A stretch of DNA of 64,000 bases from Siphonobacter curvatus (GTDB taxonomy: Bacteria > Bacteroidota > Bacteroidia > Cytophagales > Spirosomataceae), in assembly GCF_002943425.1 (NCBI RefSeq), contig NZ_PTRA01000004.1:310001-374000 (forward strand), given 5' to 3'. Of this stretch, positions 1-64,000 are shown one piece after another (the first letter of the stretch is position 1; every line of letters starts with the position of its first letter). The position numbers were made by a program, and so were the translations under genes. The notes under the pieces are model-generated. The model made no database searches, was not told the DNA's origin, and saw only the letters and a program-made list of their open reading frames with translations.

Positions 1-2
1 AT

Positions 3-239
3 TTGCATAAATTAAACCGTCATGTCGTTCAAGTGGATGCCCAAACAGGGGATTTACTTATCCCCTTTAGTCTACCACTACCCCAGCACTTTGCTCGGGC
101 CTTTACTTTGATGAGTGGTAAAGCTCCCGATGTAATACGGCGAACTGATATTCACAGTAGTAAATCCATAAAGTACAATCGGTATGAGCATTCTGGTAAT
201 TTATTAGCCAATAACTTTTTAACCCGGTTGGGCCAATAA
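3..239 (+). CDS. C-terminal end of an unidentified protein, cut by the window edge
   Basis: The reading frame is open from the first bases of the window and stops at TAA 237-239, so this is probably the last ~78 residues of a longer protein. I do not recognise the family. The tail holds the stretch LPLPQHFARAFTLMSGKAP and ends in a basic, polar segment. It lies only 12 bases before the ATG of the giant helicase on the same strand, so it is probably the upstream member of that operon. By position it could be one of the poorly characterised subunits of Druantia or DISARM-like systems, but nothing in the visible residues proves that. Confidence 0.55.
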   Translation: MHKLNRHVVQVDAQTGDLLIPFSLPLPQHFARAFTLMSGKAPDVIRRTDIHSSKSIKYNRYEHSGNLLANNFLTRLGQ

Positions 240-251
240 CAACGTTTGATT

Positions 252-3200
252 ATGATTGATCCTATATTTGCCTTTGATACCATACGGGAAAATTTTATCA
301 AATATGTCAGAACCGCTTTTCGCACTCGATTTGCAAGTGTAGAATCTGAACGAAACAGTTTGTTACAAAATGAAGGGTTATTTTATCGTGAACCCTGGAT
401 TGAATCACTGCCTGATTATACAAAAAGTCGTAAAACTGTTTCTCAATTAACGAGTGATGATCTTCCAACACTTTCGGATAGACAGCAAACAATCTTTCAA
501 CAATTAGTTAGTAAGGGATTATTTCCTAATACAAATGAGTTGTATAAGCATCAGACACACATGCTTAAGACAGCCCTGCTAGGCGAGAAACACTGCGTCA
601 TTACAACAGGAACTGGTTCTGGAAAGACGGAATCATTTCTATTGCCTTTGTTTGCACAGTTGTCAAAGGAACTAGCTCAATTTCCGCCTGTCAACACTTA
701 TGACCAAAACACTTGGTGGAAAAGCTCGGCCGAAGGCGGACTAAGCAATAGCTTATGCGTTGATAAGACTACGTTTATGCTAAGCCCTAGAGCTCAACAG
801 CGGGGTAATGAAAATAGCCAAGTTCGTCCAGCTGCTATGCGAGCATTAATTCTCTATCCAATGAATGCGCTGATTGAAGATCAAATGACCCGTCTTAGAC
901 GAGCACTAGATTCAGATGAAGTGCGAACTTGGCTAGCGGAAACCACACACGGCAATCGTCTATATTTTGGTCGATACAATAGTAGTACGCCTATAGCCGG
1001 TGACCTACAGAAAATTGATGAAAACGGTCAGTGTTTAGTCAACACAGCGAAATTAAAGAGTTTGCGGGAGCAGCTACGGTCAATAGACGATGCTGCTCAA
1101 AAAATAGAGGAGTATATTCTTCATGAAAAACTAGCTGATGAAAATCCACATGAACTGAGGTCGTTTTTTCCTCGGCTGGATGGAGCTGAAATGAGAAGTC
1201 GATTTGACATGCAATGCAGCCCACCAGATATCCTGATTACTAATTTTTCCATGCTAAGTATAATGCTTATGCGGGAAATAGATTCACCTATTTTTGATAA
1301 AACTCGGGATTGGCTAGCTTCTGACAGTAACAATATTTTTCATTTAATAGTAGATGAATTACATCTATATCGAGGCACTGAAGGTACTGAAGTAGCTTAC
1401 TTAATGAGACTTTTTCTTGATCGTTTAGGACTCTCGCCTAATCATCCTCAACTCCGTATTTTAGCCTCTAGTGCTTCAATCGATGATGGAGAAAAAAAAG
1501 CTGAAAGTCAGCAATTTCTTCGCGACTTTTTCGGCACTACCGAACGAGATTTTGAAATTATCAGCAACAAAATAGAAATTGATTCACCTGCTAATTTTAC
1601 TAATTCATTACCCTCCGAGCCATTTATAGCAATAACGGAAGCTTTTGATAGCTTAATACAATCTAGGCTTACTGTTGAAGAGATTAAAAGTCAATCTAGT
1701 TTCAATAGTATAGCTGAACAGGTGGCAAAACAACTTGCGGATTGGGCAGGAATTTCCATAACTTCAAGTGTAGGCATAAAGCAACTATTAGATGTTCTGG
1801 TGAGTCCGTCTTTACAACTTAAAGAACGGCTTCAAGCCGCATGCAATGTTAAAGGGCATTCGCGCGCAGTCGCATTAACCGACCTCAATGGCACATCAGC
1901 TTTTCCAAGTTTTGCTGACCAATTGTTCAGTCGGACTTTAAATTCTGATGTTCAAAAGCTAGCTGTGCGTGGTGTGTTACTATTACGAGGGTTATTAGAT
2001 GAGCAGCCATTTACTAACCAGTTCACAGCGATCAATTTGCCACGCTTTCGGGTGCATTATTTCATCCGTAACATTGAAGGTTTATGGGCTTCAATTAATC
2101 CGAAAGAACAAGCAAGTGAGTTTTTTGATCCAACTCGGCCTATAGGAAGGCTATTTGGTCATTCGCATATTTTGTCCCCAGAGGGAAACCGAGTCTTAGA
2201 ACTGTTGTACTGCGACAACTGTGGTACACTTTTCTTAGGTGGTAGCCGCCTACCCTCCCCGGTAAACAGTGAATTTTACTGCGAAATGCTAGCGGTAAGT
2301 GCTGATATTGATAAGGCTCCTAGCAGAACTGTAAATAAGCTACTTGAAAGCCGGTCATACCAAGAATATGCCGTATTCTGGCCTGAAGGTAGAGGAACAC
2401 ATAATCAAAAATTTATTTCCGAAAATATAAGAAATGAAAAGCCCTATTGGCGGCAAGCCGCTATAGGAAATTGTAACCAGTCTGATTATACAGCTCAGTG
2501 GAAAAAAGCTTCGCTAAATGTCAAAACAGGTGAGGTTAAGAACGAGCATACAGATGCTCATGAGAATCCAGATAATTGGATTAGTGGGTATATGTTCAAA
2601 ATATCTACTAATGCGCAAAGGTCTGACAATATTTATCGACCAGATAGAGATGTCCAAAATGATCTCCAATCTACACATCGAGCTATGCCCAGCGTTTGCC
2701 CCGCTTGTGGCATAACTCACCAAAAGCATAACGCAGCTAGCAAAAAACGTAAGTTAAGTTCAGTAAGAGGATTTCGAACGGGTTTTGCGAAAGCTAGTCA
2801 AACTTTAGCTAAAGAATTGTTGTACCAATTATCTAGTGATGAAAGGCAACGCAAATTAGTCGTTTTCTCTGATAGTCGCGAAGATGCAGCACAAATAGCA
2901 AATGGCATTGAGCGAACCCACTTTACGGATTTGCTTCGTGAATTATTAGTCCGATACCTCAGACAGGAAATATTATTAGGTCGAGAAATATTCAACGCGA
3001 TACAGAATCAGGATCAAAATGCCGTTCAGAAATTAAAGAGAATTAACCAATTGCGATTCGATCAGATTGAAGATTTCATTGATGAAACCAAATTCCTAAC
3101 TAGTACTAATCAGGTTAAACGCAATAAAGCTGAACATGCCCAGCGTGAATTAGCCAGTTTGATTGGTCAAACGATACCAGTTCGTAACCTTGTCGAAGTA

Positions 3201-6200
3201 GCTAATGATCAGACGGAGATGGCTCCACTGGTAAAGGAACTGGTTAAATTAGGAGTGAACCCAGGTGGTAATGATCTTTCTGTTCAATGGGCAACAAAAC
3301 GCGATGGGACAAAGACCAATTGGACAGAGGTTATTGATTTTAACGAGCTTCGATGGAAGGCAAACGCAGATAGAGATTTCCAGCGAGATATTAGTACTAG
3401 CACCTATGACGAGTTAGCTCAAATCTTTTTTGGCAGCTTATTCTATTCTTTAGAATCTGCTGGTTTGGGGTATCTATCAGCAATCTCCACCCCCGATAGC
3501 CCTCAAGATTACCCTGAAATTATTAAGCAAAAGGCCAATAGCTTACCATTAAATAGTCTAATATTCTTGCAAGCAGTTAACAGCACTATTCGATTATTGT
3601 GTGAAGCGTACAAACACAATCATGCTGACCTATTCGATGGCCAAAAACACAGCTTGATCGATTATCAAAGTTTTCCAAAACTTGTTAAAAAATACATCTC
3701 TGAAGTTGCTAAAATTCACAACATAATCGATTTTAGTTTAGGTGATGCCATACATGAAACGCTTAAGGTGCTTGGAATTATTGATGCTGACCCTATATCA
3801 GGTACTTCTATCATTATACAAAGCTTATTTTTAAAAGCAGCTGCATCAGATGATCCAGTTTGGAGTAGTCAGCGTGGTCTAAGGCGGCATTTACATCCAT
3901 CAGCGGGTGTCTGTACATACTCGTTCTCTCATTTACCCACTGACTCAGATACAACTTGCGAGCAACTTTGGCCAGATAACTATTTGTCTTTTCATGCAGC
4001 TGTTGAACAACGTAACCCGTTGCGACTTCATTGTGAGGAAATGACGGGGCAGACAGACAACCCTTTCGAACGTCAACGCCATTTTCGGAATATCATTGTC
4101 AATGAAGAGAAACAGTACCGGAATGTCAAGATGATTGACTTACTGAGTGTTACTACCACACTTGAGGTAGGAGTTGACATTGGTTCACTACAAGCCGTGA
4201 TGCTGGCCAATATGCCCCCTCAACGATTTAACTATCAGCAGCGTGTAGGCCGAGCTGGTCGACGTGGCCAGGCCTATTCGGTAATTTTAACATTTTGCAG
4301 GGGCCGAAGTCATGATGAACATTATTTCAAGTATCCTCATCGAATCACGGGAGATCCACCACCAACGCCTTTTCTAAGTATGGATCAGCCACGTATTGCA
4401 CGACGTATGATTGCTAAGGAGGTTCTTCGTCAAGCATTTGCTGAGACGCAGCTTTTGACTAGCGATGAACGTTTACCTATCAATGTACATGGTAATTTTG
4501 GAGCCGCAGATAATTGGTTAAACCATTATCAGTCTCATATAGCCACCTGGATAAACACTAATTCATCGTCTATCGAAACTATAGTAAAAATGCTGTGGAG
4601 CGGGCCAGATAGTGAGCTTTCCCAACTTATTTGGTGGGCTACAAATAAGGATGGTTTGTTAAAGCAGTTGGATGAAACCATTGCTAATGAAGAGATAGAT
4701 GCAGAACCGCTTGCGGAACGACTTGCTATTGGTGGTTTTCTGCCCATGTTTGGTATGCCAACTGAGCAGAAAAATTTGTTTCATGGTGTGCATAAGAATG
4801 AAGATGACTACGAGCCATTAACAATTGACCGATCTTCTGAACAATCCTTATACGAATTTGCTCCTGGTAGCCAGAAAACAAAAGATAAAGCGATTCATAC
4901 TGTGATTGGCTTCACAAGTAATTATTATTACGGTTTGAAGAAAGGGGACCGGAGTGGGCAAAAAAAATTATTGAACCAAACCTTTGAACCAATCAACGAT
5001 CTAGTAAAGAACGTCTTCTCTGTAAACCGATGGATGGTGAACTGCCAGCTCTGCGGCTATACATACACGCAACTAATGCCCATCACTGAAATGATGTGTT
5101 TGAACTGTGGTAGTGACATTGAACCTCTTAACATTCGCACTCCTCGTGCTTTTCGAACAGACTTGACTGCTGGTCGTGACGATCGAGAATTTACAGATAT
5201 ACAAGTGTCTCGCCCACCAGTTTTGGCACAGTTGAATGATGGGAAGATTGCCCCCGAGCGAGTTGGGAACACTCTACTTAGTATTAGTGAACAGGATTTA
5301 ACCTGGCGCATCAATGATAATGGTGGTCAACGTTTCAAAGGCAAGTTTTATACCACAAGCAATACATTTCCGTTTCAGACACAAGCATTTAAGTTTGATC
5401 TCCAATGGTTGACTGCTGATTTAGAACCAGATATTCAAGGATTTTTAGAATCTCCTAATGGTTACCGAGTACAGTTAACCAATTCCAAAGAAGACCCAAT
5501 AGCTTTAGAAAATGGTATTGCCTTAGGGGTTGGCAAGCGAACCGAACTGTTACAATTATCTCCAAAGACGGTGCCTATAACACTAAATTTGGATATGTTT
5601 CGCATTAATGCAGCTGGTATAAAAGCAGCCTATTTTTCAGCAGCTTTTTTGTTACAACGTACCCTTGCTGATAAATTAGATGTAGATCCTAAAGAAATTG
5701 ATATTGCCGACATAAGTCGAGTTTCGCTACCATACACGATTAACGGAAATCAGGCTTTTTGCGCTCGAATTACTCTAGCTGATGAGCTTGCTAATGGATC
5801 TGGCTTTATTCGCTACCTCTATAGTAATTATAGTGAAATTCTGGATGATATAGTTAATCCAAATAAAACGGAGGGATATACGGGTAAAATAAAATCCGAA
5901 AATCACCGTAAAGGATTAAAAAAAGAACAAATTCTCGCCTGTGATAGTGCGTGTTACGAATGCCTAAAAGTATATAGTAATATGAATTATCACAGTATAT
6001 TGGACTGGCGTTTAGGACTAGCGCTATTGAGATTAATGCAGGATGAGTCTTTTACTGTAGGTACTGATGGGCAGTTTGAAACGCCAGAACTGATCGATTG
6101 GCTAGAAACTGCAACAACTCTACGGGATAACTTATTAGAAATGCTGCCAAACGGAGAATCCGTTGAAATTCAGAGGCTACCTGTTATTCGTTTATCTAAA

Positions 6201-6398
6201 AACAGAAAACAATCTGATTGGATAGCCGTAGTCCATCCATTCTGGCGTATAAATGACTATAAAGGAAAGGACTGGCTGGCTGGAGTTTTAGCCGATTTAG
6301 AGGTAAAGGCCACTCAAACAGAAGGTCACGTCCATTTTGTAAATACCTTTGATTTGCTCCGACGCATGGGTTGGTGCTATAAAGAACTCCAAGTTTAA
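252..6398 (+). CDS. Giant DEAD/DEAH-box helicase with DUF1998-type C-terminus (DruE / DrmA-DrmB-like)
   Basis: Predicted ATP-driven SF2 helicase of about 2048 residues, probably the motor of an anti-phage system. Visible motifs, numbered from ATG 252: Walker A GTGSGKT at 120-126, DELH box at 368-371 followed by LYRGTEGTEVAYLMR, SDSRED at 873-878, VGVDIGS near 1306 and QQRVGRAGRRGQ at 1329-1340. Cysteine pairs C654/C657 and C816/C819, a four-cysteine ribbon (C1598, C1601, C1616, C1619), and a C-terminal C-x3-C-x2-C cluster (C1897, C1901, C1904) suggest several zinc sites; the last cluster, followed by LKVYSNMNYHSILDW, is typical of DUF1998 proteins such as MrfA, DrmB and DruE. An in-frame TTG at 246 is also possible; ATG 252 is preferred, though no clear Shine-Dalgarno is seen. 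Its TAA overlaps the next gene's ATG (TAATG). The DruE-like label is inference from size and architecture. Confidence 0.88.
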   Translation: MIDPIFAFDTIRENFIKYVRTAFRTRFASVESERNSLLQNEGLFYREPWIESLPDYTKSRKTVSQLTSDDLPTLSDRQQTIFQQLVSKGLFPNTNELYKHQTHMLKTALLGEKHCVITTGTGSGKTESFLLPLFAQLSKELAQFPPVNTYDQNTWWKSSAEGGLSNSLCVDKTTFMLSPRAQQRGNENSQVRPAAMRALILYPMNALIEDQMTRLRRALDSDEVRTWLAETTHGNRLYFGRYNSSTPIAGDLQKIDENGQCLVNTAKLKSLREQLRSIDDAAQKIEEYILHEKLADENPHELRSFFPRLDGAEMRSRFDMQCSPPDILITNFSMLSIMLMREIDSPIFDKTRDWLASDSNNIFHLIVDELHLYRGTEGTEVAYLMRLFLDRLGLSPNHPQLRILASSASIDDGEKKAESQQFLRDFFGTTERDFEIISNKIEIDSPANFTNSLPSEPFIAITEAFDSLIQSRLTVEEIKSQSSFNSIAEQVAKQLADWAGISITSSVGIKQLLDVLVSPSLQLKERLQAACNVKGHSRAVALTDLNGTSAFPSFADQLFSRTLNSDVQKLAVRGVLLLRGLLDEQPFTNQFTAINLPRFRVHYFIRNIEGLWASINPKEQASEFFDPTRPIGRLFGHSHILSPEGNRVLELLYCDNCGTLFLGGSRLPSPVNSEFYCEMLAVSADIDKAPSRTVNKLLESRSYQEYAVFWPEGRGTHNQKFISENIRNEKPYWRQAAIGNCNQSDYTAQWKKASLNVKTGEVKNEHTDAHENPDNWISGYMFKISTNAQRSDNIYRPDRDVQNDLQSTHRAMPSVCPACGITHQKHNAASKKRKLSSVRGFRTGFAKASQTLAKELLYQLSSDERQRKLVVFSDSREDAAQIANGIERTHFTDLLRELLVRYLRQEILLGREIFNAIQNQDQNAVQKLKRINQLRFDQIEDFIDETKFLTSTNQVKRNKAEHAQRELASLIGQTIPVRNLVEVANDQTEMAPLVKELVKLGVNPGGNDLSVQWATKRDGTKTNWTEVIDFNELRWKANADRDFQRDISTSTYDELAQIFFGSLFYSLESAGLGYLSAISTPDSPQDYPEIIKQKANSLPLNSLIFLQAVNSTIRLLCEAYKHNHADLFDGQKHSLIDYQSFPKLVKKYISEVAKIHNIIDFSLGDAIHETLKVLGIIDADPISGTSIIIQSLFLKAAASDDPVWSSQRGLRRHLHPSAGVCTYSFSHLPTDSDTTCEQLWPDNYLSFHAAVEQRNPLRLHCEEMTGQTDNPFERQRHFRNIIVNEEKQYRNVKMIDLLSVTTTLEVGVDIGSLQAVMLANMPPQRFNYQQRVGRAGRRGQAYSVILTFCRGRSHDEHYFKYPHRITGDPPPTPFLSMDQPRIARRMIAKEVLRQAFAETQLLTSDERLPINVHGNFGAADNWLNHYQSHIATWINTNSSSIETIVKMLWSGPDSELSQLIWWATNKDGLLKQLDETIANEEIDAEPLAERLAIGGFLPMFGMPTEQKNLFHGVHKNEDDYEPLTIDRSSEQSLYEFAPGSQKTKDKAIHTVIGFTSNYYYGLKKGDRSGQKKLLNQTFEPINDLVKNVFSVNRWMVNCQLCGYTYTQLMPITEMMCLNCGSDIEPLNIRTPRAFRTDLTAGRDDREFTDIQVSRPPVLAQLNDGKIAPERVGNTLLSISEQDLTWRINDNGGQRFKGKFYTTSNTFPFQTQAFKFDLQWLTADLEPDIQGFLESPNGYRVQLTNSKEDPIALENGIALGVGKRTELLQLSPKTVPITLNLDMFRINAAGIKAAYFSAAFLLQRTLADKLDVDPKEIDIADISRVSLPYTINGNQAFCARITLADELANGSGFIRYLYSNYSEILDDIVNPNKTEGYTGKIKSENHRKGLKKEQILACDSACYECLKVYSNMNYHSILDWRLGLALLRLMQDESFTVGTDGQFETPELIDWLETATTLRDNLLEMLPNGESVEIQRLPVIRLSKNRKQSDWIAVVHPFWRINDYKGKDWLAGVLADLEVKATQTEGHVHFVNTFDLLRRMGWCYKELQV

Positions 6399-7486
6399 TG
6401 ATACAAACCATTATTCCTGTTAAACCTGAGCCTATTCCTCATATTACACCCAGCAACGCTACAACAATAATGCAATGCGCTTATCAAATAATAGTTCGTA
6501 GATCTACAAAAAAGCATTTTCTCCCACCATCAGCCACGATGGAGTTTGGAACTGCTATTCACAAAGCGTTTGAATTATCTGTTAAACAGTCTTTTACTAA
6601 TCGACATGACGTTGAGCGATTTGTCGATAATATTGTGCACCAAGCTGAAGAAAGTTGTCAAAAACGTGGATATGACTTTTTAACTCCTTTTGACAACCAG
6701 GTTAGAAACTTTGGCGTTAAGCGAGAATTAGCGATACGCAAAATTGAGTCTACAACCTCTTTAACAAACGGATACTCTTCAACTACCCCAACTCTCAAGT
6801 CCCATAATTATATAGAAGTAGAAAGAGAGTTTACCTCTAAACGCTTCAAGATACAGGGCAAGATAGATGCTATACTTCATAGACCAGATGGTGATGTATT
6901 GGTTGACTTTAAAAGTGGATCTATTTATGATAAACATGATAATGGAGAACGTTCATTAAAAATAAGTTATGAAAATCAACTCAAACTGTATGCTTATTTA
7001 TACTATGAAGCGACGGGAAAGCTTCCTATTGGTATTTGTGTAGAAACTTTAACGGGAAGTGTTGTTAATCTTAGCTTTACATTGGAACAATGTGTAGAGT
7101 ATGCTCAAAACCTTGACGAACAATTAAGCAAAGTAAATCAGCTTATACATACAAATCAGATAGATGCTTTAAAACCAATTAATATTGATGTTTGCCAGTG
7201 GTGCTCAGTCAGACCAGCTTGTAATTTTTATCAACCGGTTAATAAAAGAACTGGATTTGTTGATTTATTTGGACGATTGACAGCTATAAATAAATTACTC
7301 AATGGCAACTATTCAATATCCTTGACCAATTTCAATGGCACTACCCGAATTGTAGGTATTTTAGCTATTGACGCAGAAAAATTACAAATAGATTATGAAT
7401 ATAGATTATTTAATTTGAGATCTATAAAAGTTAGTCTTCTATCCTTCACTACATCCTCATCAATTTTTGAGGTTACACCTTACTAA
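6398..7486 (+). CDS. RecB/Cas4/AddB-type PD-(D/E)XK nuclease with probable Fe-S cluster
   Basis: Predicted DNA nuclease of 362 residues. The RecB-family motif set is present: GTAIHKAFE with H55, GKIDAI with D157, LVDFKSG with D170 and K172, and YENQLKLYAYLYYE around Q194. C27 near the N-terminus, together with C266, C269 and C275 (C-x2-C-x5-C), matches the layout that holds a 4Fe-4S cluster in Cas4 and AddB nucleases. The gene starts inside the helicase stop codon (TAATG), which suggests translational coupling and a shared complex or pathway. No CRISPR array or cas1/cas2 is present, so a Cas4 role in spacer acquisition is unlikely; a role with the helicase in degrading foreign DNA is inferred. 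About 70 residues follow the cysteine cluster and have no recognisable domain. Confidence 0.85.
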   Translation: MIQTIIPVKPEPIPHITPSNATTIMQCAYQIIVRRSTKKHFLPPSATMEFGTAIHKAFELSVKQSFTNRHDVERFVDNIVHQAEESCQKRGYDFLTPFDNQVRNFGVKRELAIRKIESTTSLTNGYSSTTPTLKSHNYIEVEREFTSKRFKIQGKIDAILHRPDGDVLVDFKSGSIYDKHDNGERSLKISYENQLKLYAYLYYEATGKLPIGICVETLTGSVVNLSFTLEQCVEYAQNLDEQLSKVNQLIHTNQIDALKPINIDVCQWCSVRPACNFYQPVNKRTGFVDLFGRLTAINKLLNGNYSISLTNFNGTTRIVGILAIDAEKLQIDYEYRLFNLRSIKVSLLSFTTSSSIFEVTPY

Positions 7487-8606
7487 ATTGCGTAAAATAA
7501 AATCCTCACTACCCTTCCCGATTCCTGTTTTGTCCTTTTTTACAGGAGGTGGCTTTATGGATATTGGCTTTGAAACAGATCAATTGTTTAAAGTTATCTG
7601 GACAAATGAAATAGATGCTTCTATTTGCAAATTATATGCTGAAGGAATGTCAGCTTGGCACGGAGCAAATTGTCAAATCACAAATCAGCAATCGATTGAA
7701 ACAATTTCATCTATCAATATTCTTAATGAAGCGCGCCAACAAATAGGCTTCCAAAATATTTTTGGTATTATAGGTGGCCCCCCATGCCCCGATTTTAGTG
7801 TTCGGGGTAGTCAGATGGGCTTTAATGGTGATAGAGGGCGATTAACGATTATATTCATTGAACGCATTATGGAATTGATGCCTGCCTTTTTCGTTATTGA
7901 AAACGTAAAAGGAATTATGTCACCCCGTAATCAACCAATGTTAAATGAGCTAATTGCGTACTTACGTACTAGATTCATAGTTGCAGCACCCATACAAGTG
8001 AACGCACTTGATTTTGGTGTACCACAACACCGAGAACGAGTATTCATTATCGGATTTAATAGAACACATATTTCCGATGAACAAGCTGCACATTTTTTAC
8101 GGACTACAATGTTACAAAATCGACCTTTTCCAAATGCCCTCCAGACTTACAATTGGCCTCGTAATAATCGCTGTAAAAACAAGGATAGGGAAACTCCACC
8201 ACCGATGCTATGTACTGGGCCGTATTTGATTGATAATGAAAATGATATCCCAAATGCTAATGAGTATTTTGCTCTACATTCATCACAGCAAAAAGTAGAG
8301 AATACTTTAGAAGGTGACATGAGTAGATCGTCATTTCGTCGATTGCATCGTGGTCAATTTAGCCCAACAACCTGTTATGGCAATAACGAGGTTCATCTAC
8401 ATCCTTATCTTCATCGTCGACTATCTGTACGTGAAGCATTGAGACTTCAATCCGTTCCAGATGCATATATTTTTACTACAAAGGGTAACTACTCTAAGAA
8501 ATTTAAGCTAATTGGCAATGGTGTACCAGTGGCGCTTGGGCAAGCTATTGCCAAATCAGTTTGGCAAACGCTCGATTTGTTTATGACTAGGTCCTCACTT
8601 AAATGA
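7467..8606 (+). CDS. C5-cytosine DNA methyltransferase
   Basis: Predicted S-adenosylmethionine-dependent DNA (cytosine-5-)methyltransferase, up to 379 residues. Conserved motifs in order: motif I VLSFFTGGGFMDIGFE near residue 25, motif IV GGPPCPDFS with catalytic C107, motif VI ENVKG, motif VIII QHRERVFIIGF, and motifs IX-X REALRLQSVPDAY ... LIGNGVPVALGQAIAKS. There is no ATG before motif I: the first ATG, at 7557, would cut through it, so the start must be a rare codon, TTG 7467 or TTG 7488. With TTG 7467 the gene overlaps the nuclease by 20 bases; with TTG 7488 it begins 1 base after the nuclease stop. The likely role is to mark self DNA for the helicase/nuclease pair, as DrmMII does in DISARM and DruM in Druantia type II; this is inferred from context. 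It is the last intact gene of the operon. Confidence 0.9.
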   Translation: MRLHLTKLRKIKSSLPFPIPVLSFFTGGGFMDIGFETDQLFKVIWTNEIDASICKLYAEGMSAWHGANCQITNQQSIETISSINILNEARQQIGFQNIFGIIGGPPCPDFSVRGSQMGFNGDRGRLTIIFIERIMELMPAFFVIENVKGIMSPRNQPMLNELIAYLRTRFIVAAPIQVNALDFGVPQHRERVFIIGFNRTHISDEQAAHFLRTTMLQNRPFPNALQTYNWPRNNRCKNKDRETPPPMLCTGPYLIDNENDIPNANEYFALHSSQQKVENTLEGDMSRSSFRRLHRGQFSPTTCYGNNEVHLHPYLHRRLSVREALRLQSVPDAYIFTTKGNYSKKFKLIGNGVPVALGQAIAKSVWQTLDLFMTRSSLK

Positions 8607-9516
8607 TAAGTAAGCATATAAATCTGCTACCAATAATTACATTGAGTGTTTAAAACATTCATATTTTACTTTTAAATACTTACTTTATTTGTTTTCAACT
8701 TTATTATTTGCCTGTTATTACAATAATATTGAATCTATCCTTGCTTCTAGTAATTAGCTTTGAATTTAATCTCAGTCCGCTAGACCTCGGCTCTGAATCG
8801 CTATTTGTCTGATATGACCCTACGTAGTACATCGGCTTCGAAAACTTAGTCCCCGCAAAATTATGGGCTACTTTGATGGCGCCCTCTTGGTAAATCATTA
8901 CCTAGTATGTGTCTTCCAACAGCTCCGATTATTGGGTGAATAGGAGCTTGGATTCTAATGGCAGATACTATCATCTTTCATAATGTCTCTGAAGGCTACC
9001 CCGGCGAATGATCCAGCTAGTTGCTACGAGGGTTAGGTAGTCATCATAATACACTTTCCAGATCAACTGTCTCATCGCAGGTGATCGACGTAGAGACATC
9101 TCATCATGTTGTATTTTTTAGCTGCTGTTTAATTAGTGGATCGGCTTTAAAATCTTGAATCCGGTGAAGGTCCACCTCTACCTGACGGTTCTGCCGAATG
9201 AACGGAACCAAGTCATTTCACCAAGATATCACTTCTAGAAGAAATAAACACGGATAATGGGGAGTGACATTTAATTTAAAATACTTCCATTCCTACGACC
9301 AATGGCTAATGAGGCCCTGCCAAAGCCATCAAAGTTCACTTACTCAAGCTGAGATTGGGTAGTATGAAAAAGACGTAAATCATTTTTTTAACATGCATTT
9401 GCAGCGACTACGTTGGTTCTAAAAAGTCCGTATGTGCTTCCACAGCCACGATTCGCACTTTTAGATCGATTGGGTTTTCGTATTGGAGCATACTTATACT
9501 ATGTAAGTCCTTGCCG
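8607..9516. other. Gene-free stretch with short decayed coding remnants
   Basis: No intact gene is visible in about 900 bases after the methyltransferase. On the minus strand 9104-9217 reads as a coding-like fragment (NDLVPFIRQNRQVEVDLH ...), and 8986-9115 also gives a short open stretch in another frame. Both are closed by stops and lack a recognisable family. The stretch looks like decayed accessory DNA rather than a normal intergenic region. Confidence 0.4.
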
Positions 9517-9945
9517 TCAGCTTTTCCCTTTGAGCAATTCGCTTAACAAAGCAACTTTATCTTTTTCTGACTCTAACAGTCGCTCATAGAGCTTTTTGTT
9601 CTCATCCATGACCTCTATGAGCTTGTCCAATGGGTTAAAGTTAACTTGATGTCCTATGATAGCTCCTTGATTATTAGACCCTTCATAGTTGTGTTGAATA
9701 TTATAGATAGCGGTTTCTTCATCAAAGTTCTTGATGGCCTCGGCAGGTACCTTCAATACCTCGGCAATCTGATCCAGCAGTTCCTGCTCAATGACTTACT
9801 TCTGCTCTAAAAGTGAAACCCGCTTCTGGGTCCACTCCTCGCCCAGCTCATAGGCCAGGCCCTCCTGCTTGAGACCGAGCATCTCCCGAAACCGCTTGAC
9901 ATTTCTTCCGTGGTGGATGGGCATGTGACTTTTCGTTGGTTGCAT
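9517..9945 (-). pseudogene. XRE-like helix-turn-helix regulator interrupted by an in-frame stop
   Basis: Read on the minus strand from ATG 9945 (or ATG 9924), the frame gives a helix-turn-helix N-terminus (GRNVKRFREMLGLKQEGLAY, then ELGEEWTQKRVSLLEQK), then a TAA at 9798-9796, then continues in the same frame with VIEQELLDQIAEVLKVPAEA and an acidic tail rich in Leu, Glu and Lys ending KVALLSELLKGKS. The two halves join seamlessly as one regulator of about 140 residues, a type common in Bacteroidota with a long helical tail. A single base change from GAA to TAA would explain the stop. The part after the stop could start at TTG 9756 and give a 79-residue protein without the DNA-binding half. 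Most likely a nonsense pseudogene; a sequencing error is possible. Confidence 0.7.
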
Positions 9946-10062
9946 GGCAAAGGTAGCTATGGTGGGTGAAAGACTTCCAAGTAGCTAAATTACGCATTCT
10001 CTGCTTCTAAACTATCCCCTACTGGCATAGTTTAGAAGCGCCCGACTGACTAGTTTTCCTCC

Positions 10063-10975
10063 ATGGTTAAAAAACGTCTCTTTTCTGCCATGCGAAAAAC
10101 AAGCTATATTGATTCAAACAGCCTACCCGTCTGGCTGGATGAAACCGAAAAACAGGATCCCAGGGCCTTCCTGGAAAGCTTCTGGGGCGGCTATGAGATC
10201 CCCAAATGCCGCTTTCTGCTTTGGAAGCTCCTCTCCGGGGGCTTTGAAAGGAAACGCGGACGGTTATCACTGCCAGGCACCCGCTTCTACCCTGGTTTAC
10301 TTTTTTGAGCAGCTGTGCTGCCATCTCGAAGCTAGTCACCTGCTCTTGGCTGAGAAGACCTCAGCCAAGGGTAATCAGCCCAATGAAAGTGCGCCTCTCA
10401 TGGAACCTAGCTTGGAGCAACCAAGTACCACTCCTCTTTCACCTGCCACTCACCACCCCTCCTTTGAGGACTTCTTTGACTTGAACTACGTAGCAGACCT
10501 AAGAGCAGAGCTGGAAGATTGGCTCGCTACGGCCATGGCTACGGATGAGGTCTGTGAGCGTCCGGCTAATCTGCTCTTTCTCCACGATCAGCTACTCGCT
10601 TTCACAAAGGCCGCCTTTGAGCTCTACGAAGCCCACGGTTTAGAAGCAGAGCTTCTCCCCTCTCCCACGATAAATGTACCTTCCGCTCTGGCTGGAATTG
10701 AAACGCGTCTCAAACAGGTAGAAGACTTTCCGCTGCATTTAAGCCCGGCCGAATGGCAGAATCCCCTGCTGGTCCTTAAAGACTGCTGTGAAAGCTTCTC
10801 TCAAGAGGAGTGGCAAACGCTTTTGCACGATCTTCTGCGGGCGGGATTCTCTCAAGAGAGCTTTACGACCATTGTAGAGCCCGAGCTGATTCTGCCCTTT
10901 TCGCAGCAGCTCACCCGGCTTTTAGAAGCCTGCTATCTTCTCTTTGTCACCGCTCCCAAGGCTGCTGCGGTTTAA
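10063..10975 (+). pseudogene. Frameshifted hypothetical gene (about 300 residues if intact)
   Basis: The first frame starts at ATG 10063 and reads as plausible protein (SYIDSNSLPVWLDETEKQDP, then AFLESFWGGYEIPKCRFLLW) up to about 10250, then turns to low-quality sequence and stops at 10308. From about 10250 the next frame continues with HCQAPASTLVYFFEQLCCHL and runs to the TAA at 10973-10975. One extra base (or loss of two) in the run GAAAGGAAAC near 10245-10257 would join them. The product is acidic and largely alpha-helical with no known domain; a proline/threonine-rich linker separates the N-terminal and C-terminal parts. It is divergent from the broken HTH gene, about 120 bases away, and the two may have formed a pair in an accessory element. 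Function unknown. Confidence 0.6.
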
Positions 10976-11054
10976 AAGTCCAGGGATTCGCTTTGCGCTG
11001 AATCCGTCGGCTTCGCATCAAAGGGTGCTTGCGTGGGGTCTATTCTAACTGGGT

Positions 11055-11178
11055 CTAGCCCGACGGGGTCTTCCTTTTATTCAGCAGCGCTTTATGATAC
11101 TGCTTATAGCTAGCGGCTAACCTTTCAAAGTCTTTAAATGCCGCGCTAAGGGTAACGTGTTTGACTTTTCTTCAGCCA
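11055..11178 (-). pseudogene. Short frameshifted remnant
   Basis: From ATG 11178 on the minus strand the frame begins MAEEKSN and soon stops, while the adjacent frame reads VTLSAAFKDFERLAASYKQY followed by HKALLNKRKTPSG and a TAG at 11057-11055. A one-base shift near 11160 would unite them into a basic helical protein of about 41 residues. Family unknown; it may be the tail of a larger lost gene. Confidence 0.3.
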
Positions 11179-11859
11179 TAGTTAAGAAAAGATTAAGATT
11201 AGGACATTGATTATCAATACCTTATCACAACATGTTAAGTTTTACTTAATTTCTACGAAACAGATAAAGAATATAAATAATTGATAATCAGAAGATTATA
11301 CTCACAGAATTTCCAATAGGACGCTCCAGCGGCATTCCCGCTTGCTTACAGAAAAGTTGGTATTAAACCTAGGGATTTTGTGCCCGATTAAACGGGTTAA
11401 GTGCGGCTATAGTCACGCGCTCTTACTAGATTTAACGGACGAATTAGCATACATTGATCTAATGCTTAGCGAGCAGAAATCTTAACTTTCTGCAGCAAGG
11501 ATCATAGGCGTCGCTGTCCTGCCTATGATCCTACCCACCTTCTTTGTAAATAGTAAGGCTTCAAATAAGCCTAGCCTACTGCGTTTAGTACGGCTCCATT
11601 ACCCACCAGTTTCAAATAGCTTGCCCTAAGTAATTGAAGACTATATTGAATCCTTATACGCACTTAAAGAAAAAAGGAACAACACATTTTCTGGGTAGGT
11701 GTCTAGCCGCTAACAAAGGGGCTTTAGCCCCTCAGGGGAAGAGTAACCATGCCGGAGACACTTTTCTTGCCCTAGTCTCCTGCTAGGTAATCCTTTAACA
11801 CGAAAAGAGGGAGACCGAAAACCCAGGGCGTTACTAGAACTCCATAGGCCTCTATTGCG
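11179..11859. other. Intergenic stretch, no gene seen
   Basis: I see no credible coding sequence. The stretch holds a perfect 12-bp inverted repeat with an 11-base loop at 11498-11532 (arm AGGATCATAGGC), which could be a hairpin but lacks a T-run, and a small palindrome GGGGCTTTAGCCCC near 11717. It probably continues the decayed region that begins at 8607. Confidence 0.4.
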
Positions 11860-12231
11860 TTAACGGGACTTGGCCTGGCAACGCTCTTTATCTTTTCCAG
11901 CCCATTCGGCCATCGCATGAATAACCCCTTTTAATTCCTGGCCCGCTTCGGTTAGCGTGTAAGTAACCACGGGCGGTACTACGGCCTGAGCAGTCCGAAT
12001 GAGCAGTCCATCCGCTTCCAGTTGTTTTAAATGCTGGATAAGCATTTTCTCAGTAATGTGCGGCATGGCTTTTCGGATCTCGCTGTACCGCTTGCTTCCT
12101 TCCAGCAGGTGATACAGAATGATCGGTTTCCAGTGCCCGCCAATTTTACTCATTACATAGGTGACTGGGCATTCTTGCAAAACGATTTCCCGATTGGCAT
12201 TATACGTCGAAGCTACTTTGATTTGCGTCAT
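11860..12231 (-). CDS. HxlR-family transcriptional regulator
   Basis: A 123-residue winged-helix regulator. Typical HxlR features are visible: CPVTYVMSKIGGHWKPIILY with the early cysteine and GGHWK, then LLEGSKRYSEIRKAMPHITE, then KMLIQHLKQLEADGLLIRTA, then the wing VVPPVVTYTLTEAGQEL. HxlR proteins usually sense redox or reactive electrophiles and repress a neighbouring gene. It is transcribed divergently from the NmrA-like reductase gene 78 bases away, which is its most likely target; two GTAAGTAC repeats in the shared gap support this. Which signal it senses cannot be seen. Confidence 0.9.
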   Translation of the reverse strand: MTQIKVASTYNANREIVLQECPVTYVMSKIGGHWKPIILYHLLEGSKRYSEIRKAMPHITEKMLIQHLKQLEADGLLIRTAQAVVPPVVTYTLTEAGQELKGVIHAMAEWAGKDKERCQAKSR

Positions 12232-12247
12232 GGGTACATACTTTAGG

Positions 12248-12273
12248 GTAAGTACTTGTCAAAAAGTAAGTAC
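12248..12273. promoter_or_regulatory. Probable operator: two GTAAGTAC direct repeats
   Basis: GTAAGTAC occurs at 12248-12255 and again at 12266-12273, start to start 18 bases apart, inside the gap between the divergent HxlR and NmrA-like genes. The spacing places the repeats on nearly the same DNA face over two turns, as expected for a dimeric winged-helix protein. That HxlR binds here is inference. Confidence 0.5.
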
Positions 12274-12309
12274 AAAGATACCTTTGCTCCCACTAAAAAC
12301 AAACGCACG

Positions 12310-13203
12310 ATGAATTATATAATCACGGGCTCACTTGGCCACATCAGCCGGCCCCTCACCCAGAATCTAGTCAAAGCTGGACATCACGTTACGGTTATCA
12401 GCAGCAATCCCGACAAGAAATCCGCTATCGAAGAGCTTGGAGCTACGGCCGCCATTGGATCCGTCGCCGACGAAGCCTTTCTGCAAACTACGTTTCAGAA
12501 AGCCGATGCTGTGTATTTGATGGTGCCGAGTGATTTTTCGATAGCGGATTATCCCAGCTATCAGCGAACGATAGCAAATGTGTACATAAACGTTCTAGCG
12601 GCGAGTCCGGTTACGCATGTGGTACTGTTGAGCAGCATTGGAGCGGATTTACGCCACGGAGCCGGTCCCATCGATGGCATCGCCTATCTCGAGGAAAAGC
12701 TGGAAACCCTTACTCAACTGAACGTGAAAGTGCTCCGGCCTTCGTACTTTTTCTATAACCTGTTTAGCCAGATTGAGCTGATTCGTAACGCGGGTATCGC
12801 GGGTAATAACTTTGGGGATACGGACGAAAAACTGGTCCTTACGCATACGGACGACATTGCTACAGTAGCCACGCAACAACTCTTGGACCTTTCCTTCACC
12901 GGTTACAGCATTCAGTACATCGCCAGTGATGAACGCCATCCAACTGAAATTGCGGAAGTATTGGGCAAGGCCGTTGGTAAGGAGTCCACGCCCTGGGTAC
13001 CGTTTAGCGACGAAGATTCCAAACAAGGTATGATTAGTGCTGGCTTACCCGAAGGTTTCGCGGATTTGTACGTGCAAATGGGCAAAGCCATTGGGGAGGG
13101 AAAATTACAAAAAGATTACTGGCAAAACCGCCCGGCTACCCTGGGAGCCGTGAAACTAGAGGACTTCGCCAGAGAGTTTGCGGGAGCTTATCAACAGGGA
13201 TAA
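12310..13203 (+). CDS. NmrA-like NAD(P)-binding reductase
   Basis: A 297-residue atypical short-chain reductase of the NmrA/SDR5-like group (similar to quinone reductase QorB and azoreductase-type proteins). The N-terminus MNYIITGSLGHISRPLTQNL is a Rossmann nucleotide-binding start with a TGSLGHIS variant of the glycine motif; then AGHHVTVISSNPDKKSAIEE, a cofactor-choice region, and LLSSIGADLRHG. No Tyr-x3-Lys catalytic pair stands out, as usual in NmrA proteins. The frame is also open upstream to 12256, but ATG 12310 starts exactly at the Rossmann strand and leaves the operator repeats outside the gene. Regulated, probably, by the divergent HxlR protein; the pairing suggests a role in detoxifying quinones or electrophiles (inference). 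Confidence 0.85.
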   Translation: MNYIITGSLGHISRPLTQNLVKAGHHVTVISSNPDKKSAIEELGATAAIGSVADEAFLQTTFQKADAVYLMVPSDFSIADYPSYQRTIANVYINVLAASPVTHVVLLSSIGADLRHGAGPIDGIAYLEEKLETLTQLNVKVLRPSYFFYNLFSQIELIRNAGIAGNNFGDTDEKLVLTHTDDIATVATQQLLDLSFTGYSIQYIASDERHPTEIAEVLGKAVGKESTPWVPFSDEDSKQGMISAGLPEGFADLYVQMGKAIGEGKLQKDYWQNRPATLGAVKLEDFAREFAGAYQQG

Positions 13204-13292
13204 AGTTCTAAGAGTTGTGAATTGCCAGCGATTGAGTTTACCCAGCTTAAAATCCGGGGAATCTGTTTATCGAAACCCTTGATTTAGATATG

Positions 13293-13328
13293 CAAAACCC
13301 CCGTAAGCTTTCTCTTACGGGGGTTTTG
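13293..13328. terminator. Bidirectional rho-independent terminator
   Basis: Perfect inverted repeat with arm CAAAACCCCCGTAAG and loop CTTTCT, ending in TTTTG on each strand. It lies between the convergent NmrA-like gene and the SusD-like gene and can serve both. Confidence 0.85.
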
Positions 13329-13345
13329 TCTTAGAACTGCTTCAC

Positions 13346-14836
13346 TTATTGCGGATTCTGCACAACAACCCCGTTGGAGTTGTTGATCTCATCCTGTGGA
13401 ATCAGAAACTGCCAGCGAATGTCTCCGGCGGGCACCTCGAATACACCGTTGTTATAGGCCGCATTGTGGTTTCCACCGTTTCGGTTCAGGGGAGCATTGG
13501 TACGTTTCAAATCGTAAAAACGGAAGCCTTCGCCCCAAAGCTCCATCCGGCGTTGCGTCATGATTTCTTCAATTAAAGCATCCCCCGTTTTTGTGGATTT
13601 CACGTATTGCGGATCGCGATTAACGGCCAATGGATACAGCACATCGGCGGCCTCAGCATTTTTTCCCTGCCGGGCCAGGGCTTCGGCTTCGATCAAATAC
13701 ATTTCTGCCACCCGCATGTAGGGTACGTCTCCAATACTCAGGGAAGGATCCGCTACGCGGAATTTCTTGGAATGGTAGGCATACCGCTGGAAGTTAGAAG
13801 CGGGCAGGGGGAATTCTGCCGTATTTTTACCCGTTGGATCCCAGAGTTTTTTGCGAATATCCGTTGCGGAAATTTTGTCGTACAAGGCAGAAAAAATCAG
13901 TTTCGGGGCCGAACGGATGGCCGTCGAGTTGTAATTGTTGGACATGTACGCGAAAAACGAATAAAAGTAATTCGTCTGATCGGCCACAATGCGGGAAGAC
14001 CACATCCATTCCGGATTGCTGTAGTTGTTAAAACCCGACAGATAATCTTCATTCGTCATGAGCGTAAACCGGGCCCGGGCCTCTTTCGCGAACTGAGCCG
14101 CCGTCGCGTAATCCTGCTGGGTCAGTGCTACGCGAGCCTTGATGCCTTTCGCTACGTTAATATCAAAGTGCGATTTGTTGGTGCGGGTATAGCCATCGAA
14201 CAGTCCAATCGCTTCCGTCAGGTCCTTATGGATCTGGGTGTATACTTCCGCTACTGTGTTCCGGGGCGTCGGCGTCGTTTTGGGTTCTAATACCAGCGGA
14301 ATGCCCAGACCACTGTTCGGCTGTCCGGCTACGTAACGTTCGCCGTACAACTGCACCGCCTGAAAATACGCCCAGGCCCGGTACGTCAATGCCTCCGCCT
14401 TGATGGCTTTTTTATCGGCTTCCGGACCTTCGGCGTTATCGATACCAGCCAGCAGCATGTTTACGTTGCCAATGATGACGTAGTAAAACGTGTAATTGTA
14501 GAAGGAACTACTACTCGACGGATTCCGGTGATTGATCCAGCGGTACTCATTGAGCAAACCGTTGTTGGAGGCATTGGGAAACACAACGTCCTCCCCCATG
14601 ATGTCCATATACATCATATTTCCCGACTGTCCCCCCTGTACCTGCGTACCAAAAATCTGGGAGTACAGAATCCGGTGAATCCCGTTGAGAGCCGCCCAGG
14701 CATTCTTCGTCGAGGTAAACGCATCATCCGTCAATACCTGATCGGTGGGTTTTTTCTCCAGAAAATCTTTATTACAGGAGGCTAACAAGCTCAGTGCCAG
14801 CACGCCCATCATTCCACTTTTTACTATATTTTTCAT
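13346..14836 (-). CDS. SusD/RagB-family outer-membrane nutrient-binding lipoprotein
   Basis: A 496-residue surface lipoprotein. The signal peptide ends in the lipobox LLASC (MKNIVKSGMMGVLALSLLAS, then Cys), followed by NKDFLEKKPTDQVLTDDAF, the usual SusD start. TPR-like helices follow (EALTYRAWAYFQAVQLYGER; RVALTQQDYATAAQFAKEAR), and the C-terminal RagB/SusD part has YMRVAEMYLIEAEALARQGK and EIMTQRRMELWGEGFRFYDL. It partners the SusC-like channel encoded 27 bases upstream to capture an oligosaccharide or other large nutrient. There is no glycoside hydrolase next to the pair, so the substrate is unknown. Confidence 0.95.
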   Translation of the reverse strand: MKNIVKSGMMGVLALSLLASCNKDFLEKKPTDQVLTDDAFTSTKNAWAALNGIHRILYSQIFGTQVQGGQSGNMMYMDIMGEDVVFPNASNNGLLNEYRWINHRNPSSSSSFYNYTFYYVIIGNVNMLLAGIDNAEGPEADKKAIKAEALTYRAWAYFQAVQLYGERYVAGQPNSGLGIPLVLEPKTTPTPRNTVAEVYTQIHKDLTEAIGLFDGYTRTNKSHFDINVAKGIKARVALTQQDYATAAQFAKEARARFTLMTNEDYLSGFNNYSNPEWMWSSRIVADQTNYFYSFFAYMSNNYNSTAIRSAPKLIFSALYDKISATDIRKKLWDPTGKNTAEFPLPASNFQRYAYHSKKFRVADPSLSIGDVPYMRVAEMYLIEAEALARQGKNAEAADVLYPLAVNRDPQYVKSTKTGDALIEEIMTQRRMELWGEGFRFYDLKRTNAPLNRNGGNHNAAYNNGVFEVPAGDIRWQFLIPQDEINNSNGVVVQNPQ

Positions 14837-14863
14837 GATTCAATGCTTCTGTTAAGTGGTTTA

Positions 14864-17800
14864 CTAAAATCCCAGGCGGGCTCCGATGGACAACACGCGG
14901 TTAAAGTTGTAGGTATTGTCAACCGTTCCGTTGAACGATCCCGTTACGTTCATACCGCGACGAGTTGAGAACAGCGCCAGATTTTCTCCCGCGAAATACA
15001 GGCTGGCCGATTTGGCTCCGATACCTGATAACCAGCTCACGGGCAGTGTATAGCCCAGGGTAATGTTGTTGAGCTGCAGGAAAGACGCATCCGTCAGGAA
15101 GCGGGTGCTTTCGCCAGTCAGGTTCGCCACATCGCCGTTATCGAAACGAGGCACCTCAGTTATATCACCGGGTTTCTGCCAGCGTTTGAACGCATCTTTA
15201 TGCAGAGCCGTACCGTACGTGCCGCCGTGCATCAACTGACGATACGCGTTATCATATACTTTGCCTCCCACCTGGAACGTCAGCACAAAACTCAGCGAAA
15301 CGCCTTTGTAGGAGAGGTTATGATTCATGGAGCCGTAGAACTTGGGAATCGACGAAAAGCCGGTATAGCGATAATTCGCTTCTGAAATCACACGCGTTAG
15401 GGTATCCGCACCCACGATTTTTGCGTTAGTCGTCAGGGTATTGGTTTTGTACATCGCTAAACCCGTTTCCGAATCAATCCCGTGGAATTCCCGCATGTAG
15501 AAATCATAGATGGAATGACCGACACTGTAGGCTTTCGTACCCGTCTGAATCAAGGGCTGACTTTCGGGCATCTTGGTGATCTTGTTCTTGAAGGACGTTA
15601 GGTTGAGCGTTACGGCGTAGCGGAAATCCTGCGTCCGAACTACCTCGCCCGTCAGTTGAAGTTCCACCCCCCGGTTGTACAAACTACCGATGTTGCGGTT
15701 TACTTCAAACTCTCCACTGGTCGTACCGCCATTAGCCAGGGCCAGGGGTACGCTAAAGATTAGTCCGTCGGTAGCCCGGTTAAAAAACTCCACGCTACCT
15801 GATACCCGGTTCCGTAATACGCTGAAGTCTACCCCTACGTCGAAGTTCTTAGCCGTCTCCCAGGTCAACTGGTAGTTGGCAATAGAAGCCTGCGTGAAAC
15901 CCGGCTCGGCGTTGTTGTTACGAGCTAATTCATACAAACCCTGGTAGGGATAATAGCCGAGATCGCCCAAGTCTTCGTTACCGACCACGCCGTACGAGGC
16001 CCGCAGTTTCAGCATACTCAACCAGTTGATATTTTTCAGGAAGTCCTCTTTTTCGATGTTGTAAGCCGCTCCCAACGACCAGAACGTAGCCCAGCGTACG
16101 TCTTTGTAAAACTTGGAGTTCCCATCCCGCCGGATCGACGCATTGAGTACATATTTCTTGTCGAAATCGTAACTGGCCCGGGCGAAGTAACTTTCAATCC
16201 CGTAGTTATCTTCCCGCGAGGAAACGTTGAGTACCGTGGCGAAGTTGGGTAGTTCCGTAATACCATCGACGATGATACCCGCCCGGGCTCCGACCATGTA
16301 GTTATATTTGTAGGTATAACTTTCGTGGCCGCCCAATACATTCAGGTTGTGCTTGCCGAAGGATTTATCGTACTCCAGCAACTGGTTGAACGTACTGCTC
16401 ATGGTCCGGTACAGGTAGTGATACGAACGTCCCGCCGGCGCACCATCGCCAATAATGGGGTTATCGTAGGTACGACGGTGGCGATCCTGCAAATCAAAGC
16501 TGATGTTGGACGTAGCTTTTAAACTGGGTAAGATGTTGATCGTGGCATAGGCCCGGCCACCGATAATGCCCGTCTCTTCCTTCCGGTCATTCAGCTCATT
16601 TTCCCAAACGGCGTGACGGCCACTGGAGAAAGGACGACTGTCGCCCATATCGTATACTTTGTTGCCGTCTTTGTCCAGCACATAGGCTCCCGTGGCCGGA
16701 TCATGTTTGTAAACCGGATAAATCGGCCCCATGAAACGAGTGATGTAGAAGGGATTAATGAAAGATGTTCCGCCCGTCCCAGCGTCGGTATTAGACCGGC
16801 TGTAACTTCCGTTCAGGTTAATACCCGTTTTAAACCATTTGGTTGGCTGCGTATTCATATTAACGCGAGCCGTAAAACGCTCAAAATCAGATTTCAGTAA
16901 ATAGCCTTGTTCTTTCGTATACCCAACCGAGGCGAAGTAATCGGATTTATTCGCTCCTCCGTCGTAGGAGATGTTGTAATTCTGACGGCTCTGTCCACCC
17001 CGCTGAATGGCTTTGACCCAATTCAGATCTTCGGGATACAGCAACTGGGCATTGGGATTCAATACCCCATTCGCATCAACAATCTGATTATTCGCCACAT
17101 TGAAGGGATTGTACTTCAACAGATCGTAGATGCCCGTATAGTTTCTTCCCAGATATTGAGTAGTCTGACCAGCAGCAATGCTTCCGGCTACTTCTTGTGG
17201 AATTCTCAGCGAACCGTATTGCAGGGTGTTCCGCTGTACTTCCCACATCAGGGGGTAGTATTCCTGAGCCGAAACCGTTTCGTATTCGGGCAAACCCCGG
17301 GAAATGGTACCGACGGATGCGTTGAAATTCAGATTATTGCGATTATTCTTTCCTTTCTTCGTTGTAATCAGAATGACCCCATTGGCTCCCCTTGATCCAT
17401 AGATGGCCGTTGTAGAGGCATCTTTGAGCACGTTGATTGACTCAATATCGTCCGGATTAAGACTGCTGGTATTCATGTTGAAAGGCACGCCATCTACCAC
17501 GTACAGGGCAGAGTTGGAGGCCGAAATCGAGCCGAATCCCCGAACGCGAATGGTAGGGGCCGAACCCGGTGCCCCGCCCGACTGGCTGGTCTGAACGCCC
17601 GGAGCCGCTCCCACGAGTGCGTTGAGGGCATTGGATACGGGCCGCTTGGCAATGTCGATGGCTTTAACCTGAGCGGACGATCCGACGTGCGTTTCCTTAC
17701 TGACGGTACCGTAACCCACAACCATTACTTCATTGAGTACCTGCGATTCTTCCTGTAGGATGACATCAACCGTGGTTTTGTTGGTAATGTCGATTTCGGA

Positions 17801-18037
17801 CTTGGTAAAACCGATGTTACTGAAGACCAGAATCGTCTGTCCTCTGGGGACACTTAACGTATAACGTCCTTCGGCATTGGTAACGGTTCCGGTAGTAGTG
17901 CCCTTCACGGCCACGCTGACTCCCGGTAGAGGTACCCCTTCCTGTGAAGAGGTAACAACCCCTTTTACAATAGTTTGTGCATAGAGAACGCCCCCTGTCA
18001 GAAATAGCAACAGAAAGCTGAGTAGAGATTTACTCAT
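14864..18037 (-). CDS. SusC/RagA-family TonB-dependent outer-membrane transporter
   Basis: A 1057-residue outer-membrane importer. A signal peptide ending GGVLYAQ is followed by a carboxypeptidase-regulatory-like beta-sandwich (GVVTSSQEGVPLPGVSVAVK, then GTTTGTVTNAEGRYTLSVP), a VVGYGT segment near residue 107, the plug domain (SNALYVVDGVPFN, then DIESINVLKDASTTAIYGSR, GANGVILITTKKG) and a 22-strand-type barrel ending in GARLGF. It works with the SusD lipoprotein encoded downstream; together they form an orphan pair without enzymes or an obvious adjacent regulator. The C-terminal Phe fits outer-membrane insertion. Confidence 0.96.
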   Translation of the reverse strand: MSKSLLSFLLLFLTGGVLYAQTIVKGVVTSSQEGVPLPGVSVAVKGTTTGTVTNAEGRYTLSVPRGQTILVFSNIGFTKSEIDITNKTTVDVILQEESQVLNEVMVVGYGTVSKETHVGSSAQVKAIDIAKRPVSNALNALVGAAPGVQTSQSGGAPGSAPTIRVRGFGSISASNSALYVVDGVPFNMNTSSLNPDDIESINVLKDASTTAIYGSRGANGVILITTKKGKNNRNNLNFNASVGTISRGLPEYETVSAQEYYPLMWEVQRNTLQYGSLRIPQEVAGSIAAGQTTQYLGRNYTGIYDLLKYNPFNVANNQIVDANGVLNPNAQLLYPEDLNWVKAIQRGGQSRQNYNISYDGGANKSDYFASVGYTKEQGYLLKSDFERFTARVNMNTQPTKWFKTGINLNGSYSRSNTDAGTGGTSFINPFYITRFMGPIYPVYKHDPATGAYVLDKDGNKVYDMGDSRPFSSGRHAVWENELNDRKEETGIIGGRAYATINILPSLKATSNISFDLQDRHRRTYDNPIIGDGAPAGRSYHYLYRTMSSTFNQLLEYDKSFGKHNLNVLGGHESYTYKYNYMVGARAGIIVDGITELPNFATVLNVSSREDNYGIESYFARASYDFDKKYVLNASIRRDGNSKFYKDVRWATFWSLGAAYNIEKEDFLKNINWLSMLKLRASYGVVGNEDLGDLGYYPYQGLYELARNNNAEPGFTQASIANYQLTWETAKNFDVGVDFSVLRNRVSGSVEFFNRATDGLIFSVPLALANGGTTSGEFEVNRNIGSLYNRGVELQLTGEVVRTQDFRYAVTLNLTSFKNKITKMPESQPLIQTGTKAYSVGHSIYDFYMREFHGIDSETGLAMYKTNTLTTNAKIVGADTLTRVISEANYRYTGFSSIPKFYGSMNHNLSYKGVSLSFVLTFQVGGKVYDNAYRQLMHGGTYGTALHKDAFKRWQKPGDITEVPRFDNGDVANLTGESTRFLTDASFLQLNNITLGYTLPVSWLSGIGAKSASLYFAGENLALFSTRRGMNVTGSFNGTVDNTYNFNRVLSIGARLGF

Positions 18038-18257
18038 AGAACAAGTAAATTTATAGTGGTTAAGGAATCCGAAAGAGCCTTAAAACTAGGTTTACTTGCA
18101 GGTAAATAAAAATCTGCCAAATAAGTTATTAGAAAAATCTTATATTAAGTTTATATATTAAAATAATATTAAATTTTGTCTTTTTCCAAAAACCATGCAT
18201 ATCTTTAATATGAAATAGTTAATACATACTACCTATAGTTTGAGATAGCTATTAAGC

Positions 18258-18291
18258 AAAAATCCCGTCAACCAGCGTTGACGGGATTTTT
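18258..18291 (-). terminator. Rho-independent terminator after the SDR gene
   Basis: Inverted repeat AAAAATCCCGTCAA / TTGACGGGATTTTT with loop CCAGCG, 33 bases past the stop of the minus-strand SDR gene. It also separates that gene from the SusC promoter region. Confidence 0.8.
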
Positions 18292-18323
18292 ACAAAGTGG
18301 AATCCACGCGTTAACTATGAACT

Positions 18324-19115
18324 TTATACGAAGCCATAAGCATTCGACTGTCCCCCATCAATGGCGATGGTTTGGCCATTCACATAGCCACAATCTTCGC
18401 TCAATAGGAAAACGACCAGCTTGGCTACGTCTTCGGGCTGACCCAGCCGTTTGGTGGGGTTAAACGATGCGTATTCGGCTTCGGCCTTTTTCGGATCTTC
18501 AGCATTAATTTGACGGAAGGCCTCAGCTACCATCGGCGTCAGAATAGCTCCCGGAGCAATGGCGTTGGTCAGGATACCAAACCGACCGTATTCGAGTGCG
18601 GCATTCTTGGTGATGCCACTAACGGCGTGTTTGGTAGCAACGTAAGGCGTTTGGTTCATCACACCCCGGATACCTCCGACGGAAGCCACGTTCACAATGC
18701 GTCCGTACTCCTGCTTTTGCATGACCGGAATGATGTAACGTAGCCCATAATACGCACCCATCAGGTTGATGTCGATCACCTTCTGGAATACGTTCAGATC
18801 GTAATCCGTCAGTGAAGCCTGACGCCCCTCAATACCTGCATTATTATAAAAACCGTCGATCCGACCGTATGCATTTACGGTTTCCTCAACATAATTTTTG
18901 ACGGCCTCTTCGCTCGAAACGTCCGCTACGACGGTCAGCACTTTCGCTTCCGGATAGCTTTCTTTAATCTGCTGCTGGGCCTTTTCCAAGGCTTCAGCAT
19001 TATAATCCACTAACGATAGGAAGGCTCCTTCTTTGGCCGCTTCCAGGGCAGTAGCCAGGCCTAGACCCATGCCTGCACCCGTTATGACGATTACTTTGTT
19101 TTCTAGCTTTTTCAT
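18324..19115 (-). CDS. Short-chain dehydrogenase/reductase (classical SDR)
   Basis: A 263-residue NAD(P)-dependent oxidoreductase of the classical SDR family. Motifs: TGAGMGLG near residues 12-19 (cofactor glycines), VADVSS (adenine-ring Asp), NNAG, a catalytic Ser in NVASVGG, and YVATK holding the Tyr-x3-Lys pair; the C-terminus ends YVNGQTIAIDGGQSNAYGFV. The Asp in SLVDYNAE after strand 2 suggests NAD rather than NADP preference. The substrate cannot be told. It is a single gene with its own terminator. A GTACTTAC word lies upstream at 19131-19138, the reverse of the HxlR-linked repeats, but a single 8-mer is weak evidence for shared control. Confidence 0.92.
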   Translation of the reverse strand: MKKLENKVIVITGAGMGLGLATALEAAKEGAFLSLVDYNAEALEKAQQQIKESYPEAKVLTVVADVSSEEAVKNYVEETVNAYGRIDGFYNNAGIEGRQASLTDYDLNVFQKVIDINLMGAYYGLRYIIPVMQKQEYGRIVNVASVGGIRGVMNQTPYVATKHAVSGITKNAALEYGRFGILTNAIAPGAILTPMVAEAFRQINAEDPKKAEAEYASFNPTKRLGQPEDVAKLVVFLLSEDCGYVNGQTIAIDGGQSNAYGFV

Positions 19116-19286
19116 ATCATTATAGTAATTGTACTTACTAAATAACCCTCTTACCAGCAGAAAGGTTTAGATCTTTTGAAAATTATCTGTATCTACATAT
19201 AATTTAACCTTACAAGTATACGGATCGTATGCTAGATTCCTTAACCTTGAGAACCAGAGAGGTCTAGCCAGAGCTGTCTCACTTTA

Positions 19287-20213
19287 CTAACGTTTGAGGT
19301 CTTTCGTGAGGTTAGCAAATACGTAATCATGTTCCTGACGGATCCCGAGTTTTTCCAGGGGTTCCCAGTACCAGCGGGGCGTCAGTACGGACGTATAGGT
19401 GGTAATTCGGGTTAATTTACAGGCCTTACCCTCTACGGCGTCGAAGTAATAGATGGCTTCTTTGAAACCCAGCCATTTACGGCCAATGAGATTGTAATCA
19501 ATAACGTCCATTTTCAGTACTTTGCCTCGCTCTAGTTCAGTGATTTTCTCAACGATCGTGCCTCCTCCAAAGTCGGCATTACTGAGTTTACCGCCCTTGA
19601 AATAACAGGTCCGTAGTCCCCCGACTGCTTCTTTTTCCAGGACACATTTCACGGGAATCGGTAAATCAAAATGCATCAAAAACGGCTTTTCGGCATCAAG
19701 CGTATCGACGGATTTGATGGCGTCGTACACCTGTTCGGGCGTGTAAGGGAAGACTTGCTCCGTCCGTACTTCAATAATGGCTTCTTGATCCGTCTTTAGA
19801 AAGTGTTCCGCAGGGGCGGCAATCAGGAACGGAATCAGGGGAAGCAACAGGACCGATACCCGATCGGTGCTTTTCATCCGATCATACCGCTTGACCAGAT
19901 GCGATAGCACGTAGCCAAAGAAAATCAAGGGCACGATCAGAGGCAGGGTCATGACAATGCAAAGTAAGCCCGATAAACCGGGTGTGTACAGGGCTAGCAG
20001 CACGATCACGGTTGTGCCGATTGCCCCCCAGAGCAGGTACTTTTTGTTGGGCATGGCCCCGATAGCAATTCCTAAAACAACGGGTAACAGGATAAAGAGA
20101 ACCCAGCTGTAATTAACCAGGCCCAGGAAGAGAAACGCAATACCCGTACTGAGAAAAAGAAGCGTAACCAGAATAGAAATGCGAAAACTGCGGTCCGCCA
20201 GAATAGCTTTCAT
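19287..20213 (-). CDS. Membrane protein with C-terminal SRPBCC-like domain
   Basis: A 308-residue protein. The first ~140 residues hold four or five hydrophobic segments (ISILVTLLFLSTGIAFLFLG; WVLFILLPVVLGIAIGAM; YLLWGAIGTTVIVLLALYT; LLCIVMTLPLIVPLIFFGYV). After a short charged stretch and one more hydrophobic segment comes a soluble region that resembles an SRPBCC/polyketide-cyclase-like ligand-binding fold: IIEVRTEQVFPYTPEQVYDA opens it, followed by a cysteine-containing strand and YYFDAVEGKACKLTRITTYT near the end. Such fusions are found in Bacteroidota without a known function. It stands alone between the SDR and the DoxX-like gene, all on the minus strand with gaps of about 170 and 305 bases. 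Confidence 0.75.
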   Translation of the reverse strand: MKAILADRSFRISILVTLLFLSTGIAFLFLGLVNYSWVLFILLPVVLGIAIGAMPNKKYLLWGAIGTTVIVLLALYTPGLSGLLCIVMTLPLIVPLIFFGYVLSHLVKRYDRMKSTDRVSVLLLPLIPFLIAAPAEHFLKTDQEAIIEVRTEQVFPYTPEQVYDAIKSVDTLDAEKPFLMHFDLPIPVKCVLEKEAVGGLRTCYFKGGKLSNADFGGGTIVEKITELERGKVLKMDVIDYNLIGRKWLGFKEAIYYFDAVEGKACKLTRITTYTSVLTPRWYWEPLEKLGIRQEHDYVFANLTKDLKR

Positions 20214-20518
20214 GAATTAGGTAATGGTTGATGAACAAGGGATAGAGGACCCCTATAATGCAGATTGCCCGCAAATGTACCAGCCTTTCTCTCAGCACAA
20301 GGCTCTGTACCGTTATGAATCCATTAAGTTTTGAAACCGATACGCATCTTCAAATTCAACCTAAAACTTTTCTAGCCTACTTCGCTATTCGTCCTGAAAG
20401 GTCTGAGCAGTATCATGCAATTCTTAATTACGGATCATGGGGGAATAGACACGGGCGATTGGTAACACCCGATTCGAAAACACAGCCCTAAGCTCGACCC
20501 CTTATTCAACCATATCTT
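20214..20518. other. Intergenic stretch, nothing seen
   Basis: About 305 bases between two minus-strand genes. No credible gene, RNA or strong hairpin was found; it probably holds the promoter of the SRPBCC membrane protein gene. Confidence 0.4.
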
Positions 20519-21232
20519 TCATTGTATTGCCTTTCGATACATTTCCACACACTTTTCATAGGGCTGACCCTGCGTGTGAATGCAATCACAATACTGCTGA
20601 CAAGCCTCCGGATTAGCACTATCCGCACATTGTCGTACGCAATCAGTGATCGTATTATGAGGTTTGATGGTATATCCAAACCGGATGCTTACCATCACAA
20701 GTCCAATGCCCAGTACTACCCCTGCAAAAAACTTTACCGGAAAGCGGTTGAGCCGCTCCCCGGATTGAGGCAATTCCTGACGAAGACTCGCGGAATGAAA
20801 AGGCAACAGGTATTTAAGTTTATGATAATCCCAGCAAAGCAGGTATAGATTAGCTAGTACCATTAAAGGTGAAGAGAGGAGCGATCCATCAAAACATACG
20901 CCCAGGGAAAGTATACAGATATTCAGGATGATTGGAAAATAGATAACGGCCCCAAGCGTAGCCGTCTGAGGAATTAATAGCATAATAGCGGCCAGCATTT
21001 GCATCCCCCCCACAAAAGGATAATAAAAACCCGTATGGTGAAAAGCCTCCAAATAACGGCCCATCGGATGATTATTGGATAAAGTGGTGAAGCGTTCCCC
21101 CATGATTTTTACGAAGCCCGAAGGCAGAAATCCAGCAGCCAGTCCGATGCGATTGAAAACAGCAAAGTACTGTAGCCATCGGTTTCTACGAGCCTGATAA
21201 TGCAAGTGATCGAGTTTAGAAGCGATACCCAT
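20519..21232 (-). CDS. DoxX-like membrane protein with cysteine-rich C-terminal tail
   Basis: A 237-residue protein. The N-terminal half resembles the DoxX/DoxD-like four-helix membrane family: FNRIGLAAGFLPSGFVKIMG, FYYPFVGGMQMLAAIMLLIP, TLGAVIYFPIILNICILSLG and LMVLANLYLLCWDYHKLKYL. A fifth hydrophobic segment, FFAGVVLGIGLVMVSIRFGY, precedes a tail with seven cysteines in about 35 residues, beginning DCVRQCADSANPEACQQYCD and ending QPYEKCVEMYRKAIQ. The tail pattern is C-x3-C-x9-C-x3-C-x-C-x11-C with one Cys overlap region; it could form disulfides in the periplasm or bind metal. A dyad sequence at 21273-21291 lies upstream and may control it. DoxX assignment is by fold-like pattern, so moderate. 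Confidence 0.7.
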   Translation of the reverse strand: MGIASKLDHLHYQARRNRWLQYFAVFNRIGLAAGFLPSGFVKIMGERFTTLSNNHPMGRYLEAFHHTGFYYPFVGGMQMLAAIMLLIPQTATLGAVIYFPIILNICILSLGVCFDGSLLSSPLMVLANLYLLCWDYHKLKYLLPFHSASLRQELPQSGERLNRFPVKFFAGVVLGIGLVMVSIRFGYTIKPHNTITDCVRQCADSANPEACQQYCDCIHTQGQPYEKCVEMYRKAIQ

Positions 21233-21272
21233 GAAGTTGTAAAATAAGCTACTTCAAATATATTTCAAAGTT

Positions 21273-21291
21273 CTTTGTATTTCAAAGTATA
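21273..21291 (-). promoter_or_regulatory. Dyad element shared with 29175-29193 (possible operator)
   Basis: On the minus strand this reads TATACTTTGAAATACAAAG, a CTTTG-AAATA-CAAAG dyad, 41 bases upstream of the DoxX-like start. The identical 19 bases occur on the plus strand at 29175-29193. The arms and position suit a repressor site overlapping a promoter; the binding protein is unknown. Confidence 0.5.
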
Positions 21292-21400
21292 AATGTAAAT
21301 TATCTATCTGCTTCGCCTACCAAAGCCGTTTCGCCTTGGCTCGCAGAAAAAGTATTTTCATAAATAGTAAAAAAAAATTAGCTATTCGAGAAAAAGTGTT

Positions 21401-21408
21401 TACCTTTG
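21401..21408 (+). promoter_or_regulatory. -7 box of the tRNA-fMet promoter
   Basis: TACCTTTG matches the Bacteroidota consensus TAnnTTTG and ends 13 bases before the first base of the tRNA. Confidence 0.65.
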
Positions 21409-21421
21409 TATCACAAAACAC

Positions 21422-21494
21422 CGCGGGATGGAGCAGTTGGCAGCTCGTTGGGCTCATAACCCAAAGGTCACAGGTTCGAGTCCTGTTCCCGCTA
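21422..21494 (+). tRNA. Initiator tRNA-fMet (anticodon CAT)
   Basis: A full cloverleaf can be drawn: acceptor CGCGGGA/TCCCGCT, D stem GAGC/GCTC with the A11-U24 pair of initiators, anticodon stem TTGGG/CCCAA with three consecutive G-C pairs and loop CTCATAA, T stem ACAGG/CCTGT with loop TTCGAGT. The 1-72 position is a C.U mismatch, as needed to be recognised as initiator. CCA is not encoded. A terminator follows at 21506. The 3' half is repeated at 27981-28030, marking it as an integration target. Confidence 0.97.
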
Positions 21495-21496
21495 CT
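21447..21496 (+). repeat. Left copy of tRNA-derived 50-bp direct repeat (att-like)
   Basis: From the anticodon stem to just past the discriminator base of tRNA-fMet. Matches 27981-28030 at 48 of 50 positions, the differences being G/A at position 4 and A/G near position 20. This is the junction where an island re-created the intact tRNA end. Confidence 0.8.
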
Positions 21497-21505
21497 CTAA
21501 AAATT

Positions 21506-21537
21506 AGGCAGCCACATTTTTATGTGGCTGCCTTTTT
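21506..21537 (+). terminator. Terminator of tRNA-fMet
   Basis: AGGCAGCCACAT / ATGTGGCTGCCT hairpin followed by TTTTT, 12 bases after the tRNA. Confidence 0.85.
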
Positions 21538-21650
21538 CATTGTTCCCTTGCACTTTTTGGCCACATGTTTTAGCTTGGTTTCTTTGATACCTACAGAAGC
21601 GTTTGCTACTTCTAGTGCTTGCTCATGTTTTCACACCCATTAAAACGGGG

Positions 21651-22451
21651 TTAGACATTGTAAATGAGTCCCTGGCCCTTATCCAGCAATTGGATCATTG
21701 CCATATCCTCAGCAGACAATGCAAAGTCGAATACCGCAAAATTCTCATGTATCCTTTTCAGATTTGCTGATTTGGGGATGACCACAACTTCTCTTTGAAT
21801 TAACCATCGCAGCACCACTTGGGCAACGCTCTTGTTATACTTTTTTGAAAACGCTTTTAGCAGCTCATTATTAAATAGATTGTTTTTACCCTGGGCAAAG
21901 GGTGCCCATGACTCCAACTGGATACCTTGAGATTTTAAAGCTTCCTGCATCTCTTTCTTTTGGGAAAATGGGTGGGTCTCTACCTGATTGACCGCTGGTA
22001 TCACACTATGATGCTTCGCTAAATCCTGAATCTCGTTTAAATTGAAATTACTTACCCCTATCGCCCTTAACTTACCTTCTTTATATAAGTCTATCATTGC
22101 ATCCCAGGAGGAATTTATATCTCCTTGGGGAAGATGAATCAAGTAAAGATCAATATAGTCAAGACCCATATTTTTTAGTGATGCTTCACAGGCGCGCTTT
22201 GCTTTTTCATAGCCCGGAACCGCTGGCAAAAATTTTGTGGTCACAAAAATTTCCTCCCGTTTGACATTGCTTTTTTTTATTGCCTTGCCCACAGATTGCT
22301 CATTATAGTAGGCTGCAGCGGTATCGATCAGTCGGTAACCAATAGTTAAAGCATTTAGTACACGCTGCTCACAGACTAAACCGTCTTTAAGCAAGTAAGT
22401 GCCAAAACCGAGAAGCGGCATTTGGACGCCGTTATTTAAGGTTAGGTTCAT
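21651..22451 (-). CDS. Aldo/keto reductase (AKR5-like)
   Basis: A 266-residue NADPH-dependent aldo/keto reductase. MNLTLNNGVQMPLLGFGTYL opens the barrel; DTAAAYYNEQSVGKAI holds the catalytic Asp and Tyr, EIFVTTKF the Lys, and LDYIDLYLIHLPQG the His; AIGVSNFN and VNQVETHPF are family motifs, and VVIPKSANLKRIHEN binds the cofactor phosphate. The frame is open 16 codons further upstream, but ATG 22451 is right for the family. This type reduces aldehydes and small ketones such as methylglyoxal or 2,5-diketo-D-gluconate; the true substrate is unknown. It is the first gene inside the tRNA-bounded island and is visibly more AT-rich than the second reductase next to it. Confidence 0.92.
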   Translation of the reverse strand: MNLTLNNGVQMPLLGFGTYLLKDGLVCEQRVLNALTIGYRLIDTAAAYYNEQSVGKAIKKSNVKREEIFVTTKFLPAVPGYEKAKRACEASLKNMGLDYIDLYLIHLPQGDINSSWDAMIDLYKEGKLRAIGVSNFNLNEIQDLAKHHSVIPAVNQVETHPFSQKKEMQEALKSQGIQLESWAPFAQGKNNLFNNELLKAFSKKYNKSVAQVVLRWLIQREVVVIPKSANLKRIHENFAVFDFALSAEDMAMIQLLDKGQGLIYNV

Positions 22452-22578
22452 TACGTTAGATCGATCTCTTTTGTTATTAGTGAAGGTATGCCGAACCACG
22501 TTCCTTGGGGTTACGAATTATCCAGGTTTGTTGATAGTGCAGCTCCGCTGCCATCTAGGTAGCCGGCTCTATGCATAG

Positions 22579-23615
<1,037 letters not shown>

Positions 23616-23742
23616 CTACATTATATGATTTATGCTGCAAAATTGTGCAGAATGGTCGTGCCGTTTTATATCCCGATTACGGGTTCTTATAGCACTATTA
23701 CTGATTGCAATAGCAGCTCGGGAAATGGCTTGCAGGACGCTG

Positions 23743-23750
23743 TATTTTTG
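23743..23750 (+). promoter_or_regulatory. Probable -7 box of the AraC-family gene
   Basis: TATTTTTG fits TAnnTTTG and ends 29 bases before ATG 23780; a TTG lies about 12 bases upstream of it, a little close for a -33 box. Confidence 0.4.
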
Positions 23751-23779
23751 TAGCGTTAAAGAGTTCTAAATTTGTAGGT

Positions 23780-24676
23780 ATGAAGGAGATTGTAAGAATT
23801 GGTAGCATCGCGCAATACAATAACATCCGCGGTGTCAAGACAGAACACCCTCTGGTTGCGGTAATTAACCTCGCAAAAGCGCAGCCCATGCCCGCCAAAT
23901 CATTCAACTTTGGTTTGTATGCAGTAAGTCTGAAAGAAGGGGATAATGGCCAATTACGCTATGGCAGAAGCCACTATGATTACCAGGCAGGCAGTATGAT
24001 ATTTGTTGCACCCGGACAGGTGATAGCGGTCGAGCCCGCCGTTGAGCCAGGTACGGGCAAAGGCTGGATCTTGCTCTTTCATCCCGACCTGATAAATGGC
24101 ACTCCGTTGGGTAAACATATTCAGAATTATTCTTTCTTTTCTTATGATGTACATGAAGCGCTTCACCTCTCCGATAAAGAGCAGGCGATTGTAACGGATT
24201 GCTTCGCAAAAATTGAATATGAACTCGATCAGAATCTAGACAAACACAGCAAAGTACTGATTGCATCCAACATCGAGTTACTGCTCAATTATTGTACCCG
24301 CTTTTATGACCGCCAGTTCATGATCCGGGAAAATGCAAACAGGGGAGTCCTGGAACGGTTTGAAAGATTATTGAAAGATTATTTTTCATCTGATCAGCCG
24401 CAGCTTGTGGGCTTTCCTTCGGTAGCTTATTGCGCCAGGGCCCTACATTTATCCTCCAATTATTTTGGCGATTTGATCAAGAAAGAAACCAGTAGGTCAG
24501 CTCAGGAATACATTCAATCAAAAGTGTTAGATATAGCCAAAGAGAGGCTACTGGACGTGGATAAATCAGTGAGCGAAATAGCCTACGAATTAGGCTTTAA
24601 ATACCCGCAAAATTTCACTCGCTTATTCAAACAAAAAACAGGCACTACCCCAAATGACTACCGGATGTTGAATTGA
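23780..24676 (+). CDS. AraC-family transcriptional regulator
   Basis: A 298-residue regulator. The N-terminal ~160 residues form a cupin-like sensing domain (SFNFGLYAVSLKEGDNGQLR; DYQAGSMIFVAPGQVIAVEP). The C-terminal two-helix-turn-helix domain runs from about residue 195 to the end: VAYCARALHLSSNYFGDLIK for the first and VSEIAYELGFKYPQNFTRLF, then KQKTGTTPNDYRMLN, for the second. It is divergent from the aldo/keto reductase gene at 22626-23612 and probably activates it. Regulators of this branch often respond to aldehydes or oxidised lipids; the ligand here is unknown. Confidence 0.93.
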   Translation: MKEIVRIGSIAQYNNIRGVKTEHPLVAVINLAKAQPMPAKSFNFGLYAVSLKEGDNGQLRYGRSHYDYQAGSMIFVAPGQVIAVEPAVEPGTGKGWILLFHPDLINGTPLGKHIQNYSFFSYDVHEALHLSDKEQAIVTDCFAKIEYELDQNLDKHSKVLIASNIELLLNYCTRFYDRQFMIRENANRGVLERFERLLKDYFSSDQPQLVGFPSVAYCARALHLSSNYFGDLIKKETSRSAQEYIQSKVLDIAKERLLDVDKSVSEIAYELGFKYPQNFTRLFKQKTGTTPNDYRMLN

Positions 24677-24795
24677 ACGAACTTGCTTCCTTTAGCGATT
24701 TTGCCATAAACTGCGTTATCGACTTTCACGCGGATGATATGGTTACCAGGCAGATGCATCCATTCAGGATTATGGAAGCGAAAAGAGGCGAGCGG
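24658..24795 (-). pseudogene. Short C-terminal remnant of a lost gene
   Basis: On the minus strand a 45-codon stretch reads like the end of a beta-rich domain (FRFHNPEWMHLPGNHIIRVK, then VDNAVYGKIAKGSKFVQFN) and stops at TAG 24660-24658, overlapping the end of the AraC gene by 19 bases. It is closed upstream by TAA at 24798-24796. Family not identified. It suggests a gene once lay to the right and was lost. Confidence 0.35.
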
Positions 24796-25529
24796 TTATG
24801 AAGGTATAATATGGAACAGTAGCCTTAGCCCTGAAATTGCGAATTTTTCTGGGCAACAACAGCAAGTTCGGCCATAGCCGGCATGTGGATTAATAGTCTA
24901 GTCCCGAGAACTATCAATGAACAACCGTTTACAACTCGCTGAAATAGAAATGAGATCATAGAAGCTGGGGCGTACTTAAGAGCGTATCAGTACAGCCCCC
25001 TATGGAATGTGCTTCTCCTTTTAGTTAGAGCGTGTAGAAGAGGGAGCAAAAGGCCTGGTGAGTGGAAGCCTTAGATGAGAAATCAGCTAACAAAAGAGGA
25101 AAGCGGAGCCCATTTTGGTGCATGTGTATACGTTGGTATGCGTATGAAAAAAATTTCCTTTTTCATCTCTCTGGGCGGTAAGGTGAAGTTTTGATACCTA
25201 TGTCTAGGAACTGCTTTGAGCATCAGAAAGATATTACATGGCTTCCTTCAATTGGACCTGTATCGACTAAAATTGTCGCGAAACTGTCGTAATATGTCGT
25301 AATGAGAAGCAAGCAAATCACCATCCCCGATGAACGGAACATCATTGTCAGCCGTCAATACCGTGAAGACGTCCGATCCGGTAGAGCTATTTGAGAATCG
25401 AGATCTTTTCTTTAAATCACTTGACCGGGGGCTCAGTGTCATTTCAATATTTTGATCCCTGGCCACCAGCCCACTCCCTTTTTACCCTATGTTAAATGAG
25501 GGCTTCGCGCTGTATACTACCTTTACCGG
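24796..25529. other. Decayed stretch within the island
   Basis: No intact gene in about 730 bases. At 25302-25394 on the plus strand a 30-codon frame reads MRSKQITIPDERNIIVSRQY and REDVRSGRAI before a stop; the VSRQYRE part resembles the end of a LytTR DNA-binding domain, so this may be the last piece of a lost response regulator (weak). The final bases probably carry the promoter of the Crp/Fnr gene. Confidence 0.35.
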
Positions 25530-26099
25530 ATGGAAGCGCTCATAAATTTTATCCTGCAATTTGGTGATTTGAACAAACAGCAGATCGAGTTCTTGCTAAG
25601 CAAGGTTGAAATGCTCGAATTCAAAAAAGAGGATTACCTGTCCGAAGCCGGAAAGGTGCCCCGATACGTGGCGTTCGTCTTGGAAGGGGTATTCCGCTTT
25701 TGCTATTATAATAACAAGGGAGAAGAAATCACTAATTATTTTGTGGACGAAGGCAACTTTGTCGTCGATAACCAGAAGTTCGAATCGCAGATCGTAGCGT
25801 CGGAATATGTACAGGCCGTTACTGACTGTAAAGTACTAGTTTTCAATAAAAAGGCCTGGGACGAGATATCCAACACCATTGTGGGCTGGGAAATGATGAA
25901 GGCCAACATGGTAAAAAAGTGCTTGACCCTGGCCATGGAGCGGCGCAGTCCCCTGGTTTCTGAGGACGCTACCACGCGTTATCTTTCGTTCATTGAGGCG
26001 TTCCCCAACCTGGTTAATCGCATCCCACTTTCGCACGTGGCCTCGTACCTGGGTATCACCCAGCAATCGTTGAGCCGTATACGCCGTAATATCCGCTAA
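25530..26099 (+). CDS. Crp/Fnr-family transcriptional regulator
   Basis: A 189-residue regulator with a cyclic-nucleotide-binding-like N-terminal domain (DYLSEAGKVPRYVAFVLEGV, then FRFCYYNNKGEEITNYFVDE) and a C-terminal HTH (RIPLSHVASYLGITQQSLSR, then IRRNIR). The residues that contact cAMP in true CRP (the RxS motif) are not present, as usual in this Bacteroidota subfamily, so the ligand is unknown. The SDR gene starts 78 bases downstream on the same strand; the two probably form a unit in which the regulator controls the SDR. Confidence 0.92.
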   Translation: MEALINFILQFGDLNKQQIEFLLSKVEMLEFKKEDYLSEAGKVPRYVAFVLEGVFRFCYYNNKGEEITNYFVDEGNFVVDNQKFESQIVASEYVQAVTDCKVLVFNKKAWDEISNTIVGWEMMKANMVKKCLTLAMERRSPLVSEDATTRYLSFIEAFPNLVNRIPLSHVASYLGITQQSLSRIRRNIR

Positions 26100-26176
26100 C
26101 GGTGCTTTTTACCATATGATAAAAATTTTCTTGTTGCCGTTTTCAACCTTTGCTTATTCATTTAAAACGAAGAAAG

Positions 26177-27037
26177 ATGAGCAAGAAGATTGTATTGATA
26201 ACGGGAACAAATAGTGGTTTTGGCTGGCTTACTGCTCACAGCGTGGCCGCTTTAGGGCACCAGGTATACGCCACCATGCGCGATACCCAGGGACGTAACG
26301 CCGATAAAGCCCAGGCTCTTGCGGCCATTGCAAACGTAACGGTTTTGGACGTTACCCTCACCGACGAGCAGAGCGTGAAGCAGGCCGTTGAAACCATTTT
26401 GGCCAAAGAAGGCGCTATTGATGTCCTGGTCAACAACGCCGGTTACGGCATGACCGGTGTGGCCGAGAGCTTTACCACCGCCGATGTGCACACCACTTTT
26501 GATATCAATGTTTATGCCCCATGGCGACTGATCAAACAGGTGCTGCCCGCCATGCGAAAACAGGCCGATGGACTAATCATTAACGTGACCAGCGGCTTTG
26601 GCCGGGTATCCTTCCCGTTCGCTACCATTTATGCCGCCTCCAAATTTGCACTGGAAGGGATCAGCGAAGGCCTTCATTACGAGGTCAAGCGTCTAGGCAT
26701 TGACGTGTCCATCGTGGAGCCGGGCGCTTTTCCTACCGAAATGCAACAAAAGAATAACCCCGCATCGGATCAGGGTGTCTTTGAGGGATACGGCGCTATT
26801 GCAGAAATACCTAATAAAATGATAGCTGCTTTGGGAGGAGAGATGCAGGCCAAAAACCCTAACCCGCAAGACGTGGCCGACGCCATTGTAAGACTCATCG
26901 AAACACCCAAAGGCACCCGGCCCTTACGCACCGTGGTTGACCCGATCACCGGCCCCTACATCAACGCCGCCAACCAGGCCGTAGCCGAACAATTTGCCAA
27001 AGGATTGACGGTATTCGGGATGGGTGAGTTATTGTAA
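26177..27037 (+). CDS. Short-chain dehydrogenase/reductase
   Basis: A 286-residue classical SDR. MSKKIVLITGTNSGFGWLTA holds the TGxxxGxG cofactor motif with an NSGFG variant; NNAGYGMTG follows, then a catalytic Ser in IINVTSGFGRVSFPFATIYA and the Tyr-x3-Lys pair in IYAASKFALEGISEGLHYEV, with VEPGAFPTEM after it. This branch includes oxidoreductases of unknown substrate often found next to AraC or Crp-type regulators. The frame is open nine codons further upstream, but ATG 26177 starts right at the first beta strand. A strong terminator follows 18 bases after the stop. Confidence 0.93.
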   Translation: MSKKIVLITGTNSGFGWLTAHSVAALGHQVYATMRDTQGRNADKAQALAAIANVTVLDVTLTDEQSVKQAVETILAKEGAIDVLVNNAGYGMTGVAESFTTADVHTTFDINVYAPWRLIKQVLPAMRKQADGLIINVTSGFGRVSFPFATIYAASKFALEGISEGLHYEVKRLGIDVSIVEPGAFPTEMQQKNNPASDQGVFEGYGAIAEIPNKMIAALGGEMQAKNPNPQDVADAIVRLIETPKGTRPLRTVVDPITGPYINAANQAVAEQFAKGLTVFGMGELL

Positions 27038-27055
27038 GCGGAATGGATCTAACTG

Positions 27056-27090
27056 GAACGGCAGTAGCGTGGGCTACTGCCGTTCTTTTT
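27056..27090 (+). terminator. Terminator after the Crp-SDR unit
   Basis: GAACGGCAGTAGC / GCTACTGCCGTTC hairpin with a 4-base loop, followed by TTTTT. Confidence 0.9.
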
Positions 27091-27646
27091 GTTACTAGTT
27101 GGGCGCTTTATCTAAAGATTTAACTTTTCAATAAACGCATTGATAAGGCATCTTGAATTATTCGCAGCAACCTGGTGTTTTAGCGTATTGAGATAGGTCG
27201 ATGCGATTGGCTCCAAAATAGGAGTTGCATGGAGGCAAGATAAAAGCTCAAGGATATTAGTTACCCCCCCGCATTATCCTATTTTCTTGGCTTAACATTA
27301 AGCAAGGAATTAACTACACCTGTTCTAATAATACTGAGCTCTTTCTGCCCCTAAATCCCTCATGCACAGAGCTCTGATTAAACGTATCTTGAAAGTTAAG
27401 GTAATGCCAATCTGGCATTGCCGAAAAGCTCCCCAAAGCATAACCCTAGTCCCTTCATGCGATAATGTGAGTTATAAAAAGATTTTCTATAACTCACTTT
27501 TGCTTTAATACTGAGTTATAGAACCAAGCATTATACCTCATGCAATGAATTTGGGAACAGCCTAATGGGCCAAAATTCATATTTGATGCTATGAAATTTA
27601 ATCAATTCGAGCGAGTTCTTTATCGAAATGCTTTAATACCAGTATA
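27091..27646. other. Non-coding island DNA
   Basis: No gene seen. It contains the hairpin at 27467-27497 and, from about 27590, sequence that may be the decayed upstream part of the IS3 transposase (a broken GAGCGAGTTC region). Confidence 0.4.
27467..27497. repeat. Perfect 10-bp inverted repeat with a third half copy
   Basis: GTGAGTTATA at 27467-27476 pairs with TATAACTCAC at 27488-27497; another GAGTTATA lies at 27513-27520. About 150 bases before the IS3 transposase remnant, so it could be the end of a decayed insertion sequence or an operator. Undecided. Confidence 0.4.
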
Positions 27647-27772
27647 GAGCTGGAATTGCCCATCAAGGAATCGGTTGAAATTTATAACAACAAAAGGCCT
27701 CACCTAAGCCTAAATAGGTTGACTCCTAATGATGTGCATAAAAAGCCTTCGAGAATATCTCTAAGGCTATAA
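27647..27772 (+). pseudogene. IS3-family transposase (OrfB), C-terminal remnant
   Basis: The frame reads ELELPIKESVEIYNNKRPHL and SLNRLTPNDVHKKPSRISLRL before TAA 27770-27772. The signature YNNKRPHLSLN...TPNDVH is the end of the DDE integrase core of IS3-family OrfB proteins. Only about 41 residues remain; the catalytic part is gone. It lies about 210 bases inside the right end of the tRNA-bounded island. Confidence 0.8.
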
Positions 27773-27980
27773 ATCTTATCTAACTAATTGTCATCTTATT
27801 TTAGGATGATACAAAGAACTAACTTTATGGTTGCCATACGCCCTTATCCTTATTGGCAGGAACTTATATACCTTAAACATTTTTATGGTTTAACGTGTAT
27901 CAATATAGGCTTATAGAAAGACAAAAAAACGCTTATTTTAACCAGAAAACCACTTTTTGAAATAAATCAAACCCGTGTTG

Positions 27981-28030
27981 GTTAGGCTCATAACCCAAGG
28001 GTCACAGGTTCGAGTCCTGTTCCCGCTACT
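27981..28030 (+). repeat. Right copy of tRNA-derived 50-bp direct repeat (displaced tRNA-fMet 3' half)
   Basis: Carries the anticodon arm, variable loop, T arm and 3' acceptor strand of tRNA-fMet, but no 5' acceptor strand or D arm, so it cannot fold into a tRNA. 48 of 50 bases match 21447-21496; the two changes would break one anticodon-stem pair. It marks the right border of the island. Confidence 0.85.
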
Positions 28031-28032
28031 AG

Positions 28033-28062
28033 AAAAGCCGATGATCACTGATCGGCTTTTTA
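28033..28062 (+). terminator. Terminator after the displaced tRNA half
   Basis: AAAAGCCGAT / ATCGGCTTTT hairpin with downstream T-rich sequence, at the same distance from the tRNA end as an ordinary tRNA terminator. It is probably the original tRNA-fMet terminator. Confidence 0.75.
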
Positions 28063-28083
28063 TTTTATACCTATCTGGCTGAA

Positions 28084-28206
28084 TTACAACGTATTCAGAT
28101 AGATTTCGAGCCTAGTATATCCGCTCTTATGAATCGTATTGCGATCCTCCGCATTATTAGGATCCAGACCATTCGCTTCCTCACGGCAATCGAGCACCCC
28201 GTCCTA
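28084..28206 (-). pseudogene. C-terminal remnant of a secreted polysaccharide lyase-like protein
   Basis: On the minus strand the frame reads DGVLDCREEANGLDPNNAED, then RNTIHKSGYTRLEIYLNTL and TAA at 28086-28084. This calcium-binding DxDxDG-type repeat followed by GYTxLExYLN is the usual end of Bacteroidota pectate lyases (PL1-like). Just upstream, TAG replaces the expected codon after the first Asp, and nothing of the catalytic domain remains. It lies just outside the island, so the loss may have accompanied the insertion. Confidence 0.6.
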
Positions 28207-28279
28207 ATACGTATCCAACGGTGTTGCAGCCATCGCCTGTTCGGGCCAACGTAAAGGTTTCTTATACCATATAAGTTTA

Positions 28280-28759
28280 TTAATCCGCAAGTACTACCCT
28301 TTCCGCTTTTTTCACTTTTCCAGCTTTATAATCTACTTTTAATACGGAGGACCTAAAATTTAAACCTGGCTTTCTTCCCGTAAAGTACCTCCAAGAATCA
28401 CTTTTTATATCATTACCCTCCAATCCTACTAGTTGAATAACCTCCGCCTTTGATTTTCCGATTAATAATTTACTATCGATAAGATCATCCTCTATTTCAT
28501 AACGCGTATCTTTTTCTGTAGCCCACCTATTGGCTGTAAAAGCATGTTTAGGATAATAATTTATAACCATAAAAAATAGGACGATACAGCTTATAAAAAA
28601 TACAGGCGTAAATACAATCGTCAATAACCAAAGTATTAATATTCGTATTTTTTTATTTGTAATCCGTTTCTTCAACAAGCTTTGGATTAGATAATAGACA
28701 GGAATACTAAATAAATAAAGAATACTCAAGGGGATTAAAAAGACGACAATACTTTCCAT
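28280..28759 (-). CDS. Small membrane protein with BamE/SmpA-like tail, function unknown
   Basis: A 159-residue protein. Two hydrophobic segments (VVFLIPLSILYLFSIPVYYL and ILILWLLTIVFTPVFFISCI, extending into VLFFMVINYY) are followed by a soluble part with LLIGKSKAEVIQLVGLEG and SDSWRYFTGRKPG. The GKSKAEVxxLLG pattern with a later Trp-Tyr and a beta strand (VLKVDYKAGKV) recalls the BamE/SmpA-type fold seen in many small Bacteroidota proteins. It is AT-rich compared with its neighbours. Function unknown. Confidence 0.7.
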   Translation of the reverse strand: MESIVVFLIPLSILYLFSIPVYYLIQSLLKKRITNKKIRILILWLLTIVFTPVFFISCIVLFFMVINYYPKHAFTANRWATEKDTRYEIEDDLIDSKLLIGKSKAEVIQLVGLEGNDIKSDSWRYFTGRKPGLNFRSSVLKVDYKAGKVKKAERVVLAD

Positions 28760-29468
28760 CGAAGTGAAAATATAATTAGAATAATATAGTCATACCTAAT
28801 GAATCAATAGAACGTTTATTTTCACAACATGTAAATGTTCTTATTTATAAATTTTATTCAATTCGAATAGTTAGCAGATGCTAGTTTTTTAGAAAGATAA
28901 TTTTCACTCCAAGCCTATAATTCTCTTTACTTTCAAACAGGTTAGTGAACAATAATAGGTTCTTACAGGTCATTACCGCTAAATGATGTGTTGTATAACT
29001 TCTTATCCTATCCATTCGTCCTATCCCATAAGTTCGTAGGTCGCTTCTTTTTCGAGTACACGCTAGCTATGAAGGTATAGAGCCCCCCTTCCCTATAAAT
29101 CTCCACTTCATTTTGGGTTATGGCAGACATAACTAATACTCTAATAGCCACTTATCGCAATAAAGATAAATGTATATACTTTGAAATACAAAGTTCTTTG
29201 CATAAACCATCTCAGATTGAGTTAATCTGGCCTTAGGAATGGGTTGTAGTAATAGACAAAGTAGCTTCAGTAATCCTGGTAAACGCAGCTGACTACTAGT
29301 ACGGTCCTTTACGAAGATGTGGAGTACAGCGGTATACGATTGCGAATGCACTTTGCAGGATCAGCGAAAGTCAGTCGCTGATAGTAATGCATTATTCGTA
29401 CGTTTTTCTGGGAAAGTTTTGATCTGTAAGTGAAGAAAGTAGAAAATTATCATTTTCAAGTAACGTTT
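28760..29468. other. Intergenic stretch with shared dyad and tiny open frame
   Basis: No confident gene in about 700 bases. At 29175-29193 (plus strand) lies TATACTTTGAAATACAAAG, identical to the dyad upstream of the DoxX-like gene. Reading away from it on the minus strand, a 40-codon frame starts at ATG 29130 and ends at TAG 29010-29008 (MSAITQNEVEIYREGGLYTF ...). The frame could be the stub of a gene once controlled by the dyad. Confidence 0.4.
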
Positions 29469-29537
29469 AAAGCAGCTGAACCCTATCTTTTGAAATCTGC
29501 TAGGGGCAGATTTCAAAAGATAGGGTTCAGCTGCTTT
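29469..29537. terminator. Exceptionally long perfect hairpin (32-bp stem, 5-base loop)
   Basis: Left arm 29469-29500 and right arm 29506-29537 are exact reverse complements over 32 bases (outer end AAAGCAGCTGAACCC); the loop is TAGGG. It lies 9 bases after the stop of the molybdopterin oxidoreductase gene and so probably ends its transcript, though the T-run on the minus strand is poor and the stem is far longer than a normal terminator. Confidence 0.55.
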
Positions 29538-29546
29538 CCTTGCCTA

Positions 29547-31910
29547 CTAACCTATCGTCTTATCCAGTTCAGGCTTATGCCTACGAATATTAATCTTAAC
29601 ATACTTGGATGCCGGCATATTCGCCCCTTTTACCACATTGTTAATGGATACCAAAACATTGGCTTCCGGGAAATACGTCATCGTACTTTTTTGCGGAATC
29701 GAATATTTTACAACGATAAATAATGGAGCAACACGCTCGATTCCATCATCGTAATTGAACAAATCCACTTTATCGCCTTCTTTGAGTCCGGCTTTCGCCA
29801 TATCTTTTTCGTTCATCATCACCACTCTCCGTTCATTGAAAATCCCGCGGTATCGATCGTCTAAACCATAAATAACGGTATTGAATTGATCATGTGTTCG
29901 GGTCGTTCCCATCAGATATTCGTCGTCGGCCAGCGTATTATCCGGAATTGGGGTTACGTTAAACGCTGCTTTTCCCGGGTACGGTTCGCTGTTAAATTTT
30001 CCATCTCTGGCGGCGTTCGGCAGATAAAACCCACCCTTTTGCACGACGCGTTCATTATACCTTTCAAAGCCCGGAATACACTGCTCCACATCCTCACGAA
30101 TGGCGTCATAACTGTTCATAAAACGGTCCCAATCAATCACGGAACGTTCACCCAAAACCGCTTTCGCCATTCGACAAGCCACGTGCGTTTCATTGATCAG
30201 GTGTTCCGAAATGGGTTCCAGTACGCCACGTGACGACTCGATTACGCCCATTGAGTTTTCCGTACTCACGTGTTGCAGCTCTCCATTTACTAGGTCTTTT
30301 TCACTTCGGGAAATTACCGGAAGGATCAAGGCTTCTTTGCCGTGAACCAAGTGGTTTCGATTCAGCTTGATGGAAACGATTACGGACATTTCCAGCTTTC
30401 GCATTGCTTCGGCGGAATAGGTAGTATCGGGAGCGGCGGATAGGAAATTTCCGCCCATGCAGAACATAAATTTCACCTTCTCCTCGTGCATGGCTTTCAG
30501 GGCCTTCACCACATCGTAACCACCCGCTCTGGGAACGTTAAACCCGTAAAAGGATTCCAGTTTGTCCAGTTGCTCTTTAGTCGGATGGTGATTGATCAGT
30601 AAGGTTCGGTTGCCCTGCACATTGCTATGACCACGCACGGGACACACACCTCCCCCTTTGATTCCGATACTGCCTTTCATCAGCAACAGATTCACGATGT
30701 TGTAGATCATTTCCACGCCATTGTGCTGCTGCGTGATTCCCATTCCCCAGGCAATCAGAATTCGTTTTCGGGCGGCAATCATTTGGGCCGCTTCCCTCAG
30801 TTTTTCAATCGAAACGCCACAGGCCTCCGAAAGAAAATTTAGATCATACTGCTTTAACTCCTCCGCCAGGTCGTCAAAACCTGCCGTTTTATTCGCGATG
30901 AATTCATGATCGAGCACTTTCCCGGGATTTTTGGCTTCCTCTTCCAGCAACAGTATTTGCAGGGCTTTCAGCAGGGCCATGTCTCCGTTGATTTTAACGG
31001 GAAGATACAAATCGGACAATTCGAGCGGTTTCCTGAGCAGGGCACTCGGACTTTGCGGATCTTTAAAGCCCATCAAACCGGCTTCCGGTAGCGGATTGAT
31101 GGCCATAATCTTCGCTCCATTTTTCTTCCCTCGAGCTAAGGCCGAAAGCATCCGCGGAGAGTTGGTACCCGGATTTTGTCCGATGATGATGATGAGTTCA
31201 GAATCGTAGAAATCTTCCAGCTTCACGGTCCCTTTGCCAATACCAATGCACCGGGTCAGGGCGTAGCCAGAGGTTTCGTGACACATATTGGAGCAATCCG
31301 GGAAGTTATTGGTACCGAATTCGCGGGCGAATAATTGATAGACCCAGGTGGCCTCGTTACTCGTTCTTCCCGAGGTATAGAAGATGGCCTCGTTGGGGGA
31401 AGCCAGACCGTTTAACTTTTCAGCAATTTTAGCGAAGGCCCTTTCCCAGCTGATGGGCTGGTAATGCGTTCCGCCCTGGGGCAAATACATTGGTTCTGCG
31501 ATTCGACCCAACTGACTAATTTCATAATCAGACCGTTGGGACAAGTCGTATAATGAATTTTCTTTGAAAAAGTCTGCCCCAATCTTCTTGGAAGTGGCTT
31601 CCTCGGCGAGTGCTTTGGCTCCGCTTTCGCAGTACTCGCCCAATCGGGAACGCTCATCATCGGGATCGGGCCAGGCACAGCTGGGGCAATCGAAGCCGCC
31701 AAACTGATTCATGGCAAACAACGCTTTTCCACCCCGAAGTACCGAATCATTTTTTACCAACTGCTCCACCGAATGCTTGACGGCCGGAGCACCGGCGGCC
31801 CAGCTTTTAGGTGATTTGTGTTTTAAATCCAATAACTGATGCGGAGGTTCTGCGGCAGGCAATAGACTGGTAGGATCAGCTATCTTTTTATCATTTTCAT
31901 TCGTTTTCAT
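29547..31910 (-). CDS. FdhF/YdeP-family molybdopterin oxidoreductase
   Basis: A 787-residue molybdopterin-guanine-dinucleotide enzyme of the formate-dehydrogenase-like YdeP group. GGFDCPSCAWPDPDDERSRL near residue 75 is the YdeP-type N-terminal motif with C-x2-C; the region GGTHYQPISWERAFAKIAEK, then IFYTSGRTSNEATWVYQLFA, CSNMCHETSGYALTRCIGIG and LIIIIGQNPGTNSPRMLSAL belongs to the MGD-binding core. GIKGGGVCPVRGHSNVQGNR is also typical. The C-terminal molybdopterin-dinucleotide-binding domain begins near DEYLMGTTRTHDQFNTVIYG. No twin-arginine signal is present, so it is cytoplasmic. Substrate unknown; the E. coli homologue is linked to acid resistance. FdhD, needed to sulfurate the cofactor, is encoded upstream on the same strand. 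Confidence 0.94.
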   Translation of the reverse strand: MKTNENDKKIADPTSLLPAAEPPHQLLDLKHKSPKSWAAGAPAVKHSVEQLVKNDSVLRGGKALFAMNQFGGFDCPSCAWPDPDDERSRLGEYCESGAKALAEEATSKKIGADFFKENSLYDLSQRSDYEISQLGRIAEPMYLPQGGTHYQPISWERAFAKIAEKLNGLASPNEAIFYTSGRTSNEATWVYQLFAREFGTNNFPDCSNMCHETSGYALTRCIGIGKGTVKLEDFYDSELIIIIGQNPGTNSPRMLSALARGKKNGAKIMAINPLPEAGLMGFKDPQSPSALLRKPLELSDLYLPVKINGDMALLKALQILLLEEEAKNPGKVLDHEFIANKTAGFDDLAEELKQYDLNFLSEACGVSIEKLREAAQMIAARKRILIAWGMGITQQHNGVEMIYNIVNLLLMKGSIGIKGGGVCPVRGHSNVQGNRTLLINHHPTKEQLDKLESFYGFNVPRAGGYDVVKALKAMHEEKVKFMFCMGGNFLSAAPDTTYSAEAMRKLEMSVIVSIKLNRNHLVHGKEALILPVISRSEKDLVNGELQHVSTENSMGVIESSRGVLEPISEHLINETHVACRMAKAVLGERSVIDWDRFMNSYDAIREDVEQCIPGFERYNERVVQKGGFYLPNAARDGKFNSEPYPGKAAFNVTPIPDNTLADDEYLMGTTRTHDQFNTVIYGLDDRYRGIFNERRVVMMNEKDMAKAGLKEGDKVDLFNYDDGIERVAPLFIVVKYSIPQKSTMTYFPEANVLVSINNVVKGANMPASKYVKINIRRHKPELDKTIG

Positions 31911-32125
31911 AAGGCTTTCATTAAAGAGGATAGTTACGTTTGGGCACTAGTACTCTGGTCTTCTGCGGGGGTAGAGATACGGATAAAAGCTCTCGGCTAA
32001 CTAGTAACCTTTCACCAGTAAGAATTCCTTTCTGAATCAATTTTCCAGTAGTTAACCCCATTCCATTTACTATCAATCACACGATGTATGGTTGCCAGGA
32101 TACGGTTTATTCAAGCGATCGCATG

Positions 32126-32995
32126 CTATTCTCCGATTTGAAAAGGGCTTCCAGCATGATACATATTGAATCGATTATGACGCATAAATCCCAGTAAAGT
32201 AATATCAAATTCCTTGGCCAGATCCACGGCTAAACTCGAAGGAGCTCCGATCGCTGCTACCACCGAAATACCGGCCATGGCTGCTTTTTGAATCAGCTCG
32301 AAGCTGGCTCTGCCGCTTAGTACCAAAATACGATCCCTGAGCGGTATTTGCCCGGTAAGCAAAGCATTTCCAATGAGTTTATCCAGGGCATTGTGCCTTC
32401 CGACATCTTCCCGCAGGGCCAGCAGATTACCCTCAAAATCAAAAAGTCCTGACGCGTGGATGCCACCGGTAGCACTGAAATTGCTCTGGAAGGTTTGTAA
32501 TTTTTCAGCGAGCTGATAAATCGTTTCGAGACGAATGAGCTGCGGCTTTTGGTCCAGTTTTTGAAAGGCACTGACCGTTCGGATGGAAGCGATGGAGCCT
32601 TTGCCACAAACGCCACAGCTGGAAGTAGTATAAAAATTCCGATCGGCATGCATCAGTTGGGGCACAAAACCCGCGGCAAGCTCAACGATGATCACATTCT
32701 CAGCATTACGGGAACATGCCGCCCGAGCATGATCAACACTCCGGATCTGCTGCGAATCCGAAAGAATGCCTTCCGTAAATAAGAATCCAAGGGCCAGCTC
32801 CGCATCGTCGCCCGGCGTCCGCATCGTTACGGATATGTTTTTGGTGATCGGTGTGGCCTGATCCTCATAGGAAATTCTGATTTCCAACGGCTCTTCCACG
32901 GAAACCGCATCGGTATAAGGAAAACGCTCGTTCTCCGTCACTTTGACGATTTCGATCGTTCGCACGGAGTTCTGTTTCAAGGTATGGGCTTTCAT
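32126..32995 (-). CDS. fdhD: Formate dehydrogenase accessory sulfurtransferase FdhD
   Basis: A 289-residue protein that transfers sulfur from a cysteine desulfurase to the molybdenum cofactor of formate-dehydrogenase-like enzymes. The signature TSSCGVCGKGSIASI with the two catalytic cysteines is present, with VSVEEPLEIRI near the N-terminus, MRTPGDDAELALGFLFTEGI, TGGIHASGLFDFEGNLLALR, EDVGRHNALDKLIG and LSGRASFELIQKAAMAGI, all conserved in FdhD. ATG 32995 is preferred; an in-frame GTG at 33040 would add 15 residues. The YdeP-like oxidoreductase encoded 215 bases downstream is the obvious client. Confidence 0.95.
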   Translation of the reverse strand: MKAHTLKQNSVRTIEIVKVTENERFPYTDAVSVEEPLEIRISYEDQATPITKNISVTMRTPGDDAELALGFLFTEGILSDSQQIRSVDHARAACSRNAENVIIVELAAGFVPQLMHADRNFYTTSSCGVCGKGSIASIRTVSAFQKLDQKPQLIRLETIYQLAEKLQTFQSNFSATGGIHASGLFDFEGNLLALREDVGRHNALDKLIGNALLTGQIPLRDRILVLSGRASFELIQKAAMAGISVVAAIGAPSSLAVDLAKEFDITLLGFMRHNRFNMYHAGSPFQIGE

Positions 32996-33221
32996 GCCAA
33001 TAAAACCGCTAACCCTGGGGTTTTGTTGTCTGCTGCTCACCCGATGGATATAAGCCTAACTCAGCAGGTTACTTCTATAGAACTTAAAAGGAATCGTGAA
33101 AGGAAAGAAAGAGCGGATGTAAACCTAAAGTACCAACAAACGCAGTAATAGAGGATTCACCTGGCAAAGTTGCTGGTGACGCTTCACTAGACACCAATAA
33201 TGGCGGGAGCATTACTTAGGG

Positions 33222-33767
33222 TTATACACAATACTTTTGAATCAGAGCTTCTTCTATACCCTTCTTACGTCCCAGGTAAGCCAGCACTCTAACCAAGGGC
33301 GTAGTGAGGAGTCCTGCCAGACCCGTCAACCGCATATCGCTCATCACCGCACCTATTCCCATATGATAGATATTCCTGGGAATATTCGCCTTTGAATACT
33401 GTCCATCCTGAGCTAAGCCACACAGAATTCTTAGTGTATTCTCCAAACCCGTAGAACCAGGCACTACCTTGTTGGTGAACGTAATAGGATGGTCGTTCTG
33501 ATTAAAGAACCGGTGATTTTCTCCTTTTTTTACTAAATACGATTCTCCCGGCTTCAAAAATATCTTCTTCCCGTGCTTCAATTCCATGCCCAATATGCCT
33601 TCCTGTGCGGTAAATAGTTCCGTATACGCTTTGTGATAATGCATGGGATTCCCACCACCCGGTTCCAGAGAAATTTCAAGTTCAGAGTACGCCCCAGAAG
33701 TTTCTTCAGAAGTAGTCACGAATACAATGGTTTCCTTTAGTGCAGGATTGTAGATAGTTCTTTTCAT
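33222..33767 (-). CDS. Cupin-domain protein
   Basis: A 181-residue protein with a single beta-barrel cupin in its first ~110 residues. Motif 1 is GGGNPMHYHKAYTELFTAQE, holding His-x-His and Glu metal ligands, with GILGMELKHGKK after it; motif 2 is PGESYLVKKGENHRFFNQ. The C-terminal 60 residues are helical and without known features (LRILCGLAQDGQ; LTGLAGLLTTPLVRVLAYLG). The start is ATG 33767; TTG 33773 is the only alternative close by. Such cupins can be small enzymes or binding proteins; the role here is unknown. Confidence 0.85.
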   Translation of the reverse strand: MKRTIYNPALKETIVFVTTSEETSGAYSELEISLEPGGGNPMHYHKAYTELFTAQEGILGMELKHGKKIFLKPGESYLVKKGENHRFFNQNDHPITFTNKVVPGSTGLENTLRILCGLAQDGQYSKANIPRNIYHMGIGAVMSDMRLTGLAGLLTTPLVRVLAYLGRKKGIEEALIQKYCV

Positions 33768-33991
33768 ATTCAATTTATGAATTAATAAATCTTTTCTTAG
33801 GAGATAGCTAGACTATTAGCTCCTTTATTTTAAGCAATACCTAGTAAGGTATGTAATTTATATACATTATTAATAAAAATTTCCTTGCGTCAAGGAATGT
33901 TTCGGTTAGCGTCAAGAACAGACCCGCCGTTACTAGTGATGCTTTGCTAAACACTAACAACGGCGGTAAAATCAGAATGTATGTTCAGCTT

Positions 33992-34810
33992 TTATTCCGT
34001 TTTATTTAATGTCCAAATAATTGCTTTTTCTTTTGTCGCTCTAAAAATGGTGTTGTGTTTTTCTTTTGGCTCGGGTGAATAATTCCATTGTACTGTTGAG
34101 AGATTTTTTTTCTGGAAGATTTTTGCCAACTCATCGGTATATTGTGAAATGCCTTCTGTATTTGAACCCGCAAACCAAATCCGTTTCTCTGTTTTAGAAA
34201 AATCGTTTAAATACTTTTCTGTAGTTTTGATTAAATAGTGATTATTCCACCAAAGAGAAGGGTCAAACGCAATATAATGATTGAATAGGTCAGGCGTAAG
34301 AAAGAATGTTTCTACTACAAATAGTCCTGCTAAAGATTCGCCGATAATACTTTTTCTAGGTGTTACTCTGTACCGTTTGTTTATTTCGGGGAAAAGTTCC
34401 TCTTTTATGAAAGCTCTAAATTTTTCTGAACCTCCAACCACTGGGGCGATTTCTTTATCTTTTTCTACTTCAGTAAAACCAGTCAAATCCCTTCTTCGTT
34501 GCGTATTTTCAATTCCTACTAGAATTAAAGGCTTTATTTTATTCTCCTGGATCAATTTAGCCAACGTATTAGCAAGATGAGGAAAGTCTTCTTGTATTCC
34601 TCCGTCTGCCATATACATTACCGGCAATGAATCAGTGTTTGTTTTATAATTTGCGGGTAGCCATACATTAATGGTCCTTTCTTCTCCAACTTTTTTAGAG
34701 TGAATTTTAAAGGTTTCGTGTTCTGGAATTGGATCGTCTGGCTTTGATGCTTTTGAAAAACTTGTAAGTACTACAAGTATAACTAGTAAATTATAATAAA
34801 TGAATTTCAT
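33992..34810 (-). CDS. Secreted alpha/beta hydrolase of the esterase D / enterochelin esterase type
   Basis: A 272-residue serine esterase. An N-terminal signal sequence (MKFIYYNLLVILVVLTSFSK) is followed by the esterase-like fold: NVWLPANYKTNTDSLPVMYM and ADGG with the oxyanion region, LILVGIENTQRRRDLT, and the nucleophile elbow GESLAG with Ser159. The catalytic Asp is likely in the FDPSLWW/AGSNTEG region and the His in EKHNTIF near the C-terminus. Family members cleave siderophore esters, S-formylglutathione or acylated sugars; the substrate is unknown. The codons are AT-rich compared with most of the window, so recent acquisition is possible. ATG 34810 is preferred over the ATGs 3-7 codons upstream because it begins the signal peptide. 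Confidence 0.88.
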   Translation of the reverse strand: MKFIYYNLLVILVVLTSFSKASKPDDPIPEHETFKIHSKKVGEERTINVWLPANYKTNTDSLPVMYMADGGIQEDFPHLANTLAKLIQENKIKPLILVGIENTQRRRDLTGFTEVEKDKEIAPVVGGSEKFRAFIKEELFPEINKRYRVTPRKSIIGESLAGLFVVETFFLTPDLFNHYIAFDPSLWWNNHYLIKTTEKYLNDFSKTEKRIWFAGSNTEGISQYTDELAKIFQKKNLSTVQWNYSPEPKEKHNTIFRATKEKAIIWTLNKTE

Positions 34811-34932
34811 GTTTTTTTTGCCCATTAACATTTTCTATACTGTCATTTCAAACGGTAAAATAAATGCAATGATAAGCTTTGTTTCGAGTGATGTACTAAG
34901 AACTTAACGCTTGGAACCTTTTATCGCCTTGC

Positions 34933-35298
34933 CTAGCTATTCCGCAAAATCTTTTCTAGGGCACGACCTTTCGCTAATTCGTCCACGAGTTTATCCAGAT
35001 ACCGAACCTGACGAGTGAGCGGGTTTTCAATGTCTTCAATCCGATAGCCACAAATAGTTCCGGTAATCAGATAAGCGTCAGGATTGAGGGTGGCTTGTTC
35101 GAAAAAAGATTCAAAGGATACTTTTTCATGGATCAGAGCCTGAATTTTCTGATCATCAAATCCTGTCAGCCATTCAATGACCTGATGCAATTCTTCCTGA
35201 GTGCGGCCTTTCTTTTCTACTTTCGTTACGTAATGCGGGTATACGGACGAGAATGTCATAGTGGCGATACGCTGATCGTGGGTAGCTGAATTGTTCAT
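34933..35298 (-). CDS. DUF2200-family protein
   Basis: A 121-residue cytoplasmic protein that matches the DUF2200 pattern: [20 protein letters not shown], then [20 protein letters not shown], and [20 protein letters not shown], then [20 protein letters not shown]. Members are widespread in bacteria, short, and of unknown function; the name means only that the family has been catalogued. It stands alone with gaps of 120 and 220 bases on either side. Confidence 0.88.
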
Positions 35299-35521
35299 GA
35301 GATCATTTTCAAAATGATAAAATTAAGTCGCTTATAATTATTCCAACTAAGTTTACCTAAATAGTATACTATCTTTTAAAAGGAATGTTGCAAATAAATC
35401 GATGAATATCAGCGCATTATAGTTTATGTCGATAACAGAAATTATCTTATCAACTTGTAAACACTTTTCCTCAATAATGATTTATAGCTTAACATAGAAC
35501 TGATTATATAACAAAAGTAGG

Positions 35522-35986
35522 ATGTTGATTCACTTTAAAGATTGGGAGTTTGAGGTCGATAGACGAATTACTAAAGACGTTTATGATGCCATAGATAAGG
35601 GGGGTGCTCAAACCTGTGGATGTAACTATTGTCTGAACTTCCTCCTTCAACAAGAGGGCATTTATCCACCAGAAGTAGTCGTATTCTTCGAGGAAGTGGG
35701 TATTGATTATCACAAGGAAGTAGAAGTGGTTGAATACGGAGAGGTAGAAAAGGGCCAATACCTGTACAACAGTTGGTTTCACTTCGCTGGTAGGATAATG
35801 AAGGGCAAAACTTCTGCTCGGCTCTTACCAACCGGCGGCTATCAGTTCGAGTTAACTTCCCTCACTGAAACAGCTAAAATTGGTTTTTGGCCTAATAACG
35901 ACTTAGCCTACTTCCCAAACGGAATTCCTTTAGTTCAAGTTGAGTTTGAAATTCGCTTACCTTGGAAGCTGAACGCGGGAAATTAA
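35522..35986 (+). CDS. Hypothetical protein with CxCxxC motif
   Basis: A 154-residue soluble protein. It opens with MLIHFKDWEFEVDRRITKDV and has CGCNYCLNF near residue 32, a likely metal or Fe-S site, followed by alternating acidic strands (VEVVEYGEVEKGQYLYNSWF). I do not recognise the family by name; similar small proteins are scattered in Bacteroidota and Firmicutes. It is the only plus-strand gene of size in this part of the window. Confidence 0.65.
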   Translation: MLIHFKDWEFEVDRRITKDVYDAIDKGGAQTCGCNYCLNFLLQQEGIYPPEVVVFFEEVGIDYHKEVEVVEYGEVEKGQYLYNSWFHFAGRIMKGKTSARLLPTGGYQFELTSLTETAKIGFWPNNDLAYFPNGIPLVQVEFEIRLPWKLNAGN

Positions 35987-36034
35987 AATTGAGACTAGGT
36001 TAACATTTATGCACTTCTACAACAGAAATAGGCG

Positions 36035-36154
36035 ATGAATTATAGTCTCTATTTAGTCTTACTGTGTTATATTTCGATCGGTTGTACAAGCCAAGAGAAA
36101 AAAGGGAAATTACGGAAAATCAAGTCTAAAGGTATAATCTATTTACTACTGTAA
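36035..36154 (+). CDS. Possible 39-residue lipoprotein
   Basis: A short frame, MNYSLYLVLLCYISIGCTSQ followed by EKKGKLRKIKSKGIIYLLL, contains a hydrophobic signal and a plausible lipobox ending in Cys17. It may be a small lipoprotein or the N-terminal stub of a larger one. It runs 16 bases into the end of the opposite-strand gene at 36139. Confidence 0.35.
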   Translation: MNYSLYLVLLCYISIGCTSQEKKGKLRKIKSKGIIYLLL

Positions 36155-36534
36155 GGTATTTTCCTGAATGGCTTTGGAAGTAATGAACCTGCTCGTAATG
36201 GGCAATCATCTTTAAGTACTTTCAATACCATCTCCTCATTTTTGATTATCACTTGATAAATCCCAATAGCTTGGGTGTCACAGGGACTAGTTCCACTTAT
36301 TTTTTTCCAAATCAGCGAATCTCCCTTCATTGTATAGGTCATCGTTTCGAGCAACTGCTTGTCCGCTACCGTATACATAGTCATCGTGTCTACTCCATAG
36401 CGAAGAACAACATCCACGACTTTGCTCGTATGGACAGTACCTTGCCAGGCAGTATTAGCTAGTGGGTTTTTTATCTGAGCAGTAGTCGTTAAGCTAGCTG
36501 CTATAAGAAGAGTACTAACCAATAATTCTTTCAT
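36139..36534 (-). CDS. Secreted hypothetical protein
   Basis: A 131-residue protein with a signal peptide (MKELLVSTLLIAASLTTTAQ) and a small beta-rich mature domain: NTAWQGTVHTSKVVDVVLRY and GDSLIWKKISGTSPCDTQAI. The pattern of a short strand beginning NTxWQG and later SPCD recalls small lipocalin-like proteins of Bacteroidota. Two cysteines (SPCD, DDCP) may form a disulfide. Function unknown. Confidence 0.65.
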   Translation of the reverse strand: MKELLVSTLLIAASLTTTAQIKNPLANTAWQGTVHTSKVVDVVLRYGVDTMTMYTVADKQLLETMTYTMKGDSLIWKKISGTSPCDTQAIGIYQVIIKNEEMVLKVLKDDCPLRAGSLLPKPFRKIPYSSK

Positions 36535-36659
36535 AAGATAAAGTAGTAGTGTATCGTCAAGAAAAGGTTAAATTTATTAAGCTAGACCAACTAGCTTTAG
36601 CGTATAACTACCTGATTTATGCCATATAAATGCTTTCATCAAGCTGGTAAATGTACTAA

Positions 36660-37063
36660 TTAATGCCGTTTATACCTTTCCTCGAGTTGCTTCAGCTCTT
36701 TAGAACGACTGTCCAAATATTTCTCACCTTTCAAGGTCAGATAGAGCGAGTAGGTAGGTCGAGCGTTACATTCCAGGACCTGGGATTGTCTAAGATCAAT
36801 GAAATATCGATCAAATCTACGTCCTTAACTTTTGTGGTGAGTTGGGGATCAGTGAATTCCTCTAATATAGCCAGTTCTTGCCATAAAACTTCAATGAGCA
36901 GATCATAAATGATTGAGTACTTATCAGCGATTGTTAGAAAGGAAAGGTGATTTATATTTTCAAACAGTTGATATAGGCCCAATAGTCCCTCCTCGATACT
37001 TAGGAGCATGGCTAGTTTTTCTAGTTTTCGATCAACAAACTCATACAGTTTTTGCTCCTTCAT
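36660..37063 (-). pseudogene. Frameshifted hypothetical gene (about 133 residues if intact)
   Basis: From ATG 37063 the frame gives an acidic helical protein (MKEQKLYEFVDRKLEKLAML, later DPQLTTKVKDVDLIDISLIL) and stops at TGA near 36737 after NPRSWNVTLDLPTRSI. The adjacent frame continues directly with YSLYLTLKGEKYLDSRSKEL, then KQLEERYKRH, to TAA 36662-36660. The join (WNV ... YSLYLTLKGEKYL) looks natural, so loss of one base or gain of two near 36755 probably truncated the protein by about 25 residues. The truncated 108-residue form could still be made. Function unknown. Confidence 0.5.
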
Positions 37064-37179
37064 TACTGTTGACTAATCACAATTAGGTTGACTACTATAA
37101 CCCACTTCAACAAATCAAGATAAAGATGCTCACGAAACCCTCTCCGCTATGAGACAAAACAGCGTATAATAGATTCGCC

Positions 37180-38028
37180 TTACTGAACTATAGGAAGGGT
37201 ACGATTAGCCAAGTTCAATAAATGAAGCCCCATCAAATAGGGCATAATGAAGGGGAAAGCAGGAATAGATACTAAGTAGGTGGCAATCACCAGGGGTTCA
37301 ATCGAAAAAGGGGGCAACACACTCAGCAATGCACCGGCCAGGCTGAAGATCAGATAAAGCCGGCAAGCTCGGGCCTTGAACCAGCCAATTGATTGCAGTG
37401 CTTGTGCAAAACCAGCAGTAGCCAGATAAAACAGGGCAACCTCCACCCCACTTATCCAGGTAAACAGGGCTCGCATGGCCAAATACCAATCGGGTCGTTT
37501 GGCCATGGAGACCCCTGAAAAGTGGGTGAACGATTCGACTAAAAAGCTGCCCCAATACGCCATGTTGAGGATAAATAAAGGGAGTGCTATACCCATAGCC
37601 AGTAAGCCCAGTAAGCCGTACGTCTTCTCACCGCTTTGTCGAAGTTGGTTAGCCAGTAACGCAAATCCAGCCGTGATTGAAATTCCTCCCGCTATTAACA
37701 ATGCATAACGAATCTGTTGTTCCGTAGCGGTGGCCACCCAGTCGGCAATGGAAGTGGGCGGAGGTCCCATGCCCGCAAAAACGGTAAAAAAGGTCCAAGG
37801 GATAATCACCAGTAAAGCAATGGCACCTCGTTGCCGTTGCTGAGGATCGAGGCTGGTTAGGCAATTCTTTCCCAAATGCCTAACGGCAATGACCATCAGC
37901 AGGGCATGAACTAGCCAGATGGGTAGATAGAGTTGGGGTTTGCTGTGCCCGATTGCTAAAGCTACAGCGGCGGCTAAAAAAGGAACCAGGGTAAGGTAGA
38001 AACGGCTGAGTGCTTGTAGATTAGTCAT
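37180..38028 (-). CDS. Multi-pass membrane protein, unknown function
   Basis: A 282-residue protein with about seven to eight hydrophobic segments, including FYLTLVPFLAAAVALAIGHS, LYLPIWLVHALLMVIAVRHL, IALLVIIPWTFFTVFAGMGP, ALLIAGGISITAGFALLANQ, LLGLLAMGIALPLFILNMAY and the last near FPFIMPYLMGLHLLNLANRT. GMGPPPTSIADWVA lies in a loop. I do not recognise the family. It is alone on the minus strand. Confidence 0.7.
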   Translation of the reverse strand: MTNLQALSRFYLTLVPFLAAAVALAIGHSKPQLYLPIWLVHALLMVIAVRHLGKNCLTSLDPQQRQRGAIALLVIIPWTFFTVFAGMGPPPTSIADWVATATEQQIRYALLIAGGISITAGFALLANQLRQSGEKTYGLLGLLAMGIALPLFILNMAYWGSFLVESFTHFSGVSMAKRPDWYLAMRALFTWISGVEVALFYLATAGFAQALQSIGWFKARACRLYLIFSLAGALLSVLPPFSIEPLVIATYLVSIPAFPFIMPYLMGLHLLNLANRTLPIVQ

Positions 38029-38632
38029 CAGGAAGTGGATTGGTACATTGGGATACTTAAGGAAACCAATCTACGCATCATTCAGCAAACTATGGTGAAC
38101 GACGTTTCTTACATAAACGCTCTTGCTTGAAACGAAAGCGGTTTCATTGGTCCTTTTTGTTCACAAGTAAAGGCGCGTTTACCTATGTACCAGGGTTACG
38201 ACTCTGCAAGGGTCGTGCCTGATTTGTTACCTTAGCTAATACCTGTCAACTATTCCAGACCACTTTGCTTGAATGCATTAGATTTAAAGAGGATACTACT
38301 GACAAAATTTTGAAAACCATAGATAGGTATCGGGATACTTCTTCTTCTATTGTGGAGTAGTTTGAGAACGTAACTTTGATATTTTTTAATATCTGCCATA
38401 CTCCTCCAAAGGCATACGACAACGGCTGAACTAGACCATTTTTGCTACTTCCACTGATTTCCCTTTTCAGTAGCCGCTGAGCCTGCCTAGCGATAAACGT
38501 ACGGTTACATGCTGTTCAGAAATTTACTACATTTAACTTGTCTGAATAGCTGTCCGTAACGAACGACCCAACGCCATAACTCCGTGACTTTCTCATGCTA
38601 CTCTTGCCATGCAACAAAGCCGTTAGCTAATA
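38029..38632. other. Intergenic stretch, nothing seen
   Basis: About 600 bases without a credible gene or RNA. No protein-like frame longer than about 40 codons stands out on either strand. Confidence 0.4.
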
Positions 38633-38665
38633 TAAAAAAACCCTGGCTCCACACAGAAGCCAGGG
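38633..38665 (-). terminator. Terminator of the tricorn-like protease gene
   Basis: CCCTGGCT / AGCCAGGG hairpin with a run of seven A on the plus strand (T-run on the minus-strand transcript), about 25 bases after the gene. Confidence 0.85.
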
Positions 38666-38689
38666 CAATAAAAAATTCAATCAAATAAT

Positions 38690-41600
38690 TTACTTCACCT
38701 CACCCAGCAACACCTCAACCGCCTTTTCCAGCTGCTGATCTTTGCCGGTGCTTACCTGCTCGTAGTCGTTCCAGACTTTGATGTCGGGTTCGGTTTGCCA
38801 GTTTTCGAGGTATTTGCCGTTCATGGCTTTTACGCCCAGCGGCGGTACGCCCCAGCGAACGCTGTTGTCCTGCAGGGATTCCCAACCCGCGAAGGTACAG
38901 GTGCCCGGTACGGGCTGACCGACCAGTTTGCCCAGCTTCATTTCCTGCACGGTAAAGGCGTAGCAGTGACCGTCAGAATAATTCGCTTCGTTGGCCAGTG
39001 AAATGCTGGGCTTCGTCCAGCGGAAGTTGGGTTCGTAGCCGTTACTGCGGGTATCCGTGGTGTAATCCATGAACTTTTTACCCGAGAGGAACATCGCTAG
39101 ATCGGCCACCAGGTCGCCGCCGCCGTTGAAGCGGGTATCAATAACAATCCCTTTCTTATCGGCATACTTGCCCATCACTTCCTCGTAGGTCATGCGGTAC
39201 GCTCCGTCGTTCATCCCCGGAATGTGCACGTACCCCAGTTGACCCTTGCTTAGGCGTTCCACTTCATCCTGATTGCGTTTCACCCAGCGACGGTACAGCA
39301 GCGCACTCTCCTCACCCAGCGATACGGGCTTCACAATGATTTCGCGACGTTCTTTGCCGTCTACCACCGTCAGCAAGGTATTCTTACCCGCCTTGCGGTT
39401 CAGGTACTGGGCCAGGTCGCGGGCGGGCGTAATCGTTTCGCCGTCGATAGCCTCGATGATCATGCCGGGTTTTACGTTCAGATTCGCCTTCGACAGGGGA
39501 CCGTTGGCAAGCACTTCTTCCACCTTGATGCCGTTTCCGCTAAAATTCGGATCGTAGAAAATACCCAGCGACGCCGTCTGATCGGCATTGGCGTTGAAGC
39601 TTCCGTACGAAGAACCACTATGCGACACGTTCAGCTCACCCAGCAATTCACTTAGCATTTCCGAAAATTCGTAGTTGTTGCTGATGTGCGGCAGGTACTT
39701 CTCGTAATCGGGCTTATAGCTGTCCCAGTTGATGCCGTGATAACCGCCCGTGTAGAAGGTCTCTTTGGTGCGACGCCACACGTGCTCGAACATAAACTGC
39801 CGCTCGGCCAGCGTATTCAGCATCATTTCACCGCTGACGTTGATGCCTTCCTGTTTCGAGGTAGCCGGATCAATTTTCACAATGCGACCGTCCGTATTCA
39901 GGAAAATGTTCTTCTGGTCTTTGTCCCACACCATTGAGCCACCGCCGGAGTTCAGCGGAATCAGCATTTTAGTTTCTTTGGTACGCAGATTCGTCGACCA
40001 CAAGTTATAGCCTTTCTCAAAACGGGCGAGGTAATACAGCGTTTCACCGTCTTTGCTGATCAGGGCATCGGCCAGCGAAGCCGAGTGGATGGTCAGTTTC
40101 GCCTTCCGATCCGCCAGTCCTTCCCACTCAATCAGGATATTTTTAACGCTGTCTTTCTTGGCAACTTTGGCGTCTTTCTTCTTGGTGGTATCGGCTTTCG
40201 CGTTTTTCTCGTCGATGTCCTTCGCCAGAGCCGCCTCTTCTTTGCTCAGTTTAAACTTGTCAAAGGCTTCCTGCGTAAAGAACATCGCGTATACGTCTGA
40301 GGTACCGCCGCCGCTCATGGCCGCTGCCCGCAGACCGTCGCGGTTGCTGAACCAAAGCATGGCTTTACCACCCATAACCCACTTGGCCCGGAAATCCTGG
40401 AAGCCGCTTTCGGTCAGGTTGCGTACCTTGCCCTTACCGCTCGCTTCTACGATACCGATTTCTCCGGCGGCGATGCCCGGCATGCTGTAATCAAACAAGA
40501 ACCATTTACTGTCGGGACTCCACTGGAAGTACTGGTCATTATCCCGCATCGAGAATAACTCCTTATCGGTAAGAATACTACGGGTCTGCTTGGAGGCGAT
40601 GTTGTATACCTTCAGCGTCATTCGGTTTTCGATAAAGGCGATTTCTTTGCCGTCGGGCGAATACTCCGGCTCGTAGTTTTCCTTGCTGTTGTCGATGATC
40701 GGTGTTTCCTTGATCAGCGTGGAAGCGTAGAAATAGGGTTCTTCCTTACGGGTAATCCGGGTTTCGTAAATTTTCCAGGTATTGCCGCGTTCGGACGCGT
40801 ACAGCAATGCTTTGCCATCGGGCGAGAAGCTGACGTCGGTTTCCTGCTCGGGGGTGTTGGTAATACGTTTGGTAATACCCCCTTCGAGGGAGCTGACGAA
40901 TACTTCCCCCCGGAACAAGAAAGCAACTTCTTTGCCATTGGGTGATACAGCCATACCGCGAACACCACCGCTGACGGGCAGTACCTTTTCATTATTGCTA
41001 CGGGCATCGGCGGCGATGCTAATACTGAGCTTTTGCGGTTTACCGCTGGGTTGCATCGTATACAGATCACCGTCGTAGCTAAAACACAGCGTACCGTTCT
41101 GAGCCTGACTCAAAAACCGCACGGGGTGTTTTTTGAAGGAAGTCAGGGCCTGCGGCTGCGTCGGATTGTCCAGCGAAAGTTTGTAGACGTTGAAGGAGCC
41201 GTTGCCTTCGCTCAGGTATACCAGACTTTTATCGTTATCGGCGAAAATCGGATTCCGATCCTCCCCAGCAAAGGTGGTGAGTTTGGTGTGCTTCTTAGCT
41301 TTGGCATCGTACACCCAGATGTCCCGCGTAATGGAGGAAACGTGGTGCTTCCGCCAGGCGTTTTCGCCGCCTTTTTTATCGTGGTACACCAGCTTGTTGC
41401 CGTCTTTACTGAATTTTACGTCCTCAGCGGGCGTCGTGAAGAGCTGCTCGACGCGCCCCCCCTGTAGGGAGACTTTGTACAATTCCGGTTGTGATCCCGT
41501 CGGGAACTGGCGGTTGCTGGCCACGTCCATGCGGGCAGAACCAAACACGACCTGCTTCCCATCCGGCGTAAACTCGTAGGGGTACTCGGCCGCCGAGTGA

Positions 41601-41914
41601 TACGTCAGGCGTTTGGCCTCCCCGCCGTCGACGGCAATGGTAAAGACATCGAAGTTTCCGTAACGATCCGACGCAAAGGCGATGGTTTTGCTATCGCGGG
41701 ACCATACAGGCATGAAGTCATGAGCTTCGTGGAACGTCAGCGGTGTGGCGACACCACCCGTAGCGGCCACTTTCCAGAGATCACCTTTGTAGGTGAATAC
41801 TATTGTTTTTCCATCGGGCGAAAGGGCCGGATATCGCAGCCAGGAAGGCGTTTGCTGGGCCTGCGAAACCAATGCCCAACTGGCCAGCAGTAAGGCGGTA
41901 ATAATCTTTTTCAC
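38690..41914 (-). CDS. Tricorn-like protease (S41 family)
   Basis: A 1074-residue exported peptidase with a GTG start. Signal peptide ending ALVSQAQ, then WD40/TolB-like beta-propellers (YPALSPDGKTIVFTYKGDLW; FMPVWSRDSKTIAFASDRYG; repeated SPDGK motifs), a Lys/Asp-rich linker near residue 580, a PDZ domain (SLGIFYDPNFSGNGIKVEEV, then GMIIEAIDGETI) and the S41 catalytic domain. The Tricorn Ser-His pair is in LGELNVSHSGSSYG; the nucleophile region is NYSDGHCYAFT (Ser-Asp), with DTRFNGGGDLVADL nearby and a Glu in KYLENWQTEPDIKV. These match the S-H-S-D-E set of archaeal Tricorn. It probably degrades peptides in the periplasm or on the surface. It has its own terminator and stands alone. Confidence 0.94.
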   Translation of the reverse strand: MKKIITALLLASWALVSQAQQTPSWLRYPALSPDGKTIVFTYKGDLWKVAATGGVATPLTFHEAHDFMPVWSRDSKTIAFASDRYGNFDVFTIAVDGGEAKRLTYHSAAEYPYEFTPDGKQVVFGSARMDVASNRQFPTGSQPELYKVSLQGGRVEQLFTTPAEDVKFSKDGNKLVYHDKKGGENAWRKHHVSSITRDIWVYDAKAKKHTKLTTFAGEDRNPIFADNDKSLVYLSEGNGSFNVYKLSLDNPTQPQALTSFKKHPVRFLSQAQNGTLCFSYDGDLYTMQPSGKPQKLSISIAADARSNNEKVLPVSGGVRGMAVSPNGKEVAFLFRGEVFVSSLEGGITKRITNTPEQETDVSFSPDGKALLYASERGNTWKIYETRITRKEEPYFYASTLIKETPIIDNSKENYEPEYSPDGKEIAFIENRMTLKVYNIASKQTRSILTDKELFSMRDNDQYFQWSPDSKWFLFDYSMPGIAAGEIGIVEASGKGKVRNLTESGFQDFRAKWVMGGKAMLWFSNRDGLRAAAMSGGGTSDVYAMFFTQEAFDKFKLSKEEAALAKDIDEKNAKADTTKKKDAKVAKKDSVKNILIEWEGLADRKAKLTIHSASLADALISKDGETLYYLARFEKGYNLWSTNLRTKETKMLIPLNSGGGSMVWDKDQKNIFLNTDGRIVKIDPATSKQEGINVSGEMMLNTLAERQFMFEHVWRRTKETFYTGGYHGINWDSYKPDYEKYLPHISNNYEFSEMLSELLGELNVSHSGSSYGSFNANADQTASLGIFYDPNFSGNGIKVEEVLANGPLSKANLNVKPGMIIEAIDGETITPARDLAQYLNRKAGKNTLLTVVDGKERREIIVKPVSLGEESALLYRRWVKRNQDEVERLSKGQLGYVHIPGMNDGAYRMTYEEVMGKYADKKGIVIDTRFNGGGDLVADLAMFLSGKKFMDYTTDTRSNGYEPNFRWTKPSISLANEANYSDGHCYAFTVQEMKLGKLVGQPVPGTCTFAGWESLQDNSVRWGVPPLGVKAMNGKYLENWQTEPDIKVWNDYEQVSTGKDQQLEKAVEVLLGEVK

Positions 41915-42665
41915 GGGAGAATGTTAGTTTGAGACAAACAGGCAAGATAAGGGTTTTCTTCGTTTGTTTTTAGGGATTTTGAGTTGATGTAAGCTTAGGT
42001 GGGGTGTTTTTATGAAAGTTTTGTTTGTATGAGATTTGGCAATAGGCTATTTTGAATGAAGGGGTTTTAGTTTAGTTCCTGTAAGTACAGCATAGGCTTT
42101 CCATGCAGATACTTACTGCACTTGGTCTTAAAGATCAGTATTTCTTCCTTTAGAGACGGTTGGTTTTTTAGTCCGTATACATTCCTTCCATGTGGGGCGG
42201 GGCATTCCATGCCGGCACGCCCACCGCTCTTTTCATCCTGCTCAAGGCCAACGCGGTGCGGATGAAACCACCATGGAATGGAAGGCGGCTTGAGCCCCAG
42301 AATGCGATTCCCGGAATGGAATTCCGGCATGGGATGCCCCGCATGGAATGCGATACGGACAGGGATCGGGTTTAGGCCGTCCGTGAGGGTATTAGGTTGC
42401 ATTTAACAACTAATACCTTTCAAAAGATGTCAGAAGAAGCAAACCTCTCCCGCCCATGAGCCATTCCATGGTGGCAACGGAGTAACCTGTCTCGCCCATT
42501 CCATGGTGGGACCAATGCGGTGGCCTGAGGCTAAGCCAGGCAGTTACGGAGAGGTCCAGCCTGGAAGGTTCATGGGCTACCGAACAGCCCCATCTGAATA
42601 CCAAACCCAGTCTAGGTATATAACGCACTTATTTCAAACCCATTCACAAACCACTCAAAATCTCC
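41915..42665. other. Long intergenic region before the PNPOx gene
   Basis: About 750 bases without a credible gene. From 42180 to 42520 it is filled with ATGGAATG/CATTCCAT-type repeats (separate entry). Confidence 0.5.
42180..42520. repeat. Field of inverted and direct ATGGAATG/CATTCCAT repeats
   Basis: GCATTCCATGC (42202-42212) is inverted at 42341-42351 (GCATGGAATGC). CCACCATGGAATGG near 42270 is the reverse complement of CCATTCCATGGTGG near 42463 and near 42498. GGAATGGAATTCC and GGCATGGGATGCC lie between. At least five copies of the core are irregularly spaced on both strands, so this is not a CRISPR array. The copies could fold into one large branched structure. Confidence 0.6.
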
Positions 42666-43217
42666 CTACAGTAACCCCAAATCTGTCACTAACCCATCCA
42701 GACTTTTAAGGTTGTTTTTTTGTACATATTCCGCTAATCCGTCTTCTCCTTTTTTCTCAGCCCATTGAAAATGAATGTCGCGTTCGCCGACGTAATCGTA
42801 CAGGGGTACGCCAAAACCGCAGGAAGTCTGTACCAAATCGATGTCGGCGACAATCAGCTGACGCGTACTGGGATAAATCGTAAACTGCGGAGTAAGGCTT
42901 TCCCACTCCTCAGTGCCGGGCAATACGGCGTGACCTTTGCCGTACAGTTTGAGGATCAGCGGGGAGCCTTCAAACGAGCAGAACATGAAGGTAATACGTC
43001 CGTTTTCCAGGGTATGGGCGGAGGTTTCGTTGCCGCTACTGATCAAATCCATGTAGGCCACCTGGTTTTCGGATAGTACGCGAAAACAATCCAGTCCTTT
43101 CGGTGAAAGATTAACCCGGCCATCACCGCTCAAAGGTGCGGTGGCGACGAAGAAAATATGTTGTTTTTTGATAAATGCCTGCTGTGCATCAGGAATCACG
43201 GAATAGAATTTGCCCAT
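42666..43217 (-). CDS. Pyridoxamine 5'-phosphate oxidase-like protein
   Basis: A 183-residue flavin-binding split-barrel protein. HIFFVATAPLSGDGRVNLSP (then KGLDCFRVL) is the usual first part, with VAYMDLISSGNETSAHTLEN and GRITFMFCSFEGSPLILKLY as the second, matching general PNPOx-like FMN proteins. The C-terminal region SCGFGVPLYDYVGERDIHFQ, WAEKKGEDGL distinguishes this subgroup; it is not the biosynthetic PdxH. Role unknown. Confidence 0.88.
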   Translation of the reverse strand: MGKFYSVIPDAQQAFIKKQHIFFVATAPLSGDGRVNLSPKGLDCFRVLSENQVAYMDLISSGNETSAHTLENGRITFMFCSFEGSPLILKLYGKGHAVLPGTEEWESLTPQFTIYPSTRQLIVADIDLVQTSCGFGVPLYDYVGERDIHFQWAEKKGEDGLAEYVQKNNLKSLDGLVTDLGLL

Positions 43218-43244
43218 AATCTTGAATAAGAAAAGCCCGAAACG

Positions 43245-43279
43245 ATACGTGGCAAAAGTAGTATTCTTTTGCCACGTAT
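43245..43279. terminator. Terminator-like hairpin after the AI-2E gene
   Basis: ATACGTGGCAAAAG / CTTTTGCCACGTAT, 14-bp perfect stem, 7-base loop, 23 bases after the stop of the minus-strand transporter gene. Confidence 0.7.
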
Positions 43280-43301
43280 TGCTTTCTCATCTGCTCCTGA
43301 T

Positions 43302-44390
43302 TTACTTCTTGCCGAACCAGCCTTTGACTTTATCCATGAAGTTAGACTCTTTTTTCTTGGGTTCTTCGCCAATCAGGAATCCGTACGGTTTCAACGGCTC
43401 AATATGATCGCAGATAATCTTGACGATACCCAGTAGCGGCAAGGCCAGAATCATGCCCGGTATGCCCCAGACGGTTTCGCCCACGACGATAATAAAGATG
43501 GTAAATAACGGGTTGATATTTACGCCACTGCCCACGATGAGCGGTTCGAGCAAATAGGTTTGGATAAACTGTACCAGGGCGTAGACGATGACAATCCCGA
43601 TAATTGCGTTGCTATCCCCGCTCTGAGCCAGCGTGATGAGAATGGTTAAGCCCGTCCCCATTAGGTTGCCGACAAATGGAATGATTTCAAGGATACCGCA
43701 TAGGATCGCCAGAAAGATCGCGTGTTTAACTCCTACGATGCTAAAGCCAATTCCGTAGAGTACCCACAGCATGACAATCATACTGGCCAGCCCCATGAGG
43801 TATTTCTGAGCCACTTCGCTGGTTTTGGAGATGATGGTACGGGCTTCGAACTGATCGTCAGCGGGTGTTAGTTTGAGGATGAATGTTTTAATATGTCCCC
43901 GAAACAGCATCAACAAAAACAGGTACACCAGCATCAGTATGGTATCCACGGCCATTCCCATGACTCCATTTAGCACACCCGTCACCACGGAAGAAAGCTG
44001 TCCTGAACTGGACGACTGCTGTTCTTTCAACATCTGCTCTTGCTTCTTAGCATCAATTCCCAAGGTCTGACTGACGTATTGTTTGGCCTTACTGACCATA
44101 TCGGTAATCTTCTGATCAATGCCGCTCATGTCTTTGATGAGATCGGACAGTTGCCACTGAATCAGAAAGGCCAGTCCGGCAATGACCAGCAGAAAGATAA
44201 AAATACAAAGCAGGGCGGCGGGTCCCCGACTCATCCCCTTTCGTTCAAAGCGGGTACTGAGCGGCAGAAACAGCATAGCCAGTAACCCGGCAATGACCAG
44301 CGGCACCAGCACGGGTTTAGCCAGGAATAAAGCTCCAAACAGAAGAAATAGAAAAATCAGAAAGCGGGTGGGCTTTACGAGTGCTTGCAT
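43302..44390 (-). CDS. AI-2E family transporter
   Basis: A 362-residue membrane protein with about eight transmembrane segments (FLIFLFLLFGALFLAKPVLV; PLVIAGLLAMLFLPLSTRFE; ALLCIFIFLLVIAGLAFLIQ; MAVDTILMLVYLFLLMLFRG; ILCGILEIIPFVGNLMGTGL; IGIVIVYALVQFIQTYLLEP; LFTIFIIVVGETVWGIPGMI). A Gln/Ser-rich periplasmic loop lies near residue 115-130. EIIPFVGNLMG and VWGIPGMILALPLLG are signature stretches of the AI-2E family (PF01594), which includes Na+/H+ antiporter-like and proposed quorum-signal exporters. Which solute it carries cannot be told. Confidence 0.93.
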   Translation of the reverse strand: MQALVKPTRFLIFLFLLFGALFLAKPVLVPLVIAGLLAMLFLPLSTRFERKGMSRGPAALLCIFIFLLVIAGLAFLIQWQLSDLIKDMSGIDQKITDMVSKAKQYVSQTLGIDAKKQEQMLKEQQSSSSGQLSSVVTGVLNGVMGMAVDTILMLVYLFLLMLFRGHIKTFILKLTPADDQFEARTIISKTSEVAQKYLMGLASMIVMLWVLYGIGFSIVGVKHAIFLAILCGILEIIPFVGNLMGTGLTILITLAQSGDSNAIIGIVIVYALVQFIQTYLLEPLIVGSGVNINPLFTIFIIVVGETVWGIPGMILALPLLGIVKIICDHIEPLKPYGFLIGEEPKKKESNFMDKVKGWFGKK

Positions 44391-44445
44391 CGGACAATAC
44401 GGTTGAAGGTAAAAAAATAAACTGCTAGAAAACAGTGCCAGCGGT

Positions 44446-46047
44446 TCATTCCAGCCGGATGATCACACCCGCATGTTTATCCAGCGTTAGGGAATTATCT
44501 TTCCACTGCCCTTCCAGACTGGTAGAAGTAGCCAGCTCCACGTGCCCTTTGAACGCATACGCTCCCGTGTGAACGTAAACGGGTTCATCACTCAGATTCA
44601 GGGCAACCAGGAAGTGATCCCGCCCTTGCCAGCGACGAGCATAGAGCAAGGCCTGCTCATTGGAAAATACCGGAATGTACACGCCGCTGTGCAGAGCCGG
44701 TTCGCGTTGTCGCAGAGTGATCAGTTGTTTGTACAGCCAAAGAATCGAATCCGGATCCTGTTGCTGCGTTTCTACGTCACTTTCAAACGTACTGGCTCTG
44801 ATCCAGGGCGTTACTTCACTGAAACCACCGTAGATACTGGCATTCCAGAGCATATTCGTCCGAACGGAATCACGCATGAAGTACTGGCGTTCTTTCACCA
44901 GCGGCTGCGGGTCTTTTCGTTCGGCTACCGGGATTTCGGTCTGGGTCATGCCGATTTCATCGCCGTAATACAGCGTGGGCGTTCCCCGAAGCGTCAGTAC
45001 TAACATCGCCGCTACGCGGGCCTGAGGGGCTCCTACCCGACTGGCGATGCGTCGCTGATCGTGGTTGGCCATCACCCAGTTGGGCCAGGCCTGCGGAGGT
45101 AGTAGCCCTTCGTACTCATCAATGGCTCGGGCGATTTCACTACTCTTCCAGGGTAACACCAGCAATCGGCTATTCATGGACAGGTGAGCCCCTTCGCCCT
45201 GGATACCGTGATAAAATACAGTTTCAGGCGTAGGCAGATTCACTTCCACGAGCATTAACCGTTCCTCGTATGCGTCGATTAAATCCCGCATCTTGCGAAC
45301 AATGTCATAGATTTCCGGCTGATGGGCCGAATACGCCGTTTGCAATTGTTCATCTTCCGGCATATCAGGCGTAAAAGCGGCGTTACGCGGATTATCCCGC
45401 CAGTGTTCATCTTTAATGAGGTGCCAGAAGGCATCGATGCGAAAACCATCGGCTCCGCGATCCAGCCAGAATCGCATGATCCGGAGCATTTCCTGCTGTA
45501 CTTCCGGATTCCGCCAATTCAAATCCGGCTGACGTTTCCCGAAGGCATGGTAGTAGTATTTTCCAACAGCAGGCTCCCATTCCCAGGCCGCTCCACCGAA
45601 TTCGCTAAGCCAGTTGTTCGGCGGATACTGATTGGCCCGGGGTTCTTTCCAGATATACCAATCATGTTTCGGATTTTCGCGGGAAGAGCGGGATTCCTTA
45701 AACCAGGGATGTTCGTCAGAGGTATGGTTGGGCACTAAATCCAGAATTATTTTCAGTTGACGCTGATGAGCTTCTGCTACCAGTGCCTCAAAATCGGCAA
45801 ACGTGCCTGCTTCGGGATCGATGGCCGTATAGTCCGAAACGTCATAGCCAAAATCATAGTGGGGCGAAGGATAGAACGGCGATAACCAAAGGGCCGTAAC
45901 ACCCAGCCATTGGAAGTAATCCAGTCGCTGAATCAGGCCTCGTAGATCGCCTACCCCATCGGCGTTACTATCCTGAAAAGATTTGATGTATACCTGATAA
46001 ATAATTCCCCGTTGCCACCAACGTTGCGTAGTCGAGCTGTTTTCCAT
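44446..46047 (-). CDS. GH13 alpha-amylase-family glucosidase
   Basis: A 533-residue enzyme of the alpha-glucosidase branch of GH13. The four family regions are visible: LDLVPNHTS (region I), GFRIDAFWHL with the Asp nucleophile (II), LMLVEVNLP with the Glu acid/base (III), and VMANHDQRR (IV). QPDLNWRNPEVQQEML between regions I and II is usual for alpha-glucosidases, and a C-terminal beta domain ends the protein. No signal peptide is seen with this start, so it is probably cytoplasmic. The frame is open to 46152, but the upstream part runs into the preceding gene's terminator, so ATG 46047 is preferred. It likely releases glucose from oligosaccharides such as sucrose, maltose or isomaltose. Confidence 0.92.
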   Translation of the reverse strand: MENSSTTQRWWQRGIIYQVYIKSFQDSNADGVGDLRGLIQRLDYFQWLGVTALWLSPFYPSPHYDFGYDVSDYTAIDPEAGTFADFEALVAEAHQRQLKIILDLVPNHTSDEHPWFKESRSSRENPKHDWYIWKEPRANQYPPNNWLSEFGGAAWEWEPAVGKYYYHAFGKRQPDLNWRNPEVQQEMLRIMRFWLDRGADGFRIDAFWHLIKDEHWRDNPRNAAFTPDMPEDEQLQTAYSAHQPEIYDIVRKMRDLIDAYEERLMLVEVNLPTPETVFYHGIQGEGAHLSMNSRLLVLPWKSSEIARAIDEYEGLLPPQAWPNWVMANHDQRRIASRVGAPQARVAAMLVLTLRGTPTLYYGDEIGMTQTEIPVAERKDPQPLVKERQYFMRDSVRTNMLWNASIYGGFSEVTPWIRASTFESDVETQQQDPDSILWLYKQLITLRQREPALHSGVYIPVFSNEQALLYARRWQGRDHFLVALNLSDEPVYVHTGAYAFKGHVELATSTSLEGQWKDNSLTLDKHAGVIIRLE

Positions 46048-46140
46048 AGCTGATTCAAAGAGTCCCGCAATGGGTGAGAAACGTGCTTGTATCAGGGAAA
46101 CGATCAGAAGACCATTCTGTTTATACGTTGTACTTTTTCT

Positions 46141-46186
46141 AAAAAAACACAACCGCCGAAATCACCTTGAGGTGATTTCGGCGGTT
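46141..46186 (-). terminator. Terminator of the aldo/keto reductase gene
   Basis: Perfect 16-bp stem AACCGCCGAAATCACC / GGTGATTTCGGCGGTT with loop TTGA, followed on the minus strand by a T-run (seven A on the plus strand). Confidence 0.92.
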
Positions 46187-46206
46187 CGTAGGGTATTCTT
46201 TATACG

Positions 46207-47058
46207 CTACATTGAAAGTTGTTCGAACTCCTCATCGGATAGTTCAATATCGGCGGCCTTCAGGTTTTCCTGCAAGTGCTCAATGGAACTGGTACCGGGA
46301 ATGAGCAGAATATTCGGTGCACGTTTCAGCAACCAGGCCAGGGCAATCTGGGCCGTGGTAGCCTGATGAGCTTCAGCAATCTGCTGAATTTTATCCTTCA
46401 ATTTATCCGGGCCGGATGCCAGCGGAAACCAGGGGATGAAGGCCATACCCCGTTCCACGGTATAGTCGAGTACGGATTCCCATTGCCGGTTGCCGAGGTT
46501 ATACAGGTTCTGCACGGACACGATCGGTACTACTTTTTCAGCTTGTTCAATCTGTTTGACATCTACTTCACTCAGGCCCACGTACTTGATTTTACCAGCT
46601 TTGACGGCTTCGGCTACCGGAGCCAGCGTCTCTTCGACGGGGATTTTAGGGTCAAAGCGGTGCAACTGCCAGAGATCGATGGTATCGACGTTGAGCCGTT
46701 GTAAACTTCCTTCGATATTTTCCTGAATGTATTTGGGATCGCCGTTGGGTACCCACTTGTTGGGTCCCGGGCGGTTAAAGCCCCCTTTGGTCGCGATCAC
46801 CAGACCGGAGGCATAGGGTTGCAGGGCTTCGGCAATCAGGGTTTCGTTGTATTTAGGTCCGTAGGCTTCGGCCGTATCAATGAAGTTGACACCCCCAGCC
46901 ACGGCGGCCTGAAGTACTTTTTTTGCATTTTCGCGGTCGGCTACTTCGCCAAACACACCAAAGCCGGTGAGTTGCATGGCTCCGTATCCCAGACGGTTGA
47001 TCGTCAGATCTCCGCCCAAATCATAAGTCAGGGAATTGGTTTGTGTTGACATGGTCAT
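46207..47058 (-). CDS. Aldo/keto reductase
   Basis: A 283-residue aldo/keto reductase. INRLGYGAMQLTGFGVFGEV opens the barrel, NFIDTAEAYGPKYNETLIAE carries Asp and Tyr, GLVIATKGGFNRPGPNKWVP the Lys, and TIDLWQLHRFDPKIPVEETL the His; YVGLSEVDVKQIEQAEKVVP and ILLIPGTSSIEHLQENLKAA complete the family set. ATG 47058 and ATG 47052 are both possible. It is followed by its own terminator. An AraC-family gene lies about 265 bases upstream on the same strand, suggesting a regulator-enzyme pair although they may be separate units. Confidence 0.93.
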   Translation of the reverse strand: MTMSTQTNSLTYDLGGDLTINRLGYGAMQLTGFGVFGEVADRENAKKVLQAAVAGGVNFIDTAEAYGPKYNETLIAEALQPYASGLVIATKGGFNRPGPNKWVPNGDPKYIQENIEGSLQRLNVDTIDLWQLHRFDPKIPVEETLAPVAEAVKAGKIKYVGLSEVDVKQIEQAEKVVPIVSVQNLYNLGNRQWESVLDYTVERGMAFIPWFPLASGPDKLKDKIQQIAEAHQATTAQIALAWLLKRAPNILLIPGTSSIEHLQENLKAADIELSDEEFEQLSM

Positions 47059-47323
47059 TCATTGGTTTCAAACGAAAATCTTCATAAGAATCTCATGCCA
47101 TGCGTGGTGACTAAGGTTTAACAAAGGTCAATCATTTGACCAGTACCGCTTTTAGTAAAACCAAAGGCCTTTGTATGAAGATCAAAGGTTTGTGCCCCTA
47201 TTTGATGAAGTTGACCCCTTCAGGGTTGGACAGGCTACTCCCGAAGGGGTTCAATACTTTATAATCCCATAGGCAATACGGGAAACAAGGGTGCGAGACG
47301 AAGGCAAATGCCTAAAAAATAAA

Positions 47324-48268
47324 CTACGCCATCGTCTGCCGCTGCAACTGGTGTGAACTGCGGCGGAACTCGGCGGGCGTGATTCCCGTATTTTTCTTAA
47401 AAAACAGACTAAAGTTCGGCTGATCGGCAAACCCGATGCTATAGCCGATATCCTGTAAATTCCAGTTCGTCTGGAGTAAAAGCGATTTCGCTTCTTCGAG
47501 CAATCGATTTCGAATGTGCGTACTCACGTTCTGCCCCGTGTATTTTTTGAGTAAGGCATTCAGGTAGTTAGGGTGCACCGAAAGATTGGCCGCGAACTCC
47601 TTCGCCGTTTTGATGGCAATGGGTTGCGTATAATTGATATGAGCCGTTTCCTTCTCTAGTAAATGGAAAAACTCGTGCACGTGTTTGTACTCTTCCGACA
47701 CGTGATTCGGCTCGGGAAAATCAGCGATTCGGGCACATTCAATCATCACTAGTTGCAAGTATGCCTGAATGACATCTTCGTTGAGTTTCTGGCCGGACCG
47801 CTCCTCTTCCAGCATGCGTTGAAACAGTGGATTCAGAACGGCCACCTGTTGCGGATTCAATCGGATAACGCTCTTTTTCTTGTCGAGAAACAGGGTGTAC
47901 TTGTCCAGCGTAGCTTTCAGTAGCGGGTGATGATCGAGCAGCGTCTTTTGAAAGTTACAGGAATAGCCGCCCGCGTTACACGAGCGTTTTTGCCAGGAAA
48001 TGATATCACTAGGGTGAATAAAAATAATGGTCGGGTCATCCAGATAATAGGTATGCGTACCAATGGTCAGCACGCCCGATCCCTCAGTAACTAAGAGGAT
48101 TTTATAAAATTCCCGACGGTTGGGAGACAGGTAATTCCGGCAGGGATTTTCAGCCCGGTTAATAATCCGGACGGGTAAGGTCTGAAAGTTGTCCCGAATC
48201 ACGGGTATCAACTCCGGCACATCCCGTAAAGTATCAATGGTTCGCGTATCCAGGGTTTTGTGTTCCAT
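47324..48268 (-). CDS. AraC-family transcriptional regulator
   Basis: A 314-residue regulator. The N-terminal cupin-like region has YLSPNRREFYKILLVTEGSG, VLTIGTHTYYLDDPTIIFIH and PSDIISWQKR; the C-terminal two-HTH domain has AIKTAKEFAANLSVHPNYLN, ALLKKYTGQNVSTHIRNRLL and NLQDIGYSIGFADQPNFSLF, then FKKNTGITPAEFRRS. It is a good candidate to control the aldo/keto reductase gene downstream of it. Confidence 0.93.
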   Translation of the reverse strand: MEHKTLDTRTIDTLRDVPELIPVIRDNFQTLPVRIINRAENPCRNYLSPNRREFYKILLVTEGSGVLTIGTHTYYLDDPTIIFIHPSDIISWQKRSCNAGGYSCNFQKTLLDHHPLLKATLDKYTLFLDKKKSVIRLNPQQVAVLNPLFQRMLEEERSGQKLNEDVIQAYLQLVMIECARIADFPEPNHVSEEYKHVHEFFHLLEKETAHINYTQPIAIKTAKEFAANLSVHPNYLNALLKKYTGQNVSTHIRNRLLEEAKSLLLQTNWNLQDIGYSIGFADQPNFSLFFKKNTGITPAEFRRSSHQLQRQTMA

Positions 48269-48662
48269 CGGCGATAGGGAAAAGGTCAGGATGAGGTAAA
48301 ACGGGTATTCGAAAATCCGAAGATTTTAGGGGAATTTCAGCCCTGCCGCTGAAATAGCTTCAGTAGCAAACGTCTGATAAAGGTTTGAACGGAAAAAGGA
48401 AAATGAAAAGTTTCCGCCTTCGGGAAATTCTGTAGGTTATTGGTAACAGAACCTTTATTTAAAAGCCAGAGCGTGTACCGTTCTACTTCATGTCTATGAA
48501 ACAAACCAAAGTTCTGCATTAAGAGTAAAGGCTGCTATTGCGAACCATACCGCTTGCAATAACCAGTAATGACTAGACTCTTCGTTTTCTGTATTTCAAT
48601 CATAAAGGACATTTTGTCCATTTTACATAAAACACTAACTTTCAGGTAATTAACAAAAAAAA
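48269..48662. other. Intergenic stretch, nothing convincing
   Basis: About 390 bases without a gene that can be supported; holds the upstream control region of the AraC gene. A 60-codon frame on the minus strand (48337-48519) has no recognisable features. Confidence 0.35.
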
Positions 48663-48698
48663 TAACTTCCCAAAAGTGAAGCAACTTTTAGGAAGTTA
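48663..48698 (-). terminator. Probable terminator after the SMP-30 gene
   Basis: TAACTTCCCAAAAGT / ACTTTTAGGAAGTTA stem with one G.U-type mismatch, preceded on the plus strand by an A-run that becomes a T-run in the minus-strand transcript. Confidence 0.6.
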
Positions 48699-48855
48699 GA
48701 GTTAAACACTATGCTTTAATTGATTTTCAGAATTTTACCCCACTCATACTCTATTCTAAGTAAAGACGAAGGGATACATCTACCTAAACATCAGCAATTA
48801 ACTAATTAAAGAAAATAGTACCAGTAAGCAGCACGGATCGTTAAATGACTACTGC

Positions 48856-49749
48856 TTATTTCGCCCCTTTCACTTGCATGTCCATCGTATATACCGCTTC
48901 GGAAGCCGTGATGAACAGGGTACGGCGATCTTTTCCACCGAAACACACATTTCCTACCCAACCCGCCGGTACCGGAATAGTCTGGATCAGCGTTCCCTGC
49001 GGATTATACACCCTGACACCCTTACCCGTCAGATAGATGTTTCCCCGTTCATCGATAGTCATGCCATCGGACCCCTGAGCCGTAAACAGCCGTCGATTGT
49101 TCAATCGTCCATCGGCAGCAATATCGTACTGGTACGTTTTATTCGCCTGAATGTCCGCCACGTATAGATGTTTTCCATCGGGTGTTCCAATGATTCCGTT
49201 GGGTTTTACTACCGTACTATCCACTAATTGAGCTTCTTTTTTTCCCTTGGGCAGGAAGTAGACGTACTGTCCCGGCAGTTCAGGCTTTTTTCGCTCCCAG
49301 TAATCCCGCTGGTAATAAGGATCGGTGAAGTAAAGATCCCCTTTGGGCGTAATCCACAAATCGTTAGGACCATTCAATCGTTTTCCGGGTTCACGGGTCA
49401 GTAGTACCGTCACTTTTTTGTCCGGACTAATGGACCAGATCTCATTATTTTCATCCGCACAGGAAATCAGATTCCCCTTAGCATCGAAATACAGTCCATT
49501 CGAGCGACCCGTTTTATCCATGAACAAGGAAAGTTTACCTTCCGTATCCACCTTCCATATCTTATCGTTGGGTTGATCCGTGAAATACACATTCCCTTTT
49601 TTATCGGCGGCGGGGCCTTCCGTAAAGCTGAACTGTTTAGCAACCAGTTTCAAGGCGGCACCCGGACTCGTTACGGAATCAGCCCGCGGGCTGATTTGAC
49701 TAAACCCCGGAATTCCGGCCAGCATCAGTACGGCAAGCATTCGTTTCAT
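48856..49749 (-). CDS. Secreted SMP-30/gluconolactonase-like protein
   Basis: A 297-residue six-bladed beta-propeller of the SMP-30/gluconolactonase/LRE family, with a signal peptide (MKRMLAVLMLAGIPGFSQIS). FTEGPAADKKGNVYFTDQPN begins the propeller with the metal-binding Glu; SNGLYFDAKGNLISCADENN, RLNGPNDLWITPKGDLYFTD and VKPNGIIGTPDGKHLYVADI supply the conserved Asn/Asp metal ligands, and GSDGMTIDERGNIYLTGKGV the last Asp. Members hydrolyse sugar lactones or other esters with a calcium or zinc ion. Secretion suggests action on environmental sugars. Confidence 0.92.
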   Translation of the reverse strand: MKRMLAVLMLAGIPGFSQISPRADSVTSPGAALKLVAKQFSFTEGPAADKKGNVYFTDQPNDKIWKVDTEGKLSLFMDKTGRSNGLYFDAKGNLISCADENNEIWSISPDKKVTVLLTREPGKRLNGPNDLWITPKGDLYFTDPYYQRDYWERKKPELPGQYVYFLPKGKKEAQLVDSTVVKPNGIIGTPDGKHLYVADIQANKTYQYDIAADGRLNNRRLFTAQGSDGMTIDERGNIYLTGKGVRVYNPQGTLIQTIPVPAGWVGNVCFGGKDRRTLFITASEAVYTMDMQVKGAK

Positions 49750-50108
49750 ATGGTAGCGTTTATGGTTAGACTTCTTGTGAATGTATAAAAAAAACGGTGA
49801 GCTCTTAAATGTCGCAATCTCACCCGCTGAATGCCGGACTTACACACCTCGTTCTAGCCAAGGCTACATTACTTTTGTATTGATCATCGCACCTAAAGGA
49901 TGAACATCCAGGAACTTCTTCAGAACCAGCAGCAAATGACGTAGAATTTCGTTGGGAGCTACTTCTTTTTTATCGGGTCCCTACGCAACGGCATACGTAT
50001 CTGTTAAAAAAGATTCAGCAGGGCCTGTAAAAGGCCAGCAATCTTACGCATTAAACGGCATATTCTTACCCGTACTATTCTCTTCCGTTCACCTCTCATT
50101 CAATTACG
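49750..50108. other. Intergenic region with a possible remnant
   Basis: About 360 bases between divergent genes. On the minus strand, 49864-49980 is open and protein-like (GPDKKEVAPNEILRHLLLVL, then KKFLDVHPLGAMINTKVM) but lacks a start codon, so it is probably a fragment of a lost gene. Confidence 0.3.
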
Positions 50109-50531
50109 ATGAAACCGAAAACGATCAATCTATGGTACTGGACTCTGACCGTTCCCTTTGCCCTTCTGATGTTCATGGATGGCATAGGCGGCCTGATGCG
50201 AGCCGAAGCCGGTCAGGAAGTCATGCGGCATCTGGGCTACCCCTTGTACGTGCTCAGTATTTTTGGAATGGCCAAAGTACTCGGAGCGATTGGCCTCATC
50301 CAGCCCTGGTATCCCACGCTGAAGGAATGGGCCTTTGCGGGCTTCACCATCAATTTTATCGGAGCAGCAGCTTCCCGGGCGTATGTAGGTGATGCTATGT
50401 CGCTTATACTGATGCCCCTGGTGATGCTTGCTTTGCTGTTGGGTTTGTATGTTCTGGGAAAAAAGCGGGACCGTATGCGGGGAAAGTCGCTTGAACTAAG
50501 GTATTCGACTGACATGCGTAAACTCGCTTAA
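50109..50531 (+). CDS. DoxX-family membrane protein
   Basis: A 140-residue protein with four transmembrane helices in the DoxX-like pattern: LWYWTLTVPFALLMFMDGIG, YPLYVLSIFGMAKVLGAIGL, EWAFAGFTINFIGAAASRAY and LILMPLVMLALLLGLYVLGK. A basic tail follows. Function unknown; DoxX-like proteins have been linked to sulfur or redox metabolism. It is convergent with the GH5 gene, with a shared terminator between them. Confidence 0.85.
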   Translation: MKPKTINLWYWTLTVPFALLMFMDGIGGLMRAEAGQEVMRHLGYPLYVLSIFGMAKVLGAIGLIQPWYPTLKEWAFAGFTINFIGAAASRAYVGDAMSLILMPLVMLALLLGLYVLGKKRDRMRGKSLELRYSTDMRKLA

Positions 50532-50543
50532 TCCTATTAAACA

Positions 50544-50571
50544 CAAACGGCAGGGGTTTCCCTGCCGTTTG
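50544..50571. terminator. Bidirectional terminator between DoxX and GH5 genes
   Basis: Perfect CAAACGGCAGGG / CCCTGCCGTTTG stem with a 4-base loop, between two convergent genes. Confidence 0.85.
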
Positions 50572-50590
50572 TTGCGGATTCTATTGAACA

Positions 50591-52327
50591 TTACCTATTA
50601 AAATGTAGTGATTCCAGTTTAAAACCGCCTTTATCTACGTACACCCGCAGGGTATTTACACCCCGATTCAGCCGAATGGACTGAGTGGGTGTTAAGCTCC
50701 AAGCTTCGCCCTGGTTTCCCAGCGGCATTGCTTTTACGACGCGTTTGCCATTGACGTCTACTGAAAGTGTTCCACCGGGTGAAGCCACCCGAAAAGACAG
50801 TTGATACGTACCCGCTTTTTCGGCCTGAACTGTATACTGCAACCATTCGCCCGCTTCGCTATGACTGATGTAGTATCGGTCTCCTTCCCGTTCAATATCC
50901 ACACCGTCGTTGCGGTACTGGCGACCCCGGTTGCCGACGGTATTGACGCCGGGTGTGTAATGATAGCTGGCGGAGTCCGTATCGAAGTACGCGGACCGCT
51001 GACGACCCAGATCGAAATCCACGGCTTTAATCACCGTATTTTTCCTGAGTTGATGGGTGGCAAAAGGTCGCGTCTGGCTGGACTGTACCTGTCTAAATAG
51101 GGCGTCCACTACATCTGGATGAAAGCGGTTATTCTCCAGTTTGAGATTTTCCAGCAATTCATTCAGAATTCGTTCGGCTTCCGCAGCGGAAGGTTTCGCT
51201 CCCTTACCGGACCAGTACGCCAGGAGTTGTTCATAACCCGGCGTAACTTTGATTTCCAGGGGATTGTTGATTCCCATCTTCTTTTCCTGCCACCAGCACC
51301 AGCCGATGTCGTGGCGTTCCATCAGGCTAATGGCATCCGTGAACCAGGTATTCGAATTTTCCCCCGACTCACCCAGCCAGATGGGCACTTTATAAGTATC
51401 CCGCAGCGTAAGAAACTTCTGAATGGCTTCCTGATTATTGAAGTTTCCGTACTTGTGAAAACTCAGGGCCATGTTGGAATCCCAGGTGGGTAGAATACCT
51501 TCGTAGTTATTACCGAACCCGTTGCCTTCGATGATGATCAGGTGATTTTTATCCACTTCACGAATGGCCTGCGTAATCTCGACCATCAGTTTCCGTAACG
51601 GAATATTCTTCTTCTCGGCCGTACCCCGGACGTCTTTCGGATCTTCGAAGCCCCAGTTGGGTTCGTTGATGATGTCATACCCGCCAATCCAGGGATGGTT
51701 TGCGTACCGCTCGGCCAGCTTCCGCCACAGGGCTATGGTTTTTTGCTGATTCGCTTTGCTCTGCCACAGGGAAGGTTTACTTGGGTCGCGGTCCGAAATG
51801 GCCAGGTCATTGCCCTGTCCACCCGGCGTAGCGTGCAAGTCGAGAATCAGGTAGACCTGATTAGCCTCACACCAGTTCAGCAGGCTGTCCGTTAGAGCAA
51901 AGCCCGTTTCCAGCCAGGTATGCTGACCAGTCACCGGCTCCTGCTCCGTCGGTAAGGTATAGAGGTTGTAGTGCATCGGCAGCCGGATGGAATTGAATCC
52001 CCAGGCAGCCATGGAATCAATGTCAATTTTTCGGGTATGGTTGTTGAGCCAGCGGGCGTAAAAGGCTTCCGTCTTCTCCGGTCCGATAAGCTCGCTGATA
52101 GCGGCTTTGATACGGTACTGTTGCCCCAGGTTACTCAACCGGAACATGTACCCTTCCTGCAGCATCCATCCCCCCAACCCCATCCCCCGCAGGATGATCT
52201 TTTTGCCCGCTCGATCAACCAGTTGGGTACCCTGGGCTTTCAAATACCCCTGACCACTGGCTGTTAGTGAGCACAAAGTCGCCAGTGCCACTCCAACGAG
52301 CAGCCGTATTCTTTTTCTAAAAATCAT
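50591..52327 (-). CDS. Secreted GH5-family glucanase with CBM6-like C-terminal domain
   Basis: A 578-residue enzyme. Signal peptide ending LTASGQ, then a (beta/alpha)8 GH5 domain: WGFNSIRLPMHYN, LILDLHATPGGQG, DIINEPNWG with acid/base Glu222, and IWLGESGEN with nucleophile Glu320. After a helical linker, residues ~440-578 form a beta-sandwich with KAVDFDLGRQRSAYFDTDSA, NRGRQYRNDGVDIEREGDRY and GEWLQYTVQAEKAGTYQLSF, the pattern of carbohydrate-binding modules of the CBM6/35 type. The sequence is closest in style to exo-beta-glucanase GH5 members rather than cellulases, but this is judgement. It is the last gene of the PUL and probably cuts beta-1,3- or mixed glucans together with the GH16 enzyme. 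Confidence 0.92.
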   Translation of the reverse strand: MIFRKRIRLLVGVALATLCSLTASGQGYLKAQGTQLVDRAGKKIILRGMGLGGWMLQEGYMFRLSNLGQQYRIKAAISELIGPEKTEAFYARWLNNHTRKIDIDSMAAWGFNSIRLPMHYNLYTLPTEQEPVTGQHTWLETGFALTDSLLNWCEANQVYLILDLHATPGGQGNDLAISDRDPSKPSLWQSKANQQKTIALWRKLAERYANHPWIGGYDIINEPNWGFEDPKDVRGTAEKKNIPLRKLMVEITQAIREVDKNHLIIIEGNGFGNNYEGILPTWDSNMALSFHKYGNFNNQEAIQKFLTLRDTYKVPIWLGESGENSNTWFTDAISLMERHDIGWCWWQEKKMGINNPLEIKVTPGYEQLLAYWSGKGAKPSAAEAERILNELLENLKLENNRFHPDVVDALFRQVQSSQTRPFATHQLRKNTVIKAVDFDLGRQRSAYFDTDSASYHYTPGVNTVGNRGRQYRNDGVDIEREGDRYYISHSEAGEWLQYTVQAEKAGTYQLSFRVASPGGTLSVDVNGKRVVKAMPLGNQGEAWSLTPTQSIRLNRGVNTLRVYVDKGGFKLESLHFNR

Positions 52328-52363
52328 TGGTTCAATGGTAAAACAGGCGGTAGAGGCTACGCT

Positions 52364-53218
52364 TTATTTTTCGATCATTTTATAGACGCGGACGTAATCC
52401 ACTTCCATCGCCGCCGGAAAAATAGTGGGATCAACGCCCTTGGCACCGCCCCAGTCGCCACCGACGGCTACGTTGAGCAGGAGATGAAAACGTTTATCGA
52501 ACGGCCATACGGCGGAACCTTTGCCTTCGTTGACAAATTCGAAGATGAACTCGTCGTCAATGTACCCACGGATGGCGTAGGGCGTCCAGTCCACGCGGTA
52601 TCGGTGAAAATCCTCCGTAGCCCGGTCGATGGTACGGGTAGCCGTTTTTTGAGTGTTTATTTTGAAGTAGTACGCCAGGGTATGCGTCGTAATGTGAACT
52701 ACATTGGGGTCGTATCCCACGTGTTCCATGATGTCGATTTCGCCCGAATTTGGCCAGCCGCCGTAGGCCCAGTCGGTGGGTAACATCCAGATGGCAGGCC
52801 AGGTACCTCGTCCCGCCGGAAGCTTGGCGTTGATCTCAAAACGTCCGTACAGAAAATCGCCCTTGCCTTTACTCACCAGTCGAGCCGAGGTGTAGTCTTT
52901 CCCTTCCTTACTTTCCTTGCGGGCCGTAATGGTCAGTTTTCCGTTGGCGACGCGGGCATTGTTTTCGCTATCCGTGTAGTACTGTAGCTCGTTGTTACCC
53001 CAGCCACTACCGCCCAGATCGTAGCCCCATTTCTTGGCATCGGGTAATCCCGTGTAGTCAAATTCATCTGCCCAAACCGGCGTTTTTTCAAAAGTCCAGC
53101 TCAGGTCCTTGGGACCGCTGGTGACCGGTGGAGCCGGACTGACCGGCGTTTTCTGACCCGAACAAGCCCCAAAGCTGAGAGCGAGTAAGGCGGTACAGGA
53201 AACCGTTAACAATTTCAT
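52364..53218 (-). CDS. GH16-family beta-glucanase lipoprotein
   Basis: A 284-residue lipoprotein enzyme. Signal peptide with lipobox SFGAC, a short Pro-rich linker, then the jelly-roll GH16 domain: VWADEFDYTGLPDAKKWGYD, GRFEINAKLPAGRGTWPAIW, and the catalytic signature GEIDIMEHVG with nucleophile Glu160, Asp162 and acid/base Glu165. RYRVDWTPYAIRGYIDDEFI and LLNVAVGGDWGGAKGVDP complete the laminarinase-type pattern. The ATG at 53218 is preferred to a TTG two codons upstream. The likely activity is endo-beta-1,3-(or 1,3-1,4-)glucanase at the cell surface; encoded directly after SusD. Confidence 0.95.
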   Translation of the reverse strand: MKLLTVSCTALLALSFGACSGQKTPVSPAPPVTSGPKDLSWTFEKTPVWADEFDYTGLPDAKKWGYDLGGSGWGNNELQYYTDSENNARVANGKLTITARKESKEGKDYTSARLVSKGKGDFLYGRFEINAKLPAGRGTWPAIWMLPTDWAYGGWPNSGEIDIMEHVGYDPNVVHITTHTLAYYFKINTQKTATRTIDRATEDFHRYRVDWTPYAIRGYIDDEFIFEFVNEGKGSAVWPFDKRFHLLLNVAVGGDWGGAKGVDPTIFPAAMEVDYVRVYKMIEK

Positions 53219-53271
53219 ACGCAAGGTTCAATAAATCAGCGGAGACTAAAATGCCTCCGCCGATTGTCCGA

Positions 53272-54807
53272 TTATTTCGTTCCGCCCCACTCTTTATTCT
53301 GCTCGATCTTGGTGTTCTCCATTTCCAATAATGGAATCGGCAATACCTCATTTCGGCCCGCAACAAAGCCTTTAGAGGCCAGTACTTTCGCCGCCGTACC
53401 CCAGCGAACCAGGTCAAACCAGCGGTGGCCTTCGCCAGCCAATTCCACCCGACGCTCCCGCATGATGTTGTCAAGCGTTGCCGGTACGCGGTGCAGGTTG
53501 TCCTGATAGGCCCGATCGCGTACGGCGTTCAGCAGAGCCGCCGCCCGTACCTGGTCTCCGCCGCCCCGAACCAGTGCTTCGGCTTCCATCAGGTAGGTAT
53601 CGGCCAGACGGATTTCGTAGATGTTCTGGGGGTAATTCAATTCGGGTGCACCCGCTCCCGTCGGCCGATCTGCCTGACGAGCCGCGAGTTTGTTTAGGAA
53701 ATACCCCGTGTTCATGTACCCTTTTTCGTAACTCGCAATACCGTTTTTCTCCAGACTGTCTAAGTTAGCAATCGTTGCCTGATTACGCGGATCAAAATGA
53801 ATGGCATTGAACAAATCCGGCGTCACCACCAGGAAGCTCCAACCCGATACGTAATCCGGAGCACCTTCTTTCAGGGGCTTGTAGCCCCGGGGACCAATCA
53901 TGATGTTTAGCACGTTTCCTTCGGTACAGGAGATACAATCCCAGGTTCCGGCGGAAGTATTGGTGAATGAAATCTCAAAAATGGACTCGCTGTTGAATTT
54001 ATTCTTGGTTTTGAACAGATCGCCGAAATTGCTCAACAGCTTGTACCCATACGTATTCGCACCGCCGGGCGTACCATTTACCAGAGCCAGCTCTTGAGCG
54101 GCCTGACCAAATTTTTCCTGCTGCAGATATACCTTCCCAAGCAGAGCATGGGCGGCTCCCTGCGTAGCCCGACCCGCTTCCGTAGCCACGGGTACCGTGA
54201 CGGGTAGAACGGCCATGGCCTCGGTTAAATCCTGTTCAATTTGCTTGTAGACATCGGCCGGAGGAGCCTGTAGTACATCGTACATCTCACTCGTAGAAAC
54301 GGTCTTCGTCAGCAAGGGAACATTCTTGAAGAGCCGTACCAGATCGAAATAGAAGTACGCCCGCAAAAACTTGGCTTCCGCTGCGTAGCGGTTTTTCAGG
54401 TTTTCGTCCATGGGCACGCTGGGTAACTTTTGCAGCAGCGTGTTGGCCCGGAATACGCCCGAAAATCCTTTCCGCCAGAGTTCACCCTGCGGGCCTACTG
54501 CTGGCGTCAGCGTGTAGTTGGAAAATACCTGGTAATCGGTTACGTCGCTCGGACCACCACCACCGGCATAATGATCATCGGAAGCGGCATTGACGGCTCC
54601 CACTTTCGTGACATAACCGCCCCCCTGCCATCCGACAACGTCATACACTGCCACCAGCCCGTTAAAGGCTTCCTGCTGATTCCGGTAATAGTTGGTTTCC
54701 AGATCGGTACCGCGAGGTTTTACTTCCAGGAAGCTGTCCGAACAGGAACTTAAGAAGAGCAAACCCGCCGTTAGGAGTACGCCCAGTGATCTATAATTTC
54801 GTTTCAT
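53272..54807 (-). CDS. SusD/RagB-family lipoprotein of the beta-glucan PUL
   Basis: A 511-residue surface lipoprotein. Signal peptide with lipobox LFLSSC, then SDSFLEVKPRGTDLETNYYR, NQQEAFNGLVAVYDVVGWQG and AAEAKFLRAYFYFDLVRLF. TPR-like helices and the C-terminal RagB part (IRLADTYLMEAEALVRGGGD; NIMRERRVELAGEGHRWFDL) are complete. Codons are open 25 further upstream, but ATG 54807 starts the signal peptide. It lies 74 bases after SusC and 53 before GH16, and should bind the glucan for import. Confidence 0.95.
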   Translation of the reverse strand: MKRNYRSLGVLLTAGLLFLSSCSDSFLEVKPRGTDLETNYYRNQQEAFNGLVAVYDVVGWQGGGYVTKVGAVNAASDDHYAGGGGPSDVTDYQVFSNYTLTPAVGPQGELWRKGFSGVFRANTLLQKLPSVPMDENLKNRYAAEAKFLRAYFYFDLVRLFKNVPLLTKTVSTSEMYDVLQAPPADVYKQIEQDLTEAMAVLPVTVPVATEAGRATQGAAHALLGKVYLQQEKFGQAAQELALVNGTPGGANTYGYKLLSNFGDLFKTKNKFNSESIFEISFTNTSAGTWDCISCTEGNVLNIMIGPRGYKPLKEGAPDYVSGWSFLVVTPDLFNAIHFDPRNQATIANLDSLEKNGIASYEKGYMNTGYFLNKLAARQADRPTGAGAPELNYPQNIYEIRLADTYLMEAEALVRGGGDQVRAAALLNAVRDRAYQDNLHRVPATLDNIMRERRVELAGEGHRWFDLVRWGTAAKVLASKGFVAGRNEVLPIPLLEMENTKIEQNKEWGGTK

Positions 54808-54881
54808 GTGTTTACAAAAAGAAGGGAATGTCGCCGGAGATTTCTTTTCTGGAGAGGACTCCAGCGACGGTTCCAAAGTCA

Positions 54882-57800
54882 TTAAAATCCAACATTTAAG
54901 CCCAGCATGAAGGAACGAGCCTGGGGATAAATCCCACGGTCGATGCTCAGTACACCGCCACCAATTTCCGGATCATAGCCCGTGTACTTGGTGAAAGTCA
55001 GCAGGTTTTGACTCATCAGGTAAATACGGGCCCGTTGCATACCCACTTTCGAAATCACCGCTTTGGGCAGCGAATAGCCCAATTGCAGGGTTTTGATCCG
55101 GAAGTAACCGCCGTCTTCCAGGTAGAAATCAGAAGGATTCAGGAAGTTTTTGTTTGGGTCACCGCTCACAATCCGGGGATAGCTATTCGTCGTTCCGGGT
55201 CCGGTCCAGCGATCCAGTACCTTGGTTTGCCAGTTGGCATTCTGAATATCCAGACGGCGTAAGCCCTGGAAGATTTTGTTACCCGCAGCTCCCTGACCAA
55301 AGAAGACCAGATCGAAAGCCTTGTAGGCGGCATTAAGCGTGAAACCGTACGTGATCGTTGGCGTTGGATTGCCCAGGAAGGTACGGTCGAGGTCCGTGAT
55401 TTTTCCGTCGCCGTTCAAATCGGCCCAGCGGAAATCGCCTGGTTTGGCACCTGGCTGAATGACGGTACCATCCGTACTCTTGTAGCTATTTACGTCTTCA
55501 ATCGTCTGGAAAATACCCATCGTCTGGAAGCCAAAGAATGAGTTGATCGGTTGACCTACCGCTGTGCGGGTGATGGGATAACTACTGGCCTGGAAGCTTT
55601 GTCCGCCCGACAGATATTCCACCCCGCGACCCAGGTTGGTCACTTTGTTTTTGATGTAGGATACGTTCCCGTTCAGAGACAGATTGAAATCACCGAATTT
55701 CTTGTTGTATCCCAATTCCAGTTCAACCCCCTGGTTCGAAATATCGGCTACGTTGGCGGCCGGGTTCGAAATGGCTCCTACGTACTGAGGAATCCGGGGA
55801 TTCTGCAATACATCCGTGGTCACTTTCTTGAACCACTCCAGCGTCACACTGACGTTGTTGAGCAGCGTGGCATCGAAACCAATGTTGGTCTGACTGGTTT
55901 GTTCCCATTTCAGGTCCGGGTTGGCCGGAGCGTTGGGGCTGTAGCCGATGATGTAGCTACCCGAAGTACCAAAGGTGTAATTGCGTCCGCTACCGATTGT
56001 TGAAAGGTAGGCAAAGTCACCGATGGCATCGTTACCCACAATGCCGTAGCCACCCCGCAGCTTGAAGAAATTCACTACACTTTGGGAGGGGAAGAAGTTT
56101 TCGCGGGAAAGTACCCAGCCCAGCGACAATGAAGGGAAAATACCGTATTTATTGTTGGCACCGAAACGCGATGAACCATCGCGACGAATCAGCCCCTGCA
56201 CCAGGTATTTTTCGTTGTAGTTATAGTTAATACGGGCAAAAAGCGAACTCACTTTGTGCAAGGCTCCTTCCGAACCATCGGATGACCGCTGGTCGGTCGG
56301 ACGCTTGTAGTTGAGCGAAGCATCTTCAAAACGATCGGCGGGGATGTTATAGAAGGTGACGCTCGTCATCTGCGTATTGTTATCCTGGTACGCTCCCTGA
56401 CCTAAGAGTACAGAGACGTTATGGGCACCGAATTCGCGGGTATACGAAAGGGTATTTTCCAGGTTCCAATCCAGCCGACGGTTATTGGATCGGTTGAACG
56501 AGGTTTGCGAAGTAATTGTCGTAGCGTTCAGCCAGGCTAGTGGCGAGAAGTTTTCACTGCCCCAGAAGGAAAGTTTTGCCCCCAGCGTAGAACGTACTTT
56601 CAGTCCTTTGATTGGTTCAGCTTCCAGATATGCGTTACCTACAAAGTTATCCGCCCAGCTGTTGTTACCCAAACGGGTTTGAATATACGCGAGTGGGTTG
56701 GTGATTTCCTGAGCCACGGATTGTGAAATACCGTACGGGTTGCCATTTGCGTCGCGGCGGATGCCAATGTTGGTATACGGAGCGGCTCCCGCTACAGCAG
56801 GATCGGTTACGACCGTCGGCGTCAGGGGATCAAGGTTGATTACCGAGCTCAGCGGACCACCGAATTCACTGTTGGTATTACCCAGACCAATGGATTTATC
56901 CCGGGCGTAACCCAGGTTCTGTCCGAAGTTGAGCCATTTGGCAATCTTGTGCGTCGAGTTTAAACGCAGGTTCAGACGCTTGTATTTGGAAATATCCGTG
57001 GCTACGATACCTTCCTGATCAATATAACCCAGCGAGAGGTAGAACGTCGATTTTTCACTACCCCCACTCAGACTCAGTTCGTGTTGCTGGCGGCGAGCGT
57101 TGTTGTTGAAAATGATAGATTGCCAGTCCGTACCTTGACCCAAAGCGGCCGGATTAGCGTATACGGGCTGTCCACCAGCGTTTACCGAAGCTTCGTTGCG
57201 GATGGTGGCGTATTGCGTAGCATTGAGTAGATCCAGTTTTTTAGCGGGCGACGACACGCCGTAGAAACCGTTATAATTGACCTGAATGCTACCGGCTTTG
57301 CCTTTTTTCGTCGTTACCAGGATTACCCCAGCGGCTGCCCGTGCTCCGTAAATGGCCTGCGAAGCGGCGTCTTTCAGTACTTCAATGGATTCAATGTCCG
57401 ACTGGTTCAGATACCCAATGCCGCCGTTGTCGATGACGACACCATCCACGACCCATAAAGGATCGTTATTGTTTAGAGTGGTAATCCCCCGCACCCGTAC
57501 CGAAGAACCGGAACCGGGCTGACCAGAACTCGACGCGATGGTTAGACCAGAAGCCCGTCCCTGTAACGCTTCTTCCAGACGCGTGATGGGCATCGTCGCC
57601 AGATCCGAAGACTTGACACTGGAAATGGCCCCCGTAACCACACTTTTCTTTTGAGCTCCGTAGCCTACAACTACGACTTCGTTGAGATTACCCGCTTCCT
57701 CTTCCAGCGTTACGGCTAGTTGCGTCTGGTTACCTACCGTAATCGTTTGGCGTAACATGCCCACCTGACTAAATACCAGTACAGACGCAGAGCCTGGCAC

Positions 57801-57998
57801 GGAAATCTTAAAGTTCCCGGCGGCGTCTGTCGTTGTACCGGTCGTTGTACCCTGTACCTGCACGGATACGCCCACCAAGGCGGATCCATCAGACTTGGCG
57901 GTTACTTTCCCCGTCACGGTGAGCCCTTGAGCCCACGCTCCTATCGAACTTGTTAGCAGGCATAAAACCCAGACTAATCCTGTAAATTTTCTCCTCAT
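54882..57998 (-). CDS. SusC/RagA-family TonB-dependent transporter of the beta-glucan PUL
   Basis: A 1038-residue outer-membrane importer from ATG 57998 (signal peptide MRRKFTGLVWVLCLLTSSIG, then AWAQ). The carboxypeptidase-regulatory-like domain follows (GKVTAKSDGSALVGVSVQVQ), then VVVVGYGAQKKSVVTGAISS, the plug (NNDPLWVVDGVVIDNGGIGY; DIESIEVLKDAASQAIYGAR) and the barrel ending MLGLNVGF with terminal Phe. The frame is open 31 codons further upstream with a hydrophobic run, but the later ATG gives a normal signal peptide. Pairs with the SusD encoded next. Confidence 0.95.
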   Translation of the reverse strand: MRRKFTGLVWVLCLLTSSIGAWAQGLTVTGKVTAKSDGSALVGVSVQVQGTTTGTTTDAAGNFKISVPGSASVLVFSQVGMLRQTITVGNQTQLAVTLEEEAGNLNEVVVVGYGAQKKSVVTGAISSVKSSDLATMPITRLEEALQGRASGLTIASSSGQPGSGSSVRVRGITTLNNNDPLWVVDGVVIDNGGIGYLNQSDIESIEVLKDAASQAIYGARAAAGVILVTTKKGKAGSIQVNYNGFYGVSSPAKKLDLLNATQYATIRNEASVNAGGQPVYANPAALGQGTDWQSIIFNNNARRQQHELSLSGGSEKSTFYLSLGYIDQEGIVATDISKYKRLNLRLNSTHKIAKWLNFGQNLGYARDKSIGLGNTNSEFGGPLSSVINLDPLTPTVVTDPAVAGAAPYTNIGIRRDANGNPYGISQSVAQEITNPLAYIQTRLGNNSWADNFVGNAYLEAEPIKGLKVRSTLGAKLSFWGSENFSPLAWLNATTITSQTSFNRSNNRRLDWNLENTLSYTREFGAHNVSVLLGQGAYQDNNTQMTSVTFYNIPADRFEDASLNYKRPTDQRSSDGSEGALHKVSSLFARINYNYNEKYLVQGLIRRDGSSRFGANNKYGIFPSLSLGWVLSRENFFPSQSVVNFFKLRGGYGIVGNDAIGDFAYLSTIGSGRNYTFGTSGSYIIGYSPNAPANPDLKWEQTSQTNIGFDATLLNNVSVTLEWFKKVTTDVLQNPRIPQYVGAISNPAANVADISNQGVELELGYNKKFGDFNLSLNGNVSYIKNKVTNLGRGVEYLSGGQSFQASSYPITRTAVGQPINSFFGFQTMGIFQTIEDVNSYKSTDGTVIQPGAKPGDFRWADLNGDGKITDLDRTFLGNPTPTITYGFTLNAAYKAFDLVFFGQGAAGNKIFQGLRRLDIQNANWQTKVLDRWTGPGTTNSYPRIVSGDPNKNFLNPSDFYLEDGGYFRIKTLQLGYSLPKAVISKVGMQRARIYLMSQNLLTFTKYTGYDPEIGGGVLSIDRGIYPQARSFMLGLNVGF

Positions 57999-58333
57999 CT
58001 GAGATGAATATGGTTTGAGTAGAACTAATAAAGTAATTGTGCAAAGCAGGCTCAAAAGTAGAAGGACGTATAAGGGATTCGGCTTTTTCACTACCCCTAC
58101 ATAAGCTCTACAACTTCTGATTTTTACTACTTTTTTTACGCTTACTTCCTCTACTTAACCACTACACTCCTTTTGTAATATTCTGATAATAAATACGTTG
58201 TAAAGAAGAATTGTTTTATAACTATATTGATAATTTATAGAACTACTTGACCCGGTTTTCAAAGCTTTTCTACCTCTCTATTTCTGGAAAATCACAACGT
58301 ACGTGTTGTAATCAGTGGTCCGTACTACAAGCC

Positions 58334-61225
58334 TCATTTGCTTTCTTTGGCCAGGTCAACCAGAAATTCATACAAATTGACTTCCGTGGACAGCAGTAGT
58401 TTTTTACGAAGCCGATAGCGGCCAATTTCAATGGCTTTGACCGTTACATTCATTAAGCGGGCGATCTCTTTGGAAGACAGATTCATCTTTAGATACGCAC
58501 ATAATTTTAGGTCATTGGGCGTGAGTTCCGGGTAGCGGTCTTTTAACAAATGGAAGAAATCGTCATGAACGGTATTGAAGTGAAGGGTGAATTGTCCCCA
58601 ATCCGCATCCTTGCTTTCAACATCCCGAATCAGGCGTAGCACCTGCCTAAAACTTACGGCACTGTCTTTCGTATCCTGTTTTTTCGCCAGTGTGGATACC
58701 ACTTCTTTCACTTTGACGAGTACCTCTCCCCGTTGCACGAGTTGCATGGTCATCGCCGCCAGTTCGCGGTTTTTGAAGTCGACATCCGCTTCCAGCTGTT
58801 CATTCTGCAGGCGTACCAACTCTTTCTCCGCCCGGTCCAGTTCCAATTGATGGAGATACGTTAACTGCTTTTGTTCCGACCGATGCTTGCGTTTCTGCCA
58901 GTGAAAGAGATAATAAACCAGCCCGGCCGCCAGTAAAGCGTATACCAGATAACTCCAGTAGCTTTCGTACCAGGCGGGTTCAATGTATAATTGATAGGAA
59001 AGTATCGCCGACTCGTTCCCCTGATTGTTCCGGGCTTTGACCTGAAAGGTGTACGCTCCCCAGGGCAAGTTGGTGTAATCCTTCTCGCTTTTCGTACTCC
59101 AGGCCGACCATTCCTCGGTTTCCCCCTGCAGTCGATAACTGTATTCCGTGGTATTCGTCTCGTATTCCAGGGGTGAGGCATAGGCAAAATGCAGCGAGTT
59201 CATGCCCGCCGATAGTTGCAGGCGTTGCTGGGAATCTTGCGTAGCCTTTACTTTTCCCTGCTCTACAAAATAGCCCCCGAAGACAACACTGTCGCCGCTT
59301 GCCTTGATTTCACTGAGCAGAATGAGCGGTTTGCTCACCTGCGTGCGATACTGCTCGTAATTGATGTGAATGAAGCCCTTGTGACTACCGACGAAGATGT
59401 TTTGCGGATCGACGGGGTACAGGGATTCGAAGCCACCCACCAGTTTATCCGTTAACTCAGGGAAGTATACGATCCGGAATTTCTGTCCATTTCGAGGCTG
59501 AAAGTCAATCACACCGAGCCGTTTATGACTCACAAACCAGATATTCCCCTGAGCATCCTCTTTCAAATACTGAACGGCCAGATTTCCCAAAATGGGCTGA
59601 AACAGGCTGGAAGGCACAAAGCGATTTTGAGCCTCATTAAATTCATAAATGCCCCGTTCGGTACTAACCACCAGCCGATTTTTGACCGCGTACACATAAT
59701 TGTACAGACTCGACGGAAGTCCATCCTGCTGGGTATAGAGGCGAATTTGTTGCAACGCTGTCTGGCCGGGCGACCACTGCATCCGAAACACACCCCGACT
59801 GGGATGGGAAGCCCAAATGGTACGCCGGACGCTATCGGCGTAGACAAAGCGGAGGGATTCTTTCAACCCTTTCAAATCCTGAATTCCGTTCACTGAGCCG
59901 TTTTCATACCGTAGGTGTCGTAAACCGTCGTACGTACCCACCAGGTAGTCTGTACCTGAAAAGGGTACCCACAACCAGGTTCCTGGAAAATGATAGACGG
60001 GTTTTACCTGGTCCTGTTCGATTTGAAAGAATCCATTTTCGTGACCCATGTATAGTTTTCCCCGCAGTTCACCTAATCGCCAGACTTGCCCTTTGGCAGC
60101 TGGGATTTCTGTAAAGGTCCCCTGAGCCCGGCTTAAATCCTGCGTAGAACCTTCGAGCGTGGCCCGAAATAACCCGTTCGATGTACCTGCATACAGTGTC
60201 CGGCCTTGCTTGTAGAGAGCATAACCCGTCGTATGTTTATTGCCACTGGGGTACAGGTATTGAATGGGACTGTTGATGGCAATAAAATCAATGCCGTCGT
60301 CGAGTGCCAGCCACAAGTTCTGATTACGATCCAGCCAGATTGCCCGCACATTGGAGTTTTGTAACCCTTCCGCACTCGTGTACTTTTGGAGAGCTTTTCC
60401 AGCCCGATTCATCAGGTACAATCCCGCAGAGGTTGTTCCAAAGGCGTACGTCTCCTGGCCTACCTGAGCGGAACAGTAGATGCGGTCTGAATTGAAAATG
60501 GCATCCAGGGCTGTAGCCTTCCGTTCGATTTTTGGACCGTGCAAAAGAAAGACGCCTCGTTCTAGGGTGGTTACTAATAACGTGTCCCTTCCGTAGGATC
60601 GCAGCGAAGTAACCCCCAATTTTTGCAGGGGTTCTTCGGATGATTGCAGTACCCAAGTTCCGCGTTCGTAGCGAAACAGCCCTTTCTCCCGGTCTTGAGC
60701 GTACAATTGCTCCTGGGCCATCCCCAGAAAAGACCAGGCACGGGTAGATTTGTACACCGTTATTTTGCCCCTATACAAACGCATAATCTGTCGAAGCGAC
60801 TGAAAAAACACTTCCTCGCCACGGATGCAAATGTGCCAGACATCGCTGAAATTCCGATCTTTTGAATGCAGCAAGGGCATCAGCGAATGATAGGTCAGGA
60901 CGCCATTCGCATTAGGAAAAAAGTAGCCGATTTCTCCGAGGCCTCCTACGTAAATCCGATTCTGAGTATCAATCTTCAAAGACCGAACTGCCGTATGATT
61001 AGCCAGCGGATAGGTATTCCAGAAACGTCCATTGAACGTGAGTAAGCCTTCATTGTTACCAAAGTACATAATCCCCTGCTGATCCTGAGCTACATCCCAG
61101 TTTTGCATGCCGGCTTTGTATTCGGTCGTACTGTAATGGATAATTTGGGGCGAAGCCAGTTGGTGCTGAGCATGACTCTGACTGAAGAAGACTATGCTCA
61201 GTACTAGACACAAAATATGTTTCAT
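58334..61225 (-). CDS. Membrane sensor with beta-propeller/Y_Y_Y domain and LuxR-type HTH (PUL regulator)
   Basis: A 963-residue one-component regulator. A signal peptide (SIVFFSQSHAQ) leads a periplasmic region of propeller-type repeats (IMYFGNNEGLLTFNGRFWNT; NLWLALDDGIDFI; NIWFVSHKRLGVIDFQPRNG) and a Y_Y_Y-like beta-sandwich near 655-750 (YSYRLQGETEEWSAWSTKSE, GAYTFQVKARNNQGNESAIL). One transmembrane helix near 755-775 is followed by a coiled-coil (~785-845) and a C-terminal LuxR-type HTH (TPNDLKLCAYLKMNLSSKEI, then ARLMNVTVKAIEIGRYRLRK). There is no histidine kinase or receiver domain, so this is not a classical hybrid two-component regulator; it probably binds glucan pieces in the periplasm and acts on the adjacent susC promoter. 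Confidence 0.92.
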   Translation of the reverse strand: MKHILCLVLSIVFFSQSHAQHQLASPQIIHYSTTEYKAGMQNWDVAQDQQGIMYFGNNEGLLTFNGRFWNTYPLANHTAVRSLKIDTQNRIYVGGLGEIGYFFPNANGVLTYHSLMPLLHSKDRNFSDVWHICIRGEEVFFQSLRQIMRLYRGKITVYKSTRAWSFLGMAQEQLYAQDREKGLFRYERGTWVLQSSEEPLQKLGVTSLRSYGRDTLLVTTLERGVFLLHGPKIERKATALDAIFNSDRIYCSAQVGQETYAFGTTSAGLYLMNRAGKALQKYTSAEGLQNSNVRAIWLDRNQNLWLALDDGIDFIAINSPIQYLYPSGNKHTTGYALYKQGRTLYAGTSNGLFRATLEGSTQDLSRAQGTFTEIPAAKGQVWRLGELRGKLYMGHENGFFQIEQDQVKPVYHFPGTWLWVPFSGTDYLVGTYDGLRHLRYENGSVNGIQDLKGLKESLRFVYADSVRRTIWASHPSRGVFRMQWSPGQTALQQIRLYTQQDGLPSSLYNYVYAVKNRLVVSTERGIYEFNEAQNRFVPSSLFQPILGNLAVQYLKEDAQGNIWFVSHKRLGVIDFQPRNGQKFRIVYFPELTDKLVGGFESLYPVDPQNIFVGSHKGFIHINYEQYRTQVSKPLILLSEIKASGDSVVFGGYFVEQGKVKATQDSQQRLQLSAGMNSLHFAYASPLEYETNTTEYSYRLQGETEEWSAWSTKSEKDYTNLPWGAYTFQVKARNNQGNESAILSYQLYIEPAWYESYWSYLVYALLAAGLVYYLFHWQKRKHRSEQKQLTYLHQLELDRAEKELVRLQNEQLEADVDFKNRELAAMTMQLVQRGEVLVKVKEVVSTLAKKQDTKDSAVSFRQVLRLIRDVESKDADWGQFTLHFNTVHDDFFHLLKDRYPELTPNDLKLCAYLKMNLSSKEIARLMNVTVKAIEIGRYRLRKKLLLSTEVNLYEFLVDLAKESK

Positions 61226-61549
61226 AAGTTAAGGCAAGTGGGTCGGAGCCTTTCCAGACAAATCGGGTCCTATCTTTCCGCCTCCGCATTCCTAGTGTTT
61301 CGTCTATTCAATCAAGAGATGATGAAAAATCATCCTTTAAACTTCCAAAATTAATAAAACTCCTCGTCTGAATGCTACGAATGTCAGTGGGTTTTATTGC
61401 CATTTTATGAACACCTAGCCTTCCATTTCATCTCATTCTACTGATTTTCTGACTCGCTCTTTTTTTTACCTCCCCTACTATCGTTCACTTTATCGGCTAA
61501 AAGCAACCAATCATCGAAAGAATAGCCCCCCTGGTTTCTTTTAGAAGCA
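61226..61549. other. Intergenic region, nothing seen
   Basis: About 320 bases between divergent genes, probably containing both promoters. A strong hairpin follows at 61550. Confidence 0.35.
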
Positions 61550-61593
61550 TGTTTGAAACATCAAAAGACAATAGTCTTTTGATGTTTCAAACA
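61550..61593. repeat. Perfect 20-bp stem with 4-base loop
   Basis: TGTTTGAAACATCAAAAGAC at 61550-61569 pairs exactly with 61574-61593; the loop is AATA. It lies upstream, not downstream, of the gene at 61626, only 32 bases before its ATG, so it sits in its leader or promoter. Similar in style to the 32-bp hairpin at 29469-29537. Confidence 0.7.
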
Positions 61594-61625
61594 ATTAACT
61601 CAACACCCCTTAACTTAAACTTTGT

Positions 61626-62111
61626 ATGAAACGTTTTTTACTCCTTCTCCTGCTTCTGAGTTTCACAACGCTAGGTTGGGCTACAACTCCCGTGAAGTCT
61701 GCGTTACCCCTGGGACTTAACTTCGGTATAACGCAACAAACCATGGAAACAGCTTTGGCTCAACCGGGTCAGTCGCTCCATAAAAGCGTTTCTGAAGATT
61801 GCATTACCTACCAGCTTCGCCTGAAAGGCCGGGACGCCGTAGTGAAAGGGTATTTTAAAAACAATGAGCTTTACTTGGTGTCTATTGAATATAAAATCCA
61901 AGACAAAAGTGAATTCGATACGCTGAAGGAGCAATTAATCAAACAGCAGGGTGCCTGCTCGAAAGAAAGTTCTTACAACGCCGACCTTCAGGCAGCCACG
62001 TGCCAGTGGAATTCTAAAAATGGATTTGTGTCCCTGGTTTTATTAGATCATTCATTGGAAACGGTTTACGCTCAAACGGCTCGTCCTTCTTGCTCCAAAG
62101 TGAATCTTTAA
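61626..62111 (+). CDS. Secreted hypothetical protein
   Basis: A 161-residue protein with a Leu-rich signal peptide (MKRFLLLLLLLSFTTLGWAT) and a mature domain of about 140 residues with LPLGLNFGITQQTMETALAQ and YQLRLKGRDAVVKGYFKNNE, LYLVSIEYKI. The LNFGITQQTMETAL start recalls small periplasmic BamE/SmpA-like or DUF domains in Bacteroidota. Four cysteines (EDCIT, GACSK, ATCQW, PSCSK) may form two disulfides. Not named. The hairpin at 61550-61593 lies in its leader. Confidence 0.7.
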   Translation: MKRFLLLLLLLSFTTLGWATTPVKSALPLGLNFGITQQTMETALAQPGQSLHKSVSEDCITYQLRLKGRDAVVKGYFKNNELYLVSIEYKIQDKSEFDTLKEQLIKQQGACSKESSYNADLQAATCQWNSKNGFVSLVLLDHSLETVYAQTARPSCSKVNL

Positions 62112-62142
62112 GAATAGACTAACTCCCCCCTTGCATACCTAT

Positions 62143-62172
62143 GGGTACCGCTCACGAGTGGTACCCTTTTTT
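62143..62172 (+). terminator. Terminator after the secreted hypothetical gene
   Basis: GGGTACC / GGTACCC stem followed by TTTTTT, about 30 bases after the stop codon. Confidence 0.75.
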
Positions 62173-62304
62173 GTTTTAGGGAGTCTAATGGCTACAAAAA
62201 TTTGAATCCTCCCTCATTCTGAAAAGATTTAGCTGCTCATGTATATATTTCCGTTCGTGATTTGCCTACGTTTGCCTGTTGCATAAGCCTTCCGCTGCTC
62301 CGGT

Positions 62305-63066
62305 ATGAAAAAACTGATTTTGCTTTGCTGCTTTCTCGCCGTTTCCAGTAATTGGATACAAGCCCAATCCAAACTTTTTCGAGTAGCGGTACTCGCCGAA
62401 AAAGACGGCGGTGTACATGCCCCTTTTGTAGCGGCGGCGAAAACCTGGCTGGCTCAACTGGCGACGCAGCAGGCCTTCAGCGTTGATTATCTGGAGGACA
62501 CCCAGCCGATTACGGATGCTTTTCTGGCCCAACACGCTCTGATCATTCAACTCAACTATCCGCCCTATCGCTGGACGGAACCGGCAAAAAAGGCATTTAC
62601 CACCTACATCGAAAAGGGCAAAGGTGGCTGGATTGGCTTTCATCACGCAACTTTACTTGGCGAGTTTGACGGGTACCCAATGTGGCCCTGGTTTTCGGAG
62701 TTTATGGGCGGGATTGTATATAAGAACTACATCCCTGATTTTGCTACGGCCACGGTTCGGGTAGAAACGGGTCTGCATCCGGTCATGAAAGGCGTACCGG
62801 CGAGCTTTGAGGTAGCTCATGAAGAATGGTATACGTACAATCGAAGTCCGCGTCCCCGCGTGAAGGTGCTGGCGGCCGTGGATGAGTCAAGCTATAAACC
62901 TGACTCGAAGATTAAAATGGGCGATCATCCCGTAATCTGGTCAAACGAAAAAATGAAAGCCCGTAACGTGTATATTTTCATGGGTCACCATCCGGACTTA
63001 TTTCAAAATCAGGCTTTCACTACAGTTTTCAGAAATGCAGTCCTGTGGGCGTCGCAAACCCGCTGA
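62305..63066 (+). CDS. Secreted ThuA-like protein
   Basis: A 253-residue protein with a signal peptide (MKKLILLCCFLAVSSNWIQA, QS) and a ThuA-like glutamine-amidotransferase fold: FRVAVLAEKDGGVHAPFVAA, YLEDTQPITDAFLAQHALII and KGGWIGFHHATLLGEFDGYP. FHHAT...MWPWFSEFMGG and PVIWSNEKMKARNVYIFMGH are typical of Bacteroidota ThuA-domain proteins, where the fold is used in sugar metabolism; the nucleophilic Cys of amidotransferases is absent. The substrate is unknown. Confidence 0.9.
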   Translation: MKKLILLCCFLAVSSNWIQAQSKLFRVAVLAEKDGGVHAPFVAAAKTWLAQLATQQAFSVDYLEDTQPITDAFLAQHALIIQLNYPPYRWTEPAKKAFTTYIEKGKGGWIGFHHATLLGEFDGYPMWPWFSEFMGGIVYKNYIPDFATATVRVETGLHPVMKGVPASFEVAHEEWYTYNRSPRPRVKVLAAVDESSYKPDSKIKMGDHPVIWSNEKMKARNVYIFMGHHPDLFQNQAFTTVFRNAVLWASQTR

Positions 63067-63084
63067 TTCTTTTCTCTTCCTGCC

Positions 63085-63999
63085 CTATTCCTCGTTTGAC
63101 GCATGGCTTTTCAACAATTCCTGCTCGATGTCTTCAATACTGGGTAAGGTTCCTTTGAGATCGCTGGGAATGGACTCGGTAAGTTCGTACGCTGAGATGC
63201 CAATGGGTTTATTGATGTCTTTCAACGAGTATTCTGCCACCACTTTATTCTTCTCTTGGCAAATCAACAGACCGATGCTGGGCTGATCGAATTCGCTTTT
63301 TAGCTGATCGTCTACAACAGAAAGGTAGAAATTCAGTTTCCCGGCAAACTCTGGGACAAACTTTCCCGTCTTTAGTTCGACGACAACATAGCAACGAAGT
63401 TTGACGTGGTAAAACAGCAAGTCGATATAGAAATCTTGCCCGTCTACTTCCAAGTGATACTGTTTCCCCAGAAAGGCAAAACCAGCTCCCAATTCCAGTA
63501 AAAACTTCGTAATGTGCTCGGTCAGGGCGTTTTCGAGGTCTTTTTCCTGATAATCTTCCCGCAGGGTAAGAAAGTCGAAGATGTACGGATCTTTGGTTAG
63601 CTGTTGAGCCAAGTCCGACTGAATAGCTGGTAAGCGGGCTTCGAAATTACTGATGGCCTTACCCTGCCGCTCATACAGACTGGATTTGATCTGCATACTC
63701 AATACATCGCGTGACCAACCGTTTTCCAAGGCTTTCTGCGTGTAAAATTCCCGTTCTTCCCGGGATTTTACTTTATCCATTAAGATGACGTAATGACTCC
63801 AGGGTAATTGTGCAACGGACGGTTGCACAATTAGAAAATCGGGATACAGATCGGCAAATTTTCGCATATACAACAGATTCCGCTTGGAAAGGCCCTGCAT
63901 ATCCGGAAATGCGCTCCGCAAATCTTCCGCCAGTTGATCCACTACTTTCGAACCCCAACCTTTTGCTTCCTGCTGGGAAAGAATGGTATGACCAATTCG
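63085..63999 (-). CDS. DUF1016/YhcG-family PD-(D/E)XK nuclease, N-terminus cut by window edge
   Basis: Minus-strand gene that continues past the right edge; about 304 residues are visible. The frame is open to the last base, reading RIGHTILSQQEAKGWGSKVV before DQLAEDLRSAFPDMQGLSKR, which is the conserved DUF1016 N-terminal domain (IG..IL..Q...GWG.K....L..DL...FP...G.S..NL). The C-terminal half is a PD-(D/E)XK nuclease domain: VDGQDFYIDLLFYH with the Asp, VVVELKTGKFVPEFAGKLNF with Glu-x-Lys, and PSIGLLICQEKNKVVAEY. Family members are common near restriction and mobile loci, but function is not settled. Confidence 0.92.
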   Translation of the reverse strand, partial: RIGHTILSQQEAKGWGSKVVDQLAEDLRSAFPDMQGLSKRNLLYMRKFADLYPDFLIVQPSVAQLPWSHYVILMDKVKSREEREFYTQKALENGWSRDVLSMQIKSSLYERQGKAISNFEARLPAIQSDLAQQLTKDPYIFDFLTLREDYQEKDLENALTEHITKFLLELGAGFAFLGKQYHLEVDGQDFYIDLLFYHVKLRCYVVVELKTGKFVPEFAGKLNFYLSVVDDQLKSEFDQPSIGLLICQEKNKVVAEYSLKDINKPIGISAYELTESIPSDLKGTLPSIEDIEQELLKSHASNEE

Positions 64000-64000
64000 C

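Follow-up and report, generated by a model that had tools for sequence, protein, structure and literature searches.

A Druantia-family operon of Siphonobacter curvatus with a separate RecB/Cas4-type nuclease gene, a probable subtype between types II and IV

The window analysed here, a 64-kb stretch of the Siphonobacter curvatus genome (G000:C4:310001-374000), begins inside an operon with a very large helicase gene, a nuclease gene and a methyltransferase gene, and thereby raises the question of whether these genes form a defence system that has not been described before and of how such a system would work. In line with the original prediction, made from the sequence alone, four co-directional frames were found on the + strand in the order DruFL-DruE-DruK-DruM, the first of which runs off the left edge of the window and ends at position 239. 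The suggestion that this truncated gene could hold a missing subunit was borne out by leftward extension, which returned a complete druFL of 943 amino acids (L002:15408-18239, i.e., G000:C4:307408-310239) encoding a DruF::DruL fusion, only the last 239 bases of which (window positions 1 to 239, + strand) fall within the window. It is followed by druE (252 to 6398, + strand), encoding a YprA-family SF2 helicase of 2048 residues, by druK (6398 to 7486, + strand), encoding a RecB/Cas4-family PD-(D/E)XK nuclease of 362 residues, and by druM (7467 to 8606, + strand), encoding a C5-cytosine DNA methyltransferase of approximately 379 residues. Reading of the junction DNA indicates that druE and druK overlap by 1 base and druK and druM by 20 bases. 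The TTG start of druM is not certain, while the most likely start of druE is the ATG at position 252 and not the TTG at 246 of the mechanical ORF, because M3 of that ORF is invariant in a 7-sequence alignment. No further ORF was found in the interval between DruFL and DruE in the window genome, and an Rfam search of L002 returned no match. The grouping of these genes is not due to chance, as druE is followed by druK and then by druM in 31 of the 33 loci of the clade described below, which also substantiates the proposal that helicase, Fe-S-type nuclease and C5 methyltransferase represent one conserved unit.

All four operon proteins were found to match PADLOC models of Druantia, in agreement with the expectation of a defence operon, and the operon, which belongs to the Druantia family, probably acts against viruses. 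The same result overturns the claim that the system is undescribed, which is ruled out at the family level; the nuclease family already bears the name DruK, and, since PADLOC-DB holds DruK models, its makers knew this family. As to a catalogued system with the same genes in the same order, the Druantia models match every gene, while the published definitions of types II and IV each conflict with this gene set. With regard to the helicase, the match to DruE2 (1802 bits, above DruE4 with 1628 bits) makes the assignment to DruE unambiguous, and the choice of DruE and DruM for comparison was correct (DruM2, 385 bits). The SF2 half of the predicted DUF1998 SF2 helicase of ~2048 residues stood, with intact motifs TGTGSGKT (121-128), DELH (370-373) and QRVGRAGRRG (1332-1341; numbering of the 2050-residue ORF), whereas its DUF1998/MZB half corresponds to a weak Pfam match below cut-off (PF09369, E 0.04). 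Homologues of DruE with solved structures comprise 9wae and six more PDB entries (which score 1249 bits against the DruE profile) and a second set consisting of 9tu7 and five more entries; the names under which DruE homologues appear in the PDB are 'Helicase' and 'DEAD/DEAH box helicase'.

Inspection of 46 loci, with or without DruK, revealed conserved DWR, HPLW and FNLxRR-type stretches in the C-terminal domain of DruE, and neither a PD-(D/E)XK triad nor a D-(E/D)xK pattern. This agrees with the available text of PMC12458937, in which the C-terminal domain of DruE of Druantia types I and II is described as an inactivated Vsr fold. A role for DruK as the replacement of a nuclease lost in this clade alone is unsupported: whether or not a locus has DruK, the C-terminus of its DruE looks the same, and DruK therefore fills no gap peculiar to this clade.

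Two other relationships were considered and rejected. As in DISARM, whose class 2 methyltransferase is DrmMII, the window operon pairs a YprA/DUF1998 helicase with a C5 methyltransferase; unlike in DISARM, helicase and DUF1998 are unsplit, and the nuclease is of the PD-(D/E)XK type rather than the PLD protein DrmC. The best DrmA match on DruE reached only 37.5 bits, and neither DrmB nor DrmC was among the matches listed for ten proteins, this check covering the best 25 matches for two of the operon proteins. With type III (DruH-DruE) the operon shares a YprA-family DruE helicase, but its nuclease is encoded by a separate gene and does not take the form of C-terminal PLD domains in DruE, as the available text of PMC12458937 has it for type III. 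Furthermore, no DruH was among the model matches listed for the ten proteins scanned, and DruE3 models scored at most 291.6 bits, against 1802 bits for DruE2.

Within Druantia, the operon fits neither the published type II nor the published type IV, because DruM is present and DruG was not found. With type II, reportedly the work of Doron et al. 2018, the operon has in common a DruE2-type helicase, a DruF homologue and a DruM2-type C5 methyltransferase, and it differs from that type in its extra DruK and in having no DruG. The DruG model PDLC00025 had no match in the window genome, a result that a divergent DruG could produce by escaping this one model, and matched in 2 of 14 control genomes. 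DruM is the last gene of the window operon, unlike in the surveyed M-F-G-E loci (e.g., L095 and L085), where it comes first; among these loci, the DruG model was applied to L095 only. The available text of PMC8565338 reports type II from Proteobacteria only, whereas the present clade consists mostly of Bacteroidota, and that of PMC12458937 groups types I and II as a fourth CoCoNuT group. Type IV is defined in the former text by DruE and DruF with DruL, without DruM and DruG. The window operon possesses this DruE, DruF and DruL core, residues 1-590 of DruFL matching DruF4 (PDLC00054, E 2.5e-53) and residues 620-911 matching DruL4 (PDLC00056, E 1.3e-40), but it departs from published type IV in having DruM and in having DruF and DruL as one protein. 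DruK goes unnamed in the account of type IV in the available text of PMC8565338; the numbers that PADLOC-DB gives to its DruK models (PDLC00058-60) come directly after those of the type IV models. A literature search covering titles and the starts of abstracts returned no description of this Druantia nuclease and no use of the name 'DruK' in connection with Druantia, and prior mention elsewhere is possible; among the papers listed, work on the mechanism of Druantia was found for type III and none for types II or IV.

The nuclease itself matches the PADLOC DruK profile PDLC00059 (E 4.2e-15, residues 15-340) and carries an intact PD-(D/E)XK motif. The predicted RecB motif set with four cysteines placed as in Cas4 and AddB was recovered in full (GxxxH, D157, D170-x-K172, QxxxY, and C27 with C266-x2-C269-x5-C275), and twelve residues (C27, G51, H55, E142, D157, D170, K172, Q194, Y198, C266, C269 and C275) are the same in all 42 copies that no contig end truncates. 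In the 43rd aligned copy, the truncated one of L036, they are likewise unchanged as far as its sequence extends. The cysteines are placed as in Cas4-type enzymes, and would for this reason be expected to hold an Fe-S cluster. An AlphaFold2 model of DruK (mean pLDDT 92) was obtained from an alignment of 31 sequences, i.e., the window DruK and 30 of the 36 listed sequences. A Foldseek search of the PDB with this model gave as its best match the Argonaute-associated Cas4-family protein ACE1 (9iac, E 3.3e-7), with modest TM-scores (query 0.38, target 0.48), followed by E-value by Dna2, AdnAB and AddAB. HIN-200 and telomere-end-binding proteins were also returned, and most of the best 50 fold matches are either nucleases of the RecB/Cas4 type or OB-fold proteins that bind DNA. 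The HIN-200 and telomere-end-binding matches of this whole-model search, taken with a C-terminus that is rich in strands in the model, point to an OB-like C-terminal domain, which is missing from three DruK copies, namely those of L031 and L032 (both Hymenobacter) and of L015, which groups with them. DruK is therefore like Cas4, ACE1, AddB and Dna2 in its RecB-type active site and four-cysteine set, and unlike them in its OB-like domain and in scoring below the Cas4 equivalog cut-off (NCBIfam TIGR00372, 29.7 bits against 65), so that it is not classed as Cas4. Neither a cas nor an Argonaute gene was seen among the operon genes. DruK was not found in phage records, and in two viral contigs that gave partial RecB-like matches no other operon gene lies in the stretch examined.

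The distribution of the gene set was surveyed by a DruE-anchored scan of a genome collection that produced at least 574 matches, of which the best 80 were retained, a selection that favours relatives of the window DruE; with six further loci and the window's own locus the set came to 87, and L014, a duplicate of L031, was dropped to leave 86. In the resulting DruE tree (FastTree, local SH-like support, with a long-branch warning from the program), a branch of 33 mostly Bacteroidota loci with a support of 99 was found to possess DruK in 32, a same-strand DruM no more than 1.2 kb downstream in 32, and DruFL as a single ORF in 30. The exceptions are L033 (Desulfobacterales), which is without DruK, and L041, which is without DruM. 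A single-ORF DruFL is missing from L015 and L041, which have two ORFs each, and from L034, the upstream part of which lies off the contig and in which DruM is cut; L036, too, is truncated at the end of its contig. Ten mixed loci, with Bacillota, archaea and candidate phyla among them, form a second branch, in which 7 have DruK; in an eighth, L043, DruK is spread over two short ORFs and apparently broken, and this locus was counted as DruK-negative. Nine cyanobacterial loci encode DruF-DruL-DruE (fused in one) and no DruK, while in L064, L080 and L067 (Acidobacteriota/Gemmatimonadota) DruK follows DruE behind a different upstream pair. A Meiothermus plasmid carries an open DruK-like frame flanked by a DruE-like helicase and by a gene with the annotation DruA, an arrangement which suggests that the pairing of DruE with DruK extends beyond the DruFL-DruE-DruK-DruM set. 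This frame is absent from the PLSDB gene table, which is incomplete.

Searches that started from DruK gave the same picture of the neighbourhood. Matches at E 1e-8 were found in 7 of 395 phylum-level genomes, with DruFL or DruF plus DruL, DruE and DruK in order in all seven and DruM in six; a profile search of 395 class-level genomes returned six matches at E 1e-20, consisting of four repeats, the new G561, in which DruK is accompanied by DruE and DruM, and G510, a 945-residue ORF with no DruE within 1.5 kb on each side, which was taken as a different protein and left out of the DruK count. DruE thus lies directly upstream of DruK in 8/8 stand-alone DruK genomes, and DruM is present in 7/8, contrary to the scenario, raised with the original prediction, in which the nuclease usually occurs without the helicase.

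Co-inheritance was assessed from pairwise distances in 28 of the 33 clade loci (L070, L015, L041, L033 and L034 were left out), which correlate at r 0.96 for DruE-DruK, 0.86 for DruE-DruFL and 0.61 for DruE-DruM (permutation p 0.001 each). DruFL and DruK evolve faster, with median identities of 0.30 and 0.34, as compared to 0.52 for DruE and 0.50 for DruM. A C5 methyltransferase was present within 2 kb of 39/43 loci with DruK and 22/43 loci without it (Fisher p 9e-5, uncorrected for kinship), and a tree-based test of the independence of DruK and DruM, with six pairs only, gave a median p of 1. The four DruK loci without such a methyltransferase (L013, L036 at a contig end, L041 and L067), together with DruM without DruK in L033, imply that neither DruK nor DruM may be indispensable.

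As predicted, DruM is a C5-cytosine methyltransferase, with PF00145 and TIGR00675 above cut-off and M.HaeIII as its best PDB sequence match; its target-recognition region shows 45% mean identity against 54% for motifs I-VIII, with region boundaries set by the analyst. Its resemblance to PADLOC MTase_II models (285 bits; DrmMII models reach up to 119 bits) might suggest that DruK and DruM are an ordinary type II restriction-modification pair lying behind an unrelated helicase. That explanation is most improbable, as DruM scores higher with DruM2 (PDLC00030, 385 bits), none of the best 50 fold matches of DruK is labelled a type II restriction enzyme, and DruK tracks DruE in the distance comparison and adjoins it in every stand-alone case.

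With gene set, order, motifs and co-inheritance as observed, the preferred reading, to which a probability of roughly 60% is assigned, is that DruFL-DruE-DruK-DruM constitutes a distinct Druantia subtype between types II and IV in which, by analogy with type III, sensing probably falls to DruFL, translocation to DruE, cleavage to DruK and marking of the host to DruM. The fast-evolving DruFL would recognise infection or a state of phage DNA or protein, a role drawn from its rate and from the analogy with DruH, the likely sensor of type III in the available text of PMC13192584, given that a fold search with DruFL had no match at E below 0.001 in the PDB and BFVD. The alignment made for DruFL took in 22 of the 25 listed sequences. 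DruE, judged from its homologues, would load where replicating or damaged phage DNA is single-stranded and then translocate; type III DruE is described in the same text as a helicase-nuclease that acts on ssDNA-containing replication intermediates. DruK, of the Cas4/AddB/Dna2 type, may supply DNA cleavage in trans, since the DruE C-terminus is without the PD-(D/E)XK triad, and DruM would methylate the host chromosome at cytosines and in this way spare self DNA.

The kinship of DruK with Dna2, AdnAB and AddAB, which are among its nearest sequence or structure relatives, would also be in keeping with a resection factor that processes ends to ssDNA, on which DruE then loads and does the damage, as AddAB and Dna2 act in end processing. 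The OB-like tail suggests ssDNA binding, and type III DruE is favoured by long ssDNA according to the available text of PMC13192584. However, such a division of labour would need another cutting activity, because clade DruE has no visible active nuclease motif, and it is regarded as unlikely. DruK as the cutting enzyme is retained as the preferred reading.

The marking role of DruM draws on Vsr-type endonuclease genes, which lie near 26 of the 86 loci. Vsr repairs T:G mismatches that arise from deaminated 5-methylcytosine, and hosts of Vsr-linked loci therefore probably methylate their own chromosome, which supports action of DruM on the host chromosome. All 26 loci have a C5 methyltransferase within 2 kb, and none of the 25 loci without one has a Vsr-type gene (Fisher p 2e-5, uncorrected for kinship). 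From 30 listed neighbour ORFs, ten downstream ones were scanned with Pfam, in addition to L041_14; six of the ten matched PF03852, and a profile made from those six was then used. The limits were chosen by the analyst (2 kb on either strand for the methyltransferase, and a further 1 kb outside that span for Vsr, with the Vsr distance counted from the methyltransferase when present), and one of the 26 matches (L056) is an 83-residue fragment.

It is also conceivable, albeit rather unlikely, that DruM is a hitch-hiking or regulatory gene and that self is told apart by DNA structure sensed by DruFL or DruE. In eight of the nine cyanobacterial DruF-DruL-DruE loci, no C5 methyltransferase lies within 2 kb (seven of the nine are near a contig end), the DruE-DruM correlation is lower than that of DruE with DruK, and type III is described as DruH-DruE only in the available text of PMC13192584. 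Against this stands the position of DruM, which comes after DruK in 31 of the 32 DruK loci of the clade; druM overlaps druK in 24 of the 31 clade loci with both genes, on mechanical ORF starts. A host-marking DruM remains part of the preferred reading.

A further hint of cytosine methylation comes from L023 (Dyadobacter) and L024 (Niabella), in which a gene of 184-186 residues between druK and druM matches RE_AspBHI_N (PF18062, E 3.9e-44 and 7.9e-42), the half of AspBHI that reads 5-methylcytosine; the nuclease half is absent. An AspBHI-like enzyme with both halves lies downstream of druK in L046, and AspBHI-type homologues of 395-418 residues are found near the operon in L025, L040 and L097. 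The AspBHI-N family was found in 0 of 148 phylum-level genomes and 0 of 14 control genomes, and in 5/5 genomes known to hold it; these five (three Bacteroidota, two Bacillota) have exactly one copy each, located at the operon by coordinates converted by hand. A search of the window genome returned neither a Vsr nor an AspBHI-N gene. A tentative and doubtful extension is a modular, methylation-aware Druantia with DruM as the writer, DruK as a separate cutter and, in some members, a stand-alone reader that would gate or steer DruK or DruE; this reader would be of the AspBHI N-terminal type without a nuclease domain and would respond to the methylation state that DruM writes.

For the family, these data mean that the boundary between types II and IV as published fails to describe a supported, mostly Bacteroidota clade. 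The proposed subtype carries its identifiable and mutable nuclease as a gene of its own, with a candidate self-marker in the next gene, and the questions of what cuts and how self is spared therefore become testable gene by gene. The linked Vsr and AspBHI-reader-type genes hint independently that cytosine methylation belongs to the logic of the system and, if the modular arrangement were true, Druantia would split the work of a one-chain restriction enzyme into exchangeable writer, reader and cutter subunits around a helicase.

At three of the surveyed druE-bearing loci, L064, L080 and L067, DruK is placed after DruE, and a DruF-like gene (matching PADLOC DruF2 in L064) and a gene of 709-793 aa are also present; for the latter, the L064 copy was scanned against the PADLOC models and gave no match at 1e-5. 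Besides these genes, L064 and L080 contain a convergent C5 methyltransferase and Vsr. Stand-alone AspBHI N-terminal genes, of the 5-methylcytosine reader type, lie inside the Druantia operons of Dyadobacter (L023:17189-17743) and Niabella (L024:17114-17674). In the Paludibacter locus a gene for an Mrr_cat-domain nuclease (L021:18252-18959) overlaps the end of druM.

On the Meiothermus taiwanensis plasmid NZ_CP021131.1, a DruK-like open frame (L110:10950-12120), absent from the PLSDB gene table, which is itself incomplete, has a DruE-like helicase on one side and a gene with the annotation DruA on the other. Transposase genes occur near this frame, on either side.

In the Siphonobacter contig (stretch L002, which includes the left flank), two plus-strand ORFs stand immediately left of the Druantia operon (L002:13883-14918), one of 180 aa without any match and one of 102 aa partially matching AbiD/Abi_2; both are perhaps remnants. 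Approximately 5-9 kb left of druFL, a minus-strand three-gene cluster (L002:6175-10384, i.e., G000:C4:298175-302384) encodes an MBL-fold protein, a 792-aa ThiF(E1)/JAB protein and a possibly membrane-bound protein of 233 aa; against the NCBIfam models for proteins of the '6A-MBL' anti-phage system, the cluster gave weak hits that fell under the cut-off. Further left, at L002:2661-4865 on the plus strand, a small ORF of 112 aa precedes a gene for a Schlafen group 3 helicase-domain protein (PF09848, E 2.8e-101), and these genes, together with the remaining neighbourhood, look like a defence island.
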